From: Halobaculum sp. MBLA0147
Lineage (GTDB): Archaea; Halobacteriota; Halobacteria; Halobacteriales; Haloferacaceae
NCBI RefSeq assembly: GCF_041361345.1
Contig: NZ_JBGKAD010000001.1
Span: forward strand, 2,790,001-2,854,000
DNA length: 64,000 nt
Reading direction: 5' to 3'
The translations under genes were made by a program, and so were the position numbers. The notes under the pieces are model-generated. The model was not told the origin of the DNA. It did not search any database and saw only the letters and a list, made by a program, of their open reading frames with translations. Positions 1 through 64,000 of this stretch are shown here, piece after piece. The number at the start of each line of letters is the position of its first letter. Position 1 is the first letter of the stretch.

Positions 1-41
1 GAGGGGTGCGAGTGTGAGAGACACGGGTACGGAGACGAGGG

Positions 42-218
42 TCACAGCGTAGCCAACACGAAGACGAGGACGGTCCCGAGCACGCCCGCGACGACGAACA
101 GCGCGTTCTCGAGGTCGACGGACTCCGGTTCGATCGGCTCGCGACGAGGTTCGTCCGGGTCCGCGTCCTCGCCGACCTCGTCGACCTCGAACTGCCACTC
201 GCTGGTGTCCTCGGCCAT
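42..218 (-). CDS. Small acidic single-TM membrane protein
   Basis: The 58-residue product starts at ATG 218. Its N-terminal ~35 residues are highly acidic (DEVGEDADPDEPRREP). A single hydrophobic helix follows (residues about 40-58, LFVVAGVLGTVLVFVLATL) and runs to the stop, so the protein is probably a tail-anchored cytoplasmic-side protein. It resembles the small haloarchaeal family I know as DUF7312, but I could not check this. No function is known to me. The neighbouring RNA-modification genes lie on the same strand about 130 bases upstream. Confidence 0.7.
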   Translation of the reverse strand: MAEDTSEWQFEVDEVGEDADPDEPRREPIEPESVDLENALFVVAGVLGTVLVFVLATL

Positions 219-346
219 ACGCCACGCTTGGGTGTCCCCGGGTAAATCGGTGACGGGTGCGCGACTCGTGACCGCTCCCCGACCGCCGGTCGGGCGTCGC
301 GGTCGCCCGGCGACCGAGAGACGTCTCGCCACTCCCCGGTCGCCGG

Positions 347-880
347 TCACCCGTCGAGTTCGCCCAACTCGTCGCGGCGGCCCTTCGGGATGCGTGAGCG
401 AAGTTCCCCGTAGAGGTACAGGCCGACGCCGATGGGCTCCACCTCGCCGGCGACGCGGTGGGCGGCGATCAGGTACCCCCAGTCGCCCTCCCACCGCGGG
501 AGGTCCTGGTCGTGGCCGGCGGCGAACGCCGTCGCCTCGCCGCCGGACAACTCGACCACGTTCCGGTCCGCCGCGCGCCCGAACCGCTGGGCGGCGTCCG
601 TCGTCGGCTTCCAGTGTTCCTGGCGCGCGTGGAGGAACGTGATCCCGACCGCCTCCACGTCGACCGGGTCCGGCACGTCGCCCGCGAACGCCCAGATCTT
701 CCCGTTGCCCTTCTCCCAGAAGCTGTGGCCGTCGAACGTCTCCGCGGGCACCCCGAACCGCTCGGTCCACCACTCGATCACCTCCCTTCGGGTCGGCCGA
801 CCCGGGACGCGCCGCTCGTCGGCCGTCGCCGGCAGCCTGTCGAACACCTGGCCGTCGTTCTCAGGCGGGCTCTCGGTCAC
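347..880 (-). CDS. PUA-like RNA-binding partner of the RNA methyltransferase
   Basis: This 177-residue protein starts at a GTG inside the stop of the upstream RsmB/NOP2-type methyltransferase gene (GTGA overlap at 877-880), so the two are probably translated together. The C-terminal pattern (GYLIAAHRVAGEVEPIG...PKGRRDEL) resembles the PUA-like tail that follows the catalytic domain in RsmF-type m5C methyltransferases. The N-terminal part carries a WTERFGVP...FWEKGNGKIWAF segment. I infer it supplies RNA binding to the methyltransferase. It may correspond to the haloarchaeal family DUF7122; this is not verified. Confidence 0.75.
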   Translation of the reverse strand: MTESPPENDGQVFDRLPATADERRVPGRPTRREVIEWWTERFGVPAETFDGHSFWEKGNGKIWAFAGDVPDPVDVEAVGITFLHARQEHWKPTTDAAQRFGRAADRNVVELSGGEATAFAAGHDQDLPRWEGDWGYLIAAHRVAGEVEPIGVGLYLYGELRSRIPKGRRDELGELDG

Positions 881-1785
881 GCGCCCACCTCCAGTCGCGC
901 GACGTAGAAGCCGCCGGTGTCGTTCAGGTGCGGGTAGACGCGGTGGGTCCGCTCGACGGCGGAGTCGAACGACTCGCCCTCCCACTCGGTGACGCCCGGA
1001 CGCGTCTCCAGCGGTGCGTCCCAGTCGACGACGCGGCAGTCCTCCGTCGCCAGCGCGTGGTCGACGACCGCCTCGTTCTCCTCGGGTGCGAACGTGCAGG
1101 TGGCGTAGACGACGGTGCCGCCCGGTTCCGTCGCCTGGATCGCGCGTCGCAAGATCCCCTTCTGGACCTCGGCGATCTCGCGGACGTGACCGAGCGTCCA
1201 CTCCTCGTGAGCGTCGGGGTTCTTGCGGATCGTCCCCTCGCAGGAACACGGCGCGTCGACGAGGGCGGCGTCGAACGCGTCGAACGCGAACGGCTTCAGC
1301 GAGTAGTTGCGGGCGTCCGTGTTCGTCACGACGGTGTTGGTGATCCCGAGCCGTTCGGCGTTGTGCCGCAACGCCGACAGCCGTCCGAGGTTGGAGTCGT
1401 TCGCCACGAGTGTGCCGCGATCGTCCATCAGCTGTGCGAGGTGGCTCGTCTTGCTCCCCGGCGCGGCGCAGGCGTCCCAGACGACCTGGCCCGGCTCCGG
1501 GTCGAGCGCGAGCGCCGGCAGCGCCGAGACCTCCTCTTGGCCGTGAGTCCAGCCGTGGAAGTACGGCCAGTTCGTCCCCGGCGAGCCGTCGGGTAAGACG
1601 AGCAGATCCTCGTGCCAGTCGACGCGCTCGTAGGCGACACCCTCCGTCTCGAACGCCTCGATCACGCGGTCCGGCGTCGCCGCCAACCGATTCACGCGGA
1701 CGACCTGCGGGAGCGGGCGGTCACACGCCGCCCGGAACGCCACCTCGTCGTCCACGAGGTCGGCGTACCGATCCAGTGGAGTCAC
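877..1785 (-). CDS. RsmB/NOP family RNA (cytosine-5) methyltransferase
   Basis: This 302-residue class I SAM-dependent methyltransferase of the NOL1/NOP2/Sun family has its SAM-binding motif I at residues 104-112 (DACAAPGSK). Motif IV is at 177-184 (DAPCSCEG) and motif VI is ATCTF at 228-232. The two cysteines needed for m5C chemistry are C180 and C230. It methylates a cytosine in tRNA or rRNA; the sequence does not say which. The start is GTG 1785. It is shorter than bacterial RsmF because the PUA-like C-terminal domain is encoded by the next, overlapping gene. Confidence 0.93.
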   Translation of the reverse strand: MTPLDRYADLVDDEVAFRAACDRPLPQVVRVNRLAATPDRVIEAFETEGVAYERVDWHEDLLVLPDGSPGTNWPYFHGWTHGQEEVSALPALALDPEPGQVVWDACAAPGSKTSHLAQLMDDRGTLVANDSNLGRLSALRHNAERLGITNTVVTNTDARNYSLKPFAFDAFDAALVDAPCSCEGTIRKNPDAHEEWTLGHVREIAEVQKGILRRAIQATEPGGTVVYATCTFAPEENEAVVDHALATEDCRVVDWDAPLETRPGVTEWEGESFDSAVERTHRVYPHLNDTGGFYVARLEVGA

Positions 1786-1853
1786 GGCGGCGCTTCGCGG
1801 CCGGCTCGTTTGGGGGTTTCGGAGCGGGCCTCGTCAGTGACGAATTAGTTAAG

Positions 1854-1859
1854 TTTATT
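1854..1859 (+). promoter_or_regulatory. TATA box of the four-TM protein gene
   Basis: An AT-rich stretch (ttagttaagtttattg, 1845-1860) sits in otherwise GC-rich DNA. Its tttatt core lies 26-31 bases before GTG 1885, the spacing expected for a leaderless haloarchaeal transcript. This decides the start in favour of GTG 1885 over the upstream TTG at 1858. Confidence 0.6.
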
Positions 1860-1884
1860 GAATGCGATCTGCGCCACCACTAGT

Positions 1885-2604
1885 GTGCCGGACGACGCAC
1901 CAGATCTACTGGTTCGCGCCTTGGGGTCACTGGGATACGAGACTGGAGACACGACGACAACGGTGGAAGTCGAGATCGTTGATCGGACTGTTCCGAAGGA
2001 AGACTCTGACTGTGTCGAACGTGTACTGAACGATGAGTGCCGAACCGTGATCGACCATCAGGTCGAGAAACTTCGCGACATCGACGACGTTGCTGCGAGG
2101 ACGGTACGAATCACAGTACTCGTCTTAGCCGGCATCCTGGGCACGATCTCACTTGGCGAGAGTTCGGGTGTCTCACTCACCAGTCCGTTGACTCTCTGGG
2201 GCGGTTCGTACCTGCTGTTCTCGATTCTCGCGGGAATGTACACCTACAACGTCTCCGACTCGTACCTCGGTCCTGGCCGCCGAACAATCGAAAAGTGGGG
2301 TACTCACGACTCCGAGTCGGAGCTCCACGACGTGGCGCACCGTGCGTACGCGGAGTGGATTGAGGAGATGGAGATACTGGCGGCGGTCAACGGGATCGCT
2401 CTTGACGTGACACAGTTGAGTCTCGGTCTGGGTTTGTCGTACACCTTTGTCTCGATATTCGTCCAGACAACGGAGAAGAATCAGTACACACCGGTCAGGA
2501 CGCTGATCGTCGAAACACAGGGGAGCCTCTGGCACGGTCTTCCACTGGTACTACTCGTCGGGTCCGTGGTCACACTGTTCGCGTACTCACTGTGGCGATT
2601 CTAG
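1885..2604 (+). CDS. Unrecognised four-TM membrane protein, low G+C
   Basis: The 239-residue product has an N-terminal soluble region of about 75 residues. A TM pair follows (TVLVLAGILGTISL and YLLFSILAGMYTY), then a polar helical stretch (SELHDVAHRAYAEWIEEME), then two more hydrophobic segments ending in VVTLFAYSLWRF. I do not recognise the family. The layout of two TM helices, a cytoplasmic helix and two TM helices is seen in sensor-like membrane proteins. G+C is far below its neighbours: I count 31 of 60 in 1981-2040. It stands alone between core genes, so recent transfer is likely. The start was chosen from TATA spacing. Confidence 0.75.
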   Translation: MPDDAPDLLVRALGSLGYETGDTTTTVEVEIVDRTVPKEDSDCVERVLNDECRTVIDHQVEKLRDIDDVAARTVRITVLVLAGILGTISLGESSGVSLTSPLTLWGGSYLLFSILAGMYTYNVSDSYLGPGRRTIEKWGTHDSESELHDVAHRAYAEWIEEMEILAAVNGIALDVTQLSLGLGLSYTFVSIFVQTTEKNQYTPVRTLIVETQGSLWHGLPLVLLVGSVVTLFAYSLWRF

Positions 2605-2678
2605 CACGTGTGCCGGGGCATCAGATCGGTGGTGTTCCCACACGCTTTTATTTCTCCACGCACAATTGTGACACAGGC

Positions 2679-2786
2679 ATGGATGACGAAGGACCTCCAG
2701 AGGCTGCACGTGGCTACAGTGGCGGGTTGAGTGCAGTTCGGCGGCTCGTCCGGGACTTCCGTGAGCGGTACGACGCCGACGACTGA
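2679..2786 (+). CDS. 35-residue basic/acidic microprotein
   Basis: A very short ORF starts at ATG 2679, 26-34 bases after a clear TATA-like box (cttttattt at 2645-2653), as for a leaderless mRNA. The product is hydrophilic and ends in LSAVRRLVRDFRERYDADD, which would form an amphipathic, charged helix. I see no cysteines or TM segment. It follows the low-G+C membrane protein gene by 75 bases and precedes the exonuclease gene. The promoter placement is the main argument that it is real. Function unknown. Confidence 0.5.
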   Translation: MDDEGPPEAARGYSGGLSAVRRLVRDFRERYDADD

Positions 2787-2887
2787 GTCTCCCGACGCCG
2801 TCACCGACTCCGAACGGTTTAGGTACACTCCTCTCTCAGTTTGGGTACGACCGTCTACCACCGTCGGTGGCAGACAGTTCACAGATC

Positions 2888-3667
2888 ATGCGCGTCGAGA
2901 ACAGTTTCGTACCGGTCGAGGGTGTCGGGGAGAAGACGGAGCGTCGCCTGTGGGAGGCGGGGGTCACGGAGTGGCACGACTACGCCGGGCAGCGGCCCAG
3001 GGGCGTCGGGGCGACGACGGCGAGTCGGATCGAGTCGTACGTCGACGAGGCGCTCGACCGGCTGGCAGACGACGACGCGTCGTACTTCGACCGGACGTTC
3101 CCCGGGAGCCACCGGTGGCGCCTGTACGAGTCGTTCCGCGAGGACGTGTGTTTCTTCGACATCGAGACGACGGGACTCTCGGAGGTGCGCGACGACGTGA
3201 CGACGGTGACGTTCCACCGCGGCGACGAGACGACGACCCTCGTCCACGGGCGCGACCTCACGCGCGAGGCGATCCGCGAGCAGTTCGACGAGGCCGCGCT
3301 GCTGTGTACGTTCAACGGCGGCCGGTTCGACGTACCGTTCCTGGAGACGAGCTTCGACCTGGACGTGACGACGCCACACCTCGACCTGATGCACGTCTGC
3401 CGCCGACTCGACCTGACGGGCGGACTCAAGCCCATCGAGCGGGAGTTGGGGATCGACCGCGACGGGCCGGACATCTCCGGACGCGACGCGGTCCGTCTGT
3501 GGCGCGAGTACGAGGCCGGCGACGAGACGGCGCTCGACCGGCTGGTGTCGTACAACCGCGACGACACGGTGAACCTGCGACGACTCGCGGACGTCGTCTG
3601 TCGTCGGCTCCACCGGCGGACGCCGCTGGACGACGACGTGTCGCTGTTGACCGACGTGGACGTGTAG
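2888..3667 (+). CDS. HhH-containing RNase H-fold 3'-5' exonuclease (YprB-like)
   Basis: This 259-residue protein has an N-terminal helix-hairpin-helix DNA-binding segment (GVGEKTERRLWEAGVTEWHDY, about residues 12-32). A DnaQ-like exonuclease domain follows. Its metal-binding acidic motifs are visible: DIETTGL (91-97), FNGGRFDVPFL (142-152) and YNRDD (222-226). It should remove nucleotides from nucleic acid ends in the cytoplasm; the substrate is not evident. ATG 2888 is preferred over upstream in-frame options because the HhH region begins shortly after it. A ttta-containing box lies about 70 bases upstream. Confidence 0.85.
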   Translation: MRVENSFVPVEGVGEKTERRLWEAGVTEWHDYAGQRPRGVGATTASRIESYVDEALDRLADDDASYFDRTFPGSHRWRLYESFREDVCFFDIETTGLSEVRDDVTTVTFHRGDETTTLVHGRDLTREAIREQFDEAALLCTFNGGRFDVPFLETSFDLDVTTPHLDLMHVCRRLDLTGGLKPIERELGIDRDGPDISGRDAVRLWREYEAGDETALDRLVSYNRDDTVNLRRLADVVCRRLHRRTPLDDDVSLLTDVDV

Positions 3668-3776
3668 CGGCGGTCGACTCGGGGTAGCCGTCCCAGCCGC
3701 TCCCGACCGAATCGGTCCGCGCACGCGACCTCGGGAAGGTGAAGCCTTTTGCCGACGGGGACGCACCCACCGGCGT

Positions 3777-4160
3777 ATGAACCACCCAGCGGGACGCCCG
3801 GCTGCCGGAGCGGCCGCCGAGACCGCGGAGGCGGACGACGAGACCGCCGACACGGCGACGGAGACGGACGGCGCGAGCGAGGGGACGGAGGCGGCCGCCG
3901 AGGAGACGGACGACGCCGACGAGACGACGCCGGCGGAGTCCGACGAGGCGGCGACGGGGGAGACGGACGCCGAGGAGGAGTCCGGGACGGACACCGCGCC
4001 GGAGGTCGAACTGAGCGTCTACCAGGTGTCCGTCCGTGTCACGGGCAGCAGCGACGACGACCTCGACACCGTCGAGGAGTCGGCCCGTGGACTCGTCGAC
4101 CACCTCGTCGACCGCGCTGTCGAACTCGAAGACGAACCCGACGGTCGTGGACTCGGGTGA
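3777..4160 (+). CDS. Acidic protein with small C-terminal haloarchaeal domain
   Basis: The product has 127 residues. Residues 1-78 are low complexity, almost all D, E, A and T, and presumably disordered. Residues 79-127 (ELSVYQVSVRVTGSSDDDLD onward) look folded, with alternating hydrophobics and an amphipathic helix (ESARGLVDHLVDRAVELED). ATG 3777 lies 26-32 bases after a cctttt box. I believe related short proteins occur across haloarchaea (possibly DUF7389), but no function is known to me. It is not clearly co-transcribed with a neighbour. Confidence 0.7.
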   Translation: MNHPAGRPAAGAAAETAEADDETADTATETDGASEGTEAAAEETDDADETTPAESDEAATGETDAEEESGTDTAPEVELSVYQVSVRVTGSSDDDLDTVEESARGLVDHLVDRAVELEDEPDGRGLG

Positions 4161-4297
4161 CGACGAGCGGGTGTCGTCACCGGGCTGTGGGCGCCACCCC
4201 CTTCGACCGATCGGCGTCCACACGCCGTCGGCTGTGAGGATCTCCCACGCTTTAGGCGAACCTAAACACTCAAGTACGGGCGTCGGTACCGGCCGGT

Positions 4298-5050
4298 ATG
4301 GACGGTACGAACGCGCAGACGGGGGAATCGGCGGCAGGCGCCGCGTCGGGGGGATCGCCGGCGGGTGACGACGAGTACACGTTCGACGACCTCGCGGTCG
4401 TGATGGGGGCGTACAACGAGGAGGAGGCCATCGGCGCGGTGCTGGACGACGTGGCCGCGGTGACGGACGACCGCGCCGAGGTCGTCGTCGTCGACTCCTC
4501 GACGGATCGGACGCCGGAGATCGCCCGCGAGAAGGGGGCGACGGTGATCGAACAGCCGCCGCGCGGCTACGGCGAGGCGGTCCGCGAGGCGGTGCTCGCG
4601 CCGGATCGGCCGGTCGTCGTGACCACGGACTGTGACGACACGTACCCGATGGAGGCGCTGCCAGAGTTCTTGGACCGGATCAACCAGGGGTACGACGTGG
4701 TGTCGGGCGACCGGATCTACCACGGTGCGGAGGCGATGCCGGCGTTCAACCGCCTCGGCAACGTCGCGTTCGCGCTGTTGTCGTCGCTGTTGTTGGGCGA
4801 GCGCGTCCACGACGTGACCACCGGGATGCGGGCGTACCGCCGCGAGCTGCTCCACGAGATCGAGTGGACGGAGAACACCGGGCTGTCGGCGGAACTGTTG
4901 CTCCGCCCGGTCGCCCGGGGGTACGACGTGATCGAGGAGCCGATCGCCTACCGCGAGCGTGCCGGCGAGACGACGTTGGACCCACTGGCCGGCGGTGCCG
5001 CTATCGCGAAGTCGATCCTCCGCGTCGGCTACGAGGAACGCTTCGAGTAG
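4298..5050 (+). CDS. Family 2 glycosyltransferase, dolichyl-phosphate hexose synthase type
   Basis: This 250-residue GT-A fold enzyme has a nucleotide-sugar binding start (VVMGAYNEEEAIGAVLDDV) at about residues 33-51. A VVVDSSTDRT segment follows, and the metal-site motif is TTDCDDTYP at about 109-117. It lacks the C-terminal TM helices of some Dpm1 relatives. By family it moves a sugar from NDP-sugar to dolichyl phosphate for N-glycosylation on the cytoplasmic face. The first 30 residues are a Gly/Ala/Ser-rich extension. A ctaaac box lies about 31-36 bases before ATG 4298. The acceptor and sugar cannot be read from sequence. Confidence 0.85.
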   Translation: MDGTNAQTGESAAGAASGGSPAGDDEYTFDDLAVVMGAYNEEEAIGAVLDDVAAVTDDRAEVVVVDSSTDRTPEIAREKGATVIEQPPRGYGEAVREAVLAPDRPVVVTTDCDDTYPMEALPEFLDRINQGYDVVSGDRIYHGAEAMPAFNRLGNVAFALLSSLLLGERVHDVTTGMRAYRRELLHEIEWTENTGLSAELLLRPVARGYDVIEEPIAYRERAGETTLDPLAGGAAIAKSILRVGYEERFE

Positions 5051-5163
5051 CGAGGCTCCGGCGGGTCGGTGGACGGAGTCGGCGTGGGTGGTGCCGTGGG
5101 ACGACGTCTGAGGGTGTCGTCGTACTATCTCAGTCGCACGTGCGGCACGAGTGGAGTGACGGT

Positions 5164-5358
5164 TCAGAGGATGTCGCCGATCCGACGCGGTTCCGACGAG
5201 AAGTCCGGGTCCTCCTCGACCATCCGGAGCACGTCGTGGTCGGTCGCGTCGACGTAGCGTTGCTGTGTCGCCTCCTCGACGAGTTCCTTCTCCAGTCGGA
5301 ACTCCGTCCCCTCGTACTCTACGTCCACGCCGTCTTCGTCGAAACTGAGCGCAGTCAC
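5164..5358 (-). CDS. DUF5800-like small acidic protein
   Basis: The 64-residue cytoplasmic protein begins MTALSFDEDGVDVEYEGTEF and ends EPRRIGDIL. I recognise this pattern from a conserved haloarchaeal family of similar length (DUF5800). There are no cysteines or membrane segments. It lies directly downstream of cysS on the same strand (gap 90 bases) and may be co-transcribed. No biochemical function is known to me. Confidence 0.85.
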   Translation of the reverse strand: MTALSFDEDGVDVEYEGTEFRLEKELVEEATQQRYVDATDHDVLRMVEEDPDFSSEPRRIGDIL

Positions 5359-5448
5359 ACCACGTCGTTCGTGGAGCAGTCTGAAGTGTGGCTCGGTCGG
5401 GGGGAGCCGCGGGCAGCCACCGGGTGACCGAACGTGCCACCGAGGCCG

Positions 5449-7059
<1,611 letters not shown>

Positions 7060-7195
7060 CGGGCGACGGGTCGGTGCGCCGCCGAGTAAAACCCCCCGGA
7101 GTCGACACGTCTCCGGGGGCCGTCTCCGCGGTCTGCGGAACTGTCGCCGTCGCCGACGAGTGGCTGCGACGCTGGGAGACTACGCGAACACGGTC

Positions 7196-7801
7196 TCACT
7201 CGAACACGCCCTCGACGACTCGCAGTGCGTCGGCACCGGCGCGCCGTGGCACGGCGACCAGCAGTGCGTCGGTGGTGACGGCCGCCGCCACGAGGTCGAT
7301 GTCGGCGGTGCGGAGGCGCCCCACCACTCGCTCGACCGCCGACGGCGCCACGTCGCCGGTCGCCAGGACGGCCGCGAGGTCGCCACGCCGCTGTCCAGTC
7401 GCCGCGGCGTCGACCAGTCTCCTCCCGCCGACCACGAGCAGTGGTTCGGGGGTGTCGTCGGACGCCACCGTCGTGTCGTCGAGACTACCGTCGTTCCCCT
7501 CGGACACCGTCGTGTCGTCGGGACTACCGTCGTTCCCCTCGGACGCCGCCGTAGTGTCGCCGCTCTCGTCCGCCCCGACGACGACGAGGTCGCGGTGGAG
7601 TCGCGCCCGTGCCTCGCCCGCGTCGCCCGGTGGCGACAGTTCCTCGGCGTACCGCCGGAGTGCGGCCGTCACGGCCTCCTGGCCGGCGTCGACCTCGAGT
7701 GTCGCCGCCGCCGCGGCGTAGTTGACCACCCCTGCCGCCAGCGCGTCGTGGAGGAACGGCCGCGCCCGGACCGCCTCGCGTGTGCGTTCCGCGACTGTCA
7801 C
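7196..7801 (-). CDS. Conserved haloarchaeal protein with repeated acidic linker
   Basis: This 201-residue protein starts at GTG 7801. The N-terminal domain (TREAVRARPFLHDALAAGVV, then AAAATLEVDAGQEAVTAALRRY) resembles a family seen upstream of cysS in haloarchaea that I believe is DUF7523. The C-terminal half (LVVGGRRLVDAAATGQ to the end) resembles a small alpha/beta, possibly ACT-like, domain. Between them is a linker of near-identical 13-residue units (SEGNDGS-DDTTV), encoded by a 39-bp direct repeat. Function unknown. It is on the same strand as cysS, 136 bases upstream. Confidence 0.75.
   Translation of the reverse strand: MTVAERTREAVRARPFLHDALAAGVVNYAAAAATLEVDAGQEAVTAALRRYAEELSPPGDAGEARARLHRDLVVVGADESGDTTAASEGNDGSPDDTTVSEGNDGSLDDTTVASDDTPEPLLVVGGRRLVDAAATGQRRGDLAAVLATGDVAPSAVERVVGRLRTADIDLVAAAVTTDALLVAVPRRAGADALRVVEGVFE
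7470..7547. repeat. 39-bp in-frame direct repeat, two copies
   Basis: The block containing actaccgtcgttcccctcg recurs at 7484 and 7523, a period of 39. The unit length keeps the reading frame and yields two 13-residue acidic linker units in the gene that spans it. Confidence 0.9.
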
Positions 7802-7997
7802 GGTCGGTAGAGGCGTGCGGGTGAGCAAAGACCTACCGGAGCCGACGCGAGCCTGGGGAGGCGACGGGCGTCGTCCACGCTCGAGCACCCGGATGGGCCG
7901 ACGACGGATCGACACGGGAGAGGGAACGTATCACACTCCGGACAGAACCCGGGTTCAGTAACCGACACGACAGAAATACCATTCAGCTTACACTTAC

Positions 7998-8480
7998 GTG
8001 GGTGGCGTGCCAGTGTTCACTCGCATGTCGCACAGACAGTCCCCGCAGACGACACGGCTCTCCACCCGGACCGGGCAGACGACCCGTACTGCAGTCCCCG
8101 CCCCGCAGACGACACGGCCCTCCACCGCCTCGCAGACGACACGGCCCTCCACCGCCCCGCAGACGACACGGCCCTCCACCGCCCCGCAGACGACACGGCC
8201 CTCCACCGACGCTTCACGGGCGACGGCGACGTGGCGAGCGGACTCCCTCCGCGTCGACTCGCCGACGGACGTGTCGACGCGTGCGGTGGCGATCGCCGGG
8301 GTCCTCGCGGTCGGGGTCGCGGCAGCCGTCGCGGCGCCGCTCCCGACGGCGACGGCGCTGCTCGGACTCCTCGTCGGGACGCTCGTCGCTCGGCGCGACG
8401 AGATCGAGGCGAGAGTCCGAGCGATCGCTCGCACGCGGACTGACGACCCCATCGACGCTCCGGCGGGACTCGACGTGTGA
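7998..8480 (+). CDS. Putative two-helix membrane protein with Thr/Pro/Arg repeat region
   Basis: From GTG 7998 the product has 160 residues; ATG 8025 is an alternative. The first half consists of 9-residue units (QTTRPSTAP type) rich in Thr, Pro and Arg, unusually basic for a haloarchaeon. The second half has a hydrophobic hairpin (VAIAGVLAVGVAAAVAAPLP and TALLGLLVGTLVA) followed by RRDEIEARVRAIARTR. Only the second half looks like a normal protein. The repeat part might be a non-coding minisatellite read in frame, with the true start at GTG about 8287. An aaatac box at 7974 supports a start near 7998. Confidence 0.45.
   Translation: MGGVPVFTRMSHRQSPQTTRLSTRTGQTTRTAVPAPQTTRPSTASQTTRPSTAPQTTRPSTAPQTTRPSTDASRATATWRADSLRVDSPTDVSTRAVAIAGVLAVGVAAAVAAPLPTATALLGLLVGTLVARRDEIEARVRAIARTRTDDPIDAPAGLDV
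8105..8212. repeat. 27-bp tandem repeat, four copies
   Basis: Copies of gcagacgacacggccctcca begin at 8105, 8132, 8159 and 8186. A related single copy begins at 8045. The period of 27 keeps one frame open and gives a 9-residue repeat in the overlapping putative CDS. Confidence 0.92.
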
Positions 8481-8568
8481 CCGAACCGCCCGCCGTCGTC
8501 GACCCGACGATTCCCGGACAGTCGGCCGCTCCGAAGCCCTCAAGACTCGTCCGGCCCTGCTCGTGTGT

Positions 8569-9585
8569 ATGACACAAGCGCTCGTGTTGGTCGCACACGG
8601 CTCTCACCTCAACCCCGACTCGAGCACGCCGACGTACGAGCACGCGGACACGATCCGCGAGACGGGCGTGTTCGACGAGGTGGCGACCGGCTTCTGGAAG
8701 GAGGAGCCGAGTCTCCGGGAGGTGCTCCGCACCGTCGAGAGCGACGAGGTGTACGTCGTCCCGCTGTTCGTCTCGGAGGGGTACTTCACCGAGCAGGTGA
8801 TCCCTCGCGAACTCCGCCTGGACGGCTGGGACGTGGCCGACTGGGAGTCGGACGGGATCAGTGCCGACGTGGCAACCTACACCGCGACGGACACCGGCCA
8901 GACGGTCCACTACTGTGGCCCGGTCGGCACCCACCGCACGATGACGGACGTGATCGTCCGCCGCGCCGAGACGGTGACCGGCGACCCGGACGTGGGCGAG
9001 GGGTTCGGACTCGCGGTCGTCGGCCACGGCACCGAACGCAACGAGAACTCCGCGAAGGCGATCCAGTACCACGCCGACCGCGTCCGGGAGTTGGACCGCT
9101 TCGACGAGGTGCGGGACCTCTACATGGACGAGGACCCCGAGGTCGACGACGTGGCGGAGTTCTTCGAGACGGACGACGTGGTGCTCGTGCCACTGTTCAT
9201 CGCCGACGGCTACCACACGGAGGAGGACATCCCCGAGGACGTGGGGCTCACGGACGACTACCGCGAGGGGTACGACGTGCCGGCGACCGTCGGCGGGCGT
9301 CGGATCTGGTACGCCGGTGCCGTCGGGACGGAGCCGCTGTTGGCCGACGTGGCACTCGAACGCGCCGCCGACGCCGGTGCCGACGTGGGTGACGCCGTCG
9401 CCGACGTCCGCGAGGCGACACGCGTCGTGGAGGCGGCCGCGGACGACGAACCGGCCGCAGGGGACGACGGTGAGGCGGTCACGGAGAGTGACGACGGCGA
9501 GGCGGTCGCCGACGGCGGTCGCCCGACGGCTGCGGCAGCCGGCACCGAGCGAGACGACACCACGGCCGAGGAGGCGGGCGAGTAG
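8569..9585 (+). CDS. cbiX: Two-domain CbiX sirohydrochlorin cobaltochelatase
   Basis: This 338-residue class II chelatase inserts a divalent metal (cobalt for cobalamin, possibly iron or nickel) into sirohydrochlorin. It has two tandem CbiX domains, each with a metal-binding histidine in an HG motif: LVAHGSH at 7-13 and VVGHGTE at about 150-156. The last ~60 residues are an acidic disordered tail (about 280-338), absent from short archaeal CbiX. The stop TAG is immediately followed by the ATG of the DR2241-type gene, so both are surely one transcript. Other cobalamin genes are not in the window. Confidence 0.93.
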   Translation: MTQALVLVAHGSHLNPDSSTPTYEHADTIRETGVFDEVATGFWKEEPSLREVLRTVESDEVYVVPLFVSEGYFTEQVIPRELRLDGWDVADWESDGISADVATYTATDTGQTVHYCGPVGTHRTMTDVIVRRAETVTGDPDVGEGFGLAVVGHGTERNENSAKAIQYHADRVRELDRFDEVRDLYMDEDPEVDDVAEFFETDDVVLVPLFIADGYHTEEDIPEDVGLTDDYREGYDVPATVGGRRIWYAGAVGTEPLLADVALERAADAGADVGDAVADVREATRVVEAAADDEPAAGDDGEAVTESDDGEAVADGGRPTAAAAGTERDDTTAEEAGE

Positions 9586-10842
9586 ATGCACGACGGACAG
9601 TTCGACGCCCTCGTCGCGGCCGCGAGCGACGCGGGCGTCCCGGCCGCCGCGCCGGGTGTCGACTTCGACGGGCTCCGCGTCGAGCGGACGGCCGAGGGGT
9701 TCACGTTCGAGACGCCAGCGACGACCGCGACCGGGCTCGACCGCGCACAGTTGCGCGAACACGCCGCCGACTCCCCGTACGTCACCAACTGGTACTTCTG
9801 GCAGTGGACGGTTCGGAACCCGGAGAGTCCGCGTCGCGCCTTCTGTCGTCGCCTGGAGGGCGCACCCATCGAGACCGGTGTCGACCACGGTGACGACTCA
9901 GAGAGCGGCGACGCGAAAGACGACACTGAGAGCGACGTGGAGGGCGACGATCTGTCGGTCGACACCGACGACCACGACGGGGCCGTCGACACACCCGCTG
10001 GCGAGACGCACGGCGTGCCCGAGCGGTACGACGTCCTGGCGGACGGCGCGGTGACCGAGTGGGGGCAGTTGCGGATCGAGGCGCGGCTCGCCGCCGACGG
10101 CGAGCGCGTCTACGAGGTGCGACACGTCGACGACGCCGAGACGGACCGGGCGGCGCTGACCACACACGAGGACCCCCTCGACGCCCGCGAGGTCGCCAAG
10201 ACGGACGAGCGGGATCGCTACCGGCCGCTGAAGACGGCCCCGACGTTGCAGTCCGGGTGGGTATTCCCGGACCTCGGGTGGCGCGAGGTCGCCCAGACCG
10301 TCGAGACGTTCTACCCCGCCACGGTGGCCAACTGGTACCGCGAGCGGCGCGGGGAGTTGGACGTGGACCACTGGCGCGACACCGTGAGCCGTCAGACCGG
10401 CATCTACGGCGTCGTGAAGACGTGGGACCGCGGCGAGGGTCACGAGCACGTGAACTGGGTCGCCGAGAGCTGTTGTGACGACTCGCAGTGTCTCAAGCGC
10501 CGCGAGTGGCAGTACGACGACGAGACGGAACTGGCGGTCGACGGTGGTGACGGTCAGTTCCCGTGTCGCGAGCCGTGTTCCGTCGTGATCACCGCCGCGC
10601 GGAAGTGGACGCGACTGGAGAGCGAGCAACCTCGAACCTACGAGCTCGAGTTGACTCCCAGCGAGAAGGAGCAACTGGAGGCGGTGATCGACGCCGTCGC
10701 GGACGGCCGCGCCGACGAGATCCGCGAGGCCGACGTGAAAGACGACGCCAACCGGTACAGGACGCGGTTCCTCCGCGCGAAACTGTTCGACGACGACGGC
10801 AACCTCGCAGGCGTGCCGACGGAGCCAGACGAGGCGGAGTGA
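9586..10842 (+). CDS. DR2241-type iron-sulfur protein
   Basis: This 418-residue cytoplasmic protein begins directly after the cbiX stop. A C-terminal cysteine cluster, ESCCDDSQC (295-303) followed by CREPC (about 326-330), matches the 4Fe-4S region of the DR2241 family. That family is typically encoded beside cbiX. An acidic insert (about residues 100-145) separates the N-terminal segment from the core, and a tryptophan-rich stretch (VTNWYFWQW) lies near residue 65. Its role with CbiX is inferred from gene order only, perhaps in corrin or siroheme metabolism. Confidence 0.85.
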   Translation: MHDGQFDALVAAASDAGVPAAAPGVDFDGLRVERTAEGFTFETPATTATGLDRAQLREHAADSPYVTNWYFWQWTVRNPESPRRAFCRRLEGAPIETGVDHGDDSESGDAKDDTESDVEGDDLSVDTDDHDGAVDTPAGETHGVPERYDVLADGAVTEWGQLRIEARLAADGERVYEVRHVDDAETDRAALTTHEDPLDAREVAKTDERDRYRPLKTAPTLQSGWVFPDLGWREVAQTVETFYPATVANWYRERRGELDVDHWRDTVSRQTGIYGVVKTWDRGEGHEHVNWVAESCCDDSQCLKRREWQYDDETELAVDGGDGQFPCREPCSVVITAARKWTRLESEQPRTYELELTPSEKEQLEAVIDAVADGRADEIREADVKDDANRYRTRFLRAKLFDDDGNLAGVPTEPDEAE

Positions 10843-10876
10843 CGAGCGGGGAGACACGTCACGCGGAGACCCCGGT

Positions 10877-10980
10877 GCCCGTCTCAGTCAGAAGACTCTG
10901 GTGCCCGTCTCGGCCAGACGACCCCGGCGCCCGTCTCGGCCAGACGACCCCGGCGCCCGTCCCGGTCAGAAGACTCCGAC
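10877..10980. repeat. 26-bp tandem repeat, four copies, reaching the DoxX stop codon
   Basis: The block gcccgtctcggccagacga begins at 10877, 10903, 10929 and 10955, with variation in the second half of the unit. The last copy covers the stop codon of the convergent DoxX gene. The period equals that of the array at 42.9 kb, but the unit differs. Confidence 0.9.
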
Positions 10981-11385
10981 GCCGAGCGCGAACGCCCACT
11001 CCTGGCCGCCGAGTGCGAGAAACACCAGCGAGGCACCCAGCAACTCGACGTTCTTCGTGAAGTTCGTGAACTCCGACTGCCGTTCGGCGTCGGAGACCGC
11101 CCAGAAGTCGTGCATCGTCGGCGTCGCGACGACGAAGAACGTCGCCAGCGTACCCGCCGCGAGTACCGGGTAGACGCCGAGGAGGACGCCGAGCCCGCCG
11201 AGCACCAGCATCGCGCCGCTGGCGATCACCCCGAACCCGGGGGCAGGGATCCCCTTCGAGGCCGCGTAGCCGGTCATCTGGTCGGCGTTCAGGAAGTGGT
11301 TGAGCCCCGCGAACGCGAGGAACCCCCCGAACGCGACGCGTCCGACCAACAGGAGCACGCCCCCGAGTCCGGCGTCGACGGTCAC
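10966..11385 (-). CDS. DoxX family membrane protein
   Basis: This 139-residue integral membrane protein has four hydrophobic segments and the DoxX signature near the start (GRVAFGGFLAFAGLNHF). DoxX-like proteins are membrane partners of quinone-linked or redox systems, but the role of this member is unknown. GTG 11385 is preferred because a ggtga-type ribosome binding site lies 8-12 bases upstream and the DoxX homology starts there. An in-frame GTG at 11424 would add 13 acidic residues. The 3' end lies inside a tandem repeat. Confidence 0.85.
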   Translation of the reverse strand: MTVDAGLGGVLLLVGRVAFGGFLAFAGLNHFLNADQMTGYAASKGIPAPGFGVIASGAMLVLGGLGVLLGVYPVLAAGTLATFFVVATPTMHDFWAVSDAERQSEFTNFTKNVELLGASLVFLALGGQEWAFALGVGVF

Positions 11386-11628
11386 GTGCCCGTCACCCCC
11401 GTCGTCGGGCTCGCGTCGGTCCACGGACGGTACGCCGCTCGTTCGACGGTCGTCGCTGTCGTCACGTCACCCCGTACGGCCCGGCCCCGAATAAGTGTCA
11501 GCTAACATAGATGTTACTCGTGGACGCGAGTGTCGGCCGGTTGCGTCGGTGTCACCGGGTGTCGGATGCGTCGCTCCGAGTGTGCGTGACATCGCTGCGG
11601 GCGTCGACGGCGGCGGGTCGACCGCGGA

Positions 11629-12402
11629 CTACCCGGCCGCGAGGATGTAGCCGGCGGCGGCGACGGCGACCACCACGGCGAATGCGCCGCCGAGGACGAC
11701 CACGCTGTCGACCCAGACGGCCAGCGCCAGCGCGAGGACGACGACCGCCGCCGCGAACCCACCGACCAACAGGGTCCCCGTCGCGGGACTCGACCCGTCG
11801 GCGACGGCCGTTCGTACCGACTCGACCACGGCGGTCGGGGTGGCGCCGGACCCGCCACCGCCTCGCCCACTGCCGGACCCACCACCACCACCACTCGCCG
11901 CCGCCGACGCGCCGCCGGGCGACGCCGTGCCGTTCCCACGGCCGGCGGACGCCGCCACACCGCCGCCCGTGGTCGCACCTCCGGAGCCACCGGTGTCACT
12001 CCCGACGACGGACTCGCCGGCACTCCCGGCGACCGCTCTGTCGGTTCGGCCAGTCGTTCCGTCGTCCGGGTCGATGGTGACCGCGACCGTCTCCTCGACG
12101 GAGCCGTGGCCGGTGACGACCGTGAGCGCGCCCTCGACCGGTTCCGACAGGTCCGCGACCGGCACGTCGACCACGAGCCGTGCGCCCGGATCGAGGTAGT
12201 GGTTCGACCCGGTCGTCTCCGCGACACGACCCAACGCGTCGTCGAACCGTAGGTGGACGTGGACCGGCGAGTCGTCGTTCGTCAACTCCACACGGAAGTC
12301 TCCCGTCGCGGTGAACTGGTCGGGTGCGGTGACGCCGTTGAGTCGTTCGCGGTTGAGCGCGACCGCCAACGCGTCGGGAGCCGTTCCGGGTGTCCGGGAC
12401 AC
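11629..12402 (-). CDS. Putative secreted/membrane protein with Gly-Ser linker and two C-terminal TM helices
   Basis: The 257-residue product has an N-terminal beta-rich domain (about 1-115, DFRVELTNDDSPVHVHLRF). A long Gly/Ser/Thr linker follows (about 120-195), then two hydrophobic helices (GTLLVGGFAAAVVVLALALAV and VVVLGGAFAVVVAVAAAGYIL). It has no clear N-terminal signal. GTG 12402 fits a tttttg box 27-33 bases upstream; an upstream TTG at 12429 lies within that box. It resembles a conserved haloarchaeal family I believe is DUF7524. Function unknown. Confidence 0.7.
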   Translation of the reverse strand: MSRTPGTAPDALAVALNRERLNGVTAPDQFTATGDFRVELTNDDSPVHVHLRFDDALGRVAETTGSNHYLDPGARLVVDVPVADLSEPVEGALTVVTGHGSVEETVAVTIDPDDGTTGRTDRAVAGSAGESVVGSDTGGSGGATTGGGVAASAGRGNGTASPGGASAAASGGGGGSGSGRGGGGSGATPTAVVESVRTAVADGSSPATGTLLVGGFAAAVVVLALALAVWVDSVVVLGGAFAVVVAVAAAGYILAAG

Positions 12403-12525
12403 GCGTGACGCTACTCCACCACTCGGCAAAAAGGTTCGTCCCCCGTCGCGGTCGTCACCTCGTCGTACTCGGTGCGTTCGTGCCGCCCGTCCGTCGTCGT
12501 AGTCGTGACCCCGCCGCCTCCCGTG

Positions 12526-12717
12526 TCAGGCCGCCTCCTCGCGCATGTCCGGCGGGAGGAGGTTCGGGATCCCGTCCTCGATGGGGTACGCCTCGCCACA
12601 CTCGACACAGACCAGGTCGCCGGCGACGACCTCGCCGTCCTCGCGCCGCTCGTCTTCGAGCTCGAGGTCGCTCTTGTCGACCGGACAACAGACGATGTCC
12701 AGCAGGGACTCGTTCAT
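12526..12717 (-). CDS. Trm112-like zinc protein
   Basis: The 63-residue protein begins MNESLLDIVCCPVDK and has a second zinc pair in CVECGEAYPIEDGIPNLLP. This is the layout of Trm112-type methyltransferase activator proteins. In the family it binds and stabilises methyltransferases acting on tRNA, rRNA or release factor. The C-terminal NLLPPDM is typical. ATG 12717 is chosen over the GTG immediately before it. No partner methyltransferase is adjacent. Confidence 0.9.
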   Translation of the reverse strand: MNESLLDIVCCPVDKSDLELEDERREDGEVVAGDLVCVECGEAYPIEDGIPNLLPPDMREEAA

Positions 12718-12828
12718 CACCCGTGTGGTGGACGGGGCGGATCAAAAGCCTACGGTTTCGGCGACTCGGCGTCTCACTCGCGTCGCGCACGTACGTCCCG
12801 GCACGCTCCGTCTGCATCCACGTGCCCA

Positions 12829-13887
12829 CTACCCTACCCACACCCACGTCCAGGCGACGGCGAGTCCGACAGCCAGCGAGACCATCGCCGCGACGGCGGG
12901 GACCGGTGACTCCCGGCGCGTGTACGTCCGCACCGCGACCGCGGCAGGAGCGGCGGCCAGCAGGTGAGCGACGAGTACCGGTGTCGGGATCCCGACGAGC
13001 CGGTGGACGACGACCACACTCCCGAGGTACGCGACGACCACGACGACGGCGAGTCGCCACAGCGTCACCGGTGCCAGCCGCGTCGCCAGCGTCCGCTTGC
13101 CGACGGCGGCGTCGCCGTCTCGGTCCGGCCACGTCGTCGCCAGCAGACTCAGACACGTCACGAGTGTGAACGGGACGAACGCGACGAGTGAGAGCGACCC
13201 GGGCGTCGTCACCGTCGCGGCGCCAGTCACGGGCAACAGCCACGCGCCCAACAGCGCGTTCGTCGGGATCGCGAGCCCGCGCCACGCCAACTCGGCCGGC
13301 GGCAACGAGTACTGGACGCCACCGACGAACAACACCCCCAACAGAACCAGTGCCCGCGGCGGTGTCCCGAGCGCGACGGCGACCAGTCCGGCCGGAACGA
13401 CGGCGACGCCAGCGGCGAGTGTCGCACCACGGGCGACGGCCCGCGGGAGTCCAGCCGCGTGGAGTGCACCACTTCCGCCGGAGAACGTCGAGCCTCGCGA
13501 GAGCGCGTCCGTCTCGTAGTCCGCGTACTCGTTGGCGTAGTGGACGGTCGCCGTGATCGCGAGCAACGCCACGCCGCCGCCGACGATCTGTGCCGCCGCC
13601 CACGACGACCCCCCGAGGGCGCTCGCCGGGGCGAGGTCGGCTTCGACGGCGCCGACGACCGCGCCGGTGACGTACAACAGACAGATCAACGCGACCTGGT
13701 CGGGGCGGACCATCCGCCAGCAGGCGACCGCGACGACGAGTGGCGACCGCTCCCGGAGCGTCCCGGCGAGCGTCGCCGGTCGCTCGTCGACGGACGCCTC
13801 CCCGTCGCCGCCGTCTGCCGCGGTCGCCCTCGACCGGTCGGTGTCGGGGGACTCGTCCGACGCGTCTCGATCGAGAGTGTCACTCAC
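12829..13887 (-). CDS. UbiA family prenyltransferase (MenA-like)
   Basis: This 352-residue membrane enzyme has about eight hydrophobic helices and both Asp-rich prenyl-diphosphate motifs: NEYADYETD (about 119-127) and WPDRDGD. Such enzymes attach a polyprenyl chain to an aromatic or lipid acceptor in the membrane. The order of the motifs and a proline-rich SLPPAEL loop suggest the 1,4-dihydroxy-2-naphthoate (menaquinone) branch, but archaeol synthases are close relatives. The first ~45 residues are an acidic extension. The start is GTG 13887; an earlier GTG at 13914 is possible. Confidence 0.88.
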   Translation of the reverse strand: MSDTLDRDASDESPDTDRSRATAADGGDGEASVDERPATLAGTLRERSPLVVAVACWRMVRPDQVALICLLYVTGAVVGAVEADLAPASALGGSSWAAAQIVGGGVALLAITATVHYANEYADYETDALSRGSTFSGGSGALHAAGLPRAVARGATLAAGVAVVPAGLVAVALGTPPRALVLLGVLFVGGVQYSLPPAELAWRGLAIPTNALLGAWLLPVTGAATVTTPGSLSLVAFVPFTLVTCLSLLATTWPDRDGDAAVGKRTLATRLAPVTLWRLAVVVVVAYLGSVVVVHRLVGIPTPVLVAHLLAAAPAAVAVRTYTRRESPVPAVAAMVSLAVGLAVAWTWVWVG

Positions 13888-14120
13888 GGTGTCGTGACGA
13901 ACGTGGTGACGCACCCACTACGTCGTGGCGGTTCGAGATGGGCTCGCCGCAAGGGGGTGATCGCCTCTCTGCGGTGGTGTCGACGCGACGCCCGCGCCCT
14001 CACCGGCTCGTGTCGACACGGCACTCGTGTCCCAACCGATCCGTCACGACTCGGAGACGGTGCGGTGACGACACCCTCGACCGTAACGCTCTTGCCCGAA
14101 TCTCGCGAACACGGAGACGA

Positions 14121-14193
14121 GTCCCGGTAGGGTAGTGGACTATCCTCTTGGCTTGCGGAGCCAGGGACCAGCGTTCGAATCGCTGCCGGGACG
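14121..14193 (+). tRNA. tRNA-Arg (anticodon GCG)
   Basis: The acceptor stem GTCCCGG pairs perfectly with CCGGGAC (14186-14192), and the discriminator is G14193. The anticodon arm is TTGGC-TTGCGGA-GCCAG, with loop positions 34-36 reading GCG (Arg, CGC/CGU codons). The T arm is CAGCG-TTCGAAT-CGCTG. No intron and no encoded CCA are seen. It lies in its own intergenic region on the + strand between the prenyltransferase and an exported protein gene. Confidence 0.95.
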
Positions 14194-14262
14194 TGACCGT
14201 TCTCCGTCGACGCTCGTGGCACAGTCGAAGGTTTATGTCTCCCCGACTGCGACCGACTGGTA

Positions 14263-14676
14263 GTGGTCTCGATCGGGTCGACGAGCCCGCGGGAGGCACT
14301 CGCGGTCGTCGCGGTGACGATGCTGGCCATCTCGCTGGTCACGCTCCCGGTGTTCCTCTACACGGGCGAGATGAACCTCGTGGTCGACGGCGTCGAGGAG
14401 TCCGAGGTGTTCGCCTCCGTCTCGCCGGAGACGAGTCTCTCGACGTTCGGCAACCCGAAGGTGACGGTCGTCCTCGACCCCGGCGCACAGGTGCGTGAGG
14501 TGTCGTCGGTGAGCGTCACCGGTCGCGTCGTCGACTCCGTCAGGATCGAGATGACGACGACGGAGGTGACCGTCACCTGCCCGCCGCAGTCGACCTGTAT
14601 CGTCCAAGCGCACGGGTTCGACGGCGAACTCCTCGACGAGATCACCGTCACCGTCGAACGCGAGAGTTTCGTCTGA
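14263..14676 (+). CDS. Membrane-anchored extracytoplasmic protein, unknown
   Basis: The 137-residue product has one N-terminal TM helix (ALAVVAVTMLAISLVTLPVFLY, residues about 12-33). A beta-rich Ser/Thr/Val domain follows, with two cysteines close together (VTCPPQSTC) that could form a disulfide outside the cell. There is no lipobox, so the helix should act as an anchor. GTG 14263 lies 26-32 bases after a gtttatg box, as for a leaderless transcript. I do not recognise the family. Confidence 0.75.
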   Translation: MVSIGSTSPREALAVVAVTMLAISLVTLPVFLYTGEMNLVVDGVEESEVFASVSPETSLSTFGNPKVTVVLDPGAQVREVSSVSVTGRVVDSVRIEMTTTEVTVTCPPQSTCIVQAHGFDGELLDEITVTVERESFV

Positions 14677-14698
14677 ACACGCCGGCCCTCACTCGCCC

Positions 14699-14768
14699 GA
14701 ACTCGGTGTGACTCGCACACGACGCACCCGAACTCGGTGTGACTCGCACACGACGCACCCGAACCCGG
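14699..14768. repeat. 31-bp direct repeat, about 2.3 copies
   Basis: The block gaactcggtgtgactcgcac begins at 14699 and 14730, and a diverged partial copy (gaacccgg) begins at 14761. It fills the gap between two + strand genes and ends just before the TATA box of the second. Confidence 0.9.
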
Positions 14769-14801
14769 TAGTTACTTGCCTACCCCCCGGAAGTGGCGTG
14801 T

Positions 14802-16580
14802 ATGACGAGTCGGTTCGCCGACCTCCGCTCGCGAGTGGCGACCGCCCTCCAGGCCGTCGACCACCGCTACGGCGTCTCCCCGGTCGTCCTCGCCGTCGCG
14901 GTCGTGACGGCCGCGTCGCTGGTCGTCCGGTTCGCGGCGTTGGGCAACCGCGTCGCACACTTCGACGAGGGGCGGGTGGCCTACTGGACGCTGGAGTACG
15001 CCCGCAGCGGCGAGTTCTACTACCGCTACATTATCCACGGCCCGTTCGTCCAACACGTCGACCGCGTCGTCTTCCAGACCGTCGGTGCGACGGACGTGAC
15101 GATGCGGGCCGTCACGGCACTCTTGGGCGGGTTGCTCCCGGCGGCCGTCCTGCTGTTCCGGGACCGCCTCCGCCCGACGGAGACGGTCGTCGCCGCCGGG
15201 TTCCTCGCGTTCAACCCGGTGTTGGTGTACTACTCGCGGTTCTTCCGGAGCACCATCCTCGTCGCCGGGTTCATGTTCGCCGCCCTCGGGACACTGCTGC
15301 GCGCCCACCGGACGGGGGCGCCGCGGTGGCTGTACGCGACAACGGCACTGGCGGCGCTCGGGTTCGCCTCGAAGGAGAACGCCGTCGTCTACCTGCTGTG
15401 TTACCTCGGAGCCGGCGGGCTCGCACTGGACTACTACCTCCGGGACCCGAACGGCGAGCGGCGCGGCTCGGCCGCGATCCGGGCACGCCTCGGACGCGTG
15501 CGGGCGACGCTCGGCTCCGCGAGCGGGCGGCGGTGGACGGGGTACTGGCTGGGCCACGGCGCCCTCGCCGTCGGGCTGTTCGCCGCGCTCACGCTGTTCT
15601 TCTACGCGCCGCGGGACCCGAACGGACTGGGACTGTGGTCGTCGCTGGCGTCGCCGACGCGGCTGCCTGCGTTGGTCGACGCCACCGTCGCGGACCTCGA
15701 GCGCGGGTTGGAGTACTGGTTCGGTCACTCCGCCAGCGAGAAGTGTTACGAGGAGACGCTGGTCGCCGGCTACGTCTGTTTCCTCGAACGCACGCTGGGC
15801 GTGCTCGGGCGGTTCGCGGTGCCGTTGGTCGGGTTCGCCGTCGGCGGGTTCCTGCTGGAACGGTACGCCACCGACCGGGCGCGGCCGCTGGTGATGGTGG
15901 CCGCCTACTGGGGGTTCGTCAGCGTGCTCGGCTACCCGCTCGGGACGGACATCTTCGGGGCGTGGATCGTCGTCAACGCCCTGGTGCCGCTGGCGATCCC
16001 CGCAGGGGTCGGGTTGGCGTGGGTGCTGCGGTGGGGTGTCGACGCCGTCGGCGAGTCGTCGCTCCGCCCAGGCACCGCCGTCGTCGTGTTGTTGCTCGTC
16101 GTCGGCCAAGTAGGAGTGACGACGGCGACGGCGGCCTACCAGAACCCGGCCGCCGACTCCAACCAGCTGGTCCAGTACGCCCAGCCGGCGGACGACTTCC
16201 GTCCGGCGATCCGCGACCTCCGGACCGTCGCGCCGCACAACGACGGGACGGACGTGTTGTTCTACGGCCGCGAGTTGGTCGTAGAGGGTGAGGGCGGCGG
16301 GCCGAAGCCGGTGTGTACGGTGATGGTGCGGACGCTCCCGATCCACTGGTACCTCCAGACGACGGCCGCCGAGGCGGCGTGTGCCTACGACGAGGCGGAA
16401 CTGGACGACGCGCTCGGCTCGGACCCGCCGCCGGTGGTGCTGGCACACGCCGACCGCCGCGAGACCGTGGCCGCGCGACTCGACGGCTACGACGCCGAGA
16501 CGTACCGGTTCCGGACGGTCGGCCGCCCGGTCACCTTCTTCGTCGACCGCTCCGCGGTGGCGAACGCGACCGCGACCTGA
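14802..16580 (+). CDS. Agl23-type membrane glycosyltransferase-like protein (TIGR03663)
   Basis: This 592-residue GT-C fold-like membrane protein has 10-12 hydrophobic helices. An acidic HFDEGRVAYWTLEYAR loop after the first helix is typical of the GT39/PMT-like group, in which the acidic residue binds the lipid-linked donor. YYRYIIHGPF and YYSRFFRSTI are further family marks. NCBI names this family 'flippase activity-associated protein Agl23', linking it to S-layer N-glycosylation. The C-terminal ~100 residues are extracytoplasmic. A gttactt box lies 25-31 bases before ATG 14802. Confidence 0.85.
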   Translation: MTSRFADLRSRVATALQAVDHRYGVSPVVLAVAVVTAASLVVRFAALGNRVAHFDEGRVAYWTLEYARSGEFYYRYIIHGPFVQHVDRVVFQTVGATDVTMRAVTALLGGLLPAAVLLFRDRLRPTETVVAAGFLAFNPVLVYYSRFFRSTILVAGFMFAALGTLLRAHRTGAPRWLYATTALAALGFASKENAVVYLLCYLGAGGLALDYYLRDPNGERRGSAAIRARLGRVRATLGSASGRRWTGYWLGHGALAVGLFAALTLFFYAPRDPNGLGLWSSLASPTRLPALVDATVADLERGLEYWFGHSASEKCYEETLVAGYVCFLERTLGVLGRFAVPLVGFAVGGFLLERYATDRARPLVMVAAYWGFVSVLGYPLGTDIFGAWIVVNALVPLAIPAGVGLAWVLRWGVDAVGESSLRPGTAVVVLLLVVGQVGVTTATAAYQNPAADSNQLVQYAQPADDFRPAIRDLRTVAPHNDGTDVLFYGRELVVEGEGGGPKPVCTVMVRTLPIHWYLQTTAAEAACAYDEAELDDALGSDPPPVVLAHADRRETVAARLDGYDAETYRFRTVGRPVTFFVDRSAVANATAT

Positions 16581-16676
16581 TCGGGCACGACGCCGCCCCG
16601 AGGGTCCCGCTCGACCACTACGCTACCCACACGGGTCGAGCGGCCCACTTATCTCCCGTCCCCGCGGAGAGCGAGT

Positions 16677-17450
16677 ATGGAGACGGTCAGTCACGACGGC
16701 CGCGAGACGGCCTACGAGGTCTTCGACCACGACGCCACGGGACCGACGGTGTTGTGTGTCCACGGGAGCGGTGGTACCCGCGACGTGTGGCGCGGACAGA
16801 CACGCCTCGCGGACGACCACCCGGTCGTCACGGTCGATCTCTCGGGCCACGGCGACAGCGAGGACGTAGACGCCGACGCCGGCCCGGAGACACTCGGCGC
16901 GTACGCCGACGACGTAGTCGCCGTCGCCGAGCAGACGGACGCGGACGTGCTCGTCGGCAACTCGATGGGCGGGGCCGTCGCGCTCCGGGTCGCACTCGCC
17001 CGCGAGTACCCGCTGTCCGGGCTCGTCCTCGCCGGGACTGGCCCACGCCTCCCGGTGATGGACGATCTGCTGGTGTGGCTCGCGGAGGACTTCGACCGTG
17101 CGGTCGAGTTCCTCCACGAGCCCGGTCGGCTGTTCCACGACCCCGACGAGCGGTCCGTCGCCGCCTCGCGGGAGACGATGCGCGCGACCGGCCGAGCGGT
17201 CACCGAGCGGGACTTCCGCTCGTGTCACACCTTCGACGTGCGCGACCGCCTCGGGGAGATCGCGGTCGCGACGCTGGCGCTCGTCGGGGAACACGACAAG
17301 TTGACGCCGCCCGCCTACCACGAGACGTTCCACGAGCGGATTCCGGACTGTGAACTCGGGGTCGTCGAGGACGCGGGCCACCTCGCGATGCTGGAGCGAC
17401 CGACCGCCGTGAACGAGGCCGTGCGGTCGTTCCTCGACCGCGCGGTCTGA
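16677..17450 (+). CDS. Alpha/beta hydrolase
   Basis: This 257-residue alpha/beta hydrolase fold enzyme has an oxyanion-hole motif (CVHGSGGTRD, about 24-33) and a nucleophile elbow GNSMGG (about 94-99). A late acidic residue lies in LVGEHDKLTPP, and the catalytic histidine is in EDAGHLAML. It is likely a soluble esterase or lipase-like hydrolase; the substrate is unknown. An acttatc box lies 24-30 bases before ATG 16677, supporting this start. Confidence 0.9.
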   Translation: METVSHDGRETAYEVFDHDATGPTVLCVHGSGGTRDVWRGQTRLADDHPVVTVDLSGHGDSEDVDADAGPETLGAYADDVVAVAEQTDADVLVGNSMGGAVALRVALAREYPLSGLVLAGTGPRLPVMDDLLVWLAEDFDRAVEFLHEPGRLFHDPDERSVAASRETMRATGRAVTERDFRSCHTFDVRDRLGEIAVATLALVGEHDKLTPPAYHETFHERIPDCELGVVEDAGHLAMLERPTAVNEAVRSFLDRAV

Positions 17451-17484
17451 GTCTAGCGAGTCGGCCACGTCGTCCGGCCGCTCC

Positions 17485-17560
17485 CCGCCGAGTGGGCCTC
17501 CGTCGAGTGGGTCTCCGTCGAGTGGGTCTCCGCCGAGTGGGCCTCCGTCGAGTGAGTCCC
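17485..17560. repeat. 15-bp tandem repeat, five copies
   Basis: Units of the form ccg(c/t)cgagtggg(c/t)ct run head to tail from 17485 to 17560 in the convergent gap between the hydrolase and panB. They end about 15 bases before the panB stop codon. Confidence 0.9.
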
Positions 17561-17576
17561 CCAGAGCAGCGACCCC

Positions 17577-18389
17577 TCAGTACACGTCGTCGACGTCTGA
17601 CTCGTAGTGGCTGTGCTCTTCGGCGGGGAACGAGCCGTCCTCGACAGCCTCGCGGAACCCGTCGACCGCGTCCCGCATCTCGGCGCGCACGTCCCCGAAC
17701 TGTTCGGCGAACGGCGGCGCACGGTCGCTCAACCCCAGCACGTCGTTGATCACGAGCACCTGTCCGTCCGTCTCCGGCCCGGCACCGATGCCGATCGTCG
17801 GAATCGACAGCGCCTCCGTCACCGAACTGGCGAGGTTCGCGGGGACGTGCTCGAGCACGAGCGCGAACGCACCCGCCTCCGCGTGGGCCTCGGCGAGCTC
17901 CAACAGCTCCGCCGCCGCGTCCTCGTCGGTGCCCTGGCGGTGGTACCCCCCGAGTTGGTTGACGTGTTGTGGCGTCAGACCGAGGTGGGCCATCACCGGG
18001 ATGCCCAACTCGACGAGTCGCTCGGTCAGGTCGACAGTGTGGGGACCAGACTCCAGCTTGACGGCGTCGGCGTCTGCCTCCTTCAGCATGCGCCCGGCCT
18101 GCTCGACGCTGTCGCTCTCGTCGACGCCGAACGAGAGGAACGGCATGTCGGCGACCACGAGCGGCTCGTCGGTTGCGCGGGCGACGGCCGCCGTCCGGCT
18201 CTTCACCTCGTCGACTGTCACCGGGAGCGTGTCGTCGTACCCGAGGACGGCGTTGCCCATACTGTCACCCACGAGGATCACGTCGACGCCCGCCGCCTCG
18301 ACGACCGTGGCCGTCGGGGCGTCGTAGGCGGTCAACATCGTGATCGGCTCCTCGCCGGCAGCCTCTCTGAGGTCTCGCGTCGTCGTCAC
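17577..18389 (-). CDS. panB: 3-methyl-2-oxobutanoate hydroxymethyltransferase
   Basis: This 270-residue enzyme transfers a hydroxymethyl group from methylene-tetrahydrofolate or a pterin to 3-methyl-2-oxobutanoate, giving ketopantoate for CoA synthesis. Family motifs are intact: TAYDAPTA near residue 20, ILVGDSMGNAVLGYDDT (metal-binding Asp), VKLESG, VMAHLGLTPQ and IPTIGIGAG. The length matches the family. ATG 18389 fits the conserved N-terminus. It is transcribed alone, with no other pantothenate genes nearby. Confidence 0.96.
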   Translation of the reverse strand: MTTTRDLREAAGEEPITMLTAYDAPTATVVEAAGVDVILVGDSMGNAVLGYDDTLPVTVDEVKSRTAAVARATDEPLVVADMPFLSFGVDESDSVEQAGRMLKEADADAVKLESGPHTVDLTERLVELGIPVMAHLGLTPQHVNQLGGYHRQGTDEDAAAELLELAEAHAEAGAFALVLEHVPANLASSVTEALSIPTIGIGAGPETDGQVLVINDVLGLSDRAPPFAEQFGDVRAEMRDAVDGFREAVEDGSFPAEEHSHYESDVDDVY

Positions 18390-18449
18390 GACCGCCCTCT
18401 TGACGACCGTGGGCTAAAACCGCACGGTCGGGACACACGAGGGACGTGC

Positions 18450-18511
18450 CGACGGAACCGACACGGCTCACCCAACGACCTGTCGACGGAACCGACACGG
18501 CTTACCCCACC
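18450..18511. repeat. 34-bp direct repeat, two copies, promoter-associated
   Basis: The block gacggaaccgacacggct begins at 18451 and 18485. The second copy (cggcttaccc) overlaps the region expected for the TATA box of the gene starting at 18529. Confidence 0.8.
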
Positions 18512-18528
18512 GGCACGCAACGACGACC

Positions 18529-18912
18529 GTGCCCGAACGCGTCGAGACGTACGACCCCGACGGCGTCGACTACGGGTGGGTGATGCAGACGACGTTCGTC
18601 GTCACCATCGTCGTCGGTGCCCCGGTCGTCGCGCTCGCGTCGCTCGCCACGCCGCTGGAGTCGTGGGGCGCACGCGCCGAGTTCGCGATCCGCGTCGGTG
18701 CCGTCGTCTGGATCCTCACCGCCCTCGGCGTGTACGCGTTCGCTCGCCGCGTCGACGACCCCACGGGCGACGAGCCCGCGGACGACGAGTCCACAGACGA
18801 CGAACACGCGGACGACGAGTTCGCAGCGGACGGACCCAGGGACGACGAGCCCGCGGACGACGAGAGGCTCAATGCCGACGGCGAGCGTCCCGCAGAGACG
18901 GAGTCGGAGTGA
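18529..18912 (+). CDS. DUF5822-like two-TM membrane protein with acidic tail
   Basis: The 127-residue protein begins MPERVETYDPDGVDYGWVMQ, which I recognise from a conserved haloarchaeal family (DUF5822). Two hydrophobic helices follow (FVVTIVVGAPVVALASL and VGAVVWILTALGVYAFA). The C-terminal ~50 residues are a repetitive Asp/Glu tail (DDEPADDE-type units). The start is GTG 18529. It is convergent with the HAD phosphatase gene, with 3 bases between stop codons. Function unknown. Confidence 0.8.
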   Translation: MPERVETYDPDGVDYGWVMQTTFVVTIVVGAPVVALASLATPLESWGARAEFAIRVGAVVWILTALGVYAFARRVDDPTGDEPADDESTDDEHADDEFAADGPRDDEPADDERLNADGERPAETESE

Positions 18913-18915
18913 GCG

Positions 18916-19437
18916 CTACACGTACTCGAAGTCGACACCGGCGCGTTCGGCGGTCAGCTCGTCACGCTCGGAGTCGCCGACGAACAGCGTCGTCGCCGGG
19001 CGGCCGCCGAGTCGTTCGATCACTGCGGACAGCGGCGCCGGATCGGGTTTGTGGGTCGCGACACTGTCCCGACCGACGACGGCGTCGACTGCGTCGGCGA
19101 GTTCGTGGCGGTCGAGTGCGATCCGACAGGCGGCCTCGCAGTTCAGCGAACAGACGCCCGTCGGGACGGACAACGGCAGGTCGTCGGCGCGTGGACACCG
19201 CGTCGACGCCCGTGCCCCCTCGCGTTCGTGCTCGGCGAGCAGCGCCTCGAACTCGTCTCCGAGCCCGTGGTCGTCGGCGCGTTCCAACATCGCCCACAGT
19301 CCCAGTCCGTCCTCCTCGTGGCCGTTCGCCGCGAACAGCGCCCGAGCGTCGGTCGCCGCGGCGTCCCAGTCGACCGCCAACCGGACCAGGGTCCCGTCGA
19401 GGTCGTAGACGACCGTCTCGTAGTCGCTCGGGGTCAC
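18916..19437 (-). CDS. HAD family phosphatase
   Basis: This 173-residue HAD hydrolase has motif I YDLDGTL (about 11-17), a conserved lysine in THKPDPAPL, and motif IV FVGDSERDELTA. It resembles phosphoglycolate phosphatase-like enzymes, with a short helical cap. A ten-residue region with three cysteines (CSLNCEAAC) sits in the cap. The GTG start overlaps the stop of the upstream gene (GTGA at 19434-19437), so the pair is translationally coupled. Substrate unknown. Confidence 0.88.
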   Translation of the reverse strand: MTPSDYETVVYDLDGTLVRLAVDWDAAATDARALFAANGHEEDGLGLWAMLERADDHGLGDEFEALLAEHEREGARASTRCPRADDLPLSVPTGVCSLNCEAACRIALDRHELADAVDAVVGRDSVATHKPDPAPLSAVIERLGGRPATTLFVGDSERDELTAERAGVDFEYV

Positions 19438-19949
19438 GCGTCGTCGCTCCCACCGGGAGACTCGACCGCGGTCGTGTCCGCCGCCGACGCGTCCGTCCCA
19501 TCGCCCGACTCACTCGTCCCCTCGGGGACACCGCCGGTCTCGGCGACCGTCTCCTCGACACACGCGACGAGGTCGGTCACCGGCGCGTCCGGGTCGACGG
19601 AGACGAACAGCCCTTGTGTCTCGCCGACGAGGATCCGGACGACCGTCGCTCGATCCATGTGCGTCGTGATGGCGCGGACGTCGCCGGCCGCACGGAGGGT
19701 GTCCTCGAACAGCTCCCGTTCGGCGAAGTCGATCCCCACGTAGTCGTGGACCGACGCGAAGTACTCCCGCATCGCCTCCCTGTCGCCGAACAGCGACAGC
19801 GTCGCGTCGTCCGCGTACAGCGTCCGGAACGACTCGTCGGTGTACTCCACCACCAACCGAACCCCCGGCGTCGCCTCGCGGACCCCCGCCGTCGCGGCGT
19901 CCGCGTCGAAGGCGACGAGTTCCGACTCGCGTGTGAGTGGCACGCGCAC
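19434..19949 (-). CDS. Conserved haloarchaeal cytoplasmic protein coupled to HAD phosphatase
   Basis: This 171-residue protein has an alpha/beta N-terminal domain (VRLVVEYTDESFRTLYADD, then RELFEDTLRAAGDVRAITTH and RILVGETQGLFVSVD). A Ser/Thr/Asp-rich disordered tail covers about the last 35 residues. I think the domain corresponds to a Halobacteria-specific family (DUF7522-type), unverified. The start is GTG 19949 or 19943. It precedes the HAD gene with a GTGA overlap and so probably acts with it. Confidence 0.7.
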   Translation of the reverse strand: MRVPLTRESELVAFDADAATAGVREATPGVRLVVEYTDESFRTLYADDATLSLFGDREAMREYFASVHDYVGIDFAERELFEDTLRAAGDVRAITTHMDRATVVRILVGETQGLFVSVDPDAPVTDLVACVEETVAETGGVPEGTSESGDGTDASAADTTAVESPGGSDDA

Positions 19950-20056
19950 GGCTACGACACCTCGCCAGTTAACTCTCGGGGAGGACCAGCGGCCGGTGCC
20001 GCCGCGGCGGTAGAGTCCCGGAAACGTTCATGTCGTCGCCCGGTCTGGGACTGGAC

Positions 20057-20143
20057 ATGGACGGCGCAGACAGGTTCTTCGCGGTCGTCGCCGGACTCCT
20101 GATCGTCCTGCTGGTCGTCGGTGTCGTGATCAGTCTGTTGTGA
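20057..20143 (+). CDS. Single-TM microprotein (28 or 37 residues)
   Basis: From ATG 20057 the product is 28 residues: MDGADRFF followed by one strongly hydrophobic helix (AVVAGLLIVLLVVGVVISLL) that ends at the stop. An in-frame ATG at 20030 would give 37 residues. Codon choice matches neighbouring genes, with GTC and CTG dominant in the helix. Such tiny TM proteins are often missed. It could be a subunit or regulator of a membrane complex; nothing nearby indicates which. Confidence 0.6.
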   Translation: MDGADRFFAVVAGLLIVLLVVGVVISLL

Positions 20144-20218
20144 GCCCGGACGCGTCGTCGTGCGTCCCGCCGTCGGGTCCCACCCGGGCGACCGACGACG
20201 CGTCCGTCTCCCCGGCGA

Positions 20219-20515
20219 TCAGTTCAGGACGTACCGACTGTCCTCGCGGGAGACGATGTCCGCACCACGGAGCGTGTCGAGGACGCTGTACAACGACAGT
20301 CGCGTCATGTCGAGCCCCTCGCACAGTTCGTCGTCCGTCACGGCGCCGTGTGTCGCCAGGTAGAGGTACACCAGCTTCCCACGCGGGGAGTCGATCTCGG
20401 CCGGCACCGCCACGCTCGCCGGCGAGACACCACCGCTCTCGTCGGCTCCGTCGGTCTCGTCGGTGCGCTCCGTCCCCAACGACTCCGTCGTCCGCTCGGC
20501 GTGTGTCGACTGCAT
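20219..20515 (-). CDS. Winged-helix transcriptional regulator
   Basis: The 98-residue protein has an acidic leader (about 1-38) followed by a compact winged helix-turn-helix. The domain runs SPRGKLVYLYLATHGAVTDD, then CEGLDMTRLSLYSVLDTLR, then GADIVSREDSRYVLN. The pattern matches small MarR/TrmB-type regulators of haloarchaea. It should bind DNA in the cytoplasm; I see no ligand domain. A reverse-strand agttttac box about 30 bases upstream of ATG 20515 supports a leaderless start. Its target is unknown. Confidence 0.85.
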   Translation of the reverse strand: MQSTHAERTTESLGTERTDETDGADESGGVSPASVAVPAEIDSPRGKLVYLYLATHGAVTDDELCEGLDMTRLSLYSVLDTLRGADIVSREDSRYVLN

Positions 20516-20732
20516 TGTCGTACACGTCCACTGTGCTTCGACACACGTAAAACTACTCCACGACGTTCGTCGAAACCGGGGGTGTCGCCCGTCTCGACGG
20601 CTCTATCTGCCGTCTCGGTTCCAGCGAGGTGAGAAACCTGCTACTCGAAGTCGAGTACCAGCCCGTCGAGTTCGACCGACGACTAACCCCCGTGTGTCGA
20701 CTGTCGAACGGGTGTGTGGGTCGGGAGCGGGG

Positions 20733-20790
20733 CGACTGGTGTGTCGCCCGCGGGGGCGGACCGACTGGTGTGTCGCCCGCCGAGGCGACC
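20733..20790. repeat. 29-bp direct repeat, two copies, near a threonine synthase-like stop
   Basis: The block cgactggtgtgtcgcccgc begins at 20733 and 20762 in the 294-base gap between the regulator and the PLP enzyme gene. The rest of that gap (20516-20732) holds only the regulator promoter and no supported gene. Confidence 0.85.
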
Positions 20791-20809
20791 CGACGAGCGG
20801 GCGACCCCG

Positions 20810-21982
20810 TCAGGTCTTGAGTCCGCTCCCGGTGAGCGGGACGACCACGTCGTCCGTCGACGTGATCGCGCCCCGTTCACGGAAGACTCTCAGCGCGGCT
20901 GGCGCGGTGGCACAGGTCGGTTCCGTGTAGAACCCCGCGGCGTGGAGCCGATCAAGCTCCGTCTGGACGGTCTCGGCGTCCAGTGCGACCACGTCGCCAC
21001 CGGTCCCGGTCACGGCGTCGCGGATCGCCTCGCGGCGGACCGGCTCCGCGATCTGGATCCCGTCCGCGAGGTCGTTGTCGCCCGCGGCGGCGTCGGCGCC
21101 GTGTTCGTCGGCGACGATGGGTGCCACGCCCGCCGCCTGGGCGCCGTACAGGCGTGGGACCTCGTCGATCCACCCGACGGCGGCGAGTGCCGCGAACCCG
21201 CGGTGTGCGCCCAACAGCAGCGTCCCGTGGCCGACGGGGACGACGACGGCGTCCGGTGCCGTCCAGTCGCGCTGTGCGGCGATCTCGTAGGCGACCGTCG
21301 CGGTTCCCGCGAGGAAGGAGGGGCGCCACGCGTGACTCGCGTACCAGGCGTCTCCGTCCGCGACCGCCGCGACGCAGGCGTCCGTCACGTCCCCGCGCGA
21401 CCCCGACACGCGGACCGGCTCCGCACCCGCCCGCCGGATCGCGGTCAGTTTCGACGCCTTGGCGTCGGCGGGCACGTAGATCTCCGCCTCGATCCCGGCT
21501 CGTGCCGCGTACGTCGCCACCGCCGCGCCGGCGTTGCCCGAGGAGTCCTCGACGACGGTGTCGACGCCGAGTGCGGCCGCCCGCGACAACGTCGTCGTCG
21601 CGCCGCGGTCTTTGAAACTCCCTGTCGGGAACACGTACTCCAACTTGAACGACGCGTCCCACGCCGGGGCGTCCACCAGCGGCGTGGCTCCCTCGCCGAG
21701 CGTCACCAGCGGTCGCTCCGGGAGGAACGACGCGAACGCCCACAACCCGTCGCGGCCGAGTCGCGCCGCGACCGCGTCGGGTGGATCGCTCGTCGCCGGG
21801 AGCGGGCGCTCGGCGTACTCCAACGGCGCCCCACACCGACACCGCCAGCGGTCCGCGTACGTCGCGTCACACGCCGGACACCGGAGCGCCGCGACACCGC
21901 CGTCTGTCGTCTCGTCGGACTCGCGCTGGCCCGCGTCGTCGGACTCGCGACGGGGTGCGTCCTCGGACTCGTGATCTGTCAC
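20810..21982 (-). CDS. Threonine synthase-like PLP-dependent enzyme
   Basis: This 390-residue fold-type II PLP enzyme has its Schiff-base lysine K124 in GSFKDRG and a phosphate-binding SSGNAG near 148-152. The N-terminus carries an acidic leader and a zinc ribbon with C35, C38, C48 and C50, common in archaeal threonine synthases. It would convert O-phosphohomoserine to threonine. Haloarchaea carry several paralogues, so a different beta-elimination substrate is possible. It is monocistronic on the minus strand. Confidence 0.88.
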   Translation of the reverse strand: MTDHESEDAPRRESDDAGQRESDETTDGGVAALRCPACDATYADRWRCRCGAPLEYAERPLPATSDPPDAVAARLGRDGLWAFASFLPERPLVTLGEGATPLVDAPAWDASFKLEYVFPTGSFKDRGATTTLSRAAALGVDTVVEDSSGNAGAAVATYAARAGIEAEIYVPADAKASKLTAIRRAGAEPVRVSGSRGDVTDACVAAVADGDAWYASHAWRPSFLAGTATVAYEIAAQRDWTAPDAVVVPVGHGTLLLGAHRGFAALAAVGWIDEVPRLYGAQAAGVAPIVADEHGADAAAGDNDLADGIQIAEPVRREAIRDAVTGTGGDVVALDAETVQTELDRLHAAGFYTEPTCATAPAALRVFRERGAITSTDDVVVPLTGSGLKT

Positions 21983-22106
21983 ACCGAACGGTGGGAGTTC
22001 GGCGGTCCAGTAGGTGTCGGTTCGGTGGGAGTCCGGGTCGACGAACGGGGTGTCGGACGGCCTCGACGGTTCGGGGGAGGAAGCACCCGCCGGCGGAGAC
22101 GGCCGC

Positions 22107-24452
22107 CTACAGTTCGGGGAGGGTGAAGTGGAACCCGCCGTCGCGCGACTCGATCAGACTCAGGTGGAACCCCCGTTTGCGGGCCAGCTTCACGTAGCTC
22201 GCCCGCTTGTTGCGCGAGAGGAGGCCGCCGCCGGTCTCGGCGGTGACCGCCTCCAGTGCCCCCGGCTCGAAGAAGGAGGCGGTGACGTAACAGGCACACC
22301 CCAGGGAGTCTTTCAGTTCGGCCACCTCGCGTGCGTCCTCGATCAACTCGGCGACCGGCGGCTCCTCGATGCCGTCGCGGTCGTCCGTCACGTTCGCGAC
22401 CACCAACGGCTCTCCCATCCGGTCCCGGAGGATCACGTCGAAGTGTCGCTCCGTGTCGACCCCCGCCGCCTCGTCGACCACGTCGACGCTGCCGTGTAAC
22501 TCCGCGCGGTCGAGCTTCGGGAGCGCGTCGTACAGGTCTCTGAGTTGGCCCTCGGTGCCGGTCTCCTGGAGTTCGTACAGCAGCTCGCGGACGACCCACT
22601 GGACGAAGTTGTACTCGATCCGGTCCTCGAGGAACTCGTCGTACGACCGCCCGTCGACCACCGCCCGCTCGGACTCGAAGTCGGTGTGTGTCTCCACGAC
22701 GAGGTTGTCCGCGACCTCCGTCTGGGTCGCCGTCTCGGCGTGGGCGTCCTCCAGCGTCGCGCCGCTCTTCGAGCCGTACCGGACGAAGAGGTTCGTCCCA
22801 CTCAGCGCCTCCGGCACCGACACCTCGAGGTCGCCGTCCGGCTGGTCCGCCTCCAACGCCGCCAACTCCTCGCGGACGCTCTCGAGTTCCGTCTCCAACT
22901 CGGTCACCTGCGACTCCAGCCGCTCGTTGTCCTCGCGGAGGCGCTCGACCTCGTCGGTCCGCTCCGACAACTCGTCGCGGACGGACGACAGCTCCTCGCG
23001 CGCCTCGTCGCGCTCCGTCTCGACCGTCGAGAGCCGGTCTCGCAGCGACGCGACGCGCTCGGTGTCCTCGCGTCGTTGCGTCCCGTCCGACTCCGTCACG
23101 GCGCGCTCTCGGCTCCGCGTCCGACCGCCGCCGTTCCGGCCCCGATCCCCGCTCTCGGTCGGTCGCGGCGCCTCGTCTCCGCCACGTCCGGTGCGGGTTC
23201 GACCACCGGCCGCCTGCTCGTCGTCCCGATCAGTCGCCGAGGGCGCCGTCTCCGCACTCGCTCGTCCGTCGTCGCTCGGCTTCCCGTCGGTCGAGGACTT
23301 CGCTGGGTCGAGCGAGGGGATCGTCCGCGTCTCCCGCCACTGCCGTTCCGCCGCCACGTCCGGATCGGCCTCGTCTGCGCCCGCCGCTCCCGCGGTCGGC
23401 GCGGCGGGTGTGCTCGCGTCCCCGCCACGGGCCGCGAGCGGCTCCGTCTCCTCGGCCGACTCTCGTGGCCCCGCGACGGGGCCACTCGCGCCACCGGGCA
23501 CGTCTGCACCGGAGCGGGCACTCGACTCCGTCGCCCCGCCGTCCGTCGTCGACCGCTCCCGCGTCGCGGTACCCGCCGTCGTCTCGTCGGCGGCTCGACC
23601 ACCGGTCGTGCCGGCGCGCGTCGGCTCGTCGTCTCGTCCAGCGGGCGTGGCGTCGCGCCGCTCGTCGGCGTCGGCGCTCGCTCGTGTCGACTCCCCTGGG
23701 GGCGAGCCCCGTGGCGCCGCGTTCGCGTCTGCCGTCCCCGTCGCCGCCGGCGTGTCGTCGGCGGGTGCCGACTCCGTCGCGTCGCCGCTCGCAGCCGTGC
23801 CGGCGCCACTCGTGTCGGTCGTCTCTGCCGTGCCGTCGGTGTCCCCGCCACCCGTCGCACCGTCGCCGTCCGTCGTCGACTCCGGCTCCGGGTCGGGGTC
23901 CGGTTCCGGCTCGGGGTCGGGTACCTCGACGATGTCGACATCGACGTCGATCACCTCGTAGATCCCGACCTCGTCGGCGGCGCGGTCGAACGCCTCGTCG
24001 CCGGTGAGGATGTCGCGGCTCTGGCCGACGAACGCACACGGGAGCTTGCGACCTCCGTAGTAGACGACGTAGTAGTCGCCCGAGAGGACGTTCTCCGACA
24101 GTTCGACGAAGCCGGTGAAGCTCCCGGCCGACAGCGTGTCGTCGGCCGACGACAGCGACGTGTCCTCCGTGTAGTACTGCGCCTTCGTCTCGCCGCCGGT
24201 CTGTTGCATCGCGAACAGCAACGGCAGCGACGCGTGTGGTGCCCGGTGGGCGCGGCCGTCGGCCTCCGCGAACGACTCCAGAGTGCCGTCGAACACTCCC
24301 ACGATCCGGCCGTTCAGGAAGAACAGCCACGCCGTCCCTTCGGTGACCGCACCGGTGAACTCGCCGTCGGCGAGCTCCCGGAGCCCGTCGTACCCCCCAG
24401 AGTACGACCGAGCCTCCCAGTCGGTCACCACGTCGACGATCTCGCTATCCAT
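22107..24452 (-). CDS. DUF7527-like protein: duplicated N-terminal domain, long disordered and coiled-coil region, C-terminal alpha/beta domain
   Basis: The 781-residue protein starts at ATG 24452, with a reverse-strand actatttg box 26-33 bases upstream. Residues 1-180 contain two similar units (DGEFTGAVTEGTAWLFFLNG and AGSFTGFVELSENVLSGDYY). Residues about 190-470 are low complexity. A heptad coiled coil (DRLSTVETERDEAREELSSV onward) spans about 480-570. The C-terminal ~200 residues form a folded domain (NLFVRYGSKSG to FHLSLIESRDGGFHFTLPEL), with a DVILRDRMGEPLVVANV strand pair like a degenerate PD-(D/E)XK core. I recognise the N-terminus from haloarchaeal DUF7527 proteins. Function unknown. 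Confidence 0.8.
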   Translation of the reverse strand: MDSEIVDVVTDWEARSYSGGYDGLRELADGEFTGAVTEGTAWLFFLNGRIVGVFDGTLESFAEADGRAHRAPHASLPLLFAMQQTGGETKAQYYTEDTSLSSADDTLSAGSFTGFVELSENVLSGDYYVVYYGGRKLPCAFVGQSRDILTGDEAFDRAADEVGIYEVIDVDVDIVEVPDPEPEPDPDPEPESTTDGDGATGGGDTDGTAETTDTSGAGTAASGDATESAPADDTPAATGTADANAAPRGSPPGESTRASADADERRDATPAGRDDEPTRAGTTGGRAADETTAGTATRERSTTDGGATESSARSGADVPGGASGPVAGPRESAEETEPLAARGGDASTPAAPTAGAAGADEADPDVAAERQWRETRTIPSLDPAKSSTDGKPSDDGRASAETAPSATDRDDEQAAGGRTRTGRGGDEAPRPTESGDRGRNGGGRTRSRERAVTESDGTQRREDTERVASLRDRLSTVETERDEAREELSSVRDELSERTDEVERLREDNERLESQVTELETELESVREELAALEADQPDGDLEVSVPEALSGTNLFVRYGSKSGATLEDAHAETATQTEVADNLVVETHTDFESERAVVDGRSYDEFLEDRIEYNFVQWVVRELLYELQETGTEGQLRDLYDALPKLDRAELHGSVDVVDEAAGVDTERHFDVILRDRMGEPLVVANVTDDRDGIEEPPVAELIEDAREVAELKDSLGCACYVTASFFEPGALEAVTAETGGGLLSRNKRASYVKLARKRGFHLSLIESRDGGFHFTLPEL

Positions 24453-24637
24453 TACGCCTACGTCGCCTCCTGTGACGCAAATAGTTTCCGGAGAGTCCGA
24501 CGATCGTCCGACGCTCTCGCGCCCGCGCAGCGCCGTGAACGGAACCGCACGACGACACGCGTACGACGACACACGTGTCGGTTGCGGGGGATCGACCGAC
24601 GGGGCGGGCCGACGCCCCTCGGTCGCGTGTCGCCCGA

Positions 24638-25438
24638 CTACCGTCCCATCGTGTGGAACTCGTCGTTGGGGCGCCAGTCGGCGAAGATCGCCATCCGGTT
24701 CGAGAGGTTGAAGAACGCCGTGATCGCGCCGACGTCCCAGATCTCCGACTGCGAGTAGCCCGCCTCCGCCAGCAGGTCCAGGTCTTCGCTCGTCACCGCG
24801 TCGGGGCGCTCGGTGAGCTTCACCGCCACGTCGAGCAGCAGGAGCCGTTCGTCGCTCACGTCCGCCTGCCGGTAGTTGGCGACGAGTTGGTCCGCCAACT
24901 GCGGGTCGTCGGCGTACAGTCGCACCAGTGCCCCGTGGGCGACGTTGCAGTAGTAACAGTGGTTCCGCCCGGAGACGGCGACGACGATCATCTCCACCTC
25001 TGCGCGATCGAGGTCCGTCTCCTCGACGAGCGCGTCGTGGTAGTCGACGAACGCGCGGAACTGCGCGGGCTTGTACGCGAGCGCGGCGAACACGTTGGGT
25101 GTGAACCCCGCCCGCTCCGTCTCGTCGGCGATCCGTTTCCGCACGTCCGGCGGGAGGTCCTCGAACTCCGGCACCGGGAACCGCCGCTGTGCGTCCGGAT
25201 CGAGTGTCGGGGTGTCCTCGTCTCCCTCGCTCCCGCCGTCGTCCGTTCCGTCGCCGTTCCCCGCTCGTGCACCGCCTCCCGCTGCGTCGCGCTCCCGCGA
25301 CGCACGCTGCTCGCCGTCGTCGACGCGTGCGGTGACGCCGTCGTCGGTGCCGGCCGCCTCTCGACCGCCGCCGCTGGCGTCCGTACTCGGTTCCTCGCCC
25401 GCCGTGAGATCCTCCCCTGCGGTCGGCTCGTCGTCCAT
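24638..25438 (-). CDS. AhpD-type peroxidase-related enzyme
   Basis: The product has 266 residues. Residues 1-75 are an acidic, Gly-rich disordered extension. The rest is an all-helical AhpD/carboxymuconolactone decarboxylase domain with the redox CxxC in GRNHCYYCNVAHG (cysteines about 160 and 163). The C-terminal DVGAITAFFNLSNRMA is typical of the 'peroxidase-related enzyme' branch. It probably reduces alkyl hydroperoxides. ATG 25438 lies 23-29 bases after a reverse gttatac box. The cupin gene is divergent from it across 108 bases. Confidence 0.88.
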   Translation of the reverse strand: MDDEPTAGEDLTAGEEPSTDASGGGREAAGTDDGVTARVDDGEQRASRERDAAGGGARAGNGDGTDDGGSEGDEDTPTLDPDAQRRFPVPEFEDLPPDVRKRIADETERAGFTPNVFAALAYKPAQFRAFVDYHDALVEETDLDRAEVEMIVVAVSGRNHCYYCNVAHGALVRLYADDPQLADQLVANYRQADVSDERLLLLDVAVKLTERPDAVTSEDLDLLAEAGYSQSEIWDVGAITAFFNLSNRMAIFADWRPNDEFHTMGR

Positions 25439-25460
25439 ACCTGCGCTTCGCCCCCCGGGT

Positions 25461-25467
25461 GTATAAC
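25461..25467 (-). promoter_or_regulatory. TATA box of the AhpD-type gene
   Basis: The sequence gttatac, read on the minus strand, lies 23-29 bases before ATG 25438 in GC-rich surroundings. It is one of the cleanest TATA boxes in the window. Confidence 0.65.
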
Positions 25468-25546
25468 TCGGGGTGGAACCCACCGGTCGCCCGTCGGCGG
25501 GGAGCCGAGGAGTTAGGTCGCTGCGCCTCGAGACGGCGACCGCACG

Positions 25547-25879
25547 ATGGACGAACTCGCACCCGCAGTCGACGACCTTGACCCCGGCCCCGGCGAGGTG
25601 GAGACGGCCGAACTCGTCGTCACCGACGACGTACTCGTGAAACTGTTCGCGCTCGGCCCCGACGCGCGGATCGACCCACACGAACACGGCGACAGCACGA
25701 ACGTCTTCCACCTGCTGGACGGCGACCTCCTCGTCACCAGCGGCGAGGAGACGGCACGACTGTCGGCCCCGGCGGTCGTCGAACACCCTCGCGGCGTCGC
25801 ACACGGCGCGGAGAACCCGACCGACGAGCGCGCGCTCGTGACTGCGAGTCTCTGCCCGCTCCCCGGCGGTGGCGAGTGA
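25547..25879 (+). CDS. Cupin domain protein
   Basis: This 110-residue single-domain cupin has metal-binding motif 1 in DPHEHGDSTNVFHLLDG (two histidines and an acidic residue, about 45-60) and motif 2 in HPRGVAHGAEN (about 81-91). It could be a small dioxygenase, an isomerase or a sensor; the sequence does not decide. It is divergent from the AhpD-type peroxidase and might share its control region. Confidence 0.88.
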   Translation: MDELAPAVDDLDPGPGEVETAELVVTDDVLVKLFALGPDARIDPHEHGDSTNVFHLLDGDLLVTSGEETARLSAPAVVEHPRGVAHGAENPTDERALVTASLCPLPGGGE

Positions 25880-26038
25880 GCGCTTGTCCGACCGCACGGT
25901 CCCCGCACGGTGAGCCGACGAGCGAACGGCGTCGAGTCGACGGTGGTCGCGTTCGGTCGAACCCGCACACTGCGGCCGCGAGAGGTCGGTCCTCGGTCGG
26001 ACCTGCACACCGCGAGAACTCGATCCTCGGGGGGCGCC

Positions 26039-26416
26039 TCAGTCCTCGACGAGAACGGCGTTGACCTGGCCCGTCTGGCCGGGGCGGGAGGTGACGCGGG
26101 CGGTGCCCTCGCTGGTCTCGATGAGCGCACCCTTCGTGACGATGTTCCGGCGAGCGTAGTTGACGTTCGCCGGGTTGTCCTCGACGTTCTCGATCTCGGC
26201 GGCGACGGTGTCGCCGTCGACGGCCACCTGCGCGGTGTCCGTCGAGAGAGCACGTACCTTCTCGCCGCCGCCACGCGTCGTCACCGTCTGGAGACGCTGC
26301 TCGCCGACGGTCGTCTCGGCCGGTTCGCGCCCACGCTGGTTCTTCTGCTTGTCGCCGGAGGGGACCCGTCGGCCACCCGTCCGCATCCGCTTGCGTCGTC
26401 CGCTCTGATCCGTCAT
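26039..26416 (-). CDS. rps8e: 30S ribosomal protein S8e
   Basis: This 125-residue archaeal/eukaryotic-type small-subunit protein has a basic N-terminus (GRRKRMRTGGRR), the conserved RTGGRR...KNQRGREPAET region, and the ending NPANVNYARRNIVTKGALIE...QTGQVNAVLV. It binds 16S rRNA during 30S assembly. It is transcribed alone and divergently from carB. A weak AT-rich stretch lies 25-31 bases upstream of ATG 26416. Confidence 0.97.
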   Translation of the reverse strand: MTDQSGRRKRMRTGGRRVPSGDKQKNQRGREPAETTVGEQRLQTVTTRGGGEKVRALSTDTAQVAVDGDTVAAEIENVEDNPANVNYARRNIVTKGALIETSEGTARVTSRPGQTGQVNAVLVED

Positions 26417-26566
26417 ACCCGTGAGAATCCGCGCCCGCCACTTGAATGACTCGAAACCCCCGGGCTGCCGTCGGCCGAGTCGGCCGTCGAGCGAGAGTGC
26501 CCAGTCTCGACGCCGACGGACCACGCCACTCATACCCCCGCGAGCGTGTCCACTCGCCCCGACGCT

Positions 26567-26583
26567 GTTACGAAATTCGTAAC
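26567..26583. promoter_or_regulatory. Perfect 8-bp-arm dyad upstream of carB (candidate operator)
   Basis: The sequence gttacgaaattcgtaac has eight perfectly complementary base pairs around one central base. It lies 32-48 bases before the carB TATA box (26615-26622), and a further tacgaat half-site lies at 26588. A dyad this long is unlikely by chance in DNA of this base composition. Its position suits an activator or repressor site for carB. Confidence 0.6.
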
Positions 26584-26614
26584 TCCCTACGAATACCGTC
26601 GCGAGTCCGCGAGA

Positions 26615-26622
26615 CTTATTAC
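26615..26622 (+). promoter_or_regulatory. carB TATA box
   Basis: The sequence cttattac lies 24-31 bases before ATG 26646. No ribosome binding site is seen, consistent with a leaderless carB transcript. Confidence 0.65.
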
Positions 26623-26645
26623 GATACACGGATCATCGCGGGACG

Positions 26646-29600
26646 ATGAACGACGGTCGCACGATCCTGCTCGTCGGCAGTGGCCCGATCCGGATCGGAC
26701 AGGCGGCGGAGTTCGACTACTCCGGGGCGCAGGCGTGTCGCGCGCTCCAGGAGGAGGGGGCGGAGGTCGTGTTGGTCAACTCCAACCCCGCGACGATCAT
26801 GACGGACCCGGAGATGGCCGACCGCGTGTACGTCGAGCCGATCACTCCGGAGTCCATCGCGGAGGTGATCGCTGCCGAGGAACCCGACGGCGTCATCGCC
26901 GGCCTGGGCGGGCAGACGGGACTCAACGTCACCGCGGAACTCGCCGAGCAGGGGGTGCTCGACGAGTACGATGTCGAGATCATGGGGACGCCGTTGGAGA
27001 CGATCTACGCGACGGAGGACCGCGACCGCTTCCGGGCACGGATGGAGGAGTTGGGCCAGCCGGTGCCCCGCTCGCGGACGATCACGGACCTCGACGAACT
27101 GGACGCGGCCGTCGACGCCGTCGGGGGACTCCCGGTGATCGTCCGGACGACGTACACACTCGGCGGCCAGGGGTCGAGTGTGGTGTACGACCGCGAGGAG
27201 TTGGCCGAGCGGGCGCGCCACGGATTGCGGCTCTCGCGCAACGGCGAGGTGATGATCACGGAGTCGATCGACGGGTGGGTAGAGTTGGAGTACGAGGTGA
27301 TGCGGGACGCCGACGACTCCTGTGTCATCGTCTGCAACATGGAGAACCTCGACCCGATGGGGATCCACACCGGGGAGTCGACGGTCGTCACCCCCTCGCA
27401 GGTGATCCCAGACGACGGTCACCAGGAGATGCGCGACGCCGCCTTGGAGGTGATCCGCGATCTCGGTATTCAGGGAGGGTGTAACATCCAGTTCGCGTGG
27501 CGCGACGACGGCACGCCGGGCGGGGAGTACCGCGTCGTCGAGGTGAACCCGCGCGTCTCGCGCTCTTCGGCGCTCGCCTCGAAGGCGACCGGCTACCCCA
27601 TCGCTCGCGTGACGGCGAAGGTGGCACTGGGCAAGCGACTCCACGAGATCACCAACGAGATCACCGGGGAGACCACGGCGGCGTTCGAGCCGGCGATCGA
27701 CTACGTCGTGACGAAGGTGCCGCGGTGGCCGATCGACAAGTTCCCCGAGACGGAGTTCGAGCTGTCGACGGCGATGAAGTCCACCGGGGAGGCGATGGCG
27801 ATCGGCCGCACCTTCGAGGAGTCACTGACGAAGGCGCTGCGTTCCAGCGAGTACGACCCCGCCGTGGACTGGGCGACGGTCGACGACGACGAGTTGCGGA
27901 GCGAGTACCTCGAACGCCCGTGTCCGGAGCGCCCGTACGCGATCTTCGAGGCGTTCGCCCGCGGGTTCGGCGTCGACGAGGTGGTCGAGGCGACCGGGAT
28001 CTACGAGTGGTACGTCGAGCGGTTCCGTCGCGTCGCGGACGCTCGCACCGACGCCGCCGGCGGCGACTTCGAGCCGGCCGCCAGCGCCGGGTTGACGAAC
28101 CGCGAGGTCGCGGCCGCGGCGGACACCGACCTCGGCGCCGTCGAGCGGGCGGTGCCGGGGCGGTCGTTCAAGCAGGTCGACACCTGTGCCGGGGAGTTCG
28201 CCGCCTCGACGCCGTACTACTACTCGGCGCGGGACCCAGAGTACCTCGTCGACGGCGGCGGAACGGCCACCCAGGGGACGGAACCCGACGGCGACGCGGC
28301 GACGGTCGACGACGCCGAGACGGACGGTACCGAGGCCACGGCGGAGTCGGCAGAGACGACACAGTTCGTCGGCCCGGCGGGCGACGAACTCCGTGTCGAC
28401 CGGGACGCCGAGAGCGTCGTCGTGGTCGGCGGCGGACCGATCCGGATCGGCCAGGGCGTGGAGTTCGACTACTGTGCGGTCCACGCCGTGCAGGCCCTGC
28501 GCGAGCAGGGGATCGACGCCCACGTGATCAACAACAACCCGGAGACGGTGTCGACGGACTACGACACCTCCGACGGGCTGTTCTTCGAGCCGCTGACGGC
28601 CGAGGAGGTCGCCGACGCGATCGAGGCGACGGACGCCGACGGCGTGATGGTCCAGTTCGGCGGCCAGACCTCCGTCGAGGTGGGCGAGCCGCTCGAAGCG
28701 GAACTCGACCGGCGCGGCCTCGACTGCGAGATCATGGGGACCGGCGTGGAGGCGATGGACCTCGCGGAGGACCGCGACCGGTTCAACCGCCTGCTCGCCG
28801 AGCGCGGGATCGCCCAGCCCGAGGGCGGCAGCGCGACCAGCGAGTCGGAGGCGCTGTCGTTGGCTCGCGAGATCGGCTACCCCTTGCTCGTCCGCCCGAG
28901 CTACGTGCTCGGCGGGCGCGCGATGGAGGTCGTCCACGACGACGACGACCTGCGGGAGTACGTCGGCGAGGCGGTGCGGGTGTCGCCGGACAAACCCATC
29001 CTCGTCGACGAGTTCCTCGACGGCGCGGTGGAACTCGACGTGGACGCGGTCGCGGACGGCGAAGACGTGCTGCTCGGTGGGATCATGGAACACGTCGAGT
29101 CGGCCGGCGTCCACTCCGGTGACTCCGCGTGTGTGATCCCACCACGGTCGTTGTCCGCGGCGACGGAACGCCGCGTCCGCGAAGTCGTCGAAGAGATCGC
29201 CGCCGCGCTCGACACGGTCGGCCTGTTGAACGTCCAGTTGGCCATTCGGGAGACGGACGACGACGGGCCGGGGGAGGTGTACGTACTGGAGGCGAACCCG
29301 CGGTCCTCGCGGACGGTGCCGTTCGTCTCGAAGGCGACGGGCGTCCCGATCGCCAAACTGGCGGCGCGGGTGATGGCCGGCGAGTCGCTGGCGTCCATCG
29401 ACGCGACCGAGCAGGTGCCCGAGCGGCACAGCGTGAAGGAGGTCGTGCTCCCGTTCGACCGGCTGCCGGAGGCGGACCCGCGGCTCGGCCCGGAGATGAA
29501 GTCCACCGGCGAGGTGATGGGTACCGCCGAGACGTTCGGGATGGCCTACGAGAAGGCCCAACGCGCCGCCGGGATGGCCGCCCCCGACGAGGGGACGGCG

Positions 29601-29909
29601 GTGGTCGAGTTCGCCGACGTGGGGACCGAGGCCGACAGCGAGCGCCTGCGGACGGCGTTCGCCGACCACTACGAGTTGGTCTCCCCCGAAGACGTGCCGG
29701 CGGCGCTCCGGGAGGGGACGGTCGACTTCCTCGTGAGCGACGACCGCGACGGGCTGCGGGCGGCCGTCGAGGAGGAGGTGCCGTACGTCTCGACGCCGGA
29801 GGCCGCCGAGGCGGTTCTCGAGGGACTCGACGCGCGCGGCGACGACCTCGACACGCAGGCGCTGGGCGACCGGCCTCGCCGGCAGGTCCGGTGGGGCGCG
29901 GACGACTGA
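26646..29909 (+). CDS. carB: Carbamoyl-phosphate synthase large subunit
   Basis: This 1087-residue enzyme makes carbamoyl phosphate from ammonia (supplied by CarA from glutamine), bicarbonate and two ATP, for pyrimidine and arginine synthesis. The two homologous ATP-grasp halves are complete: GSGPIRIGQAAEFDYSG near residue 12 and GGGPIRIGQGVEFDYCA near 597. An Ala/Asp/Thr-rich linker lies at about 540-575. The C-terminal MGS-like regulatory domain (about 975-1087) is present but acidic and divergent. carA is not in the window. A candidate operator lies upstream. Confidence 0.98.
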   Translation: MNDGRTILLVGSGPIRIGQAAEFDYSGAQACRALQEEGAEVVLVNSNPATIMTDPEMADRVYVEPITPESIAEVIAAEEPDGVIAGLGGQTGLNVTAELAEQGVLDEYDVEIMGTPLETIYATEDRDRFRARMEELGQPVPRSRTITDLDELDAAVDAVGGLPVIVRTTYTLGGQGSSVVYDREELAERARHGLRLSRNGEVMITESIDGWVELEYEVMRDADDSCVIVCNMENLDPMGIHTGESTVVTPSQVIPDDGHQEMRDAALEVIRDLGIQGGCNIQFAWRDDGTPGGEYRVVEVNPRVSRSSALASKATGYPIARVTAKVALGKRLHEITNEITGETTAAFEPAIDYVVTKVPRWPIDKFPETEFELSTAMKSTGEAMAIGRTFEESLTKALRSSEYDPAVDWATVDDDELRSEYLERPCPERPYAIFEAFARGFGVDEVVEATGIYEWYVERFRRVADARTDAAGGDFEPAASAGLTNREVAAAADTDLGAVERAVPGRSFKQVDTCAGEFAASTPYYYSARDPEYLVDGGGTATQGTEPDGDAATVDDAETDGTEATAESAETTQFVGPAGDELRVDRDAESVVVVGGGPIRIGQGVEFDYCAVHAVQALREQGIDAHVINNNPETVSTDYDTSDGLFFEPLTAEEVADAIEATDADGVMVQFGGQTSVEVGEPLEAELDRRGLDCEIMGTGVEAMDLAEDRDRFNRLLAERGIAQPEGGSATSESEALSLAREIGYPLLVRPSYVLGGRAMEVVHDDDDLREYVGEAVRVSPDKPILVDEFLDGAVELDVDAVADGEDVLLGGIMEHVESAGVHSGDSACVIPPRSLSAATERRVREVVEEIAAALDTVGLLNVQLAIRETDDDGPGEVYVLEANPRSSRTVPFVSKATGVPIAKLAARVMAGESLASIDATEQVPERHSVKEVVLPFDRLPEADPRLGPEMKSTGEVMGTAETFGMAYEKAQRAAGMAAPDEGTAVVEFADVGTEADSERLRTAFADHYELVSPEDVPAALREGTVDFLVSDDRDGLRAAVEEEVPYVSTPEAAEAVLEGLDARGDDLDTQALGDRPRRQVRWGADD

Positions 29910-30089
29910 GACGGACCGATCGCCGTCTTCGGTGCCCCGTCGACACGCTCACTCACCGAGACGACGACACAACGTCGCACCTGCCGAGACGCTGCCGCCG
30001 TTCGTCGCACGCGTCGCGACGACGAGACGGCCGTCGCTGGCGGTACAGCGTTACGTACTTACCGGCGTGTCACGAAGATTCGGTATCGA

Positions 30090-30566
30090 ATGAGGCGCGA
30101 CTACTTCGAACTGGACGTCGACAGCGTCGACTGGGTCGAGGAGGGCGACGACCCGCGGCGGCCACACGTCTACATCGACTTCCACGGCCCCGAGGACCTG
30201 TTGCGCGACCGACTCACGGACCCGGACGGCGAGCTCTTGGACACCGAGGAGACGGACGTGGCGTTCCGGCTCCAGGAGCCACGCGACGACAACCCCGAGG
30301 CGACCGGCGTCGTCGGCGTGACCAACCGGATCACCGGCGAGTTCATCGTCGAGCTGAACGAGGAGGCGGACGACGTGTTGCGGTTCATCGAGGCAGCACG
30401 CGAGTACGGCCGCAGCGTCGACGCCGACGGCGGCCAGTACGAGGTCGAGATCGCCGTCGACGGCGACCGTCTCGTCGCCTACGAGAAGGAGACGTTCCTC
30501 GTGTACGACGCCGAGGGGAACCTCCTGCGCACGGAGAGTCTCATCCCCTCCGGCGTCGAACTCTGA
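30090..30566 (+). CDS. DUF5793-like protein
   Basis: This 158-residue acidic cytoplasmic protein begins MRRDYFELDVDSVDW. It contains EETDVAFRLQEP, GVVGVTNRITGEFIVELN and YEKETFLVYDAEGNLLR, and it ends SLIPSGVEL. I recognise this pattern as the haloarchaeal family DUF5793, near full length. No catalytic motif or membrane segment is seen, and the function is unknown. A tacttac box lies 28-34 bases before ATG 30090. Confidence 0.87.
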   Translation: MRRDYFELDVDSVDWVEEGDDPRRPHVYIDFHGPEDLLRDRLTDPDGELLDTEETDVAFRLQEPRDDNPEATGVVGVTNRITGEFIVELNEEADDVLRFIEAAREYGRSVDADGGQYEVEIAVDGDRLVAYEKETFLVYDAEGNLLRTESLIPSGVEL

Positions 30567-30674
30567 CGCGGGTCCGGTCGCTCTGGCTCTCCGACACGTG
30601 CTCCGGTTCCGCGACCCCTGTTCGGGCTGCTCCGGTACGCGCACTGTTCCTAGACACGACGGCGGCCGCCGCCG

Positions 30675-31376
30675 TCACCGACTCGCGCGCTTCCAGGTGC
30701 GCAGGTCGATCACGTCGCCGCCGTGTTCGTCCGGATCGGCCTCGGTGACTGCCCACGTGAACATCGGTGCCACGTCCGCCGGGTCGCGGCCGTTCTCGCC
30801 GCCCGTGAGTTCCGTGGCCACGAGTCCCAGATCGAGTACGTACGCGGCGGCGTCGGCGTCCGCGTGGAACTGTCGCGCGACGGCCTCGGCGCCGGCCTTC
30901 GAGACGGCGTACGCGCCCAGCCCCGGCTTCGTGTCGCGGGCGACGGAGCCCGAGGGGACCAGAAGTGTCGCGTCGTCGGCCAGGTGCGGCAGCGCCTCCG
31001 TCAGTGTCGCGAACACGCCGCGGACGTTCGTCTGGACCGTGTCGTCGAAGGCGCTGTACGACTCGGCCGTGATCGGACTCTCGCCGGGGCCACCGTGGAA
31101 GACGGCCGCGTTGGCGACCACCACGTCGATCCCGGGCGTGCCGTGACTCGCCGCCGTCTCCATCAGCCGCTCCACGTCGAACTCGTCGCGCACGTCGGCA
31201 CGCTGCCCCACGACGCTCCCGGCTGCGTCCGCGTCGAGTTCCGCTGCAGTCTCCGAGACCAGTTCGCCGTCACGGGCGCAGATCACCACGTCCGCACCCT
31301 CGTCGGCGAACGTCGCTGCGACCGCTCGTCCGACGCCTCGTGTCGCTCCCGTGACGACGACCGTGTGCTCGTCCAT
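30675..31376 (-). CDS. Short-chain dehydrogenase/reductase
   Basis: This 233-residue SDR has the cofactor motif TGATRGVG (about 9-16), VVANAAVF in the NNAG position, a catalytic serine in VPSGSVA, and the YxxxK motif YAVSKAG. It likely oxidises or reduces a small alcohol or ketone using NAD(P)H; R37-region residues do not settle the cofactor. ATG 31376 is chosen because the Rossmann fold begins eight residues later. It marks the core-genome boundary next to the low-G+C island. Confidence 0.92.
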   Translation of the reverse strand: MDEHTVVVTGATRGVGRAVAATFADEGADVVICARDGELVSETAAELDADAAGSVVGQRADVRDEFDVERLMETAASHGTPGIDVVVANAAVFHGGPGESPITAESYSAFDDTVQTNVRGVFATLTEALPHLADDATLLVPSGSVARDTKPGLGAYAVSKAGAEAVARQFHADADAAAYVLDLGLVATELTGGENGRDPADVAPMFTWAVTEADPDEHGGDVIDLRTWKRASR

Positions 31377-31493
31377 GCTCCGTCCCTCGGGCGGGACCCA
31401 CTTAGCCGCACCGTATGCGGGTGGTGGTGAACGGACAGCCTCGTCGCGGTACGTCACCGGGAGCAGTACTGGAGCGCTCGTCAGTCCGTGGAG

Positions 31494-31958
31494 TCAGAGA
31501 CGAGTCGCCTGTCGCTCAATCTCGCTGAACAGCCACTCGGAGAACGAGTCGGTCTCACGCCGCGACTCGTACTCCGTGTCGAACTTCGTGAACACGTACA
31601 CAGGTGGGTCCTCGCCTGCGTCGGTCTCGAAGTAGTCGAACGTGTACCCCTGGAGTCCGTGAAACACGAAGGCATCGTCGGGAAGCTCGGAGCGCGCTCC
31701 GGCCGACGCGCGTTCTCTGGCGAACTCGGTCTGTCGTGTCACTTCCGGATACGTGAAGTGACTTCCTTCGAGAAACCGTCCGGGGTTTCTCCCGACGTGT
31801 CGGATACACGACTCGTATGCCGCGGGGAGAGTCACACCGTACTCTCGTTCGAGTGATCGTAGATCTCCCTCTGTGCACCCTTCGAGTTCCTCTCGCGAAC
31901 AGAATCCCCTCTCGACGAGCGACTCTGCTGTCCGTTTCCCGACGGATCGACTACTCAT
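31494..31958 (-). CDS. SUKH (SMI1/KNR4) immunity-type protein
   Basis: This 154-residue protein has the SUKH pattern: GDLRSLEREYGVTLPAAYES, then an aromatic-rich middle (FVFHGLQGYTFDYFETDAGE), then DPPVYVF and a final SFSEWLFSEI helix. SUKH proteins are the commonest immunity proteins against polymorphic and contact-delivered toxins. That role fits the DUF4157 gene two genes upstream, but is inference. ATG 31958 or GTG 31964 starts it. It is last in a three-gene minus-strand run, 86 bases after the 323-residue gene. Confidence 0.85.
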   Translation of the reverse strand: MSSRSVGKRTAESLVERGFCSREELEGCTEGDLRSLEREYGVTLPAAYESCIRHVGRNPGRFLEGSHFTYPEVTRQTEFARERASAGARSELPDDAFVFHGLQGYTFDYFETDAGEDPPVYVFTKFDTEYESRRETDSFSEWLFSEIERQATRL

Positions 31959-32044
31959 TCTCACGTTTAGTCAAACTCGTCGGGTGATTCCGGAGTCGAC
32001 TCTGTCAGCCACGTCACTGCTCTCTCGGCAGTGGGTGGGGAGAG

Positions 32045-33016
32045 TCACAGTAGTTCGTCGGGTGTCTCGTCGACTTGCCAGTCGGTGATGTCGACGTCGG
32101 TGCGGTGGTACGGTTCGTACACGTCGTAGTGTTGGAACCAGGTACACCGGTTGAACAGTCCAGGTCCCTGGACACGGAACGGCTCCGGTGGGGCGATACC
32201 CATCGTGAGATAGCAGTCTCGGATCTGGTACCGGAGGTGTCGTAACAACTGGCCTCGGAACGTCTCGCGAGACTCGGGATGGAACGGCGCGAGTTGGAAT
32301 TTGGCGTCGGGCTTCCGGTCGATATCGGGTATTTCGCCGCCGACGCGCTCTTTTTCGTTCGACGCTGGTGACCACATCACCTGCACGTCCGAGACTGCTT
32401 CGAGTGCGAGGTCGTCAATCTCGGCGTCCTCGGGCACGGTGTCCTCAGAGCGTGCGGTACGGAGACGAGCTTCCGGGTTGTGGATGTCACCGGCGACGGC
32501 GTCCGCGAGTCCCTCGCGCAGCGTCGCTATCGTCGGCTCGTCGCCGTCGGCGAGGAACCCTCTCACTTCGTCGGTCGTCAGCGAGAGGTACACTTCCGTC
32601 TCGAAGAAGATCGGATTCCCCTCGGCTTCCGGTGGGACCTCTACTACTGGACTACACTCACCGCTGTAACCTCGGAATTGTCGATAGTACGAGTCGAAGT
32701 ACTGTTCGAAGCGGTCGTCGGAGAGGCCCGCAATGACGGCTGCGACAGTCGCTAGACGGTCCGGATTCGGGAGTGGCGGCAGTGTGTCACACCTTCGCTT
32801 CCGGTAGACGTAGTACTTCGCCAACCGCCGACCCTGTGCTACGTGTTCGTTCGCTTCGTACGCTCTGTCTTCAGGGCTCTCTGCGTATTCGTCGGCGTCA
32901 TGGTGAAAGGCTTCACCACTCGATTTGTACAATTCTACCTGTTGCTCTACTCCTGCATTGTCGGCAATCCTGACTCCAACTCCTTCGTCATCTTCGCCAA
33001 CTATCTTAACTTTCAT
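32045..33016 (-). CDS. Unrecognised 323-residue protein of the DUF4157 island
   Basis: I do not recognise this protein. It begins with a small beta-like segment (MKVKIVGEDDEGVGVRIADN). A helical middle contains RRLAKYYVYRKRRC, then DRFEQYFDSYYRQFRGYSGE and FFETEVYLSLTTDEVRGFL. The C-terminal part has DVQVMWSPAS, LRHLRYQIRDCYLTMGI and NRCTWFQHYDVYEPYH. It is cytoplasmic-looking, with no signal or TM. The ATG follows the DUF4157 stop by one base, with a strong GGAGGT ribosome binding site inside the upstream gene, so the two are coupled. G+C is very low for this genome. It could be an effector, chaperone or adaptor. Confidence 0.8.
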   Translation of the reverse strand: MKVKIVGEDDEGVGVRIADNAGVEQQVELYKSSGEAFHHDADEYAESPEDRAYEANEHVAQGRRLAKYYVYRKRRCDTLPPLPNPDRLATVAAVIAGLSDDRFEQYFDSYYRQFRGYSGECSPVVEVPPEAEGNPIFFETEVYLSLTTDEVRGFLADGDEPTIATLREGLADAVAGDIHNPEARLRTARSEDTVPEDAEIDDLALEAVSDVQVMWSPASNEKERVGGEIPDIDRKPDAKFQLAPFHPESRETFRGQLLRHLRYQIRDCYLTMGIAPPEPFRVQGPGLFNRCTWFQHYDVYEPYHRTDVDITDWQVDETPDELL

Positions 33017-33017
33017 C

Positions 33018-34304
33018 TCAGTACCTCCTTTGATTTGAAGAGCCCAAATTCAGGTCGATCTCAGTCTGCTCGTCGATACGGCGCATGACGAGATCGGCAA
33101 TCTGTTCGATACTCTCTTCGGGGATGGCGGCTTCGGGGCCGCCTTGCGCCCGTTCGGCTTCGGACTTGGCTCCCTCGATCGCGACCTGCCCGGCTGTCCC
33201 GACGGCTGCGCCGATGCCCGCACCGGGAGGCCCGCCGACGAGTGCGCCGAGCATCGCTCCGAGAACGGCGAACGACCCTTTCCCTGTATCGGCCAGCATA
33301 TTGAGGAGGGTGTCCATCTCGTCTGGTCCCTCGACATCGACATCTGCTTCTTCGAGTTGGTCTCTGAGCGCTTCCCCGTCGAAGTGTTCTGTGCCGATCT
33401 CGCCGTTCGGCCCGAAGCCCGTCTGTTGCCGCTGAACGTGAATCTCGGTGTCGGAGAGGCGCTGAATCCCGATATCGCCACCGGACATCACGCGTCGTGC
33501 GGTCTCCTCGGCTTCCCGCTCCAGTTCGGGATTGGGGTCAATCTCCAACTGCACGTCGTCCTGTGGAAGCATCGACAACGCGCCACCCGTTTGCTGGCGG
33601 ACGTGTGCGAGTTCGTGCGCCAAGACGTGCTGGCCCTCCGCAGACTCCGGATCGTACTCACCAGCCGCGAACGCGACGTGGTTGCCGACAGTGAACGCTC
33701 GGGCGTCGATGGCGTCCGCCGCCGCCGCGGCTCTCGGGCCGGTGTGAATCCGCACGTCACCCAGTGAGTCGCCCATCCGCTCTTCGACCGCGCGCTGAAT
33801 CGAGGCGTCGAGCGGCCGACCGGGCGAAGAGATCACCTCGCGGACGGCGTCGGGGACGCTCGTACGGCCGGCGGGTTCGATCTCTTCGGTCGCTTCGCGA
33901 CTCCGTTGGAGCGACTTCTTGTTGCGTTTCTCGACGTTCCACGGAATGGGTGTATCGCGACGTTCGCGGAAGCGATCGAGAGTGAGGTGGTTCTCCATCG
34001 CGTCGGTGGGGACACCCTCGTCGATCCAGTCGTGGACCTGTGGGCCCCACCGTTCTTCGATCCGCATCATCTGGCGGACCTCACCGTCGTCTTCGAAGTC
34101 AGTGTCGTACCGCTCGCGTGCCTGTGCGATGCTCAGCTTCCCGACGATGTCTGTCTCCATGTCGACGGTGGCTCGGTACGGGTCCGTGTCGGTCGATCGC
34201 CGGTCTCGGCCGCCGGACTGCCGGTCTCGCTCCGAGTCTCCGTCCCGGTCACCGTCGCCGGACTCTCGCCTCTCTCGTGCTCGTGAGGAACTCCAGTAGC
34301 CCAT
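33018..34304 (-). CDS. DUF4157 (eCIS core domain) metalloprotease-like protein
   Basis: The 428-residue protein has an Arg/Asp/Ser-rich N-terminus (1-45). A helical region (50-150) precedes the DUF4157 domain (about 160-245): GRPLDASIQRAVEERMGDSLG, VRIHTGPRAAAAADAIDARA, VAFAAGEYDP and the zinc-type HELAH. Pfam calls this the 'eCIS core domain', found in proteins loaded by extracellular contractile injection systems. Near residues 340-375 is a glycine-rich hydrophobic stretch (LGAMLGALVGGPPGAGIGAA) that could insert in a membrane. The C-terminus is charged. It is first in the minus-strand run and divergent from the AAA+ gene. Confidence 0.9.
   Translation of the reverse strand: MGYWSSSRARERRESGDGDRDGDSERDRQSGGRDRRSTDTDPYRATVDMETDIVGKLSIAQARERYDTDFEDDGEVRQMMRIEERWGPQVHDWIDEGVPTDAMENHLTLDRFRERRDTPIPWNVEKRNKKSLQRSREATEEIEPAGRTSVPDAVREVISSPGRPLDASIQRAVEERMGDSLGDVRIHTGPRAAAAADAIDARAFTVGNHVAFAAGEYDPESAEGQHVLAHELAHVRQQTGGALSMLPQDDVQLEIDPNPELEREAEETARRVMSGGDIGIQRLSDTEIHVQRQQTGFGPNGEIGTEHFDGEALRDQLEEADVDVEGPDEMDTLLNMLADTGKGSFAVLGAMLGALVGGPPGAGIGAAVGTAGQVAIEGAKSEAERAQGGPEAAIPEESIEQIADLVMRRIDEQTEIDLNLGSSNQRRY
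33023..33028 (-). promoter_or_regulatory. Shine-Dalgarno site GGAGGT for the 323-residue gene
   Basis: On the minus strand, ggaggt lies 6 bases before ATG 33016, inside the last codons of the DUF4157 gene. It is one of few strong ribosome binding sites in a window dominated by leaderless starts, and it shows that the downstream gene is translated from a shared mRNA. Confidence 0.8.
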
Positions 34305-34337
34305 CTCTCAGTCACTTCGAACGTCCTCCGCACGACG

Positions 34338-34346
34338 CATAATTGT
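34338..34346. promoter_or_regulatory. Shared AT-rich box in the 69-bp divergent promoter
   Basis: The sequence gcataattg is nearly symmetrical and is the first strong AT-rich box on either strand upstream of the DUF4157 gene (ATG 34304, 34-42 bases away) and the AAA+ gene (ATG 34374, 28-36 bases away). A single box may serve both directions. Confidence 0.45.
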
Positions 34347-34373
34347 TGGGGAGTGTCTATCAATTAGCAGACT

Positions 34374-37310
34374 ATGAGAAAAGACTTTGAGACAGCGAAC
34401 AGAGGTGTCTCGTACACACGGAGTATGAGCTACGACACCTCGCAGGCACATCTCGACGACGAACTCGACCGGCTCCACACCGCACTCACCGCCTTCGACG
34501 AGTACGATCCCGTGTCGGGGAACTCGGACTCAGAGCCAACTCCGTCCGGCGAATACGCACACAGCGACGCGTTCGGAGAGCGACACTCGTTGGCGCCACC
34601 ACCGGGTGCTCGCGAGGACGTGCGTCGTGACTTGGCAGAGATCCGTACCCACCTCCGCGAGACATCCGACGACGTTCGGCTCCGCGTTCGCGTCCTCGCC
34701 GACCGGTTCGGACTCTCCCGGCCACACCTCGACGTGTTTCTGCTCGCACTCGCACCGGAACTAGACGACGACTTCGGGCGACTCCTGCGTAGTATCCAAG
34801 GAGAGACGAAGTCTCCAGCCCCGACTGTCGGATCGATCGAGGACTTCTTCGGCACGTTCCCAGGACGCAGTCACGCCGCAGTGACACTGATCGCATCGGG
34901 ATCACCGCTGCGCAGATACGATCTCGTGTCACTTGGCGAGTCGTCGGCACCGGCGGACCCGGAACGACGACGGCCGATCACCGTCCCCGAACGGATCGTC
35001 ACCTACGTCAAAGGTGACGAGACACTCGACTCGGATCTGGCCGAAGTCGCGGCACTGACGACACCCGACACGACCCGGGAGGACCTCCGACTCGACGACA
35101 CCACCCACGAGCGCCTCCAGACGGTCGCCGAATCACCCCGCGAGGACGGACACGTCTACTACTTCTACGGCGCGGCAGGATCGGAGAAGCGCCGTGCCGT
35201 CGACGCTCTCGTCGACGACGACCGCCTGCTCCGCGCCGACCTCGAAGCACTCCTTGAAGACGACCGGCTCGACAGGTTCCGCCGCGAGGCACTGCTCCAA
35301 GACTGCCCGGTCCACCTGAAGAACGTCTCCGAAGCGACAGCCGATCCCGGCGAAAACATCGCCGCCGACCTCCCCGACCGCGAACACCCGCCGACGGTCG
35401 GCGAGGTACTCGACGCACTCGCCCCGCTCGAACGCGACCTCTACCTGACTGCGACGGACGCTTGGACCCCGACGTCGGGTCGCGACGACACCTCGTACTC
35501 ACTCCTCCAGTTCCCCGACCCCTCCTTCGACCTCCGGGAGCAGATCTGGGAGGGGTACGCCGACGAGCTCGCCGACGACGTGGACCCGACCACGCTCGCC
35601 AGCACGTTCGAACTCACGCAGGGGCAGATCGACGACGCCGTCACTACCGCCCGCGCGCTCGCCGACGATCCAGCGGAACCGATCCCGTTAGAGACAATTC
35701 GCGAAGGCTGTACCGCACAGTCTGCGGAAGGATTGGAAGACCTCGCGGAGAAGATCGATCCCGAGGCCACCTGGGACGAGGTGGTACTCACCGACGACAC
35801 CGAAGCAGAGTTGCAGGAAGTCGCGGCGCGAGTGCGCCACCGGGGCACCGTCTACGAGCAGTGGGGGTTCGAAGAGCGGTTCTCGCGCGGAACGGGCGTC
35901 GTCGCGCTGTTCGCGGGGCCGTCGGGGACGGGAAAGACACTCTCGGCGGAGGTGATCGCCGCCGACGCCGGCATGGACCTGTACAAGATCGACCTCTCCA
36001 GTGTGGTGAGCAAGTACATCGGCGAGACCGAAGAGAACCTCGAACGCATCTTCGACGCCGCCAGAGACTCCAACGCGATTCTGCTGTTCGACGAGGCAGA
36101 CGCCGTCTTCGGCCAGCGTGCCGGGGTGAGTGACGCGACGGACAGGTACGCGAACGTGGAGGTGAACTACCTGCTCCAGCGGATCGAGAGCTACGACGGC
36201 GTGGTACTTCTGACCACGAACAACGAGTCGCAGATGGACGACGCGTTCGTGCGCCGCATCCACCAGACGGTCCAGTTCGAGCGCCCGCAGGAACGCCAAC
36301 GCGAGAGCATCTGGCACGTCATGTTCCCCGAGGACACACCTACCGAGAACATCGACTACGCGTTCCTCTCGCAGTTCGACATGCCGGGTGGGAACATCCG
36401 TAACGTCGCTCAGACCGCGGCGGTGTTGGCTGCCGACGACGACGGTGTCGTCCGTATGAAACACGTTGTCCGTGCGACCGAACGGGAACTGAACAAGATC
36501 GGGAAACTGTACAAGATTGCAGACTTCGGCGAGTACAGCGAGTACCTCCGTGCCAGCAGTGGCGAGGCGACGGAGACGGCAACCGCGACGACCACGACAC
36601 AACGAGACACGCCACAGGCGACAGCCCAGTCGAACGGCCACCGAGAGACGACGGCTCCCGACGAGCGGCGGTCGGACACCGGCGCCGAGCAGCCGACGGA
36701 CGAGTCCGGCACGGCACCGAGCGCCGATCACACCGAACGAACACAGAGCCCCGAGCCGACACAGACGGCGAATACGGGGGAGAACGGCTCGGCGCCTGGT
36801 ACCGCAGAGACTGGCCCGCCGAATAAGGATGCACTCGCGGCCGCCGAGGAGGCTCGCGGCGCGACCGAGCCGAGTCTCGCAGACGACACCCCCGAGTCGA
36901 TCGGAGTCGACAGCGGCGCGACAGAGCAGGGGACCGACGCCGACTCGCTGGAGGCCGGCGAGTTGGGTGAGGAGATGCCGGAGCCGGATCTCGAGGAGAC
37001 CGGCACCCGCGACCGGCCCGAGGTCGTCGTGAAGCAGTTCTTTCAGTACCTCTCGGAGGGCGACGGTGAGGCCGCACACGCACTGTACCACACGGAGGGG
37101 TACGTCGAGCAGTTCTCCGACCGGGAGATCGCGATGCTCCGCGAGAAAGACCTCGTCGTCAAAGACTTCGAACGCCTCACCGACACCAAACGGCGCGTCA
37201 CTCTCCGGTTCGTGCAGGAACTCGGTGAGCGCGAACTGCCCCTGGAGTACGAACTCCGCCCACAGGACCGCGAGTGGCGCATCTTCGACCTCAGACAACC
37301 CGGGCGGTAG
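34374..37310 (+). CDS. eCIS-type AAA+ ATPase with degenerate first module and C-terminal NTF2-like domain
   Basis: The 978-residue product has a helical N-terminal region (1-240), then a degenerate ATPase module (YGAAGSEKRRA at about 264, lacking GKT). The intact AAA+ module follows, with Walker A GPSGTGKT (515-522), Walker B ILLFDEAD (569-576) and sensor LLTTNNESQMDDAFVRR. A Thr/Glu/Pro-rich linker (about 733-880) leads to an NTF2-like domain (about 882-977, VVVKQFFQYLSEGDGEAAHA to EWRIFDLRQ). ATPases of this build accompany contractile injection loci. ATG 34374 fits the upstream box; ATG 34425 is an alternative. It is divergent from the DUF4157 gene. Confidence 0.9.
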   Translation: MRKDFETANRGVSYTRSMSYDTSQAHLDDELDRLHTALTAFDEYDPVSGNSDSEPTPSGEYAHSDAFGERHSLAPPPGAREDVRRDLAEIRTHLRETSDDVRLRVRVLADRFGLSRPHLDVFLLALAPELDDDFGRLLRSIQGETKSPAPTVGSIEDFFGTFPGRSHAAVTLIASGSPLRRYDLVSLGESSAPADPERRRPITVPERIVTYVKGDETLDSDLAEVAALTTPDTTREDLRLDDTTHERLQTVAESPREDGHVYYFYGAAGSEKRRAVDALVDDDRLLRADLEALLEDDRLDRFRREALLQDCPVHLKNVSEATADPGENIAADLPDREHPPTVGEVLDALAPLERDLYLTATDAWTPTSGRDDTSYSLLQFPDPSFDLREQIWEGYADELADDVDPTTLASTFELTQGQIDDAVTTARALADDPAEPIPLETIREGCTAQSAEGLEDLAEKIDPEATWDEVVLTDDTEAELQEVAARVRHRGTVYEQWGFEERFSRGTGVVALFAGPSGTGKTLSAEVIAADAGMDLYKIDLSSVVSKYIGETEENLERIFDAARDSNAILLFDEADAVFGQRAGVSDATDRYANVEVNYLLQRIESYDGVVLLTTNNESQMDDAFVRRIHQTVQFERPQERQRESIWHVMFPEDTPTENIDYAFLSQFDMPGGNIRNVAQTAAVLAADDDGVVRMKHVVRATERELNKIGKLYKIADFGEYSEYLRASSGEATETATATTTTQRDTPQATAQSNGHRETTAPDERRSDTGAEQPTDESGTAPSADHTERTQSPEPTQTANTGENGSAPGTAETGPPNKDALAAAEEARGATEPSLADDTPESIGVDSGATEQGTDADSLEAGELGEEMPEPDLEETGTRDRPEVVVKQFFQYLSEGDGEAAHALYHTEGYVEQFSDREIAMLREKDLVVKDFERLTDTKRRVTLRFVQELGERELPLEYELRPQDREWRIFDLRQPGR

Positions 37311-37412
37311 TGTGGAGACGCAGTTCGGGTGGCCGGAGTCGAGTGTCGTGAGAGGCCAGAATCTCGGGCTACCCGAGGCGTAGCACCCGGCGAGAGAGCC
37401 ACTCCGAGGGCG

Positions 37413-38042
37413 TCACTCCGGCGGACTGTAGTCGCCGCCGTACTTCACGAAGAAGTAGGTGAGCCCGAGCGTCGTGAGCATCGCGACTGAGGTCGCGACA
37501 CCGATGGTCTTGGCGCTGTCGGGGACTTTCGGCCGAGAACTACCGCCACCACCGCTCTCGCTCTCCACCTCGACGGTCGGTACGTCGTCGCCGACGGCGA
37601 TGGCACCCTTCATCCCGAGCCCCTTGTGAGGCTGACAGAAGTAGGTGTAGACGCCGCCGGTGTCGAACGTCACCTCGTATGTGGTGCCGCTCCCGACGAC
37701 CTCGCTGTATCCCTCGACCCCCGCACCGGAGGGCATCCCCTCGAAGAGGACGTTGTGGCTCTGACTCCCGACCCACTCGAAGGTCACCGTCGTCCCCGTG
37801 TCGATCCAGAGGCCGGTCGGGGCGAAGGCGAGGCCACCGCTGCCGGCACCGACCTCCACCGTCACCTCGCCGCTTCCGCGCTCGTCGGCGAAACTACCAC
37901 CCTTCGCGCCGTCGATGTACCCGCCGAAGTCGGGCTGTTCGCTCTGGGCGGTCGCCGTCCCGGCGGCACCCGCACCGGCGCCGAGTGCCGTCGCACCCGC
38001 CGCACTGCGGACGAACGCGCGACGACTGAGACTGTCGGTCAT
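37413..38042 (-). CDS. Halocyanin (membrane-anchored blue copper protein)
   Basis: This 209-residue electron carrier has a Tat-type signal (SRRAFVRSAAG, residues 6-16) and one copper-binding domain with ligands H96, C136, H139 and M144 (YFCQPHKGLGM). A Gly/Ser linker follows, then a C-terminal TM helix (TIGVATSVAMLTTLGLTYFFV, 179-199). It works on the outer face of the membrane in electron transfer. ATG 38042 lies 25-31 bases after a reverse attaagg box; longer in-frame starts would bury the twin arginine. Confidence 0.94.
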   Translation of the reverse strand: MTDSLSRRAFVRSAAGATALGAGAGAAGTATAQSEQPDFGGYIDGAKGGSFADERGSGEVTVEVGAGSGGLAFAPTGLWIDTGTTVTFEWVGSQSHNVLFEGMPSGAGVEGYSEVVGSGTTYEVTFDTGGVYTYFCQPHKGLGMKGAIAVGDDVPTVEVESESGGGGSSRPKVPDSAKTIGVATSVAMLTTLGLTYFFVKYGGDYSPPE

Positions 38043-38110
38043 GGGCGCCACTTGCCCACTGGCGAACCTTAATCCGTCGGTTCCCGGCGCCACTCACGAC
38101 ACCCTCGGCG

Positions 38111-38554
38111 TCAGTCGTCGCGACGGACGAAGGTGACGGGACAGGGTGCCGACAGGAGAACGGCCTGAGCACTGGACCCGAAGACGGCCTTCCCGGTGGG
38201 CGAGCGGTCGCGCCCGCCGACGACGACGCGGTCGGCGGCTCGTTCGTGGGCCGCCTCGCTGACGGCCTCGCCGACGGCACCGACTCGCGCGTCCACCTCG
38301 TACTGGACGCCGGCGTCGTCTAACGCTCGACTCACCCGTCGGACGGAGTCGAGACGCCGCGCCACGTCCGCCGTCGACCCGTCTTCGAGCCCCAACCGCC
38401 CGGCTGCCTCGTCGACCGCCGCCTGTGTCTCGAAGGCGTGGACCAACGTCACTTCGGCGCCGGTGGCTGCCAACTCGACGGCGACACCCGCCAGTTCGTC
38501 CGCGCGCTCTCCCTCGTCTCGACCGACCGCGATCACGACCGACTCGACTGTCAT
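38111..38554 (-). CDS. Universal stress protein (UspA family)
   Basis: This 147-residue single-domain Usp begins MTVESVVIAVGRDEGE. It has the nucleotide-binding pattern VVGGRDRSPTGKAVFGSSAQ near residues 112-131 and ends with PCPVTFVRRDD. ATP-binding residues of the G-x2-G-x9-GS type are present. It is cytoplasmic and monocistronic. A small dyad (acaca/tgtgt, 38555-38568) lies right at the start codon and could form part of the regulation. Confidence 0.92.
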   Translation of the reverse strand: MTVESVVIAVGRDEGERADELAGVAVELAATGAEVTLVHAFETQAAVDEAAGRLGLEDGSTADVARRLDSVRRVSRALDDAGVQYEVDARVGAVGEAVSEAAHERAADRVVVGGRDRSPTGKAVFGSSAQAVLLSAPCPVTFVRRDD

Positions 38555-38612
38555 ACACAACACTGTGTCCCCTACGGACAAGAGGCTGTCGAGAACGTTA
38601 CTCGAAATCGAG

Positions 38613-39083
38613 TTAACTCTCGGTCGCAGTGCGGGTGCGGGTCGACGAGGAGAGGTTCTCGCAGTCGTCGGGCGTCTCGCGGAACCACAGCGAGAGGTCG
38701 GCGTCCTCGTCGACGCGTGCCTCGATTCCGTAGCAGGTGACACCCTGTTTGCCGATGTCGAACTGTTGCCACTCTTCGGCGTCGTCGAGCCGGACGTAGA
38801 CGGTGTAGGAGGCGGGAGTCTCCGTCCAGGAGCCGGCGATCCGTCGGGTGTTCCCCTCGTTCCCACCGGCGGCGAGTGGGTGTGTCGACCAGTGGACGGG
38901 GTCGCCACGACGCTCGACCAACACGTGGACGTCGTGTGCCGTGTCGTCGCGGTTGACGATCCGGAGGTACGCGATCAGGGAGTTGTCGCCGCCATCGGAG
39001 CCGCCGCCGACGCCGCTACACCCCGCGAGTCCGGCCGCACCGCCCGCGCCGACCGCAGCGAGGAACCCGCGTCTCGTGACCAT
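38613..39083 (-). CDS. Tat-exported lipoprotein, unknown
   Basis: This 156-residue protein has a twin-arginine signal (MVTRRGFLAAVGAGGAAGLAGC) ending in a lipobox LAGC, so C22 should be lipidated. The mature part is a beta-rich domain (LIAYLRIVNRDDTAHDVHVL, then SYTVYVRLDDAEEWQQFDI) with two cysteines (TCYGIEARV, DDCENL) that may form a disulfide. Similar small lipoproteins are common in haloarchaea. No function is evident. ATG 39083 gives a normal signal length. Confidence 0.85.
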   Translation of the reverse strand: MVTRRGFLAAVGAGGAAGLAGCSGVGGGSDGGDNSLIAYLRIVNRDDTAHDVHVLVERRGDPVHWSTHPLAAGGNEGNTRRIAGSWTETPASYTVYVRLDDAEEWQQFDIGKQGVTCYGIEARVDEDADLSLWFRETPDDCENLSSSTRTRTATES

Positions 39084-39223
39084 GTCGTTCGTCGTACCGG
39101 CCCGGTCGTCATATGCCTTCGCCCGCGTGTCCGACGCTCGTCTGCTCCGAGTCGCGGTACCGGCGACCAGGCCACGGCGCCGGACGAACTCTCTCGTACC
39201 GCCACCTACTCCTGTACACTCTC

Positions 39224-40045
39224 TCACCCGAGCCAGTCGTCCGGATCGCTCGCGAGCCGGTCGCGCAGCGTCGCGGTCGCCGTCTCGTCGTAGCGGAGCG
39301 GGCGGCGCCACCACGGGCCGCGGCCGGAGTCGGCCGAGAGGTCGGTGACGAGAGCGTTCGCCTCGCTCCCGCCGCTCGGCACCGACAGCGGGACCGCGCG
39401 GTCGAACAGCCGCGATCTCTCGCCGCCGCGGACGAACACGGCCGCGTCGACCGTCTCCCGCTGGACGTGTGCGTTCGTCGCCGTCCACGCGTGTGTCTCG
39501 GAGTCTGCTCCCGCGTACTCCTCGCCGGTCACGACCTCGCGGACGCGGAACTCGCCGATCAGGTAGGCTCCCCACTCGGGCGGTCGCCAGTCGACACGCT
39601 CGCCGTGCCACTCGTCGGGGTCGTCTCCGTCCGTGTCGCCTCCGTCTCGCTCCTCGTCGGCGCCGTCGCTTCGCCCGCCGTCTGCGTCCAGACCGCCCGG
39701 GTCGACGGTCGACAGCGTCGCGTAGAACAGCAACCAGTCGCCGGGCTCCAGCGTCGACAGCGGACCGGCCTTCACACCGTGTTCGTCGCCGTAGGTGTAG
39801 CGGTCGCGTCCGAGGTGACCGGCGAACTCCGGGTCGACGTGGACTCGCCGGTCGGACAGCGACTCGTCGACTGCGAACGGCAACTCGTCGAGCACACCCA
39901 ACTCGCCGTACGTCGGCACGTCGCCGTCGGTCGGCTCCCGTTCGGGGATCGGGACGTACACGAACGACCCGTCGGGGTAGATCGGCCCACGGAACCCAGG
40001 TAACGACGTGTTCGCGGCCACGTTGATCGCGATCGCCTTCGGCAC
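39224..40045 (-). CDS. Nmad3-like putative nucleotide-modification-associated protein
   Basis: This 273-residue protein begins VPKAIAINVAANTSLPGF and continues GPIYPDGSFVYVPIPE, RYTYGDEHGVKAG, LEPGDWLLFYATL and YLIGEFRVREVV. This matches my memory of the Nmad3 domain (nucleotide modification associated domain 3). There is an Asp/Glu insert at about 135-165. A role in DNA or RNA base modification is a family-level prediction and unproven. The GTG start at 40045 is chosen because homology begins there; 40051 and 40108 are alternatives. It is downstream of an RNA ligase-like gene. Confidence 0.6.
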   Translation of the reverse strand: MPKAIAINVAANTSLPGFRGPIYPDGSFVYVPIPEREPTDGDVPTYGELGVLDELPFAVDESLSDRRVHVDPEFAGHLGRDRYTYGDEHGVKAGPLSTLEPGDWLLFYATLSTVDPGGLDADGGRSDGADEERDGGDTDGDDPDEWHGERVDWRPPEWGAYLIGEFRVREVVTGEEYAGADSETHAWTATNAHVQRETVDAAVFVRGGERSRLFDRAVPLSVPSGGSEANALVTDLSADSGRGPWWRRPLRYDETATATLRDRLASDPDDWLG

Positions 40046-40088
40046 ACGCACGTCTCCGACGGGGAGCGACAAGTCTCCGTCGTCCCGA

Positions 40089-40619
40089 TCACGGCGGGAG
40101 CGACACACGACTGACGAACTCGTCGTACTCGCGGCTCCAGATCCCGAGTTCCTCGACGGTCCAGGTCACCGGGTCGAACGACTCCGACCGCAGTCGGCCG
40201 ACGGGGTCGCTCCCGCGCCCGACTCCGAGCGGCCCGTCGTCCGAGAGCCCGCGTGCGAGGGTCACGTGCGGGGTGTAACCCTCACCCTCCAGCCCCGGGA
40301 CGGCGTCGAACTGTGCCACGAGTCGCTCGTGGACGGCACGCAGTCCCGGGCTCTCGACGGCGAGGTACACCACCGGTGTACTCCCCTTCGGCGGGTCGTG
40401 GAACGCGCCGATCCCGTCGACGCGGACCGCGAACGGCTCCGTCCCGGCGAGCGTGTCCGCGACCCGTTCGTGGATCCGTCCCGGATCCCGTTCCCCCTCG
40501 AACCGCTTGCACAACAGCGAGTGGCGGTCGCGCACGTAGTCGAACGGCGCTAGCGCCGGTTCGAGATCCCGTGCCAGCCGGCGGACCGCGTTCGGTACCG
40601 GGACGTTCAGCCCGTACAT
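40089..40619 (-). CDS. 2'-5' RNA ligase family protein (LigT-like)
   Basis: This 176-residue 2H phosphoesterase-fold protein has its second HxT motif in YTPHVTLARG. The first appears as RHSLLCKRFEG, HxL rather than HxT. In archaea these proteins act as RNA 2',3'-cyclic phosphodiesterases or 2'-5' ligases on tRNA ends. The altered first motif may lower activity. The length is typical. The ATG at 40619 lies 4 bases after the larE stop, so it is co-transcribed with larE. Confidence 0.85.
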   Translation of the reverse strand: MYGLNVPVPNAVRRLARDLEPALAPFDYVRDRHSLLCKRFEGERDPGRIHERVADTLAGTEPFAVRVDGIGAFHDPPKGSTPVVYLAVESPGLRAVHERLVAQFDAVPGLEGEGYTPHVTLARGLSDDGPLGVGRGSDPVGRLRSESFDPVTWTVEELGIWSREYDEFVSRVSLPP

Positions 40620-40623
40620 CCGG

Positions 40624-41628
40624 TCACTCCCCGCCCGGGTACTCGCGTGCGAACACGTCCGCGACGAGCGGCTCGTCACCTCCGTCGTCCGTCGCCGACC
40701 CGCTCGCACTCGCAACCGCCCCGTCGGCGTCTCTCCGGTCGGTGTCTCCCTCGTCGGGGGCCGCCTCCTCGGCCTCGTCTTCGTCCACCCGTTCCTCGTC
40801 GGCGGGGCTGACGCTCCCGGTGCGGTAGCCGCCCAGGTCCAGCGTGACGTGGTCGAAGCCGGCGTCCGTCAGGTGGTCGCGGGCTGCCGCGGCGAAGTCC
40901 GTGTCCAGTGCGCGGTCGAGTTCGTCGGGGCCGACCTCGATCCGTGCCAGTCCGTCGTGGTCGCGAACGCGGAACTGCTCGAACCCCCACGTCCGGAGCA
41001 GTCGCTCCGCCTCCTCGATCCGACTCAGCCGCGTCTCCGTCACCTCCAGTCCAGTCGGGATGCGCGAGGAGAGACACGCCATCGAGGGCTTGTCCGCGAC
41101 GGAGAGGCCGTAGGCGTCTGCAACCGCGCGCACGTCGTCCTTGTCGAGTCCGTGGTCCAACAGCGGGGAGTAGACGGACAACTCCTCGACCGCCCGCAGT
41201 CCCGGGCGGTGGCCCTCGCCGGGGTCGGAGGCGTTCGTCCCGTCACACACCGTCTCGATCCCCAGCTCTTTGGCCGTCTCGTACATCTTCCCGAGTCGCA
41301 TCGTCCGGCAGTGGTAACACCGGTCGTCGTCGTTCGCGACGAACGCGGGGTCGTCCAGTTCCGAGAAGGAGACGGTCTCGTGGCGGACGCCGATCTCGTC
41401 GGCGACCCGGCGGGCGTCGTCCAACTCCGCCGCCGGGAGCGTCTCGCTCTTGGCCGTACACGCCACCGCGTCTTCACCCAGGGCGTCGTGGGCCAGCGCC
41501 GCGACCACGCTGGAGTCGACGCCACCCGAGAAGGCGACGACGACCCCGTCGCGGTCGGCCAACGCCGCCCGCGCCGCCGCGACCCGCTCTCCCAGGTCGT
41601 CGTCGAGTACCGCTAGCACCTCGTCCAT
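40624..41628 (-). CDS. larE: LarE-type ATP-dependent sacrificial sulfur transferase
   Basis: This 334-residue PP-loop enzyme (SGGVDSS, 34-40) carries the sulfur-donating cysteine in KPSMACLSSR (C185) and a CYHC pair (104-107). By family it adenylates the pyridinium dinucleotide and donates sulfur to build the nickel-pincer cofactor of LarA. The last ~60 residues are an acidic Asp/Glu/Ala extension. larB, larC and larA are not in the window, so a different thiolation substrate is possible. It leads a minus-strand run with the RNA ligase-like gene. Confidence 0.9.
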   Translation of the reverse strand: MDEVLAVLDDDLGERVAAARAALADRDGVVVAFSGGVDSSVVAALAHDALGEDAVACTAKSETLPAAELDDARRVADEIGVRHETVSFSELDDPAFVANDDDRCYHCRTMRLGKMYETAKELGIETVCDGTNASDPGEGHRPGLRAVEELSVYSPLLDHGLDKDDVRAVADAYGLSVADKPSMACLSSRIPTGLEVTETRLSRIEEAERLLRTWGFEQFRVRDHDGLARIEVGPDELDRALDTDFAAAARDHLTDAGFDHVTLDLGGYRTGSVSPADEERVDEDEAEEAAPDEGDTDRRDADGAVASASGSATDDGGDEPLVADVFAREYPGGE

Positions 41629-41767
41629 AGTCGCCTCACGTGGGTTGTGGGTGAAAAGCGTTCGTTTGTGTGTGTCGGCGAGTGGTGGCCGGTGGCTCCG
41701 TGGTCGTCGGCCGGCCGGTCGCGACGACGCCGGTGTGTCGGCCCCGACGTGCGGAGCCGGTGACGAG

Positions 41768-42799
41768 TCACTCCCCGTGTTCGGCGACGATCTCGGCGAT
41801 CCGGTCGACGGCCTCGTCCACGTCGGCGGCGTCCACGTCGAGGTGCGTACACAGTCGGCAGACGTGGTCGTCGAACGCGTGGAACTTCACGCCGTGGTCT
41901 TTCCCGGCGCTCGACAGTTCCTCGCCGGTCAACCCCGCGGCCTCGGAGTCGACCATCACGATGTTCGTGTCCGGGTTCGGAGCCGAGAGCCCGTCGATCT
42001 CGTCGAGTCCGGCCGCGAGTCGCTCCGCGTTGGCGTGGTCTTCGGCGAGCCGCTCGACGTTCTCCAGCGCCTCCAGCGCGGGGGCGGCGACCAGCCCGAC
42101 CTGTCGCATCCCGCCGCCGAACAGCTTCCGGGTGCGGCGCGCGCGGTCGACGTACGCCTCCGGCCCGGCGAGCACGGAACCGATCGGTGCCCCGAGCCCC
42201 TTCGAGAGACAGAACATCACCGTGTCCACCTCGGCGACCATCTCGGCGGGGTCGGTGTCCGTCGCGACGCAGGCGTTGAACAGCCGCGCGCCGTCGAGGT
42301 GGACCGGCACGTCGAGGTCGTGTGCGGCCGCCGCGGCCTCGTCGATCCGCGACTTGGGGACCGCGACGCCGCCGCGCGAGTTGTGGGTGTTCTCCAGCGT
42401 CACCAACCCCGTGCCGGGTCGGTGGAGATCCTCGGCGACGTACCCCTCGCGGATCTGTTCCGGCGTGGGGACGGCTCGCTCCCCGGCGTCGAACGTCCGC
42501 GGTTGGACCGACGAGAGGTCCGCGATCCCGCCCAGTTCCCACTTGTAGACGTGCGCCTGCTCGTCACACAGCAGCTCCTGTCCACGCTCGGTGTGGGTAC
42601 GGATGGCGACCTGGTTCCCCATCGTCCCGGTGGGGACGAACAGCGCCGCCTCCGTTCCGACGAGGTCGGCGGCCCGCGACTCCAGTTCGTTCACCGTCGG
42701 ATCGTCTCGGTAGACGTCGTCGCCCACGGGAGCCTCCGCCGCCGACTGCCGCATCGTGTCGGACGGCCGCGTGACCGTGTCCGAGCGTAAGTCGATCAC
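41768..42799 (-). CDS. Threonine aldolase family PLP enzyme
   Basis: This 343-residue fold-type I enzyme has its PLP lysine K200 in CLSKGLGAP and the cofactor aspartate D169 in HLDGAR. MIDLRSDTVTRP at the N-terminus is the family hallmark. It should split L-threonine or allo-threonine to glycine and acetaldehyde, or act as a related beta-eliminating lyase. GTG 42799 lies 25-30 bases after a reverse atactt box. The open frame continues upstream only because the repeat array lacks stops. Confidence 0.93.
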   Translation of the reverse strand: MIDLRSDTVTRPSDTMRQSAAEAPVGDDVYRDDPTVNELESRAADLVGTEAALFVPTGTMGNQVAIRTHTERGQELLCDEQAHVYKWELGGIADLSSVQPRTFDAGERAVPTPEQIREGYVAEDLHRPGTGLVTLENTHNSRGGVAVPKSRIDEAAAAAHDLDVPVHLDGARLFNACVATDTDPAEMVAEVDTVMFCLSKGLGAPIGSVLAGPEAYVDRARRTRKLFGGGMRQVGLVAAPALEALENVERLAEDHANAERLAAGLDEIDGLSAPNPDTNIVMVDSEAAGLTGEELSSAGKDHGVKFHAFDDHVCRLCTHLDVDAADVDEAVDRIAEIVAEHGE

Positions 42800-42894
42800 G
42801 CTCGTACCTCGTCGCGCGCCCTCAAGTATCGCGCGGTCCGTGCGAACACCGCCGGCGCTCGTCGCCACCACCGCTCGGTACCACTCTGCGCGTC

Positions 42895-43060
42895 GCCGCC
42901 ACTCGTCGCCACTGCTGGCCGCCACTCGTCGCCACCACCGCTGGCCGCCACTCGTCGCCACCACCGCTGGCCGCCACTCGTCGCCACCACCGCTGGCCGC
43001 CACTCGTCGCCACCACTGCTGGCCGCCACTCGTCGCCACCACTGCTGGCCGCCACTCCTC
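42895..43060. repeat. 26-bp tandem repeat array, six copies
   Basis: Copies of ctggccgccactcgtcgcca begin at 42915, 42941, 42967, 42993, 43019 and 43045, an exact 26-base period. A degenerate partial copy precedes them. The unit is not a multiple of three, and the array lies between two divergent promoters (TATA boxes at about 42824 and 43078). It therefore fills the 309-base intergenic region 42800-43108, which holds no gene. Confidence 0.95.
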
Positions 43061-43077
43061 GACCAGAGCCGTTCCGG

Positions 43078-43084
43078 TTTAGTA
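43078..43084 (+). promoter_or_regulatory. TATA box of the GAF histidine kinase gene
   Basis: The sequence tttagta lies 25-31 bases before GTG 43109 and directly after the 26-bp repeat array. It fixes the kinase start. Confidence 0.65.
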
Positions 43085-43108
43085 CCCCGACCGTCTCCAC
43101 CCGGGCGA

Positions 43109-44383
43109 GTGACCGACGCCGACGGAGAGTCTCGCAGTCGCGAAGTCAGTTCGGACGGCGACCAGGCCGACAGTGCAGACTGCGCGGACGGTGGAGACCA
43201 CGCAGACGACACCGACGACCGGACGCCAGAGGGAGCCACGGTGGACGACCGCGCGATGGACGAGCGGCTCCACAGTCTCCACGCCGCCACGCGGGAACTC
43301 GTCCGCGCCGGTGATCGCCGGGCCGTCGCCGACGTGGCCGCGGACCTCGCGGAGGACGTGCTCGGATTCTCGTTGAACACCGTCAGACTGTACGACCCGG
43401 AGACGGACCGGTTGGAGCCGACCGCGGTGTCGTCGGCCGTCACCGACGAGCTGGGCGAGCGGCGGGCGTACGACCGCGGCGAGTCCGTGCAGTGGCGCGC
43501 GCTGACGGCCGACGAGCCGGTGGTCGTCCACGACGTGGCCGAGATCGACGACGTGGACCGTGGGAGCGTCGCGAGTGTGCTCGTCGTCCCGGCGGGGGAC
43601 CACGGCGTCGTGACCCTCGGCTCGCGGACTGCCGACGGGTTCGACGACTGTGACGTGGAGTTGGCGCGCGTGTTCGCCGGTAACGTCGCGGCGGCGCTGG
43701 ACCGCGCCGAACGCGAGGAGCAGCTCCGCGAGGGGACGACCGCACTCACCCGACAGAACGAGCGGCTGGAGGAGTTCGCGAGCGTGTTGAGCCACGACCT
43801 CCGGAACCCGCTGAACACCGCTCAGGGACGCGTCGAGTTGGCGCAGGAACGCGACGACCCCGACGACCTCCCGGCCGCACGCGACGCGCTCGACCGGATG
43901 GAGGCACTGATCGAGCGGCTGCTGGCGTTGGCCCGCACGGGCTCGCCCGTGGAGGTGGACGACCCCGTCTCGGTCGCGGAAGTCGCCCGCGACGCGTGGG
44001 GGACGACGCCGACCGACGCGGCGACGCTGTCGGTGGAGACGGACCTCGTGGTTCGCGGGGACCGCGAGCGACTGCGGACGCTGTTCGAGAACCTGTTCGG
44101 CAACGCCGTCGACCACGCAGCCGAGCCGCCGACGGTCGTCGTCGGCGACCTGCCGGCCGGCGAGGGGTTCTTCGTCGCCGACGACGGGCCGGGTATCCCC
44201 GAGGAGGTGGCCGATCGGGTGTTCGATCGCGGGTTCACGACCGCGAACGACGGCACCGGGTTCGGCCTCGCCATCGTCGAGGAGGTCGCCGAGGCTCACG
44301 GCTGGACGGTTCGACTCGGCCCCGCGACGGCACCGGGACTCGACGACACCGGTACCAGGTTCGAGATCGTCACCGAGGAGTGA
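43109..44383 (+). CDS. Soluble GAF-domain sensor histidine kinase
   Basis: The 424-residue product has an acidic leader (1-48), a GAF sensor domain (about 50-200), a HisKA helix with phospho-accepting H229 in SHDLRNPL, and an HATPase domain (about 310-424). The ATPase boxes visible are NLFGNAVDHA, ADDGPGIP and GTGFGLAIVEEV. No TM segment is seen, so it senses a cytoplasmic signal. No response regulator lies next to it, which is common in haloarchaea. Confidence 0.93.
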   Translation: MTDADGESRSREVSSDGDQADSADCADGGDHADDTDDRTPEGATVDDRAMDERLHSLHAATRELVRAGDRRAVADVAADLAEDVLGFSLNTVRLYDPETDRLEPTAVSSAVTDELGERRAYDRGESVQWRALTADEPVVVHDVAEIDDVDRGSVASVLVVPAGDHGVVTLGSRTADGFDDCDVELARVFAGNVAAALDRAEREEQLREGTTALTRQNERLEEFASVLSHDLRNPLNTAQGRVELAQERDDPDDLPAARDALDRMEALIERLLALARTGSPVEVDDPVSVAEVARDAWGTTPTDAATLSVETDLVVRGDRERLRTLFENLFGNAVDHAAEPPTVVVGDLPAGEGFFVADDGPGIPEEVADRVFDRGFTTANDGTGFGLAIVEEVAEAHGWTVRLGPATAPGLDDTGTRFEIVTEE

Positions 44384-44554
44384 GTCGTCCGCCGGTGGAC
44401 GGTCTCGGGTCGGTGCCGGCCCTCGTGGTGCCGTACGCCGTCGGCCCCCGTGGCGTCGCACGTCGCCGGCCGAGGTCGTGCGTCTCGCCTCGCCGACGGG
44501 ACACGTGTGGTCGACGGGACACGTACACTCTTGTGTGCCAGCACCGAAGACGAG

Positions 44555-45379
44555 ATGATGAGTGACTCGCGGAGCGACACGTCGAAGGCGCAGGTCGCGG
44601 CGTACATGACCCGCGACGTGGCGACGGTGTCGCCCGACGACACCGTCCGCGAGGTCGCCGAACGGATCGCCGAGAGCACCGGTCACAACGGGTTCCCCGT
44701 GACGGACGGGCGGCAGGTGGTCGGGTTCGTCTCCGCGCGCGACCTGTTGTTGGCCGAGGACTCGGCACCCATCTTCACGGAGATGAGCGACGACACCATC
44801 GTCGCCCACCCGGAGATGAACGTCACCGACGCGGCGCGGGTGATCCTGCGCTCCGGCATCCAGAAGCTCCCGGTCGTCGACGACGCCGGCCACCTCGTCG
44901 GCATCATCTCGAACACGGACGTGATCCGCAGTCAGATCGAACGCGCCACCCCGGAGAAGGTCGGGAAACTGATGCGGACGCTCGAAGAGATCCACGACGT
45001 GAGCGTCACCCAAGAGCGGCGCGAGGTGTCGCTCGACGCGCTGGTCCCGACACAGGCGCGAGTGTACGCGGACGAACTCGCCGGGCGCACCTACGAACTG
45101 GAGCGGGGCCTCGCCGAGCCACTGGTCGTCATCGACAACGACGGCACGCTGGTGTTGGCCGACGGGCACCACCGCGTGCTCGCGGCCGACAGACTCGACA
45201 TCGACGAGATGGACGCCTACGTCATCTGTATCGACGTGGGCCGGGGGGTCGAACTCGGGATGGAACGCACCGCACGCGAGGAGGGGTTGGCCTCCATCGA
45301 CGACATCGAGGTGGTCGACTACGCCCAACACCCGCTCGTCGAGACGACGAAACGGTTCCAAGACGACACACCAGACTAG
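44555..45379 (+). CDS. CBS-pair protein fused to a ParB-like domain
   Basis: The 274-residue protein has two CBS domains (about 10-70, VAAYMTRDVATVSPDDTVRE; and about 75-130, LPVVDDAGHLVGIISNTDVI). A ParB/sulfiredoxin-like domain follows (about 165-235), with LAEPLVVIDNDGTLVLADGH and HHRVLAADRL as its nucleotide-binding GxxxHR-type motif. The CBS pair probably binds an adenosine nucleotide and controls the second domain. It could act as a nucleotide-gated NTPase or kinase; this is inference. Two adjacent ATGs start it (44555 or 44558). Confidence 0.88.
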   Translation: MMSDSRSDTSKAQVAAYMTRDVATVSPDDTVREVAERIAESTGHNGFPVTDGRQVVGFVSARDLLLAEDSAPIFTEMSDDTIVAHPEMNVTDAARVILRSGIQKLPVVDDAGHLVGIISNTDVIRSQIERATPEKVGKLMRTLEEIHDVSVTQERREVSLDALVPTQARVYADELAGRTYELERGLAEPLVVIDNDGTLVLADGHHRVLAADRLDIDEMDAYVICIDVGRGVELGMERTAREEGLASIDDIEVVDYAQHPLVETTKRFQDDTPD

Positions 45380-45484
45380 TGACTGCCACCACCCCGCCGC
45401 CCGCCCCCCGGTCGCCTCGTTCGTGTGGGGTCCACCGGCACCCACCAGAAAGTTTCATGTGAGTCTGGGGAGAGTAACGGACCG

Positions 45485-46690
45485 ATGACAGACGCTACGG
45501 GTCGAGCGGCCGAGTCGGCGGCGGCAGACGCCGGCCGGTCGGCGTCCGACACGTCCCCGAACGAGACGGGCCCTCCCACGAGCGAGCGAGACGACGCGGA
45601 GACGCCCGCCGTCGACGGGGACGCTGTCGACGACACGGGTGCAGACACGCCGACGGAACCGCCGGTCGTCGCCGTCGAGGACCTCACGAAGACGTACGGC
45701 GAGGACGTGCGCGCACTCGACGGGGTCTCGTTCTCGATCCGACCGGGCGAGGTGGTCGGCCTACTCGGGCCGAACGGCGCCGGGAAGACGACCTGTATCA
45801 AGAGTACGCTCGGCCTGGTCGACCCCTCCGGCGGTCGCGTCGAGGTCGCTGGGACGGACGCGCAGGCGAACCCGCGGCGTGCCTACGGTCGCGTCGGCGC
45901 GATGCTGGAGGGCGCACGCAACGTCTACTGGCGACTGACGCCCCGCGAGAACCTCGCCTTCTTCACCGGGATCGCCGGGGATCGGCCCTCGACGGTCGCC
46001 GACCGCCACGAGGAGCTGTTGGAGCGACTGGACCTCGCGGAGAAGGCCGACGAGACGGTGAAGGACCTCTCGCGCGGAATGAAACAGAAGGTGTCGTTGG
46101 CGACGACGCTGGCGCGCGACGTGGACGTGGCGTTCCTCGACGAGCCGACGCTGGGGCTCGACGTGGAGAGTTCGCTGGAACTCCGCCGCGAACTCGCCAC
46201 GCTGGCCGACGAGGAGGGACTGGCGGTCGTGTTGTCGAGCCACGACATGGACGTGATCCAGGACCTCTGTGACCGGGTGATCATCCTCTCGGACAGGGAG
46301 ATCATCGCGGACGACGACGTGGAGGCGCTGCTCGACGTGTTCCGCACGCAGACGTACGAGGTGGCGTTCGAACCGCCGGAGGGTGGCGACGGAGACGGCG
46401 TGTCTACGGGAGACGCCGAGTCCGGTGCCGACGGCGCGACGAGTCGGAACGGCGCCGACGACGGGGACGCGGACACACTGGAAGAGCGCCTCCGGTCGCG
46501 CTACGAGGTGACCGACTGGACGCAGCGGGGCGACCGCACGGTCGTCACCGTCACACTGGAGTCGGGCAACGACCTCCCGTCGTTCACCGGGACGGTGGTG
46601 GAGGCGGGCGCCGACCTCCACCGCGTCGCCTCCGTGGAGCCGGACCTCGAAGAGGTGTTCCTGCGGATCACCGGAGGTGACGAGCCGTGA
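45485..46690 (+). CDS. ABC transporter ATP-binding protein
   Basis: This 401-residue protein has an acidic leader (1-60) and an ABC domain with Walker A GPNGAGKT (95-102), signature LSRGMKQK (about 194-201), Walker B VAFLDEPTLGLD and H-loop SSHDMD. The C-terminal ~100 residues hold an acidic insert and a DUF4162-like domain (TVVEAGADLHRVASVEPDLE). It energises the permease encoded by the next gene, whose GTG start overlaps its stop. This resembles ABC-2 exporters of drugs or polysaccharides; the substrate is unknown. Confidence 0.94.
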   Translation: MTDATGRAAESAAADAGRSASDTSPNETGPPTSERDDAETPAVDGDAVDDTGADTPTEPPVVAVEDLTKTYGEDVRALDGVSFSIRPGEVVGLLGPNGAGKTTCIKSTLGLVDPSGGRVEVAGTDAQANPRRAYGRVGAMLEGARNVYWRLTPRENLAFFTGIAGDRPSTVADRHEELLERLDLAEKADETVKDLSRGMKQKVSLATTLARDVDVAFLDEPTLGLDVESSLELRRELATLADEEGLAVVLSSHDMDVIQDLCDRVIILSDREIIADDDVEALLDVFRTQTYEVAFEPPEGGDGDGVSTGDAESGADGATSRNGADDGDADTLEERLRSRYEVTDWTQRGDRTVVTVTLESGNDLPSFTGTVVEAGADLHRVASVEPDLEEVFLRITGGDEP

Positions 46691-47649
46691 CCGACGGAGA
46701 GGCGGACGCAGACGCGGACGGGGTTGCGGCGGAACCTGCGGAGGAGCCGGCCGAAGGAGAGCGAGGTGGAGCCGCCGAGCGCACCCGGCCGGACGGCGGC
46801 ACCACCCGGGAGGCGGGCCCGCTGGGCACCGTCGACCCGTCGCCGGAGCGTCGCGACGGCGGAGTGCTCGCGTGGCTGCGACAGACGGGACTGCTGTTCT
46901 ACACGGTGTTCCGCCGGGATCTCACGATCCTCGTCCGGTACCCCGTCGACTTCGTCGGCGCGCTGGTGAGTCTGTTCCTGCTGTTCCTCCTGCTCGTCGA
47001 GGGGGGCCGCCGCGTGGGCGGGCAGGCGTTCTCCGACTCGCTGGGCGGTGTCGTCGTCGGCTACCTCGTCTTCATGCTCGCGCAGTCCGCCTACCAGGGG
47101 TTGGCGAACGCCGTCGGCGACGAGGCACAGTGGGGGACGCTCGAACGGCTCCACCTCTCGCCGCTGGGGTTCGGTCGGATCATGATCCTGACGGCGGTGT
47201 CGAAGGTGCTCACGTCGTTCGTCTACGTGGCGCTGTTGCTCCCCCTGACGCTGCTCGTCACCGGCGAGTCGCTGACGGTCGACCTCCTCACGGTGGTCCC
47301 GCTGGCGAGTCTCGGCCTGGCGTCGGTGATCGGGATGGGGTTCGTCTTCGGCGGCGCCTCAGTGCTGTACAAGCGGATCGGCTCGCTGTTCCGTATCCTC
47401 CAGTTCGGCCTGATCGGGTTGATCGCGGCGCCCGTCGAGCAGTTGCCGTGGCTGCGGGCCTTCCCCATCGTCCAGGCGAACTACATGCTCGGACAGGCGA
47501 TGCGGGAGGGGGTCCGCCTGTGGGAGTTCTCGCCGCGGGCACACGCGATCCTCGTCGCCGTCGGGGTCGCGTACTTCCTCGCCGGCTACGGCGTGTTCCG
47601 ACTCCTCGTGGCGCGAGCCCGCAAGCTCGGCGCGCTGGGCGACTACTGA
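46687..47649 (+). CDS. ABC-2 type transporter permease
   Basis: This 320-residue membrane protein has an acidic leader of about 55 residues followed by six hydrophobic helices. The arrangement is typical of ABC-2 permeases: a long first cytoplasmic helix (LLFYTVFRRDLTILVRYPVD), then helices from FVGALVSLFLLFLLLVEGG to LVAVGVAYFLAGYGVFRLLV. The GTG start lies in a GTGA overlap with the ATPase gene. Together the two form a complete half-transporter pair that probably works as a dimer. Confidence 0.92.
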   Translation: MTDGEADADADGVAAEPAEEPAEGERGGAAERTRPDGGTTREAGPLGTVDPSPERRDGGVLAWLRQTGLLFYTVFRRDLTILVRYPVDFVGALVSLFLLFLLLVEGGRRVGGQAFSDSLGGVVVGYLVFMLAQSAYQGLANAVGDEAQWGTLERLHLSPLGFGRIMILTAVSKVLTSFVYVALLLPLTLLVTGESLTVDLLTVVPLASLGLASVIGMGFVFGGASVLYKRIGSLFRILQFGLIGLIAAPVEQLPWLRAFPIVQANYMLGQAMREGVRLWEFSPRAHAILVAVGVAYFLAGYGVFRLLVARARKLGALGDY

Positions 47650-47717
47650 TCGACAGGTGTGTCGTCCTCGGGGTGCGTCTCGTCCCGGCGGACGCTCACC
47701 CCGCGTCGGTTTCGTGG

Positions 47718-47763
47718 GTCACTCCTCGCCGGTGTCGTCGGTCACCCCTCGTCGGTGTCGTAC
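47718..47763. repeat. 23-bp direct repeat, two copies, spanning a stop codon
   Basis: The block gtcac(t/c)cctcg(c/t)cggtgtcg begins at 47718 and 47741. The second copy includes the stop codon of the minus-strand gene at 47742. Confidence 0.85.
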
Positions 47764-47975
47764 CGTTCGCGGAGGTCGGCGGCGGCCGCCTCGGCCGCCT
47801 CGCGGTCGGTCGCCGTCGTGCGTTCGTACGCCGGTCCCTCCGGCGCCTGTTCGAGGCGGTCGACCCGGACGACGAACTCGTCGTCTGGACGGCGTCTGAT
47901 CCTGACGGTCGCCGCGCGGTCGGTGCGTTCCCACTCGGTCACGTCGTCGACGGTGTCCGTTCGCTCCCAGGGCAC
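47742..47975 (-). CDS. DUF7543-like small protein
   Basis: The 77-residue cytoplasmic protein contains VTEWERTDRAATVRIRRRPD, then DEFVVRVDRLEQAPEGPAYE and EAAEAAAADLRERYD. This beta-strand-then-helix pattern resembles a short haloarchaeal family I recall as DUF7543 (unverified). The start is taken as GTG 47975; a longer frame upstream is Arg/Gly-rich and looks non-coding. Function unknown. Confidence 0.7.
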   Translation of the reverse strand: MPWERTDTVDDVTEWERTDRAATVRIRRRPDDEFVVRVDRLEQAPEGPAYERTTATDREAAEAAAADLRERYDTDEG

Positions 47976-48111
47976 GTCTCCCCGATCGGCGTCCGGGCGT
48001 ACGAACGCTCCGGTTCGTGCCGCGCCACGGCCTCTCTCGGCACCCTCACGGTTCCACCCGTTCGTCGGTAGGGTACAGACACTCCCTCTGTGATGAGGCA
48101 CTCGAAAGAGC

Positions 48112-48119
48112 TATATTTA
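48112..48119 (+). promoter_or_regulatory. TATA box of the zinc-ribbon membrane protein gene
   Basis: The sequence tatattta lies 21-28 bases before ATG 48140 and is the strongest TATA-like sequence in the second half of the window. Confidence 0.7.
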
Positions 48120-48139
48120 CGCCGAGACAGCAGTCGCGT

Positions 48140-48958
48140 ATGTCGGTCGTCGACCGCCTCGCAGACGAACTCAGACAGCCGGAGTACACCGGGGAGAACC
48201 GGTGTACGCCGTGTACGGTGACGAACCTCCTGATCACCGCCGTCGTCGCGGCCGGGCTCGCGGTCGTGAACCCGCTGGTCGCGGTCGCGTTCGCGGTCCT
48301 CGGCGTCGGCGCCATCGCGTTTCGGGGCTACCTCGTCCCCGGGACGCCGACGCTGACGAAGCGGTACTTCCCGCCGTGGCTGTTGGAACTGTTCGGTAAG
48401 GAGCCGGCCGGCACGGCCGACGCGCCGGCCTACGAGGGTGACGTGGACCCCGAGTCGTACCTGCTGGACCACGGCGTGATCACCGAGACGCCGGACGGCG
48501 AGGACCTGGAGCTCGTCGACGGGTTCTGGCCGACGTGGCGCGACGCCATCGAGCGGGCCGACGAGGACCTCGCCGCCGAGGTCGGCGACCTGCTGGAGCT
48601 GGAGGAGCCGCAGGTGAACCCCGGGGGAACGATCACGCCGGCCGAGGAGGCGAGCGGCTGTACGGTGTACGACGGCGACGTGCGCGTCGCGCAGTGGCCC
48701 TCGGAGGCCGCGTTGGCCGCCGACCTCGGCGCCATCGACGCGCTGGCCGACCACGGGATCGACGTCGCGGCGATGGACCGCGGGGACGCCGGCCAACTGC
48801 TCGCGGGACTGCGCGTGTTCGCGGAGGCGTGTCCCGACTGTGGCGGCGAGATGGCGCTGGGCGAGGACACCGTCGAGTCCTGTTGTAGCGTCGCGGACGT
48901 GTTCACCTACGACTGTCGCGACTGTGGCACCCGCGTGATGGAGATCCAAGCGGCCTGA
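48140..48958 (+). CDS. Membrane-associated zinc-ribbon protein
   Basis: The 272-residue product has an N-terminal CTPC pair and two adjacent hydrophobic helices (LLITAVVAAGLAVVNPLVAV and FAVLGVGAIAF, about 28-60). A long acidic soluble region follows, then a C-terminal zinc ribbon: CPDCG (about 234-238), a CC pair, and CRDCGTRVMEI. I know of similar proteins across haloarchaea but not of a function. The zinc ribbon suggests nucleic-acid or protein binding at the membrane. Confidence 0.8.
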   Translation: MSVVDRLADELRQPEYTGENRCTPCTVTNLLITAVVAAGLAVVNPLVAVAFAVLGVGAIAFRGYLVPGTPTLTKRYFPPWLLELFGKEPAGTADAPAYEGDVDPESYLLDHGVITETPDGEDLELVDGFWPTWRDAIERADEDLAAEVGDLLELEEPQVNPGGTITPAEEASGCTVYDGDVRVAQWPSEAALAADLGAIDALADHGIDVAAMDRGDAGQLLAGLRVFAEACPDCGGEMALGEDTVESCCSVADVFTYDCRDCGTRVMEIQAA

Positions 48959-49079
48959 GTCGGCCGAGATCGTCCGTCGACACGGCCGTGATCGCCCCCG
49001 ACGACCGCCGCAGGCACACTGCGCCACCGATTCACATCCCGACCGTAGTTACTTCCGTCCCGTCGCGGACGCGGCGTGT

Positions 49080-50363
49080 GTGCCAGAGATCCGTGTGCCC
49101 TCGGCGGCGCGGTGGGACGAGTCGACACCAGTACGAGTGACCGGTCTCGACCCGGAACGACGGGTCACACTCCGCGCGACGGCGACGGCGTGGTTCGACG
49201 ACACCGGGACGAGCGAGGCGACGTTCGAGGCGACCGCCGACGGCGTCGTCGACACGAGCGAGCAGGCGCCGCTCGCGGGAGACTACGAGGGTGTCGCCCC
49301 GACCGGGTGGCTGTGGGCGCTGAGCGAGACGGACGGCCCCGCCGGCGGCCGCCCGACCGGGGACGGCGACGACGTGACCGTCCGGCTCGAACTCCACGAC
49401 GACGGGACAGAACTGGCGACGGCCGAGACGACCCGTCGGCGGACGGCCCCGGGTGTCGACCACGAGTCGGTCGCCGTCGAACGGACGGTGCCGGCGGCGG
49501 ACGACGGGGGCGAGTCCGTGACCGTCGGCGTGATCGGGGAGCTGTTCTCGCCGCCCCGGTCGGGACCTCACCGGGCCGTCGTCTGTCTCCACGGGTCGGC
49601 GGGACGCCCGCTCCGGGGTGTCGCGTCGCTGTTGGCGGCCCACGGCTACGCCGCCGTCGCGGTGCAGTACGTCGGCGACCACGAGTCGCTGCCGGACACG
49701 CTGGCGGAGGTGCCGGTCGAGACGGTCGCCGCCGCCGCGGACTGGCTCCGCGAGCGGTCGGCGGTGCGTGGCGACGCGATCGGGCTGTTCGGTCGCTCGA
49801 AGGGCGCCGAACTCGCCGTCGAGAGCGCCGCGCGGTTCGACTGGCCCGTGACGACCGTCGCGGTCGCCCCGAGTCGCCACCGCTGGCAGGCGCTCGACGG
49901 AGGAGAGGAGCCACGGAGTTCCTGGTGTGCCGGCGGCGAGCCGCTGCCGTTCGTCCCGTTCCGTGCGCGACCGGGGGAGACGGAGGACGGTGCCGTCGTC
50001 TTCCGGGACACCTACGTCGACTCTCGCGAGCGTGTCCCGTCGGATCGGCTCGAGGCGGCCGCGATCGACGCCGCCGCGGTCGACTGTCCCACACTTCTGG
50101 TGTCCGGCGGTGACGACATGATGTGGCCCGCCGGCGAGGACGCCGAGCGACTCGCGGCGGCGCTGCGAGACGGCGGCACGCCGGTGACGCACGATCACTA
50201 CCCCGACGCGGGACACGGACTCGGTGTGCCGTACGCCCCGCCGACGACGGCGACGAGAGCCGGCGAGATGGCACTCGGTGGCGACCCAGCCGCGAACGCA
50301 CGCGCCGCCGCCGAGCACTGGCGGACAGTTCGCGACCACCTCGCCGAGACGCTCGGAGAGTGA
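49080..50363 (+). CDS. BAAT-type acyl-CoA thioesterase/acyltransferase
   Basis: This 427-residue two-domain protein has an N-terminal beta-sandwich (1-150, PVRVTGLDPERRVTLRATAT) typical of acyl-CoA thioester hydrolase/BAAT proteins. An alpha/beta hydrolase domain follows, with nucleophile motif GRSKGAELA (serine about 242), an acid in SGGDDMMWP and a histidine in PDAGHGLGVPY. It probably hydrolyses acyl-CoA thioesters or a related ester. The start is GTG 49080. No fatty-acid genes are adjacent. Confidence 0.88.
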   Translation: MPEIRVPSAARWDESTPVRVTGLDPERRVTLRATATAWFDDTGTSEATFEATADGVVDTSEQAPLAGDYEGVAPTGWLWALSETDGPAGGRPTGDGDDVTVRLELHDDGTELATAETTRRRTAPGVDHESVAVERTVPAADDGGESVTVGVIGELFSPPRSGPHRAVVCLHGSAGRPLRGVASLLAAHGYAAVAVQYVGDHESLPDTLAEVPVETVAAAADWLRERSAVRGDAIGLFGRSKGAELAVESAARFDWPVTTVAVAPSRHRWQALDGGEEPRSSWCAGGEPLPFVPFRARPGETEDGAVVFRDTYVDSRERVPSDRLEAAAIDAAAVDCPTLLVSGGDDMMWPAGEDAERLAAALRDGGTPVTHDHYPDAGHGLGVPYAPPTTATRAGEMALGGDPAANARAAAEHWRTVRDHLAETLGE

Positions 50364-50399
50364 CCGACGCGGCGGCTCCGCCGCCGCAGGACGTGTCGC

Positions 50400-50867
50400 T
50401 CAGAGCCCGAGGTGCGACGTGGAACTCGGCATCCCGTCGTCGTCGTCCAGGCCACCCTCGTGTTCGAAGGTCAGCGCCTCGTCGGTGAGGTAGACGACGC
50501 CGTCGCGCACCTCCACGTCCACGGAGACGAGGGTCTGGCCCGCGGCGGGGTCGGTGTCACAGTACCCCGTCTCCAGGTCGAACATCGCGCCGTGTCGTGG
50601 GCAGATCACCTGTCCGTCGCGCATCGCCGCGCCCACGTCGCCGCCGCGGTCCAGCCGCTGATCCGGTTCGTGCATACAGAAGTTCTTCCAGGCGGCGACA
50701 GCGGGGGTGTCGTCCGTGTCGTCGCCTGCCCCGTCGTCCGTCGTCCCGGCGTCGGTCCGGGCGAGCAACACCTCCTCTTCGAGGCCGCTCGGCTCGCTGA
50801 CGGTGAAGCGGTAGCTCCCGGCCTCCGGCAACTCCGAGACTGCGACCAGTTCCGTCGCGTCTGTCAT
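50400..50867 (-). CDS. Rieske [2Fe-2S] protein
   Basis: This 155-residue soluble Rieske domain protein has cluster ligands C64 and H66 (NFCMHE) and C89 and H92 (CPRHG). It has no TM or signal, unlike bc1-type Rieske subunits, and so resembles small ferredoxin-like Rieske proteins. Residues about 40-56 are an acidic loop insert. It lies just downstream of the cytochrome b-molybdopterin gene on the same strand (gap 104 bases) and could be its electron partner. Confidence 0.92.
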   Translation of the reverse strand: MTDATELVAVSELPEAGSYRFTVSEPSGLEEEVLLARTDAGTTDDGAGDDTDDTPAVAAWKNFCMHEPDQRLDRGGDVGAAMRDGQVICPRHGAMFDLETGYCDTDPAAGQTLVSVDVEVRDGVVYLTDEALTFEHEGGLDDDDGMPSSTSHLGL

Positions 50868-50971
50868 CGCCACTCGGTCGGGACCGGACCGTCTTCAACC
50901 TCGCGACGACGCGTGGGTGCCGACAGTCGACCGACGCGGCGTCGCCGTCGACGGACGACGCGTCCCGCCAC

Positions 50972-52045
50972 TCAGTCGAACCCGCTGACGAGCGTCACCA
51001 CCCACTGCGCCGGGTCGCGGGCGCGGCGCACCTCCACGCGCTCGACCCACTTCACCCACTGGAACCCGCGACGACCTGGAGCGACGAGTCGCGCGGGGGC
51101 GCCGTGGCCGTGCGAGAGTCGGTCGTCCCCGACGTGTGTCGCCAGGAGTGCGTCGCGGGCCTCGTCCAGCGGGAGCGACCAGCGGTAGCCGGTGACGGAG
51201 ACGAACCGCACGTACCGCGCCTCGTCGGCGACGCCCGCGCTCGCGAGGAGATCGCCCACCCGGACGCCCCGCCACTCTTGGACCGTGTACCAGCCGCTGG
51301 TGCAGTCCAGCGTCGCCCGCCGTCGCGTGTCGGGTACGATGTCGTCGATCGCCAGCGCCAGCGACTCGTCGACGAGTCCGTCGACGTGCAACCGCCACGC
51401 CTCGCGGTCCACCGGGTCTGGGTCGTCCGCGACCCACGAGGTCACCGGGAACGCACCGCCCTCCGTCGCCGTGTCGTAGAGGTCGCCGGTCGGCTTCGAG
51501 CCGGTGAACCGTCGCGTCGCGCCGTCGAGCAGCCTGTCGGCGGTCTCCGTCGCCCGCCAGGCGAGGGCACCGGACGCGAGCAGTGCGCCGGTTCGCAACG
51601 CGGCCCGGCGGTCGAGGTCCGTCCGCCGCGGCCTGCGGAACCGCGACCGCAGGTGGACGACGAGCAGCGGGAGCAAGAGGAGCCCGAGTCCGACGTGGAG
51701 GTTCAGCGTCGTCCACCCGGCGACCGGGACGTTGCCGCCGAGCGTCCAGAACACGCCCGTGGCGAGCGAGCCGAGCGCGACGAGGAGCATGAGGATCGAC
51801 AGCGGCGTCTGGCGGTCCCAGGCGACCCGGCCGGTGATCCGGTGGCGAACCCGGACGAGTTTGAACGTCAACGCGCCGATCAGCGTCAGTCCGACGGCGG
51901 CGTGCGTCCAGAACAGCCACGCGCCGTCCGGGGTCCCGACGGTGAACGACACCAGTCCGGAGGCGACCTCGAACACCACACACCCGCCGATCAGCCAGTC
52001 GACGACCGCGGGCGGCGGCGCGGCGGCGAGCAGCCGTCTGTACAC
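50972..52045 (-). CDS. Cytochrome b-like membrane domain fused to a molybdopterin oxidoreductase domain
   Basis: The product has 357 residues. Residues 1-132 hold four TM helices with candidate heme histidines H48, H117 and H131. Residues about 190-357 form a sulfite oxidase/MsrP-like molybdopterin domain, with the Mo-ligand cysteine C248 in LDCTSGW. It shows GYRWSLPLDEARDALL and a lysine/tryptophan GFQWVKWVERVEV near the C-terminus. This fusion combines a membrane electron carrier with the catalytic domain, as if MsrQ and MsrP were one chain. The start is GTG 52045. It is upstream of the Rieske gene. Confidence 0.88.
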   Translation of the reverse strand: MYRRLLAAAPPPAVVDWLIGGCVVFEVASGLVSFTVGTPDGAWLFWTHAAVGLTLIGALTFKLVRVRHRITGRVAWDRQTPLSILMLLVALGSLATGVFWTLGGNVPVAGWTTLNLHVGLGLLLLPLLVVHLRSRFRRPRRTDLDRRAALRTGALLASGALAWRATETADRLLDGATRRFTGSKPTGDLYDTATEGGAFPVTSWVADDPDPVDREAWRLHVDGLVDESLALAIDDIVPDTRRRATLDCTSGWYTVQEWRGVRVGDLLASAGVADEARYVRFVSVTGYRWSLPLDEARDALLATHVGDDRLSHGHGAPARLVAPGRRGFQWVKWVERVEVRRARDPAQWVVTLVSGFD

Positions 52046-52065
52046 GGCCGCCCTACGGCGTCCTC

Positions 52066-52125
52066 GGGCTTCACTCCTCGGGTGGCGGTGGTGTCGGGCT
52101 TCCCTCTTCGGGTGGCGGCGTCGTG
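52066..52125. repeat. 30-bp direct repeat, two copies, upstream of the oxidoreductase gene
   Basis: The block gggctt-c-ctc-tcgggtggcgg begins at 52066 and 52096. It lies in the divergent gap between the molybdopterin gene (start 52045) and the protease gene (start 52218). Confidence 0.85.
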
Positions 52126-52217
52126 GTGTGCTCGTTGCGGCCCTCGGAGTCGACGCCTGCGGACACGGACACCACAACGGCCAAACCGTTCGCCGGGCAA
52201 CCCACGGGCGATCACGC

Positions 52218-53333
52218 GTGTCGCAGACACAGGCAGCGCGGTCCGAGCCGAGCGTGGCGCTGGGCGTCGGACTGACGGCGGTGGTGTTCCTCCTCGTCCA
52301 GCTCGGCGCGTTGGCACTCGTGCCGGACTTCTCTGCGGCCGGGCTCCAGGCGACCCCGGACCCCTCCGATCCGACGAACGCGGTCGTCTACGTCGGTGCC
52401 ATCCTCGTGATGACCGGGCTGATGCTCGCCGCGTTCAAGTTCGGCGTCGATCAACTCGTCCGTATCGTCATCCTCCTGACGAGTGGACTGCTCTCGTGGT
52501 ACGTGTTCGCCGTCGTGCTCCCCGGTCCGGCGGCGGTCGTCGCCGCCGCACTCGTCCCGGTGGCACTCCTCGTCTACCCGGAGTGGTACGTGATCGACGC
52601 CACCGGCGCGGTGATCGGCGCCGCCGCGGCGGGAGTGTTCGGAATCTCCTTCGGGCTCCTCCCGGCGATTCTCCTGCTCATCGTGTTGGCGGTGTACGAC
52701 GCGATCTCGGTGTACGGCACCGAACACATGCTGGACCTCGCCTCGGGCGTGATGGACCTGAACATCCCCGTCGTGCTCGTGATCCCACTCACGCTGGAGT
52801 ACTCGCTGCTCGACGACGACCCCGCGGCAGAGGCGGCGGGGCTCGACGAGACCGAAGCGGCGGAGACGGACCCCTCTGACGGGACCGAAGCGGCGGAGAC
52901 GGCGGCGGGAGGGAGAGCCGGCACCGTCGCAGACGGCTCCGGGAGTACGGACACGACAGACGTGGCGCCTCCCGACGCGGACACCACCGACGACCCCACG
53001 GAGCGGACGACCGACGACGACGGCGAGCGAGACGTGTTCTTCGTCGGGTTGGGTGACGCGGTGATGCCGACGGTGCTCGTCGCGTCCGCGGCGTTCTTCT
53101 CTCCGGCGCCGTCGCTAGGTGTGCCGGGGCTCGCGGGCCTCAACCTCCCGGCGCTGCTCGGGATGGTCGGCACCTTCGCCGGACTGGCGGTGTTGCTGAA
53201 GTGGGTGTTGGCCGGGCGTGCCCACGCCGGACTCCCGCTGCTCAACGGCGGCACGCTCGCCGGCTACCTCGTCGGCTCCGTGCTCGCCGGCGTCCCGCTC
53301 GTCACCGCACTCGGACTGGGGCCGTACCTGTGA
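52218..53333 (+). CDS. Presenilin-type intramembrane aspartyl protease (PSH), copy 1
   Basis: This 371-residue protein has about nine TM helices. The two catalytic aspartates appear in LAVYDAISVY (D161) and VGLGDAVMP (D280), and a GLPLLNGG segment stands in the place of the presenilin PAL motif. An acidic loop of about 60 residues (about 205-270) separates the two halves. It should cut substrate helices inside the membrane. The start is GTG 52218. The stop overlaps the GTG of a second, homologous gene. Confidence 0.9.
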   Translation: MSQTQAARSEPSVALGVGLTAVVFLLVQLGALALVPDFSAAGLQATPDPSDPTNAVVYVGAILVMTGLMLAAFKFGVDQLVRIVILLTSGLLSWYVFAVVLPGPAAVVAAALVPVALLVYPEWYVIDATGAVIGAAAAGVFGISFGLLPAILLLIVLAVYDAISVYGTEHMLDLASGVMDLNIPVVLVIPLTLEYSLLDDDPAAEAAGLDETEAAETDPSDGTEAAETAAGGRAGTVADGSGSTDTTDVAPPDADTTDDPTERTTDDDGERDVFFVGLGDAVMPTVLVASAAFFSPAPSLGVPGLAGLNLPALLGMVGTFAGLAVLLKWVLAGRAHAGLPLLNGGTLAGYLVGSVLAGVPLVTALGLGPYL

Positions 53334-54286
53334 GTCGACCGCGTGGCGACGCGGGCGGGCTCGCGGAGGTGCTGTCGCCGCGAGCACGCGGCGTCCTCGG
53401 CACCGGCGGGCTGTTCCTCGCGGTCCAGGTGCTCGCACTGGCGATCACGCCACGGCTCTCGACGCAGGGGGTCAGCTACGGCGAGGGTGGGGACGCGCTC
53501 GTCCCCCTCGTGCTCGGCCTCGTGCTCGGGACGCTGTTGGCGCTCGCGGTGACGCGGTGGGGACTCTCGGTCGCGATCCTCCGCGGGTTGACGTTCCTCT
53601 CGGTGGGCGTCTCCGTCTGGTTCGCCGCGGCGGCGTTCCTCGGGCCACTCCTCGGGGTCGTCCCGGCGGCGGCTGGCGCACTGGTCGTCTGGCGAGTCAG
53701 ACGGTGGGCGCTCCGCAACGCCGTGATCGCGGTCGGCGTCGCGGGCGCGGCGGGGGTGTTCGGCGCGAGTCTCGCGCCGCGGTTCGCCGCCGCCGCCCTG
53801 GTGGTCGTCGCCGTCTACGACGCCTACAGCGTCTACTACTCGGGACACATGGTGGAGTTGGCCGACGCGAGCGCCCGCCTCTCGCTGCCGAACGCCTTCG
53901 TCGTCCCGACGAGCGATCACGCGGACGGCGACGTGTCCGTGAGCGACTCGCGGGCGGACGCGACCGGAGAGGCAGGTGACGTGGCAGGGGCGACCGAGAC
54001 GGAATCGACCCCCGTCGTCGCGATGCTGGGTGCCGGGGACGCCCTGTTCCCCGCGCTGTTGGCGGCGAGCGCGGACGCACACACGGCGACGATCCAGGTC
54101 GTCGGCGGCGGCCCGCCGCTCGGTGTCGCGCCGTCGGCGTGGGGTGCAGTCGCCGGTGCGGTCGTCGGCTTCGCCGCACTCCAAGTGCTCGTCCACCGCC
54201 GCGGCGGCGTCCACGCCGGGCTACCCGCGATCAACGGCGGCGCGATCATCGGGTGGCTGGTGACTGGTGGCGTGGCGTTCCTGTGA
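53330..54286 (+). CDS. Presenilin-type intramembrane aspartyl protease (PSH), copy 2
   Basis: This 318-residue homologue of the preceding protein has catalytic motifs VVAVYDAYSVYY (D164) and MLGAGDALFP (D237) and a GLPAINGG segment. Its loop between halves is shorter. GTG 53330 overlaps the stop of copy 1 (GTGA), so the two proteins are made together. The level of difference suggests an old duplication, possibly forming a heteromeric protease. Confidence 0.88.
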   Translation: MSRPRGDAGGLAEVLSPRARGVLGTGGLFLAVQVLALAITPRLSTQGVSYGEGGDALVPLVLGLVLGTLLALAVTRWGLSVAILRGLTFLSVGVSVWFAAAAFLGPLLGVVPAAAGALVVWRVRRWALRNAVIAVGVAGAAGVFGASLAPRFAAAALVVVAVYDAYSVYYSGHMVELADASARLSLPNAFVVPTSDHADGDVSVSDSRADATGEAGDVAGATETESTPVVAMLGAGDALFPALLAASADAHTATIQVVGGGPPLGVAPSAWGAVAGAVVGFAALQVLVHRRGGVHAGLPAINGGAIIGWLVTGGVAFL

Positions 54287-54378
54287 GACGGTAGCCAGAG
54301 CGCCGGGAAGAACGACTCACACTCTCGGCCGTCTACCCACTCCGCCGACCCGTCCCGCTCTCGGGGCCGACTCTCACG

Positions 54379-54897
54379 TCAGTTACCGTCGGCCGCCTCG
54401 TCCACCTCGTCGGCCGCCTCGGCGGGTACTGCGTCGCGGACCTTCACCGCGACGCCGCTGTCGAACTCGCGCATCGCCGAGGCGGGTAACTCCGCCCGCC
54501 CGACGGCCAACAGCGCGCCGCGTTCGTGGACCACCAACACCTCGTCGCGCGAGCGGACATCGTCGTTGACCGACTGGACGAACTTCGCGAACGCGTTCTT
54601 CCCGTCGCGGACGAACGGCTCGCTCTCGTCGCCAACGACCACGCGGTTCGCCGGCGCGTCCAGCGCCCGCTGGAGTCGCCGCCCACCGGCGAGTCCGAGC
54701 GTGAACCGCCCGTCCGTCCCGAAGCTGACGATCCGCTCGCCGTCCGGCGTCAGTACCTGTCGCGGCCGCCCGCCCGTCGAGCGGCGTACGTCCAACTCCT
54801 CGGCCTCCGTCGTGGGGAACAGCGCCGTGCCGGCGCCGGCACCGAACTGGTAGTCGGCGACGGTCCGGAGCTGTCCCAGGTCGCGTGCGTCCGTCAC
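54379..54897 (-). CDS. PUA domain protein
   Basis: This 172-residue protein has an N-terminal region (DLGQLRTVADYQFGAGAGTA, LFPTTEAEELDVRR) and a PUA RNA-binding domain (LTPDGERIVSFGTDGRFTLG... VVHERGALLAVGRAEL). Proteins of this build bind structured RNA, often as tRNA- or rRNA-modification partners. GTG 54897 overlaps the stop of the upstream NYN nuclease gene (GTGA at 54894-54897), linking it to RNA processing. Confidence 0.87.
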   Translation of the reverse strand: MTDARDLGQLRTVADYQFGAGAGTALFPTTEAEELDVRRSTGGRPRQVLTPDGERIVSFGTDGRFTLGLAGGRRLQRALDAPANRVVVGDESEPFVRDGKNAFAKFVQSVNDDVRSRDEVLVVHERGALLAVGRAELPASAMREFDSGVAVKVRDAVPAEAADEVDEAADGN

Positions 54898-55391
54898 AGC
54901 AGGAACGTCTCCTGGCGCTCGTCCATGTCCACGAACGTCGTCGCGGCGGCTTCGAGTTCCTCCGCGACGGACGGGCCGAACCCCATCACCTCGGTGCGGA
55001 CGCCCTCGTGGCGCAGGTGACGACACAGCCGCGAGAAGTCGCCGTCACCCGTCGCCAGCACGAGCACGTCGACGTGATCCGCCAGCGTCACGGCGTCGAG
55101 ACTCATCCCCACGTCCCAGTCGGCCTTCTGCGAGCCGTCCGGGAACGTCTTGATGTCCTTCACTCTCGTCTCGAAGCCGATGTCCCGCAGCGCCTGGAAG
55201 AACGACTCCTCGTCCGGGGAGTCGGCGCGGATCACGTAGGCGATGGCCCGCACCAGGTCGCGGTCTTGGACGGCCTTCTCCAACAGTTTCCCGTAGTCGA
55301 CCTTCTGGGAGTAGAGACTCTGAGCCGAGTGGTAGAGGTTCTGCGCGTCGGCGATGACGCCGACCCGCTGGGCGTCGTGTACGCTCGTCAC
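54894..55391 (-). CDS. NYN domain (LabA/DUF88-like) putative RNase
   Basis: This 165-residue PIN-like nuclease begins RVGVIADAQNLYHSAQ, where D15 is the first metal ligand. The later acidic residues are LVLATGDGDFSRLCRHLR (GDGD). It has the size and fold order of LabA-type NYN proteins, which are predicted to cleave RNA. GTG 55391 fits a reverse gctaagc box about 26 bases upstream. It is coupled to the PUA gene, so an RNA target bound by the PUA partner is likely. Confidence 0.88.
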   Translation of the reverse strand: MTSVHDAQRVGVIADAQNLYHSAQSLYSQKVDYGKLLEKAVQDRDLVRAIAYVIRADSPDEESFFQALRDIGFETRVKDIKTFPDGSQKADWDVGMSLDAVTLADHVDVLVLATGDGDFSRLCRHLRHEGVRTEVMGFGPSVAEELEAAATTFVDMDERQETFLL

Positions 55392-55545
55392 GTCTCTGTC
55401 GTTCGGTCCGAGAAGCTTAGCGGTGTCGACCGGCGGTGCGTACGGGCCGTCGGTGTCGACCGGCAGCACCCGTGGAGACTGTCAGAGCGGGTACGAGCGT
55501 CTCTCCGCGCGTGGTGGTGCCGGTTCCCGTGGTCGACCGGTTCGG

Positions 55546-56796
55546 TCAGACCGGTTCGCCGAAGGCGTACATCGTGTTCTGGCCGGTGATCTCGACCTCG
55601 AGGAAGTCGCCGGGTTCGATCCCGTGGTCGTCGGCGTGTTGGACGATCACCTGCCGGTACGCCGAGTCGCGACACTTCACGGAGTCGGCGGTCCCCTCCT
55701 CGACGACCAACACCTCGTGACGCTCGCCGACCATCTCCTCGTAGGCCGCCTCGACGATCTCCCGCTTGGCGGTGCTCATCTCCTTCGAGCGCTCCTTCTT
55801 GATCGTCCCGCCGAGCCCCTTCATCTCCGCGGCGTCCGTGCCGGGCCGCTTCGAGAAGCGGGTGACGTTCACCTTCTCCGGGCGCACCTCCCGCAACAGC
55901 GCCATCGACTGCTCGTGGTCGTGGTCCGTCTCCGTCGGGAACCCGACGACGAAGTCCGTCGACAGCGTCCAGTGGTCCAGTCGCTCGTCGAACGTCTCGA
56001 CGATCTCGACGAACTTCTCGACGCGGTGTTGCCGGCGCATATCTTCCAACACGTCGTCGCTGCCGGACTGCACCGGGAGGTGGATGAAGTCGTACAGTTC
56101 CTCGTTGCGGGCGAACACGTCGGCCAACTCCTCGCGAATGCCGTGGACGCCGCCGGGGTTCGCCATCCCGACACGCACTCGGAAGTCCCCCTCGATGTCG
56201 CAGATCCGGTCGAGCAGCTCCGGGAGCTTCCGCTCGTCGTCGTCCCACCCGTAGACGCCGGTGTCCTGGCCGGTGACGCGGATCTCGCTGGCGCCGGCGT
56301 GGACCAGCGCCCGCGCCTTGTCGACGTTCTCTGCGACCGGCGGGGAGTCGATCCGGCCGGTGGCGAACTTGGTGATACAGTACGAACAGTTGCTCATACA
56401 GCCGCGAGCGATGGGGAGGATCCCGACCTCGCCGTCGAGGACGGGCTCGGTGCCGTCGGTGGTGGTCGGACACTCCCCGTTGCGGATCGCCGTCGGCACC
56501 TCGTCCCAGTGGAGCACCTGCGCGTCCACGTCCGCCTCGGCGAACTCCTCGCCTTGGGCGAGTGCCATACAGCCGGTGACGATCAGGTCGGCGGCGGTGT
56601 CGTCCAACTCCTCGGCGCGCCGCAGCATGTTCCGCTCCGTCTTCTCGACGACCGTACACGTGTTGAGGATGGCAACGTCGGCCTCCTCGGGGCCGTCGGC
56701 CGGCCGGTGGCCGCCGTCCCGGAGCGACCGCTCGATCCGGCGGCTCTCCCCCCGGTTCGAGGTACAGCCGTAGGTCTCGATGTGGTAGGTCGCCAT
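55546..56796 (-). CDS. tRNA t6A37 methylthiotransferase (archaeal/eukaryotic MtaB type)
   Basis: This 416-residue radical-SAM methylthiotransferase has N-terminal cluster cysteines C11, C47 and C76, and a radical-SAM cluster C133, C137 and C140 (CMSNCSYC). The C-terminal TRAM RNA-binding domain spans about 355-416 (LVVEEGTADSVKCRDSAYRQ). It converts t6A37 to ms2t6A in tRNAs reading ANN codons. ATG 56796 fits the conserved YHIETYGC start. It is transcribed alone. Confidence 0.95.
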   Translation of the reverse strand: MATYHIETYGCTSNRGESRRIERSLRDGGHRPADGPEEADVAILNTCTVVEKTERNMLRRAEELDDTAADLIVTGCMALAQGEEFAEADVDAQVLHWDEVPTAIRNGECPTTTDGTEPVLDGEVGILPIARGCMSNCSYCITKFATGRIDSPPVAENVDKARALVHAGASEIRVTGQDTGVYGWDDDERKLPELLDRICDIEGDFRVRVGMANPGGVHGIREELADVFARNEELYDFIHLPVQSGSDDVLEDMRRQHRVEKFVEIVETFDERLDHWTLSTDFVVGFPTETDHDHEQSMALLREVRPEKVNVTRFSKRPGTDAAEMKGLGGTIKKERSKEMSTAKREIVEAAYEEMVGERHEVLVVEEGTADSVKCRDSAYRQVIVQHADDHGIEPGDFLEVEITGQNTMYAFGEPV

Positions 56797-56880
56797 TCGA
56801 GTGCTCACGAGTAGTGGAGCGGCGCGAATGAGGGTTGCGGTGTGGGTCGCACCGGGTACGGGGCGTCGATCGCCCGAGAC

Positions 56881-57084
56881 TCACCGCCGCCGTCGGTAGT
56901 CGAGCCAGAACAGCCCGGAGAACGTCCCGAAGAACACGAGCACCTGGACGAGTCGCGGGAGCGACTCCGGTTCCGCCGGGCGGTCGAACAGTACCGCGGT
57001 CACGACACCGGCGACGACGAGCGAGACGAACAGACTCCCGAACGTCACTGCGAGCGCCACTCGCGGCGGTCGATCCCAGTCCAC
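56881..57084 (-). CDS. Small two-TM membrane protein
   Basis: The 67-residue protein has two hydrophobic helices (VALAVTFGSLFVSLVVAGVV and LVQVLVFFGTFSGLFWLDY) and a basic C-terminus (RRRR). GTG 57084 lies about 28 bases after a reverse aaacttc box, supporting a leaderless start. I recognise no family. It is divergent from another small membrane protein gene across a region with a dyad. Confidence 0.65.
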   Translation of the reverse strand: MDWDRPPRVALAVTFGSLFVSLVVAGVVTAVLFDRPAEPESLPRLVQVLVFFGTFSGLFWLDYRRRR

Positions 57085-57239
57085 ACTACTCGATTCGGGC
57101 GAGCGGGGCGTGAAGTTTCCGACGTGTCTCGCCGTGAGAGACGGGAGTGCCATGCTGGTCGGGTGGGGACTACACGAAGCCGGTACGCCCGGGATACCGA
57201 CACGGCTCCGCCCGTGGTACCGTCCGAATACGCGTCGGC

Positions 57240-57254
57240 TCTCACAGTGTGAGA
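57240..57254. promoter_or_regulatory. Dyad tctcac-agt-gtgaga upstream of a small membrane protein gene
   Basis: Six perfectly complementary base pairs surround a 3-base centre, just before the TATA-like gattttgatt (about 57265-57274) of the gene starting at 57298. It may be a regulator site or may form a short hairpin. Confidence 0.4.
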
Positions 57255-57297
57255 CTGTGACTGGGGATTTTGATTCCTCGCGCCAAGTGACTGGGAC

Positions 57298-57525
57298 GTG
57301 TTCCAGCTGACCCCTTCGGACGCCGACCTGTTCTGGTATCTGAGTCGGGTCGTGTTCGTCGGCGGGTTGGGTTACATGCTGATCTTCGCGTTCGGCGGGG
57401 AGCCTCTCCCCTCGACGGGCGTCGACTTCTGGCTGGGTGTCGTCGCACTCGCCCTGGTCCCGACGTTGGAACACCTCTCCGACAGCACACCGCTCCACGA
57501 AGAGATCGACTTCGACGACGAGTGA
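57298..57525 (+). CDS. Small two-TM membrane protein with acidic tail
   Basis: The 75-residue protein has two hydrophobic segments (YLSRVVFVGGLGYMLIFAF and WLGVVALALVPTLEHL) and ends EEIDFDDE. GTG 57298 lies about 27 bases after an AT-rich gattttgatt box, as for a leaderless mRNA. Family and function are unknown to me. Confidence 0.65.
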   Translation: MFQLTPSDADLFWYLSRVVFVGGLGYMLIFAFGGEPLPSTGVDFWLGVVALALVPTLEHLSDSTPLHEEIDFDDE

Positions 57526-57738
57526 GTCTCTCCTCGGGGCTCTGGTGGCACTCCGTCGGTCGTGCCAGCCACCCGAGTCCCGGCCGCGGTGTGGGGACAC
57601 CCCGTCGGAACGCCCCCGACCCGAAGACGGCCGTGTTCCTCCGACCAGTCTGTGAGACCTCCTCCTCGTGTCTCGCGGCGGGTAACTTCGAGTCGACTCC
57701 CCGAACGTTCAAGCGGCGGGCGCCACCACGAGACGGAC

Positions 57739-58011
57739 GTGAGTACCACGGTGCGGATCGTGAAGACGGCCGACGTGCTCGGGGGTGACCCGCGACTGGA
57801 GGGGACGCGAGTGGGCGTCTTCGAGGTCGGGTCGGCGGTCCGAGACGGCGGCCACCCGCCGGAGGCGGTCGCCGAGGAGTTCGGTATCGACATCGAGCAG
57901 GTGGCGGCGGCGCTGCAGTACTACGACGATCACCCGGAGCTGATGGACACCCTCCGGACCCAACGGCGCGCCCGCCGCCTCGCCACCGAGGAGCGTGCCG
58001 ACGACGAGTGA
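57739..58011 (+). CDS. DUF433 family protein
   Basis: This 90-residue protein has the DUF433 pattern: DVLGGDPRLEGTRVGVFEVG, then PPEAVAEEFGIDIEQVAAAL, then QYYDDHPELMD. The domain is a small HTH-like fold, often an antitoxin paired with a PIN or DUF5615 toxin. No toxin gene adjoins this one, so it is either an orphan or a regulator. The start is GTG 57739. The gap 57526-57738 contains its promoter and no other gene that I can support. Confidence 0.87.
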   Translation: MSTTVRIVKTADVLGGDPRLEGTRVGVFEVGSAVRDGGHPPEAVAEEFGIDIEQVAAALQYYDDHPELMDTLRTQRRARRLATEERADDE

Positions 58012-58132
58012 GGTGGTTCGTTGCGGACGGCGACCGCCCGAGCGACGCGAGTCGTCACCCGTCCGGTCCGCGGAACTGTCTCACACACCTGGGAGAGGAC
58101 TTTTGACCCTCACCGCGACGCAGTAGACGAGG

Positions 58133-58852
58133 ATGTTCCCCGAACTGATCGAGACCGATCGCCTCCGCCTGGAGCGTCACGACCGCGCCGTCACCCCGCG
58201 ACAGTTCTACGCCGCCGGCGGTGCCGGCCAGTCCGAGACCGTCGCCGAGGAGACGGAGTACGTCTCCTGGGAGCCACACCCACACCCGAAGGAGAGCCAC
58301 GACGTGCGCGAGCAGTTCCGCGAGCAGTGGGAAGAACGCGAGGGACTCGTCTACGCCGTGGTCCCGAAAGCGACGGAACCCGGCGGCGAGCGGTACGCCG
58401 GGAGTGCCGGGCTCGGGCTCGACTGGGACACACAGACGGCGACACTGGGCATCTGGCTCCGGAAGCCGTACTGGGGTCGTGGCTACTCCGGCGAGCGCGC
58501 GGCGGCGCTGGCGAGTCTCGCCTTCGACCGCCTCGACCTCGAGTTGGTCGCCACGGAGGTGCTCCCGGCCAACGAGCAGTCGCTGCGCGCCGTCGAGAAG
58601 TACGTCGACAGGCTCGGCGGCCACCGCGAGGGGCGCTTCCGGAACCGGATCGTCCCGGAAGGTGGCGACGGCCCGTCGGACGTGTACCGCTTCAGTGTCT
58701 CGCGGACGGAGTACGAGGCGGCCGTCGGCGACGAGTCGCTCGCGACGTTCCACGACGAGTTGGCCGAGCCGACGCTCGCCGGCGTCGCTCCCGACGACGC
58801 GACGTGGGTGCCCGACGAGGACGGCGAGGACGGAGAGACGACTCGAAACTGA
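58133..58852 (+). CDS. RimJ/RimL-type GNAT acetyltransferase
   Basis: This 239-residue GNAT protein begins FPELIETDRLRLERHDRAVT, typical of the RimJ/RimL group. The acetyl-CoA loop is GRGYSGERAAALASLAF, and late-domain residues are EVLPANEQSLRAVEKYVDRL. The C-terminal ~50 residues are an acidic addition. It probably acetylates an N-terminus or small amine. ATG 58133 lies after an acttttgac box (26-34 bases). Confidence 0.88.
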   Translation: MFPELIETDRLRLERHDRAVTPRQFYAAGGAGQSETVAEETEYVSWEPHPHPKESHDVREQFREQWEEREGLVYAVVPKATEPGGERYAGSAGLGLDWDTQTATLGIWLRKPYWGRGYSGERAAALASLAFDRLDLELVATEVLPANEQSLRAVEKYVDRLGGHREGRFRNRIVPEGGDGPSDVYRFSVSRTEYEAAVGDESLATFHDELAEPTLAGVAPDDATWVPDEDGEDGETTRN

Positions 58853-58933
58853 TCCGTCTGGCGGCGACTCCCGGCAGGTGAGACCGTCGCCGCGACCCGA
58901 CACGTCGAAGTCGCTCCGGGCCGAACCGCGGGT

Positions 58934-59785
58934 ATGAACGAGTCGGGACTCCAGGCGCTGGTCGACCAGCCCACGTTCCGGGAGCGTGTCGAGACCGGCA
59001 CGTACCCGTCGTGGGTGCGCGACCACTGGGAGAGCTTCTACGAGGGGCTCACCGGGGAACACGACGGCGAGCCGTTCCCGTGTTTCTTCGGCAAGGAGTC
59101 TGTCGAGGCAGGTGACCCGCTGTACACCGTCGTCCCGTCGACCACGGACCCGGACGCACTGCTGGGGCTCCGCGACACGCTGCGGGAGTACCTCGCCGTC
59201 TGGGACGACCACAGCAAGCGGGCGTCGCTGGTGACGTTCTTCCGACCGCCGGAGCGGGAGCTGTCGGAGGCGGACTACCACGAGCGCCTCTGGCACGTGC
59301 TCCAGTTCCTCCACGTCCACGACCCCGAGCCGTGGCCCGAGGAGTTCCCCACCGATCCCGACGACCCGTACTGGGAGTTCTGTTTCGACGGGGAGCCGAT
59401 CTTCCCGACCTGTCGTGCGCCGTTCTACGAGGACCGGCAGAGCCGTTACTGTCCCGTCGGGTTGGAGATCACCTTCCAGCCACGGGCGCTGTTCGAGGGG
59501 ATGGGCGTGACCGGCGACACCGCGGCCGGCGAGCGGGCCCGCGAGACGATCCGCGAGCGGGCCGAGGCGTACGACGGCGTCTGTCCCCACGCGGATCTCG
59601 GCGACTGGGGTGTCGAGGGGGACCGCGAGTGGCGCCAGTACATGCTGGAGGCGGACGCCGACCAGTCCCCAGACCAGTGTCCCGTCGAGGTGACGCGTGA
59701 ACACCCGAAGGTCGACCCGGCGTTCGACCCGGTCGCGGGGGCACCGGCCGAGACGGACGGTGGCAGCGTGGGTGAGGAGTCGTGA
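58934..59785 (+). CDS. YqcI/YcgG family protein
   Basis: The 283-residue protein contains [20 protein letters not shown] near residue 48 and [20 protein letters not shown] near 155. These are core marks of the YqcI/YcgG family. Some members (GntA) are heme-dependent N-hydroxylases, so an oxidative role on an amine or guanidine is possible. Its stop overlaps the GTG of the isochorismatase-like gene (59782-59785), which points to a shared pathway. Confidence 0.87.
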
Positions 59786-60345
59786 CCACGCCGGCGCTCG
59801 TCCTCGTCGACTTCCAGGTCGGGTTCCACGACGAGCGGTGGGGCGAGCGGAACAACCCAGACGCCGAGTCGCACGCTCGGGAGTTGTTGGCCGCGTGGCG
59901 CGATCGCGGGTGGCCGGTCGCACACGTCCGCCACGACTCGACGGAGCCGGACTCGCCGCTCCGCCGCGGCGAGCCGGGGTTCGCGTTCCTCGACGGACTC
60001 GGCCCGCGAGAGGACACCGCCGCCACGGAGGCGACGTTCACGAAGCGTGTCAACGGCGCGTTCGTCGACACGGAACTCGCGGGGTGGCTCGACGACCACG
60101 AAGTCCGAGAGGTGGTCGTCTGTGGGTTGACGACGGACCACTGCGTCTCGACGACGGTGCGGATGGCGGAGAACCGCGGCTACGACGTGCGTGTCGTCCG
60201 CGACGCGACGGCGACCCACGCGCGGACACTCGACGGAGAGACGATCCCGCCAGAGACGGTTCACCGCACCGCACTCGCTCACCTCGCCGGAGAGTTCGCG
60301 GCCGTCGTGACGACCGAGACGGTGCTCGCCGAGGCGACCGCGTAG
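59782..60345 (+). CDS. Cysteine hydrolase, isochorismatase family
   Basis: This 187-residue hydrolase has the family triad: D10 in LVDFQVGF, K about 89 in TKRVNGAF and C about 120 in [14 protein letters not shown]. Members hydrolyse amides, isochorismate, nicotinamide or related compounds; this one lacks clear substrate marks. It is translationally coupled to the YqcI/YcgG gene. Confidence 0.9.
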
Positions 60346-60348
60346 CGG

Positions 60349-60420
60349 AGTCACCCGCTACTCCGACTCGCTCCGGCCGACCGGCCGAGCGAAGTCACTC
60401 GCTACTCCGTCTCGTCTCCG
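60349..60420. repeat. 54-bp spaced direct repeat touching the GNAT stop codon
   Basis: The block agtcac(c/t)cgctactccg begins at 60349 and 60403. The second copy covers the stop of the minus-strand GNAT gene, and the first lies just after the + strand isochorismatase stop. Confidence 0.85.
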
Positions 60421-60953
60421 TCGAGCGGCCGCGCGACCATCTCGCCCCAGTGTTCGAAGCCGTGGTCGCGGTAGAAGGCCCGAGCGCGCTCGTTCTCGCG
60501 GTCCACGTCGAGCACCATCCGGTCGAGTGGGAGCCGTTGGTCGCGCGCCACCTCGAGGGCGGCCGTCAACAGCCGGTCGGCCACGTCCGTCCCGCGGTAC
60601 CGCGGCGCGACGTAGATCTCGTTGAGCACCGCGGCGTCCCAGACGAACGCCATCGACTCCGGCAACACGAAGACGTACCCTGCGATCTGGGTCGCCGATC
60701 TCGATTCGCCGGCAGGAGTGCTCTCGCCGCCGGCTTCCTCGTTCTCGACCGCCGCGAGCTGCACACACCGCGGATTCTCGTCGACACAGCGTTCCACCCA
60801 CCCGAGCCAGCGGGTGCGGTAGTCGTCGTCGAGTTTCTCGTGGTAGGCGTCGCGTTTCGTCTCGCCGCCGGCCTCGCCCAGTCCCGTCTCGAAGGCGCGC
60901 TTCAGGTCCCAGAGTTCGTCCGCGTCCGCCGTCTCGTAGGCTCGAACGTTCAC
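60402..60953 (-). CDS. GNAT family N-acetyltransferase
   Basis: This 183-residue GNAT protein has a core strand ESMAFVWDAAVLNEIYVAPR and an acetyl-CoA loop APRYRGTDVADRLLTAAL. The C-terminal motif is DRENERARAFYRDHGFE. A polar insert (about 77-95) precedes the core. GTG 60953 fits a reverse cttgaatc box 26-33 bases upstream better than GTG 60959. The substrate is unknown. Confidence 0.88.
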   Translation of the reverse strand: MNVRAYETADADELWDLKRAFETGLGEAGGETKRDAYHEKLDDDYRTRWLGWVERCVDENPRCVQLAAVENEEAGGESTPAGESRSATQIAGYVFVLPESMAFVWDAAVLNEIYVAPRYRGTDVADRLLTAALEVARDQRLPLDRMVLDVDRENERARAFYRDHGFEHWGEMVARPLDGDETE

Positions 60954-61079
60954 GACCACGCTCGGGACGCCGACGGATTCAAGCTTGCCACGGCGGCGAG
61001 TCGCGGGGCGGGAACGTCGGCGGAACTAGACGCGTGCCGCCACCCGACGATCCGGCGGTGGTTCCGACCGTCGCCCGTC

Positions 61080-62645
61080 TCACAGCGGAATCCCGACCAG
61101 TCGGTCGCCGAGCGTGGCGGCGGCCACGTCGGTGGTCCACCGTCGGTGAGCGTCCTCGCGGTCGGCCGGGGTGAGTCCGGTCACGAGCGTCCGCCGTGTC
61201 CCGTCGGTGAGGGTCCACGACACGACGCCGGTCTCGGCGTGTGCCACCACTCTCTCGTCGGCGGCGTAGACGAAGACCCCCTCGACACGCTCCGGCGCGG
61301 CCGTGTACGTTCGGAACGGTTCGTCGAACGGAAGGTCGTCTCGCCACCGTTCCGTACCGTCCCAGTCGACCGCGAGCACCGCTCCGTCGATCCCGAGTAC
61401 CGGACCGGCCTCCGTCGCGGCGAGCGCGACGCCCGAGCGTCGCCAGCGCTCGTCACCGTCGGTGTCCCGGCAGACGACGGTCGCCTCGCCCGGCCGCCCG
61501 ACCGTCGTGACGACGCCTCGATCTGCCACGGCCCCGCCGACTGCCGCCTCGCGAACCGCCGGTGTCGTGACGGTCCGGACGGCGGCGTCCGCTAACGAGA
61601 GGAAGACGACGGTCGCCGGGGGCTCGGTCGCATCGCGGTACTCCCAGTCGCCCGTCACGAGGTGGCCGTCGGCGACGTGGCCGCCGTAGCCGTCGACCTG
61701 CGCAGGGACCGTCCCACGACCGCGAACTCGTCCCGTCTCGGCGTCCACGACGACGACGCGGTCGCCACCCCACACCAGGAGTGTCTCGGCGGTCGGGGCC
61801 GTCACCCTCGCGTCGGTCGTTCCGTCCGGGAGCCGCGTCGCCCACAGCAGGCGGCCGGTTCGTGGGTCTCGGGCACGGAGTTCCGTCTCTCCGTCCTCTC
61901 CGAACCCCGTCTCCGTCCCAGTCGGCGTGGCGGAACTGGTCGTCTCGGGCTCTGTCGCCGTCGAATCCGTCTTCGGCGTCGCCGATCTCGTCTCGGTCGC
62001 GGCGGCCGACAGCGGCGCTCGCGGGGCACTCGCGTCCGCGAGCGTGACGACGGTCGCGGTCGCCTCGGCTCGCCAGACGACCTCCCGTGGTTCTCGGAGT
62101 CGCCACGACTCTTCACCGCTCCGGGCGTCGACACCGACGACGACCGGTTCCTCGGGCGTCTCGTCGCGCGAGGGGACGAGGACTACAGTTCCCTCGACGA
62201 CCGTCTCGACGTGTGTCGACCGCTCTCTCCGCCACAACTCCGTCCCGTTCTCGGGGTCGAACACCCGTACGGTGTCGGTCTCGTCACCGAACCCGCTGTC
62301 CGCGACGAGGACACCCCCGCGGGGGCTCACGAACCGATCGTCGGGCAGGTCGAACGCCCAGACACGCTCGCCGGTGCGGGCGTCGACCGCGCGGTGGCGG
62401 TACCGGCCGTCGGTCGCGCTCGCGAGGACGAAGTGGCCCGCACCGTCGGTGTAGAGGCGGTCCAGATCCGGTGCGGCCACCGACCACGCGACGCCGTCCT
62501 GTGGCGTCGGCGAGCCGTCGAGTGCGGGGTTGACCGTCGGTGTCCCACCGCCGTCCGGAGCGGCGCCGCCGAGTAGTCCTGTACAGCCAGCGAGCGACGC
62601 GAGACCGGCGAGACCGCCGGCTCGCAGGAGGGCACGTCGTCGCAC
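61080..62645 (-). CDS. PQQ-like beta-propeller lipoprotein (Tat-exported)
   Basis: The 521-residue product has a twin-arginine start (MRRRALLRAGG) and a lipobox LAGC near residue 21. Beta-propeller blades follow, with repeated VDARTGERVWAFDLP, VDARSGEESWRL and RDPRTGRLLWATRLP motifs typical of PQQ-binding-like repeats. It should sit on the outer membrane face, like BamB-type scaffolds. GTG 62645 is chosen because a reverse ctaattc box lies 23-29 bases upstream; an earlier GTG at 62666 would fall between box and transcript start. Confidence 0.88.
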   Translation of the reverse strand: MRRRALLRAGGLAGLASLAGCTGLLGGAAPDGGGTPTVNPALDGSPTPQDGVAWSVAAPDLDRLYTDGAGHFVLASATDGRYRHRAVDARTGERVWAFDLPDDRFVSPRGGVLVADSGFGDETDTVRVFDPENGTELWRRERSTHVETVVEGTVVLVPSRDETPEEPVVVGVDARSGEESWRLREPREVVWRAEATATVVTLADASAPRAPLSAAATETRSATPKTDSTATEPETTSSATPTGTETGFGEDGETELRARDPRTGRLLWATRLPDGTTDARVTAPTAETLLVWGGDRVVVVDAETGRVRGRGTVPAQVDGYGGHVADGHLVTGDWEYRDATEPPATVVFLSLADAAVRTVTTPAVREAAVGGAVADRGVVTTVGRPGEATVVCRDTDGDERWRRSGVALAATEAGPVLGIDGAVLAVDWDGTERWRDDLPFDEPFRTYTAAPERVEGVFVYAADERVVAHAETGVVSWTLTDGTRRTLVTGLTPADREDAHRRWTTDVAAATLGDRLVGIPL

Positions 62646-62732
62646 GCCGGTTCCCGGCGTGGCCACCGAATTAGCTGTTGTGGTCCGAGACGGAGCGCGA
62701 GGGGGCGAGCACGCTACCGCGGCACGCGCCGG

Positions 62733-63401
62733 TCACTCCCCGCCCGTCAGCCACAGTTTCGCGCTCACGACCGTCGCACCGGCGACGACGACGAGCAGCT
62801 GCCAGCCGGACCGCACCAGCGGGAACACCCGCTCGACGTCTTTCGGCTCCGAGCCGGCCGTCGGGTCGACACCCGTGCTGTAGTGAGTGTTGTCCGTCGT
62901 CTTCGGCTGGCTCCCGCCGCCTCCGCCACTGCTACCGCCGTCGCTCGGCGGCTCGGGCGAGAGGTCGACGAACGTCTGGACGAAGCCACGCTGGTTCGAG
63001 AGGATCGCGCGGCCGTTCGCGGTGTAGAACTGGTCGTGGACGGGCCACAGGAGGTTCGCGCCGTTGACCACGTAGTCGAGTCCGACCCCGGCGACGACGA
63101 ATCCCACGATCGCGACGGCGGCCGTCCACCCGCCACCGGCACCGAGGACGCGCCGGACGGTCGACCGCGGGCGCACCCGCAGGTCCACGGCGAGCAGCGC
63201 GGCCGCGAGTCCCGGCAGGAGGAGGTTGTGTCCGAGCGAGCGGTGCGCGCCGCGGATCACGGAGCCGAAGAACACGTCGAGGTCGGGGACGACGGCGACG
63301 GCGAGGATCAGGAGGACGGCACGACGGTCGAAGTAGTCGTCCGGCAACAGCGCGGCCGCGAGCAGTCCGGCGAGTGCGACGTGGACCAGTGTCGAGGGCA
63401 T
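62733..63401 (-). CDS. YdjM-type membrane-bound metal-dependent hydrolase
   Basis: This 222-residue membrane protein has the family residues MPSTLVHVALAG, AVVPDLDVFFGSV and HRSLGHNLL, which provide histidine and aspartate ligands at the membrane surface. It has about five hydrophobic helices and a Gly/Ser-rich external loop (about 155-172). YdjM/DUF457 proteins are annotated as metal-dependent hydrolases. The substrate is unknown. Confidence 0.88.
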   Translation of the reverse strand: MPSTLVHVALAGLLAAALLPDDYFDRRAVLLILAVAVVPDLDVFFGSVIRGAHRSLGHNLLLPGLAAALLAVDLRVRPRSTVRRVLGAGGGWTAAVAIVGFVVAGVGLDYVVNGANLLWPVHDQFYTANGRAILSNQRGFVQTFVDLSPEPPSDGGSSGGGGGSQPKTTDNTHYSTGVDPTAGSEPKDVERVFPLVRSGWQLLVVVAGATVVSAKLWLTGGE

Positions 63402-63512
63402 CCGTGTCGGCGGTGGACGCCGACCGAGAAGTGGGTTGTGCCGGGTCGTGGGAGTGTACGAGGTGTCGAGACGTGGCGGACGAGCGGACGGACCCCCGTC
63501 TCGTCCCCGAGC

Positions 63513-64000
63513 TCAGCTGTACCGCTCCTCTTCCCACGGGTTCGCGGTGTTCGAGTAGCCGCGCTTCTCCCAGTACCCACGCTCCGGCTCGGTGAGGAAC
63601 TCGACGCCTGTCACCCACTTGGCGCCCTTGTAGGCGTACTTGTGCGGGGTGACGACGCGCAGCGGCCCGCCGTGGTCCTCCGGGAGCGGCTCGCCGTCGT
63701 ACTCCCAGACGAACAGTACCTCCTCGCGGTCACACTCCGCGAGCGGGAGGTTCGTCGTGTACCCGTCCAGCGCGTGGAACATGACGTGGACCGCGTCGCC
63801 GCGGACCCCCGCCCGCTCGGCCAACTCCGGGAACGTGACCCCGGTGAACGTGCAGTCGAACCGCGACCAGCCAGTGACACAGTGGAAGTCCTGCCGCTGG
63901 GTGACCGACGGGAGCTCGCGGAACTCGTCGTAGTCGAAGGTCAGTTCCTCCTCGACGGCACCCCACACGTCGAACTGCCAGTCTTCGCGGGTCCAGTCCG
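63513..64000 (-). CDS. Sulfite oxidase-like molybdopterin oxidoreductase (5' end beyond window)
   Basis: The frame stays open to base 64000 (DWTREDWQFDVWG at the edge), so the N-terminus lies outside the window. About 162 residues are seen. The molybdenum-ligand cysteine is in QRQDFHCVTGWSRFD. VTFPELAERAGV, DGYTTNLPLAECDREEVL and TPHKYAYKGAKWVTGVEFL are typical of soluble sulfite oxidase/YedY-like domains. It would transfer oxygen to or from a sulfur or similar substrate. It is the second molybdopterin oxidoreductase of this superfamily in the window. Confidence 0.92.
   Translation of the reverse strand, partial: DWTREDWQFDVWGAVEEELTFDYDEFRELPSVTQRQDFHCVTGWSRFDCTFTGVTFPELAERAGVRGDAVHVMFHALDGYTTNLPLAECDREEVLFVWEYDGEPLPEDHGGPLRVVTPHKYAYKGAKWVTGVEFLTEPERGYWEKRGYSNTANPWEEERYS

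Follow-up and report, generated by a model that had tools for sequence, protein, structure and literature searches.

A putative Trh3-type operator array upstream of carB in Halobaculum and its conservation with the trh3/carA locus among Halobacteriales

The closest described system to the locus examined here is that of Trh3 (VNG1816G) of Halobacterium salinarum, a regulator whose gene adjoins carA and which was reported by Ashworth et al. 2014 (PMC4177876). ChIP in that organism showed Trh3 to bind the trh3, carA and carB promoters, and motifs at carA/trh3 and carB were found to be conserved in 18 haloarchaea. Expression of both carA and carB correlates weakly and positively with trh3 (PMC4177876). 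The main text of that paper mentions neither pyrB nor spacing, and part of the array described below may already be visible in its supplementary figures. Plaisier et al. 2014 predict arginine, glutamine or lysine as the ligand of Trh3, and deletion of trh3 had no effect on growth in the reported test (PMC4236453). Given this prior description, the circuit presented here is one already known, found in a genome not previously reported, and the remark in the first-pass annotation of this DNA that it knew of no described regulator for the site is wrong, as the carA-linked Lrp/AsnC protein Trh3 has been placed at carB by ChIP (PMC4177876). What is added here is the resolution of a three-dyad array with a joint shift to a 19-bp spacing, a site at pyrB that appears to be lineage-specific and the joint loss of operator and regulator.

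The window, meaning the whole stretch of DNA that was analysed, is 64 kb in length (C1:2790001-2854000) and belongs to the 4.29 Mb genome of a haloarchaeon (G000). The first-pass annotation had reported a perfect 17-base dyad with eight-base arms upstream of the carB TATA box, and this was confirmed (dyad 1, Table 1), the two arms flanking a single base. The half-site tacgaat that it had also reported at 26588 is present, but it is the left arm of dyad 2, which is degraded, within a multi-dyad array. The centre of dyad 1 lies 41 bp from the TATA-like TTATTA (26616), and the carB promoter appears to be of the leaderless type. Perfect dyads of the 8+1+8 form number five in the window against a mean of 4.8 expected (30 dinucleotide shuffles), and the bare presence of such a dyad is therefore at chance level. 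When the sequence of dyad 1 was searched for with up to three mismatches, the only match in the window was this place, with 0.04 matches expected. The significance of the carB dyad consequently stems from its other genomic locations and its conservation, and not from its perfection alone.

Table 1. Features of the carB region (positions in the window) and of the regulator/carA locus (positions in locus L001)
Feature	Sequence	Position	Strand	Remarks
Dyad 1	GTTACGAAATTCGTAAC	26567-26583	.	Core TTACGAAATTCGTAA at 26568-26582; centre 71 bp 5' of carB ATG
Dyad 2	CTACGAATACCGTCG	26587-26601	.	Degraded; left arm at 26588-26594
Dyad 3	TTACGATACACGGAT	26619-26633	.	7/8 core letters; 51 bp from dyad 1; overlaps TATA box
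carB TATA-like element	CTTATTACGAT	26615-26625	+	About 30 bp before ATG
carB		26646-29909	+	Carbamoyl-phosphate synthase large subunit, 1087 aa; the regulated gene
rps8e		26042-26413	-	Ribosomal protein S8e; divergent from carB
DUF5793 protein gene		30090-30566	+	Just 3' of carB
eCIS core domain protein gene		33018-34304	-	428 aa
Regulator gene, L001		1469-1056	-	Shares promoter region with carA
carA, L001		from 1566	+	Shares promoter region with the regulator gene

Among the neighbouring genes, rps8e shares the operator-bearing intergenic region with carB. The gene downstream of carB encodes a protein of unknown function (PF19106, 9.8e-71). Further downstream, a protein with an eCIS core domain (PF13699, 1e-30) is encoded, possibly as part of an extracellular contractile injection system locus.

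Pattern searches of the G000 genome were performed with the 15-mer core TTACGAAATTCGTAA and with a relaxed, symmetric form of it, TTWCGANNNTCGWAA. The 15-mer occurs exactly at two places, namely at carB and at C1:2736687, with all other matches having at least three mismatches. The latter copy sits between the members of a divergent pair formed by an Lrp/AsnC-type regulator gene (-) and carA (+). A near-match upstream of eIF6 (L004), with three mismatches to the 15-mer, was set aside as chance. Three exact matches to the relaxed pattern were obtained in G000, at carB, at trh3/carA and 5' of pyrB, the gene for aspartate carbamoyltransferase (TTTCGAGGATCGAAA at C1:2724813); read backwards as a control, it gave zero matches genome-wide. 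A megablast comparison with plasmids gave no useful yield. The motif positions in this genome thus mark the regulator gene trh3 together with carA, carB and pyrB, whose products are the enzymes that open pyrimidine synthesis, and no random genes were found behind them. As pyrB is the only further gene with a site in this organism, the circuit is taken to govern steps one and two of the pathway. The first-pass suggestion of a pyrimidine- or arginine-linked operator is accordingly well supported as regards pyrimidine (carbamoyl phosphate); for arginine, still a published candidate ligand, G000 holds no supporting sites.

The regulator is a 137-aa protein of the Lrp/AsnC (feast/famine) family, encoded 80 kb from carB and divergently from carA (Table 1). 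It possesses an N-terminal AsnC-type HTH domain (PF13404, 63.1 bits) and a C-terminal AsnC/RAM ligand domain (PF01037, 51 bits), proteins of this class being about 140-150 aa in length, and its closest solved structures include archaeal Lrp proteins. Its gene is divergent from carA and one motif is common to trh3/carA and carB, as expected of a Trh3 circuit. Based on carA synteny, family and motif, the protein appears to be the orthologue of H. salinarum Trh3 (VNG1816G). At the trh3/carA locus, dyad 1 overlaps the predicted promoter of trh3, dyad 2 abuts the carA TATA box and dyad 3 covers the carA start codon. Judging from these sequence features, the carB dyad is very probably a Trh3-type operator bound by the Trh3 orthologue of Halobaculum, with dyad 1 strongly predicted to be the primary operator of the Trh3/Lrp type.

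Comparison with the carB upstream regions of relatives showed the dyad to be conserved. Within the family, a site with at most two mismatches was identified in 146 of 148 genomes, with the reversed control pattern present in few, and both the regulator and carB were found in all 129 high-quality genomes (129/129 each). With a matrix trained solely on 107 trh3/carA operators, 131 upstream regions of carB from the order were scanned. A site whose score passes the 99% level set by dinucleotide shuffles was recognised in 119 of these, counts which do not represent independent events as many of the genomes are close relatives. The training set held no carB data, and thus the carB site was predicted independently of carB. 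A distance of exactly 41 bp separates the TATA box from the centre of the matrix hit in most cases. In genus g28, a match recurring some 4 kb from trh3 (G084:C15:23449) was rejected as it lies within a coding region. Almost all Halobacteriales have the circuit, including those with widely separated carA and carB.

The core TNCGANNNTCGNA was compared with the carB and carA promoters at successive offsets and was seen to recur; the percentages that follow count sequences with at least six of its eight letters. A peak at +20 is present in 90% of carB and 54% of carA sequences; a further peak occurs at +51 in 91% of carB sequences and at +51 and +52 in 37% and 62% of carA sequences, respectively. 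Both promoters thus carry three dyads on one face of the DNA, with offsets of 0, about +20 and about +51/52. The offsets of +20 and +51 correspond to about two and five helical turns, and a spacing of two or three helical turns is typical for archaeal Lrp proteins (PMC2995911), as is the recurrence of a core at several sites seen here in both promoters. The TATA box is about 14 bp closer in carA than in carB and yet the two offsets are the same, which argues that the array is not simply a by-product of promoter conservation. In the window the centre of dyad 2 lies 19 bp from that of dyad 1, in place of the 20 bp of most relatives. This first spacing of 19 bp was found only in genera g1 (that of the window) and g17, and at both carB and carA, the two spacings of g17 having been read in two different genomes. 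Outside these genera it is 20 bp at carB and carA in every genome in which both were read. As g1 and g17 are not sisters in the regulator tree, the spacing has probably shifted jointly at carB and carA twice, the alternative being a single origin.

The matrix was also applied to 70 pyrB upstream regions of Haloferacaceae. In 21 of these, from 10 genera, it gave a site that exceeds the 99% null, in every case centred 98-109 bp 5' of the start codon. Scores peak in genus g2, and the match in G029 is exact; a third site seen in G029 and in genus g5 was resolved as that of pyrB. The site of G000 itself is weak (13.5 versus a 99% null of 9.8), and it was not seen in the three other genomes of the same genus. 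Other families, of which a partial sample was covered, yielded only sporadic pyrB sites and nothing comparable. The three-dyad arrangement of carA and carB was sought at pyrB and not found, the gene having a single site located far upstream of its TATA box. With moderate confidence, the pyrB site is considered a lineage-specific extension of the regulon.

Natural losses offer a further view of the circuit. Twelve of the 131 carB regions are without the site: in nine no regulator was found and in three it is diverged. The former comprise genus g4 (G003, G031 and G051), G156 (98% complete, single contig), the reduced f2 genomes G148, G164 and G177 and the incomplete genomes G173 and G191; the latter are G155, G157 and G170 of families f9 and f11, with a regulator of 58-61% identity. 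In the carB promoters of g4, f2 and G156 the dyads are gone and CTTATTA is kept, and no comparable site exists at their carA loci (best locus score at most 12.7 versus 29.3). As these regulator-less genomes lose the non-TATA letters of dyad 3 while keeping CTTATTA, a role for dyad 3 of carB separate from the TATA box is supported. From these sequences, operator and regulator appear to be kept or lost together. Genomes G130, G227 and G233 (61-70% complete) have the site with no regulator detected, which is read as assembly gaps.

In the early-branching families f9 and f11 (carB upstream regions L289, L290 and L291), the carB operator is absent where Trh3 is of 58-61% identity, and trh3 of G157 has a near-exact site of its own. 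Because carB of these families is without a site while trh3 of G157 retains one, it is suggested that carB entered the regulon later or dropped out of it in this case. Where the gap between trh3 and carA is enlarged (L118, L120 and L129), each gene has a separate copy (at 5785 and 5955 in L118), and G014 possesses a second exact copy 3 kb away (C20:42625 and 45630), an arrangement that would fit duplication of the shared operator upon separation of the trh3 and carA promoters.

The geometry of the array makes cooperative, same-face binding of Trh3 likely. The array would be bound cooperatively by two or three dimers of Trh3 or by a single higher oligomer, and Trh3 so bound may bend or wrap the promoter. 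Since the dyads lie over or against the TATA box, the start codon and the trh3 promoter, full occupancy should block TBP/TFB or the polymerase. Occupancy would be set by a RAM-domain ligand that signals a sufficient supply of nitrogen or pyrimidine, and the unlinked carA, carB and trh3 would in this way be coordinated, as would pyrB in some lineages. The best guess for the sign of regulation, held with modest confidence, is thus repression by covering of the promoter, favoured over activation because of the positions of the dyads at the carB, carA and trh3 promoters. More tentatively, Trh3 could be a dedicated pyrimidine-pathway regulator in Haloferacaceae, with a fixed-geometry three-dimer array, unlinked carA and carB and a single-site pyrB in part of the family; it might respond to a pyrimidine- or carbamoyl-phosphate-related signal beyond arginine, lysine and glutamine, its operator spacing co-evolving with the regulator across promoters.

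Activation by the same regulator is a real possibility, if not the expected outcome. TBP would then be recruited in a Ptr2-like manner by dimers that occupy dyads 1 and 2, on the 5' side of the BRE, dyad 3 being secondary or TATA-related. Such a role would suit the distance to the TATA box that is fixed in most genomes, the constrained position just 5' of the BRE at which archaeal Lrp activators bind (PMC2995911), the weak positive correlation of carA and carB with trh3 mentioned above (PMC4177876) and the remoteness of the pyrB site from its TATA box. It sits poorly with carA, where the array geometry is kept despite the closer TATA box so that dyad 2 abuts the TATA box and dyad 3 covers the start codon, and with the overlap of dyad 1 and the predicted trh3 promoter. 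Binding of the site by a different regulator, be it ArgR-like, PyrR-like or another Lrp paralogue, is improbable: several FFRPs of H. salinarum do share promoters and have similar motifs (PMC4236453), but the site is found at the trh3 gene itself and vanishes with it, and Trh3 ChIP covers both carA and carB in H. salinarum (PMC4177876). That the site serves the divergent rps8e and not carB is very improbable; the dyad does lie in their shared intergenic region, about 150 bp from rps8e, but it is positioned relative to the carB TATA box across 131 genomes and the remaining sites are at carA and pyrB. A functionless chance palindrome, for which the chance-level frequency of perfect dyads in the window might speak, is hardly credible when sequence and position are conserved across the order and the site is absent where the regulator is absent.

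Under the preferred reading of a Trh3-type operator that probably acts in repression, an unannotated palindrome is tied to a published, little-characterised archaeal regulator. For studies of how operator spacing is read by archaeal Lrp oligomers, suitable test material is provided by the conserved array, by its concerted shift of one base and by the losses found in nature. Sa-Lrp of Sulfolobus acidocaldarius resembles the present case in that its gene adjoins the pyrimidine operon and the protein binds the promoters of this operon; it differs in being a weakly binding, glutamine-responsive global regulator (PMC3584215). Ptr2 of Methanocaldococcus jannaschii is likewise of the Lrp family and uses dyad pairs whose place 5' of the BRE/TATA is fixed, but it is a shown activator of other genes, whereas here one dyad overlaps the TATA box. 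The autoregulated Ss-LrpB of Sulfolobus solfataricus has three same-face dyads at two- and three-turn spacing in the regulator's own promoter; targets and organism differ, and the likeness is one of sequence geometry. The Trh3 circuit of H. salinarum has in common with that described here a carA-linked Lrp/FFRP regulator, a conserved motif at carA/trh3 and carB, autoregulation and carA and carB that do not form one operon. In H. salinarum carB is adjacent to trh3/carA, unlike the 80 kb that separates them here, and to that circuit the present locus adds the pyrB site and the resolved three-dyad array with its spacing.
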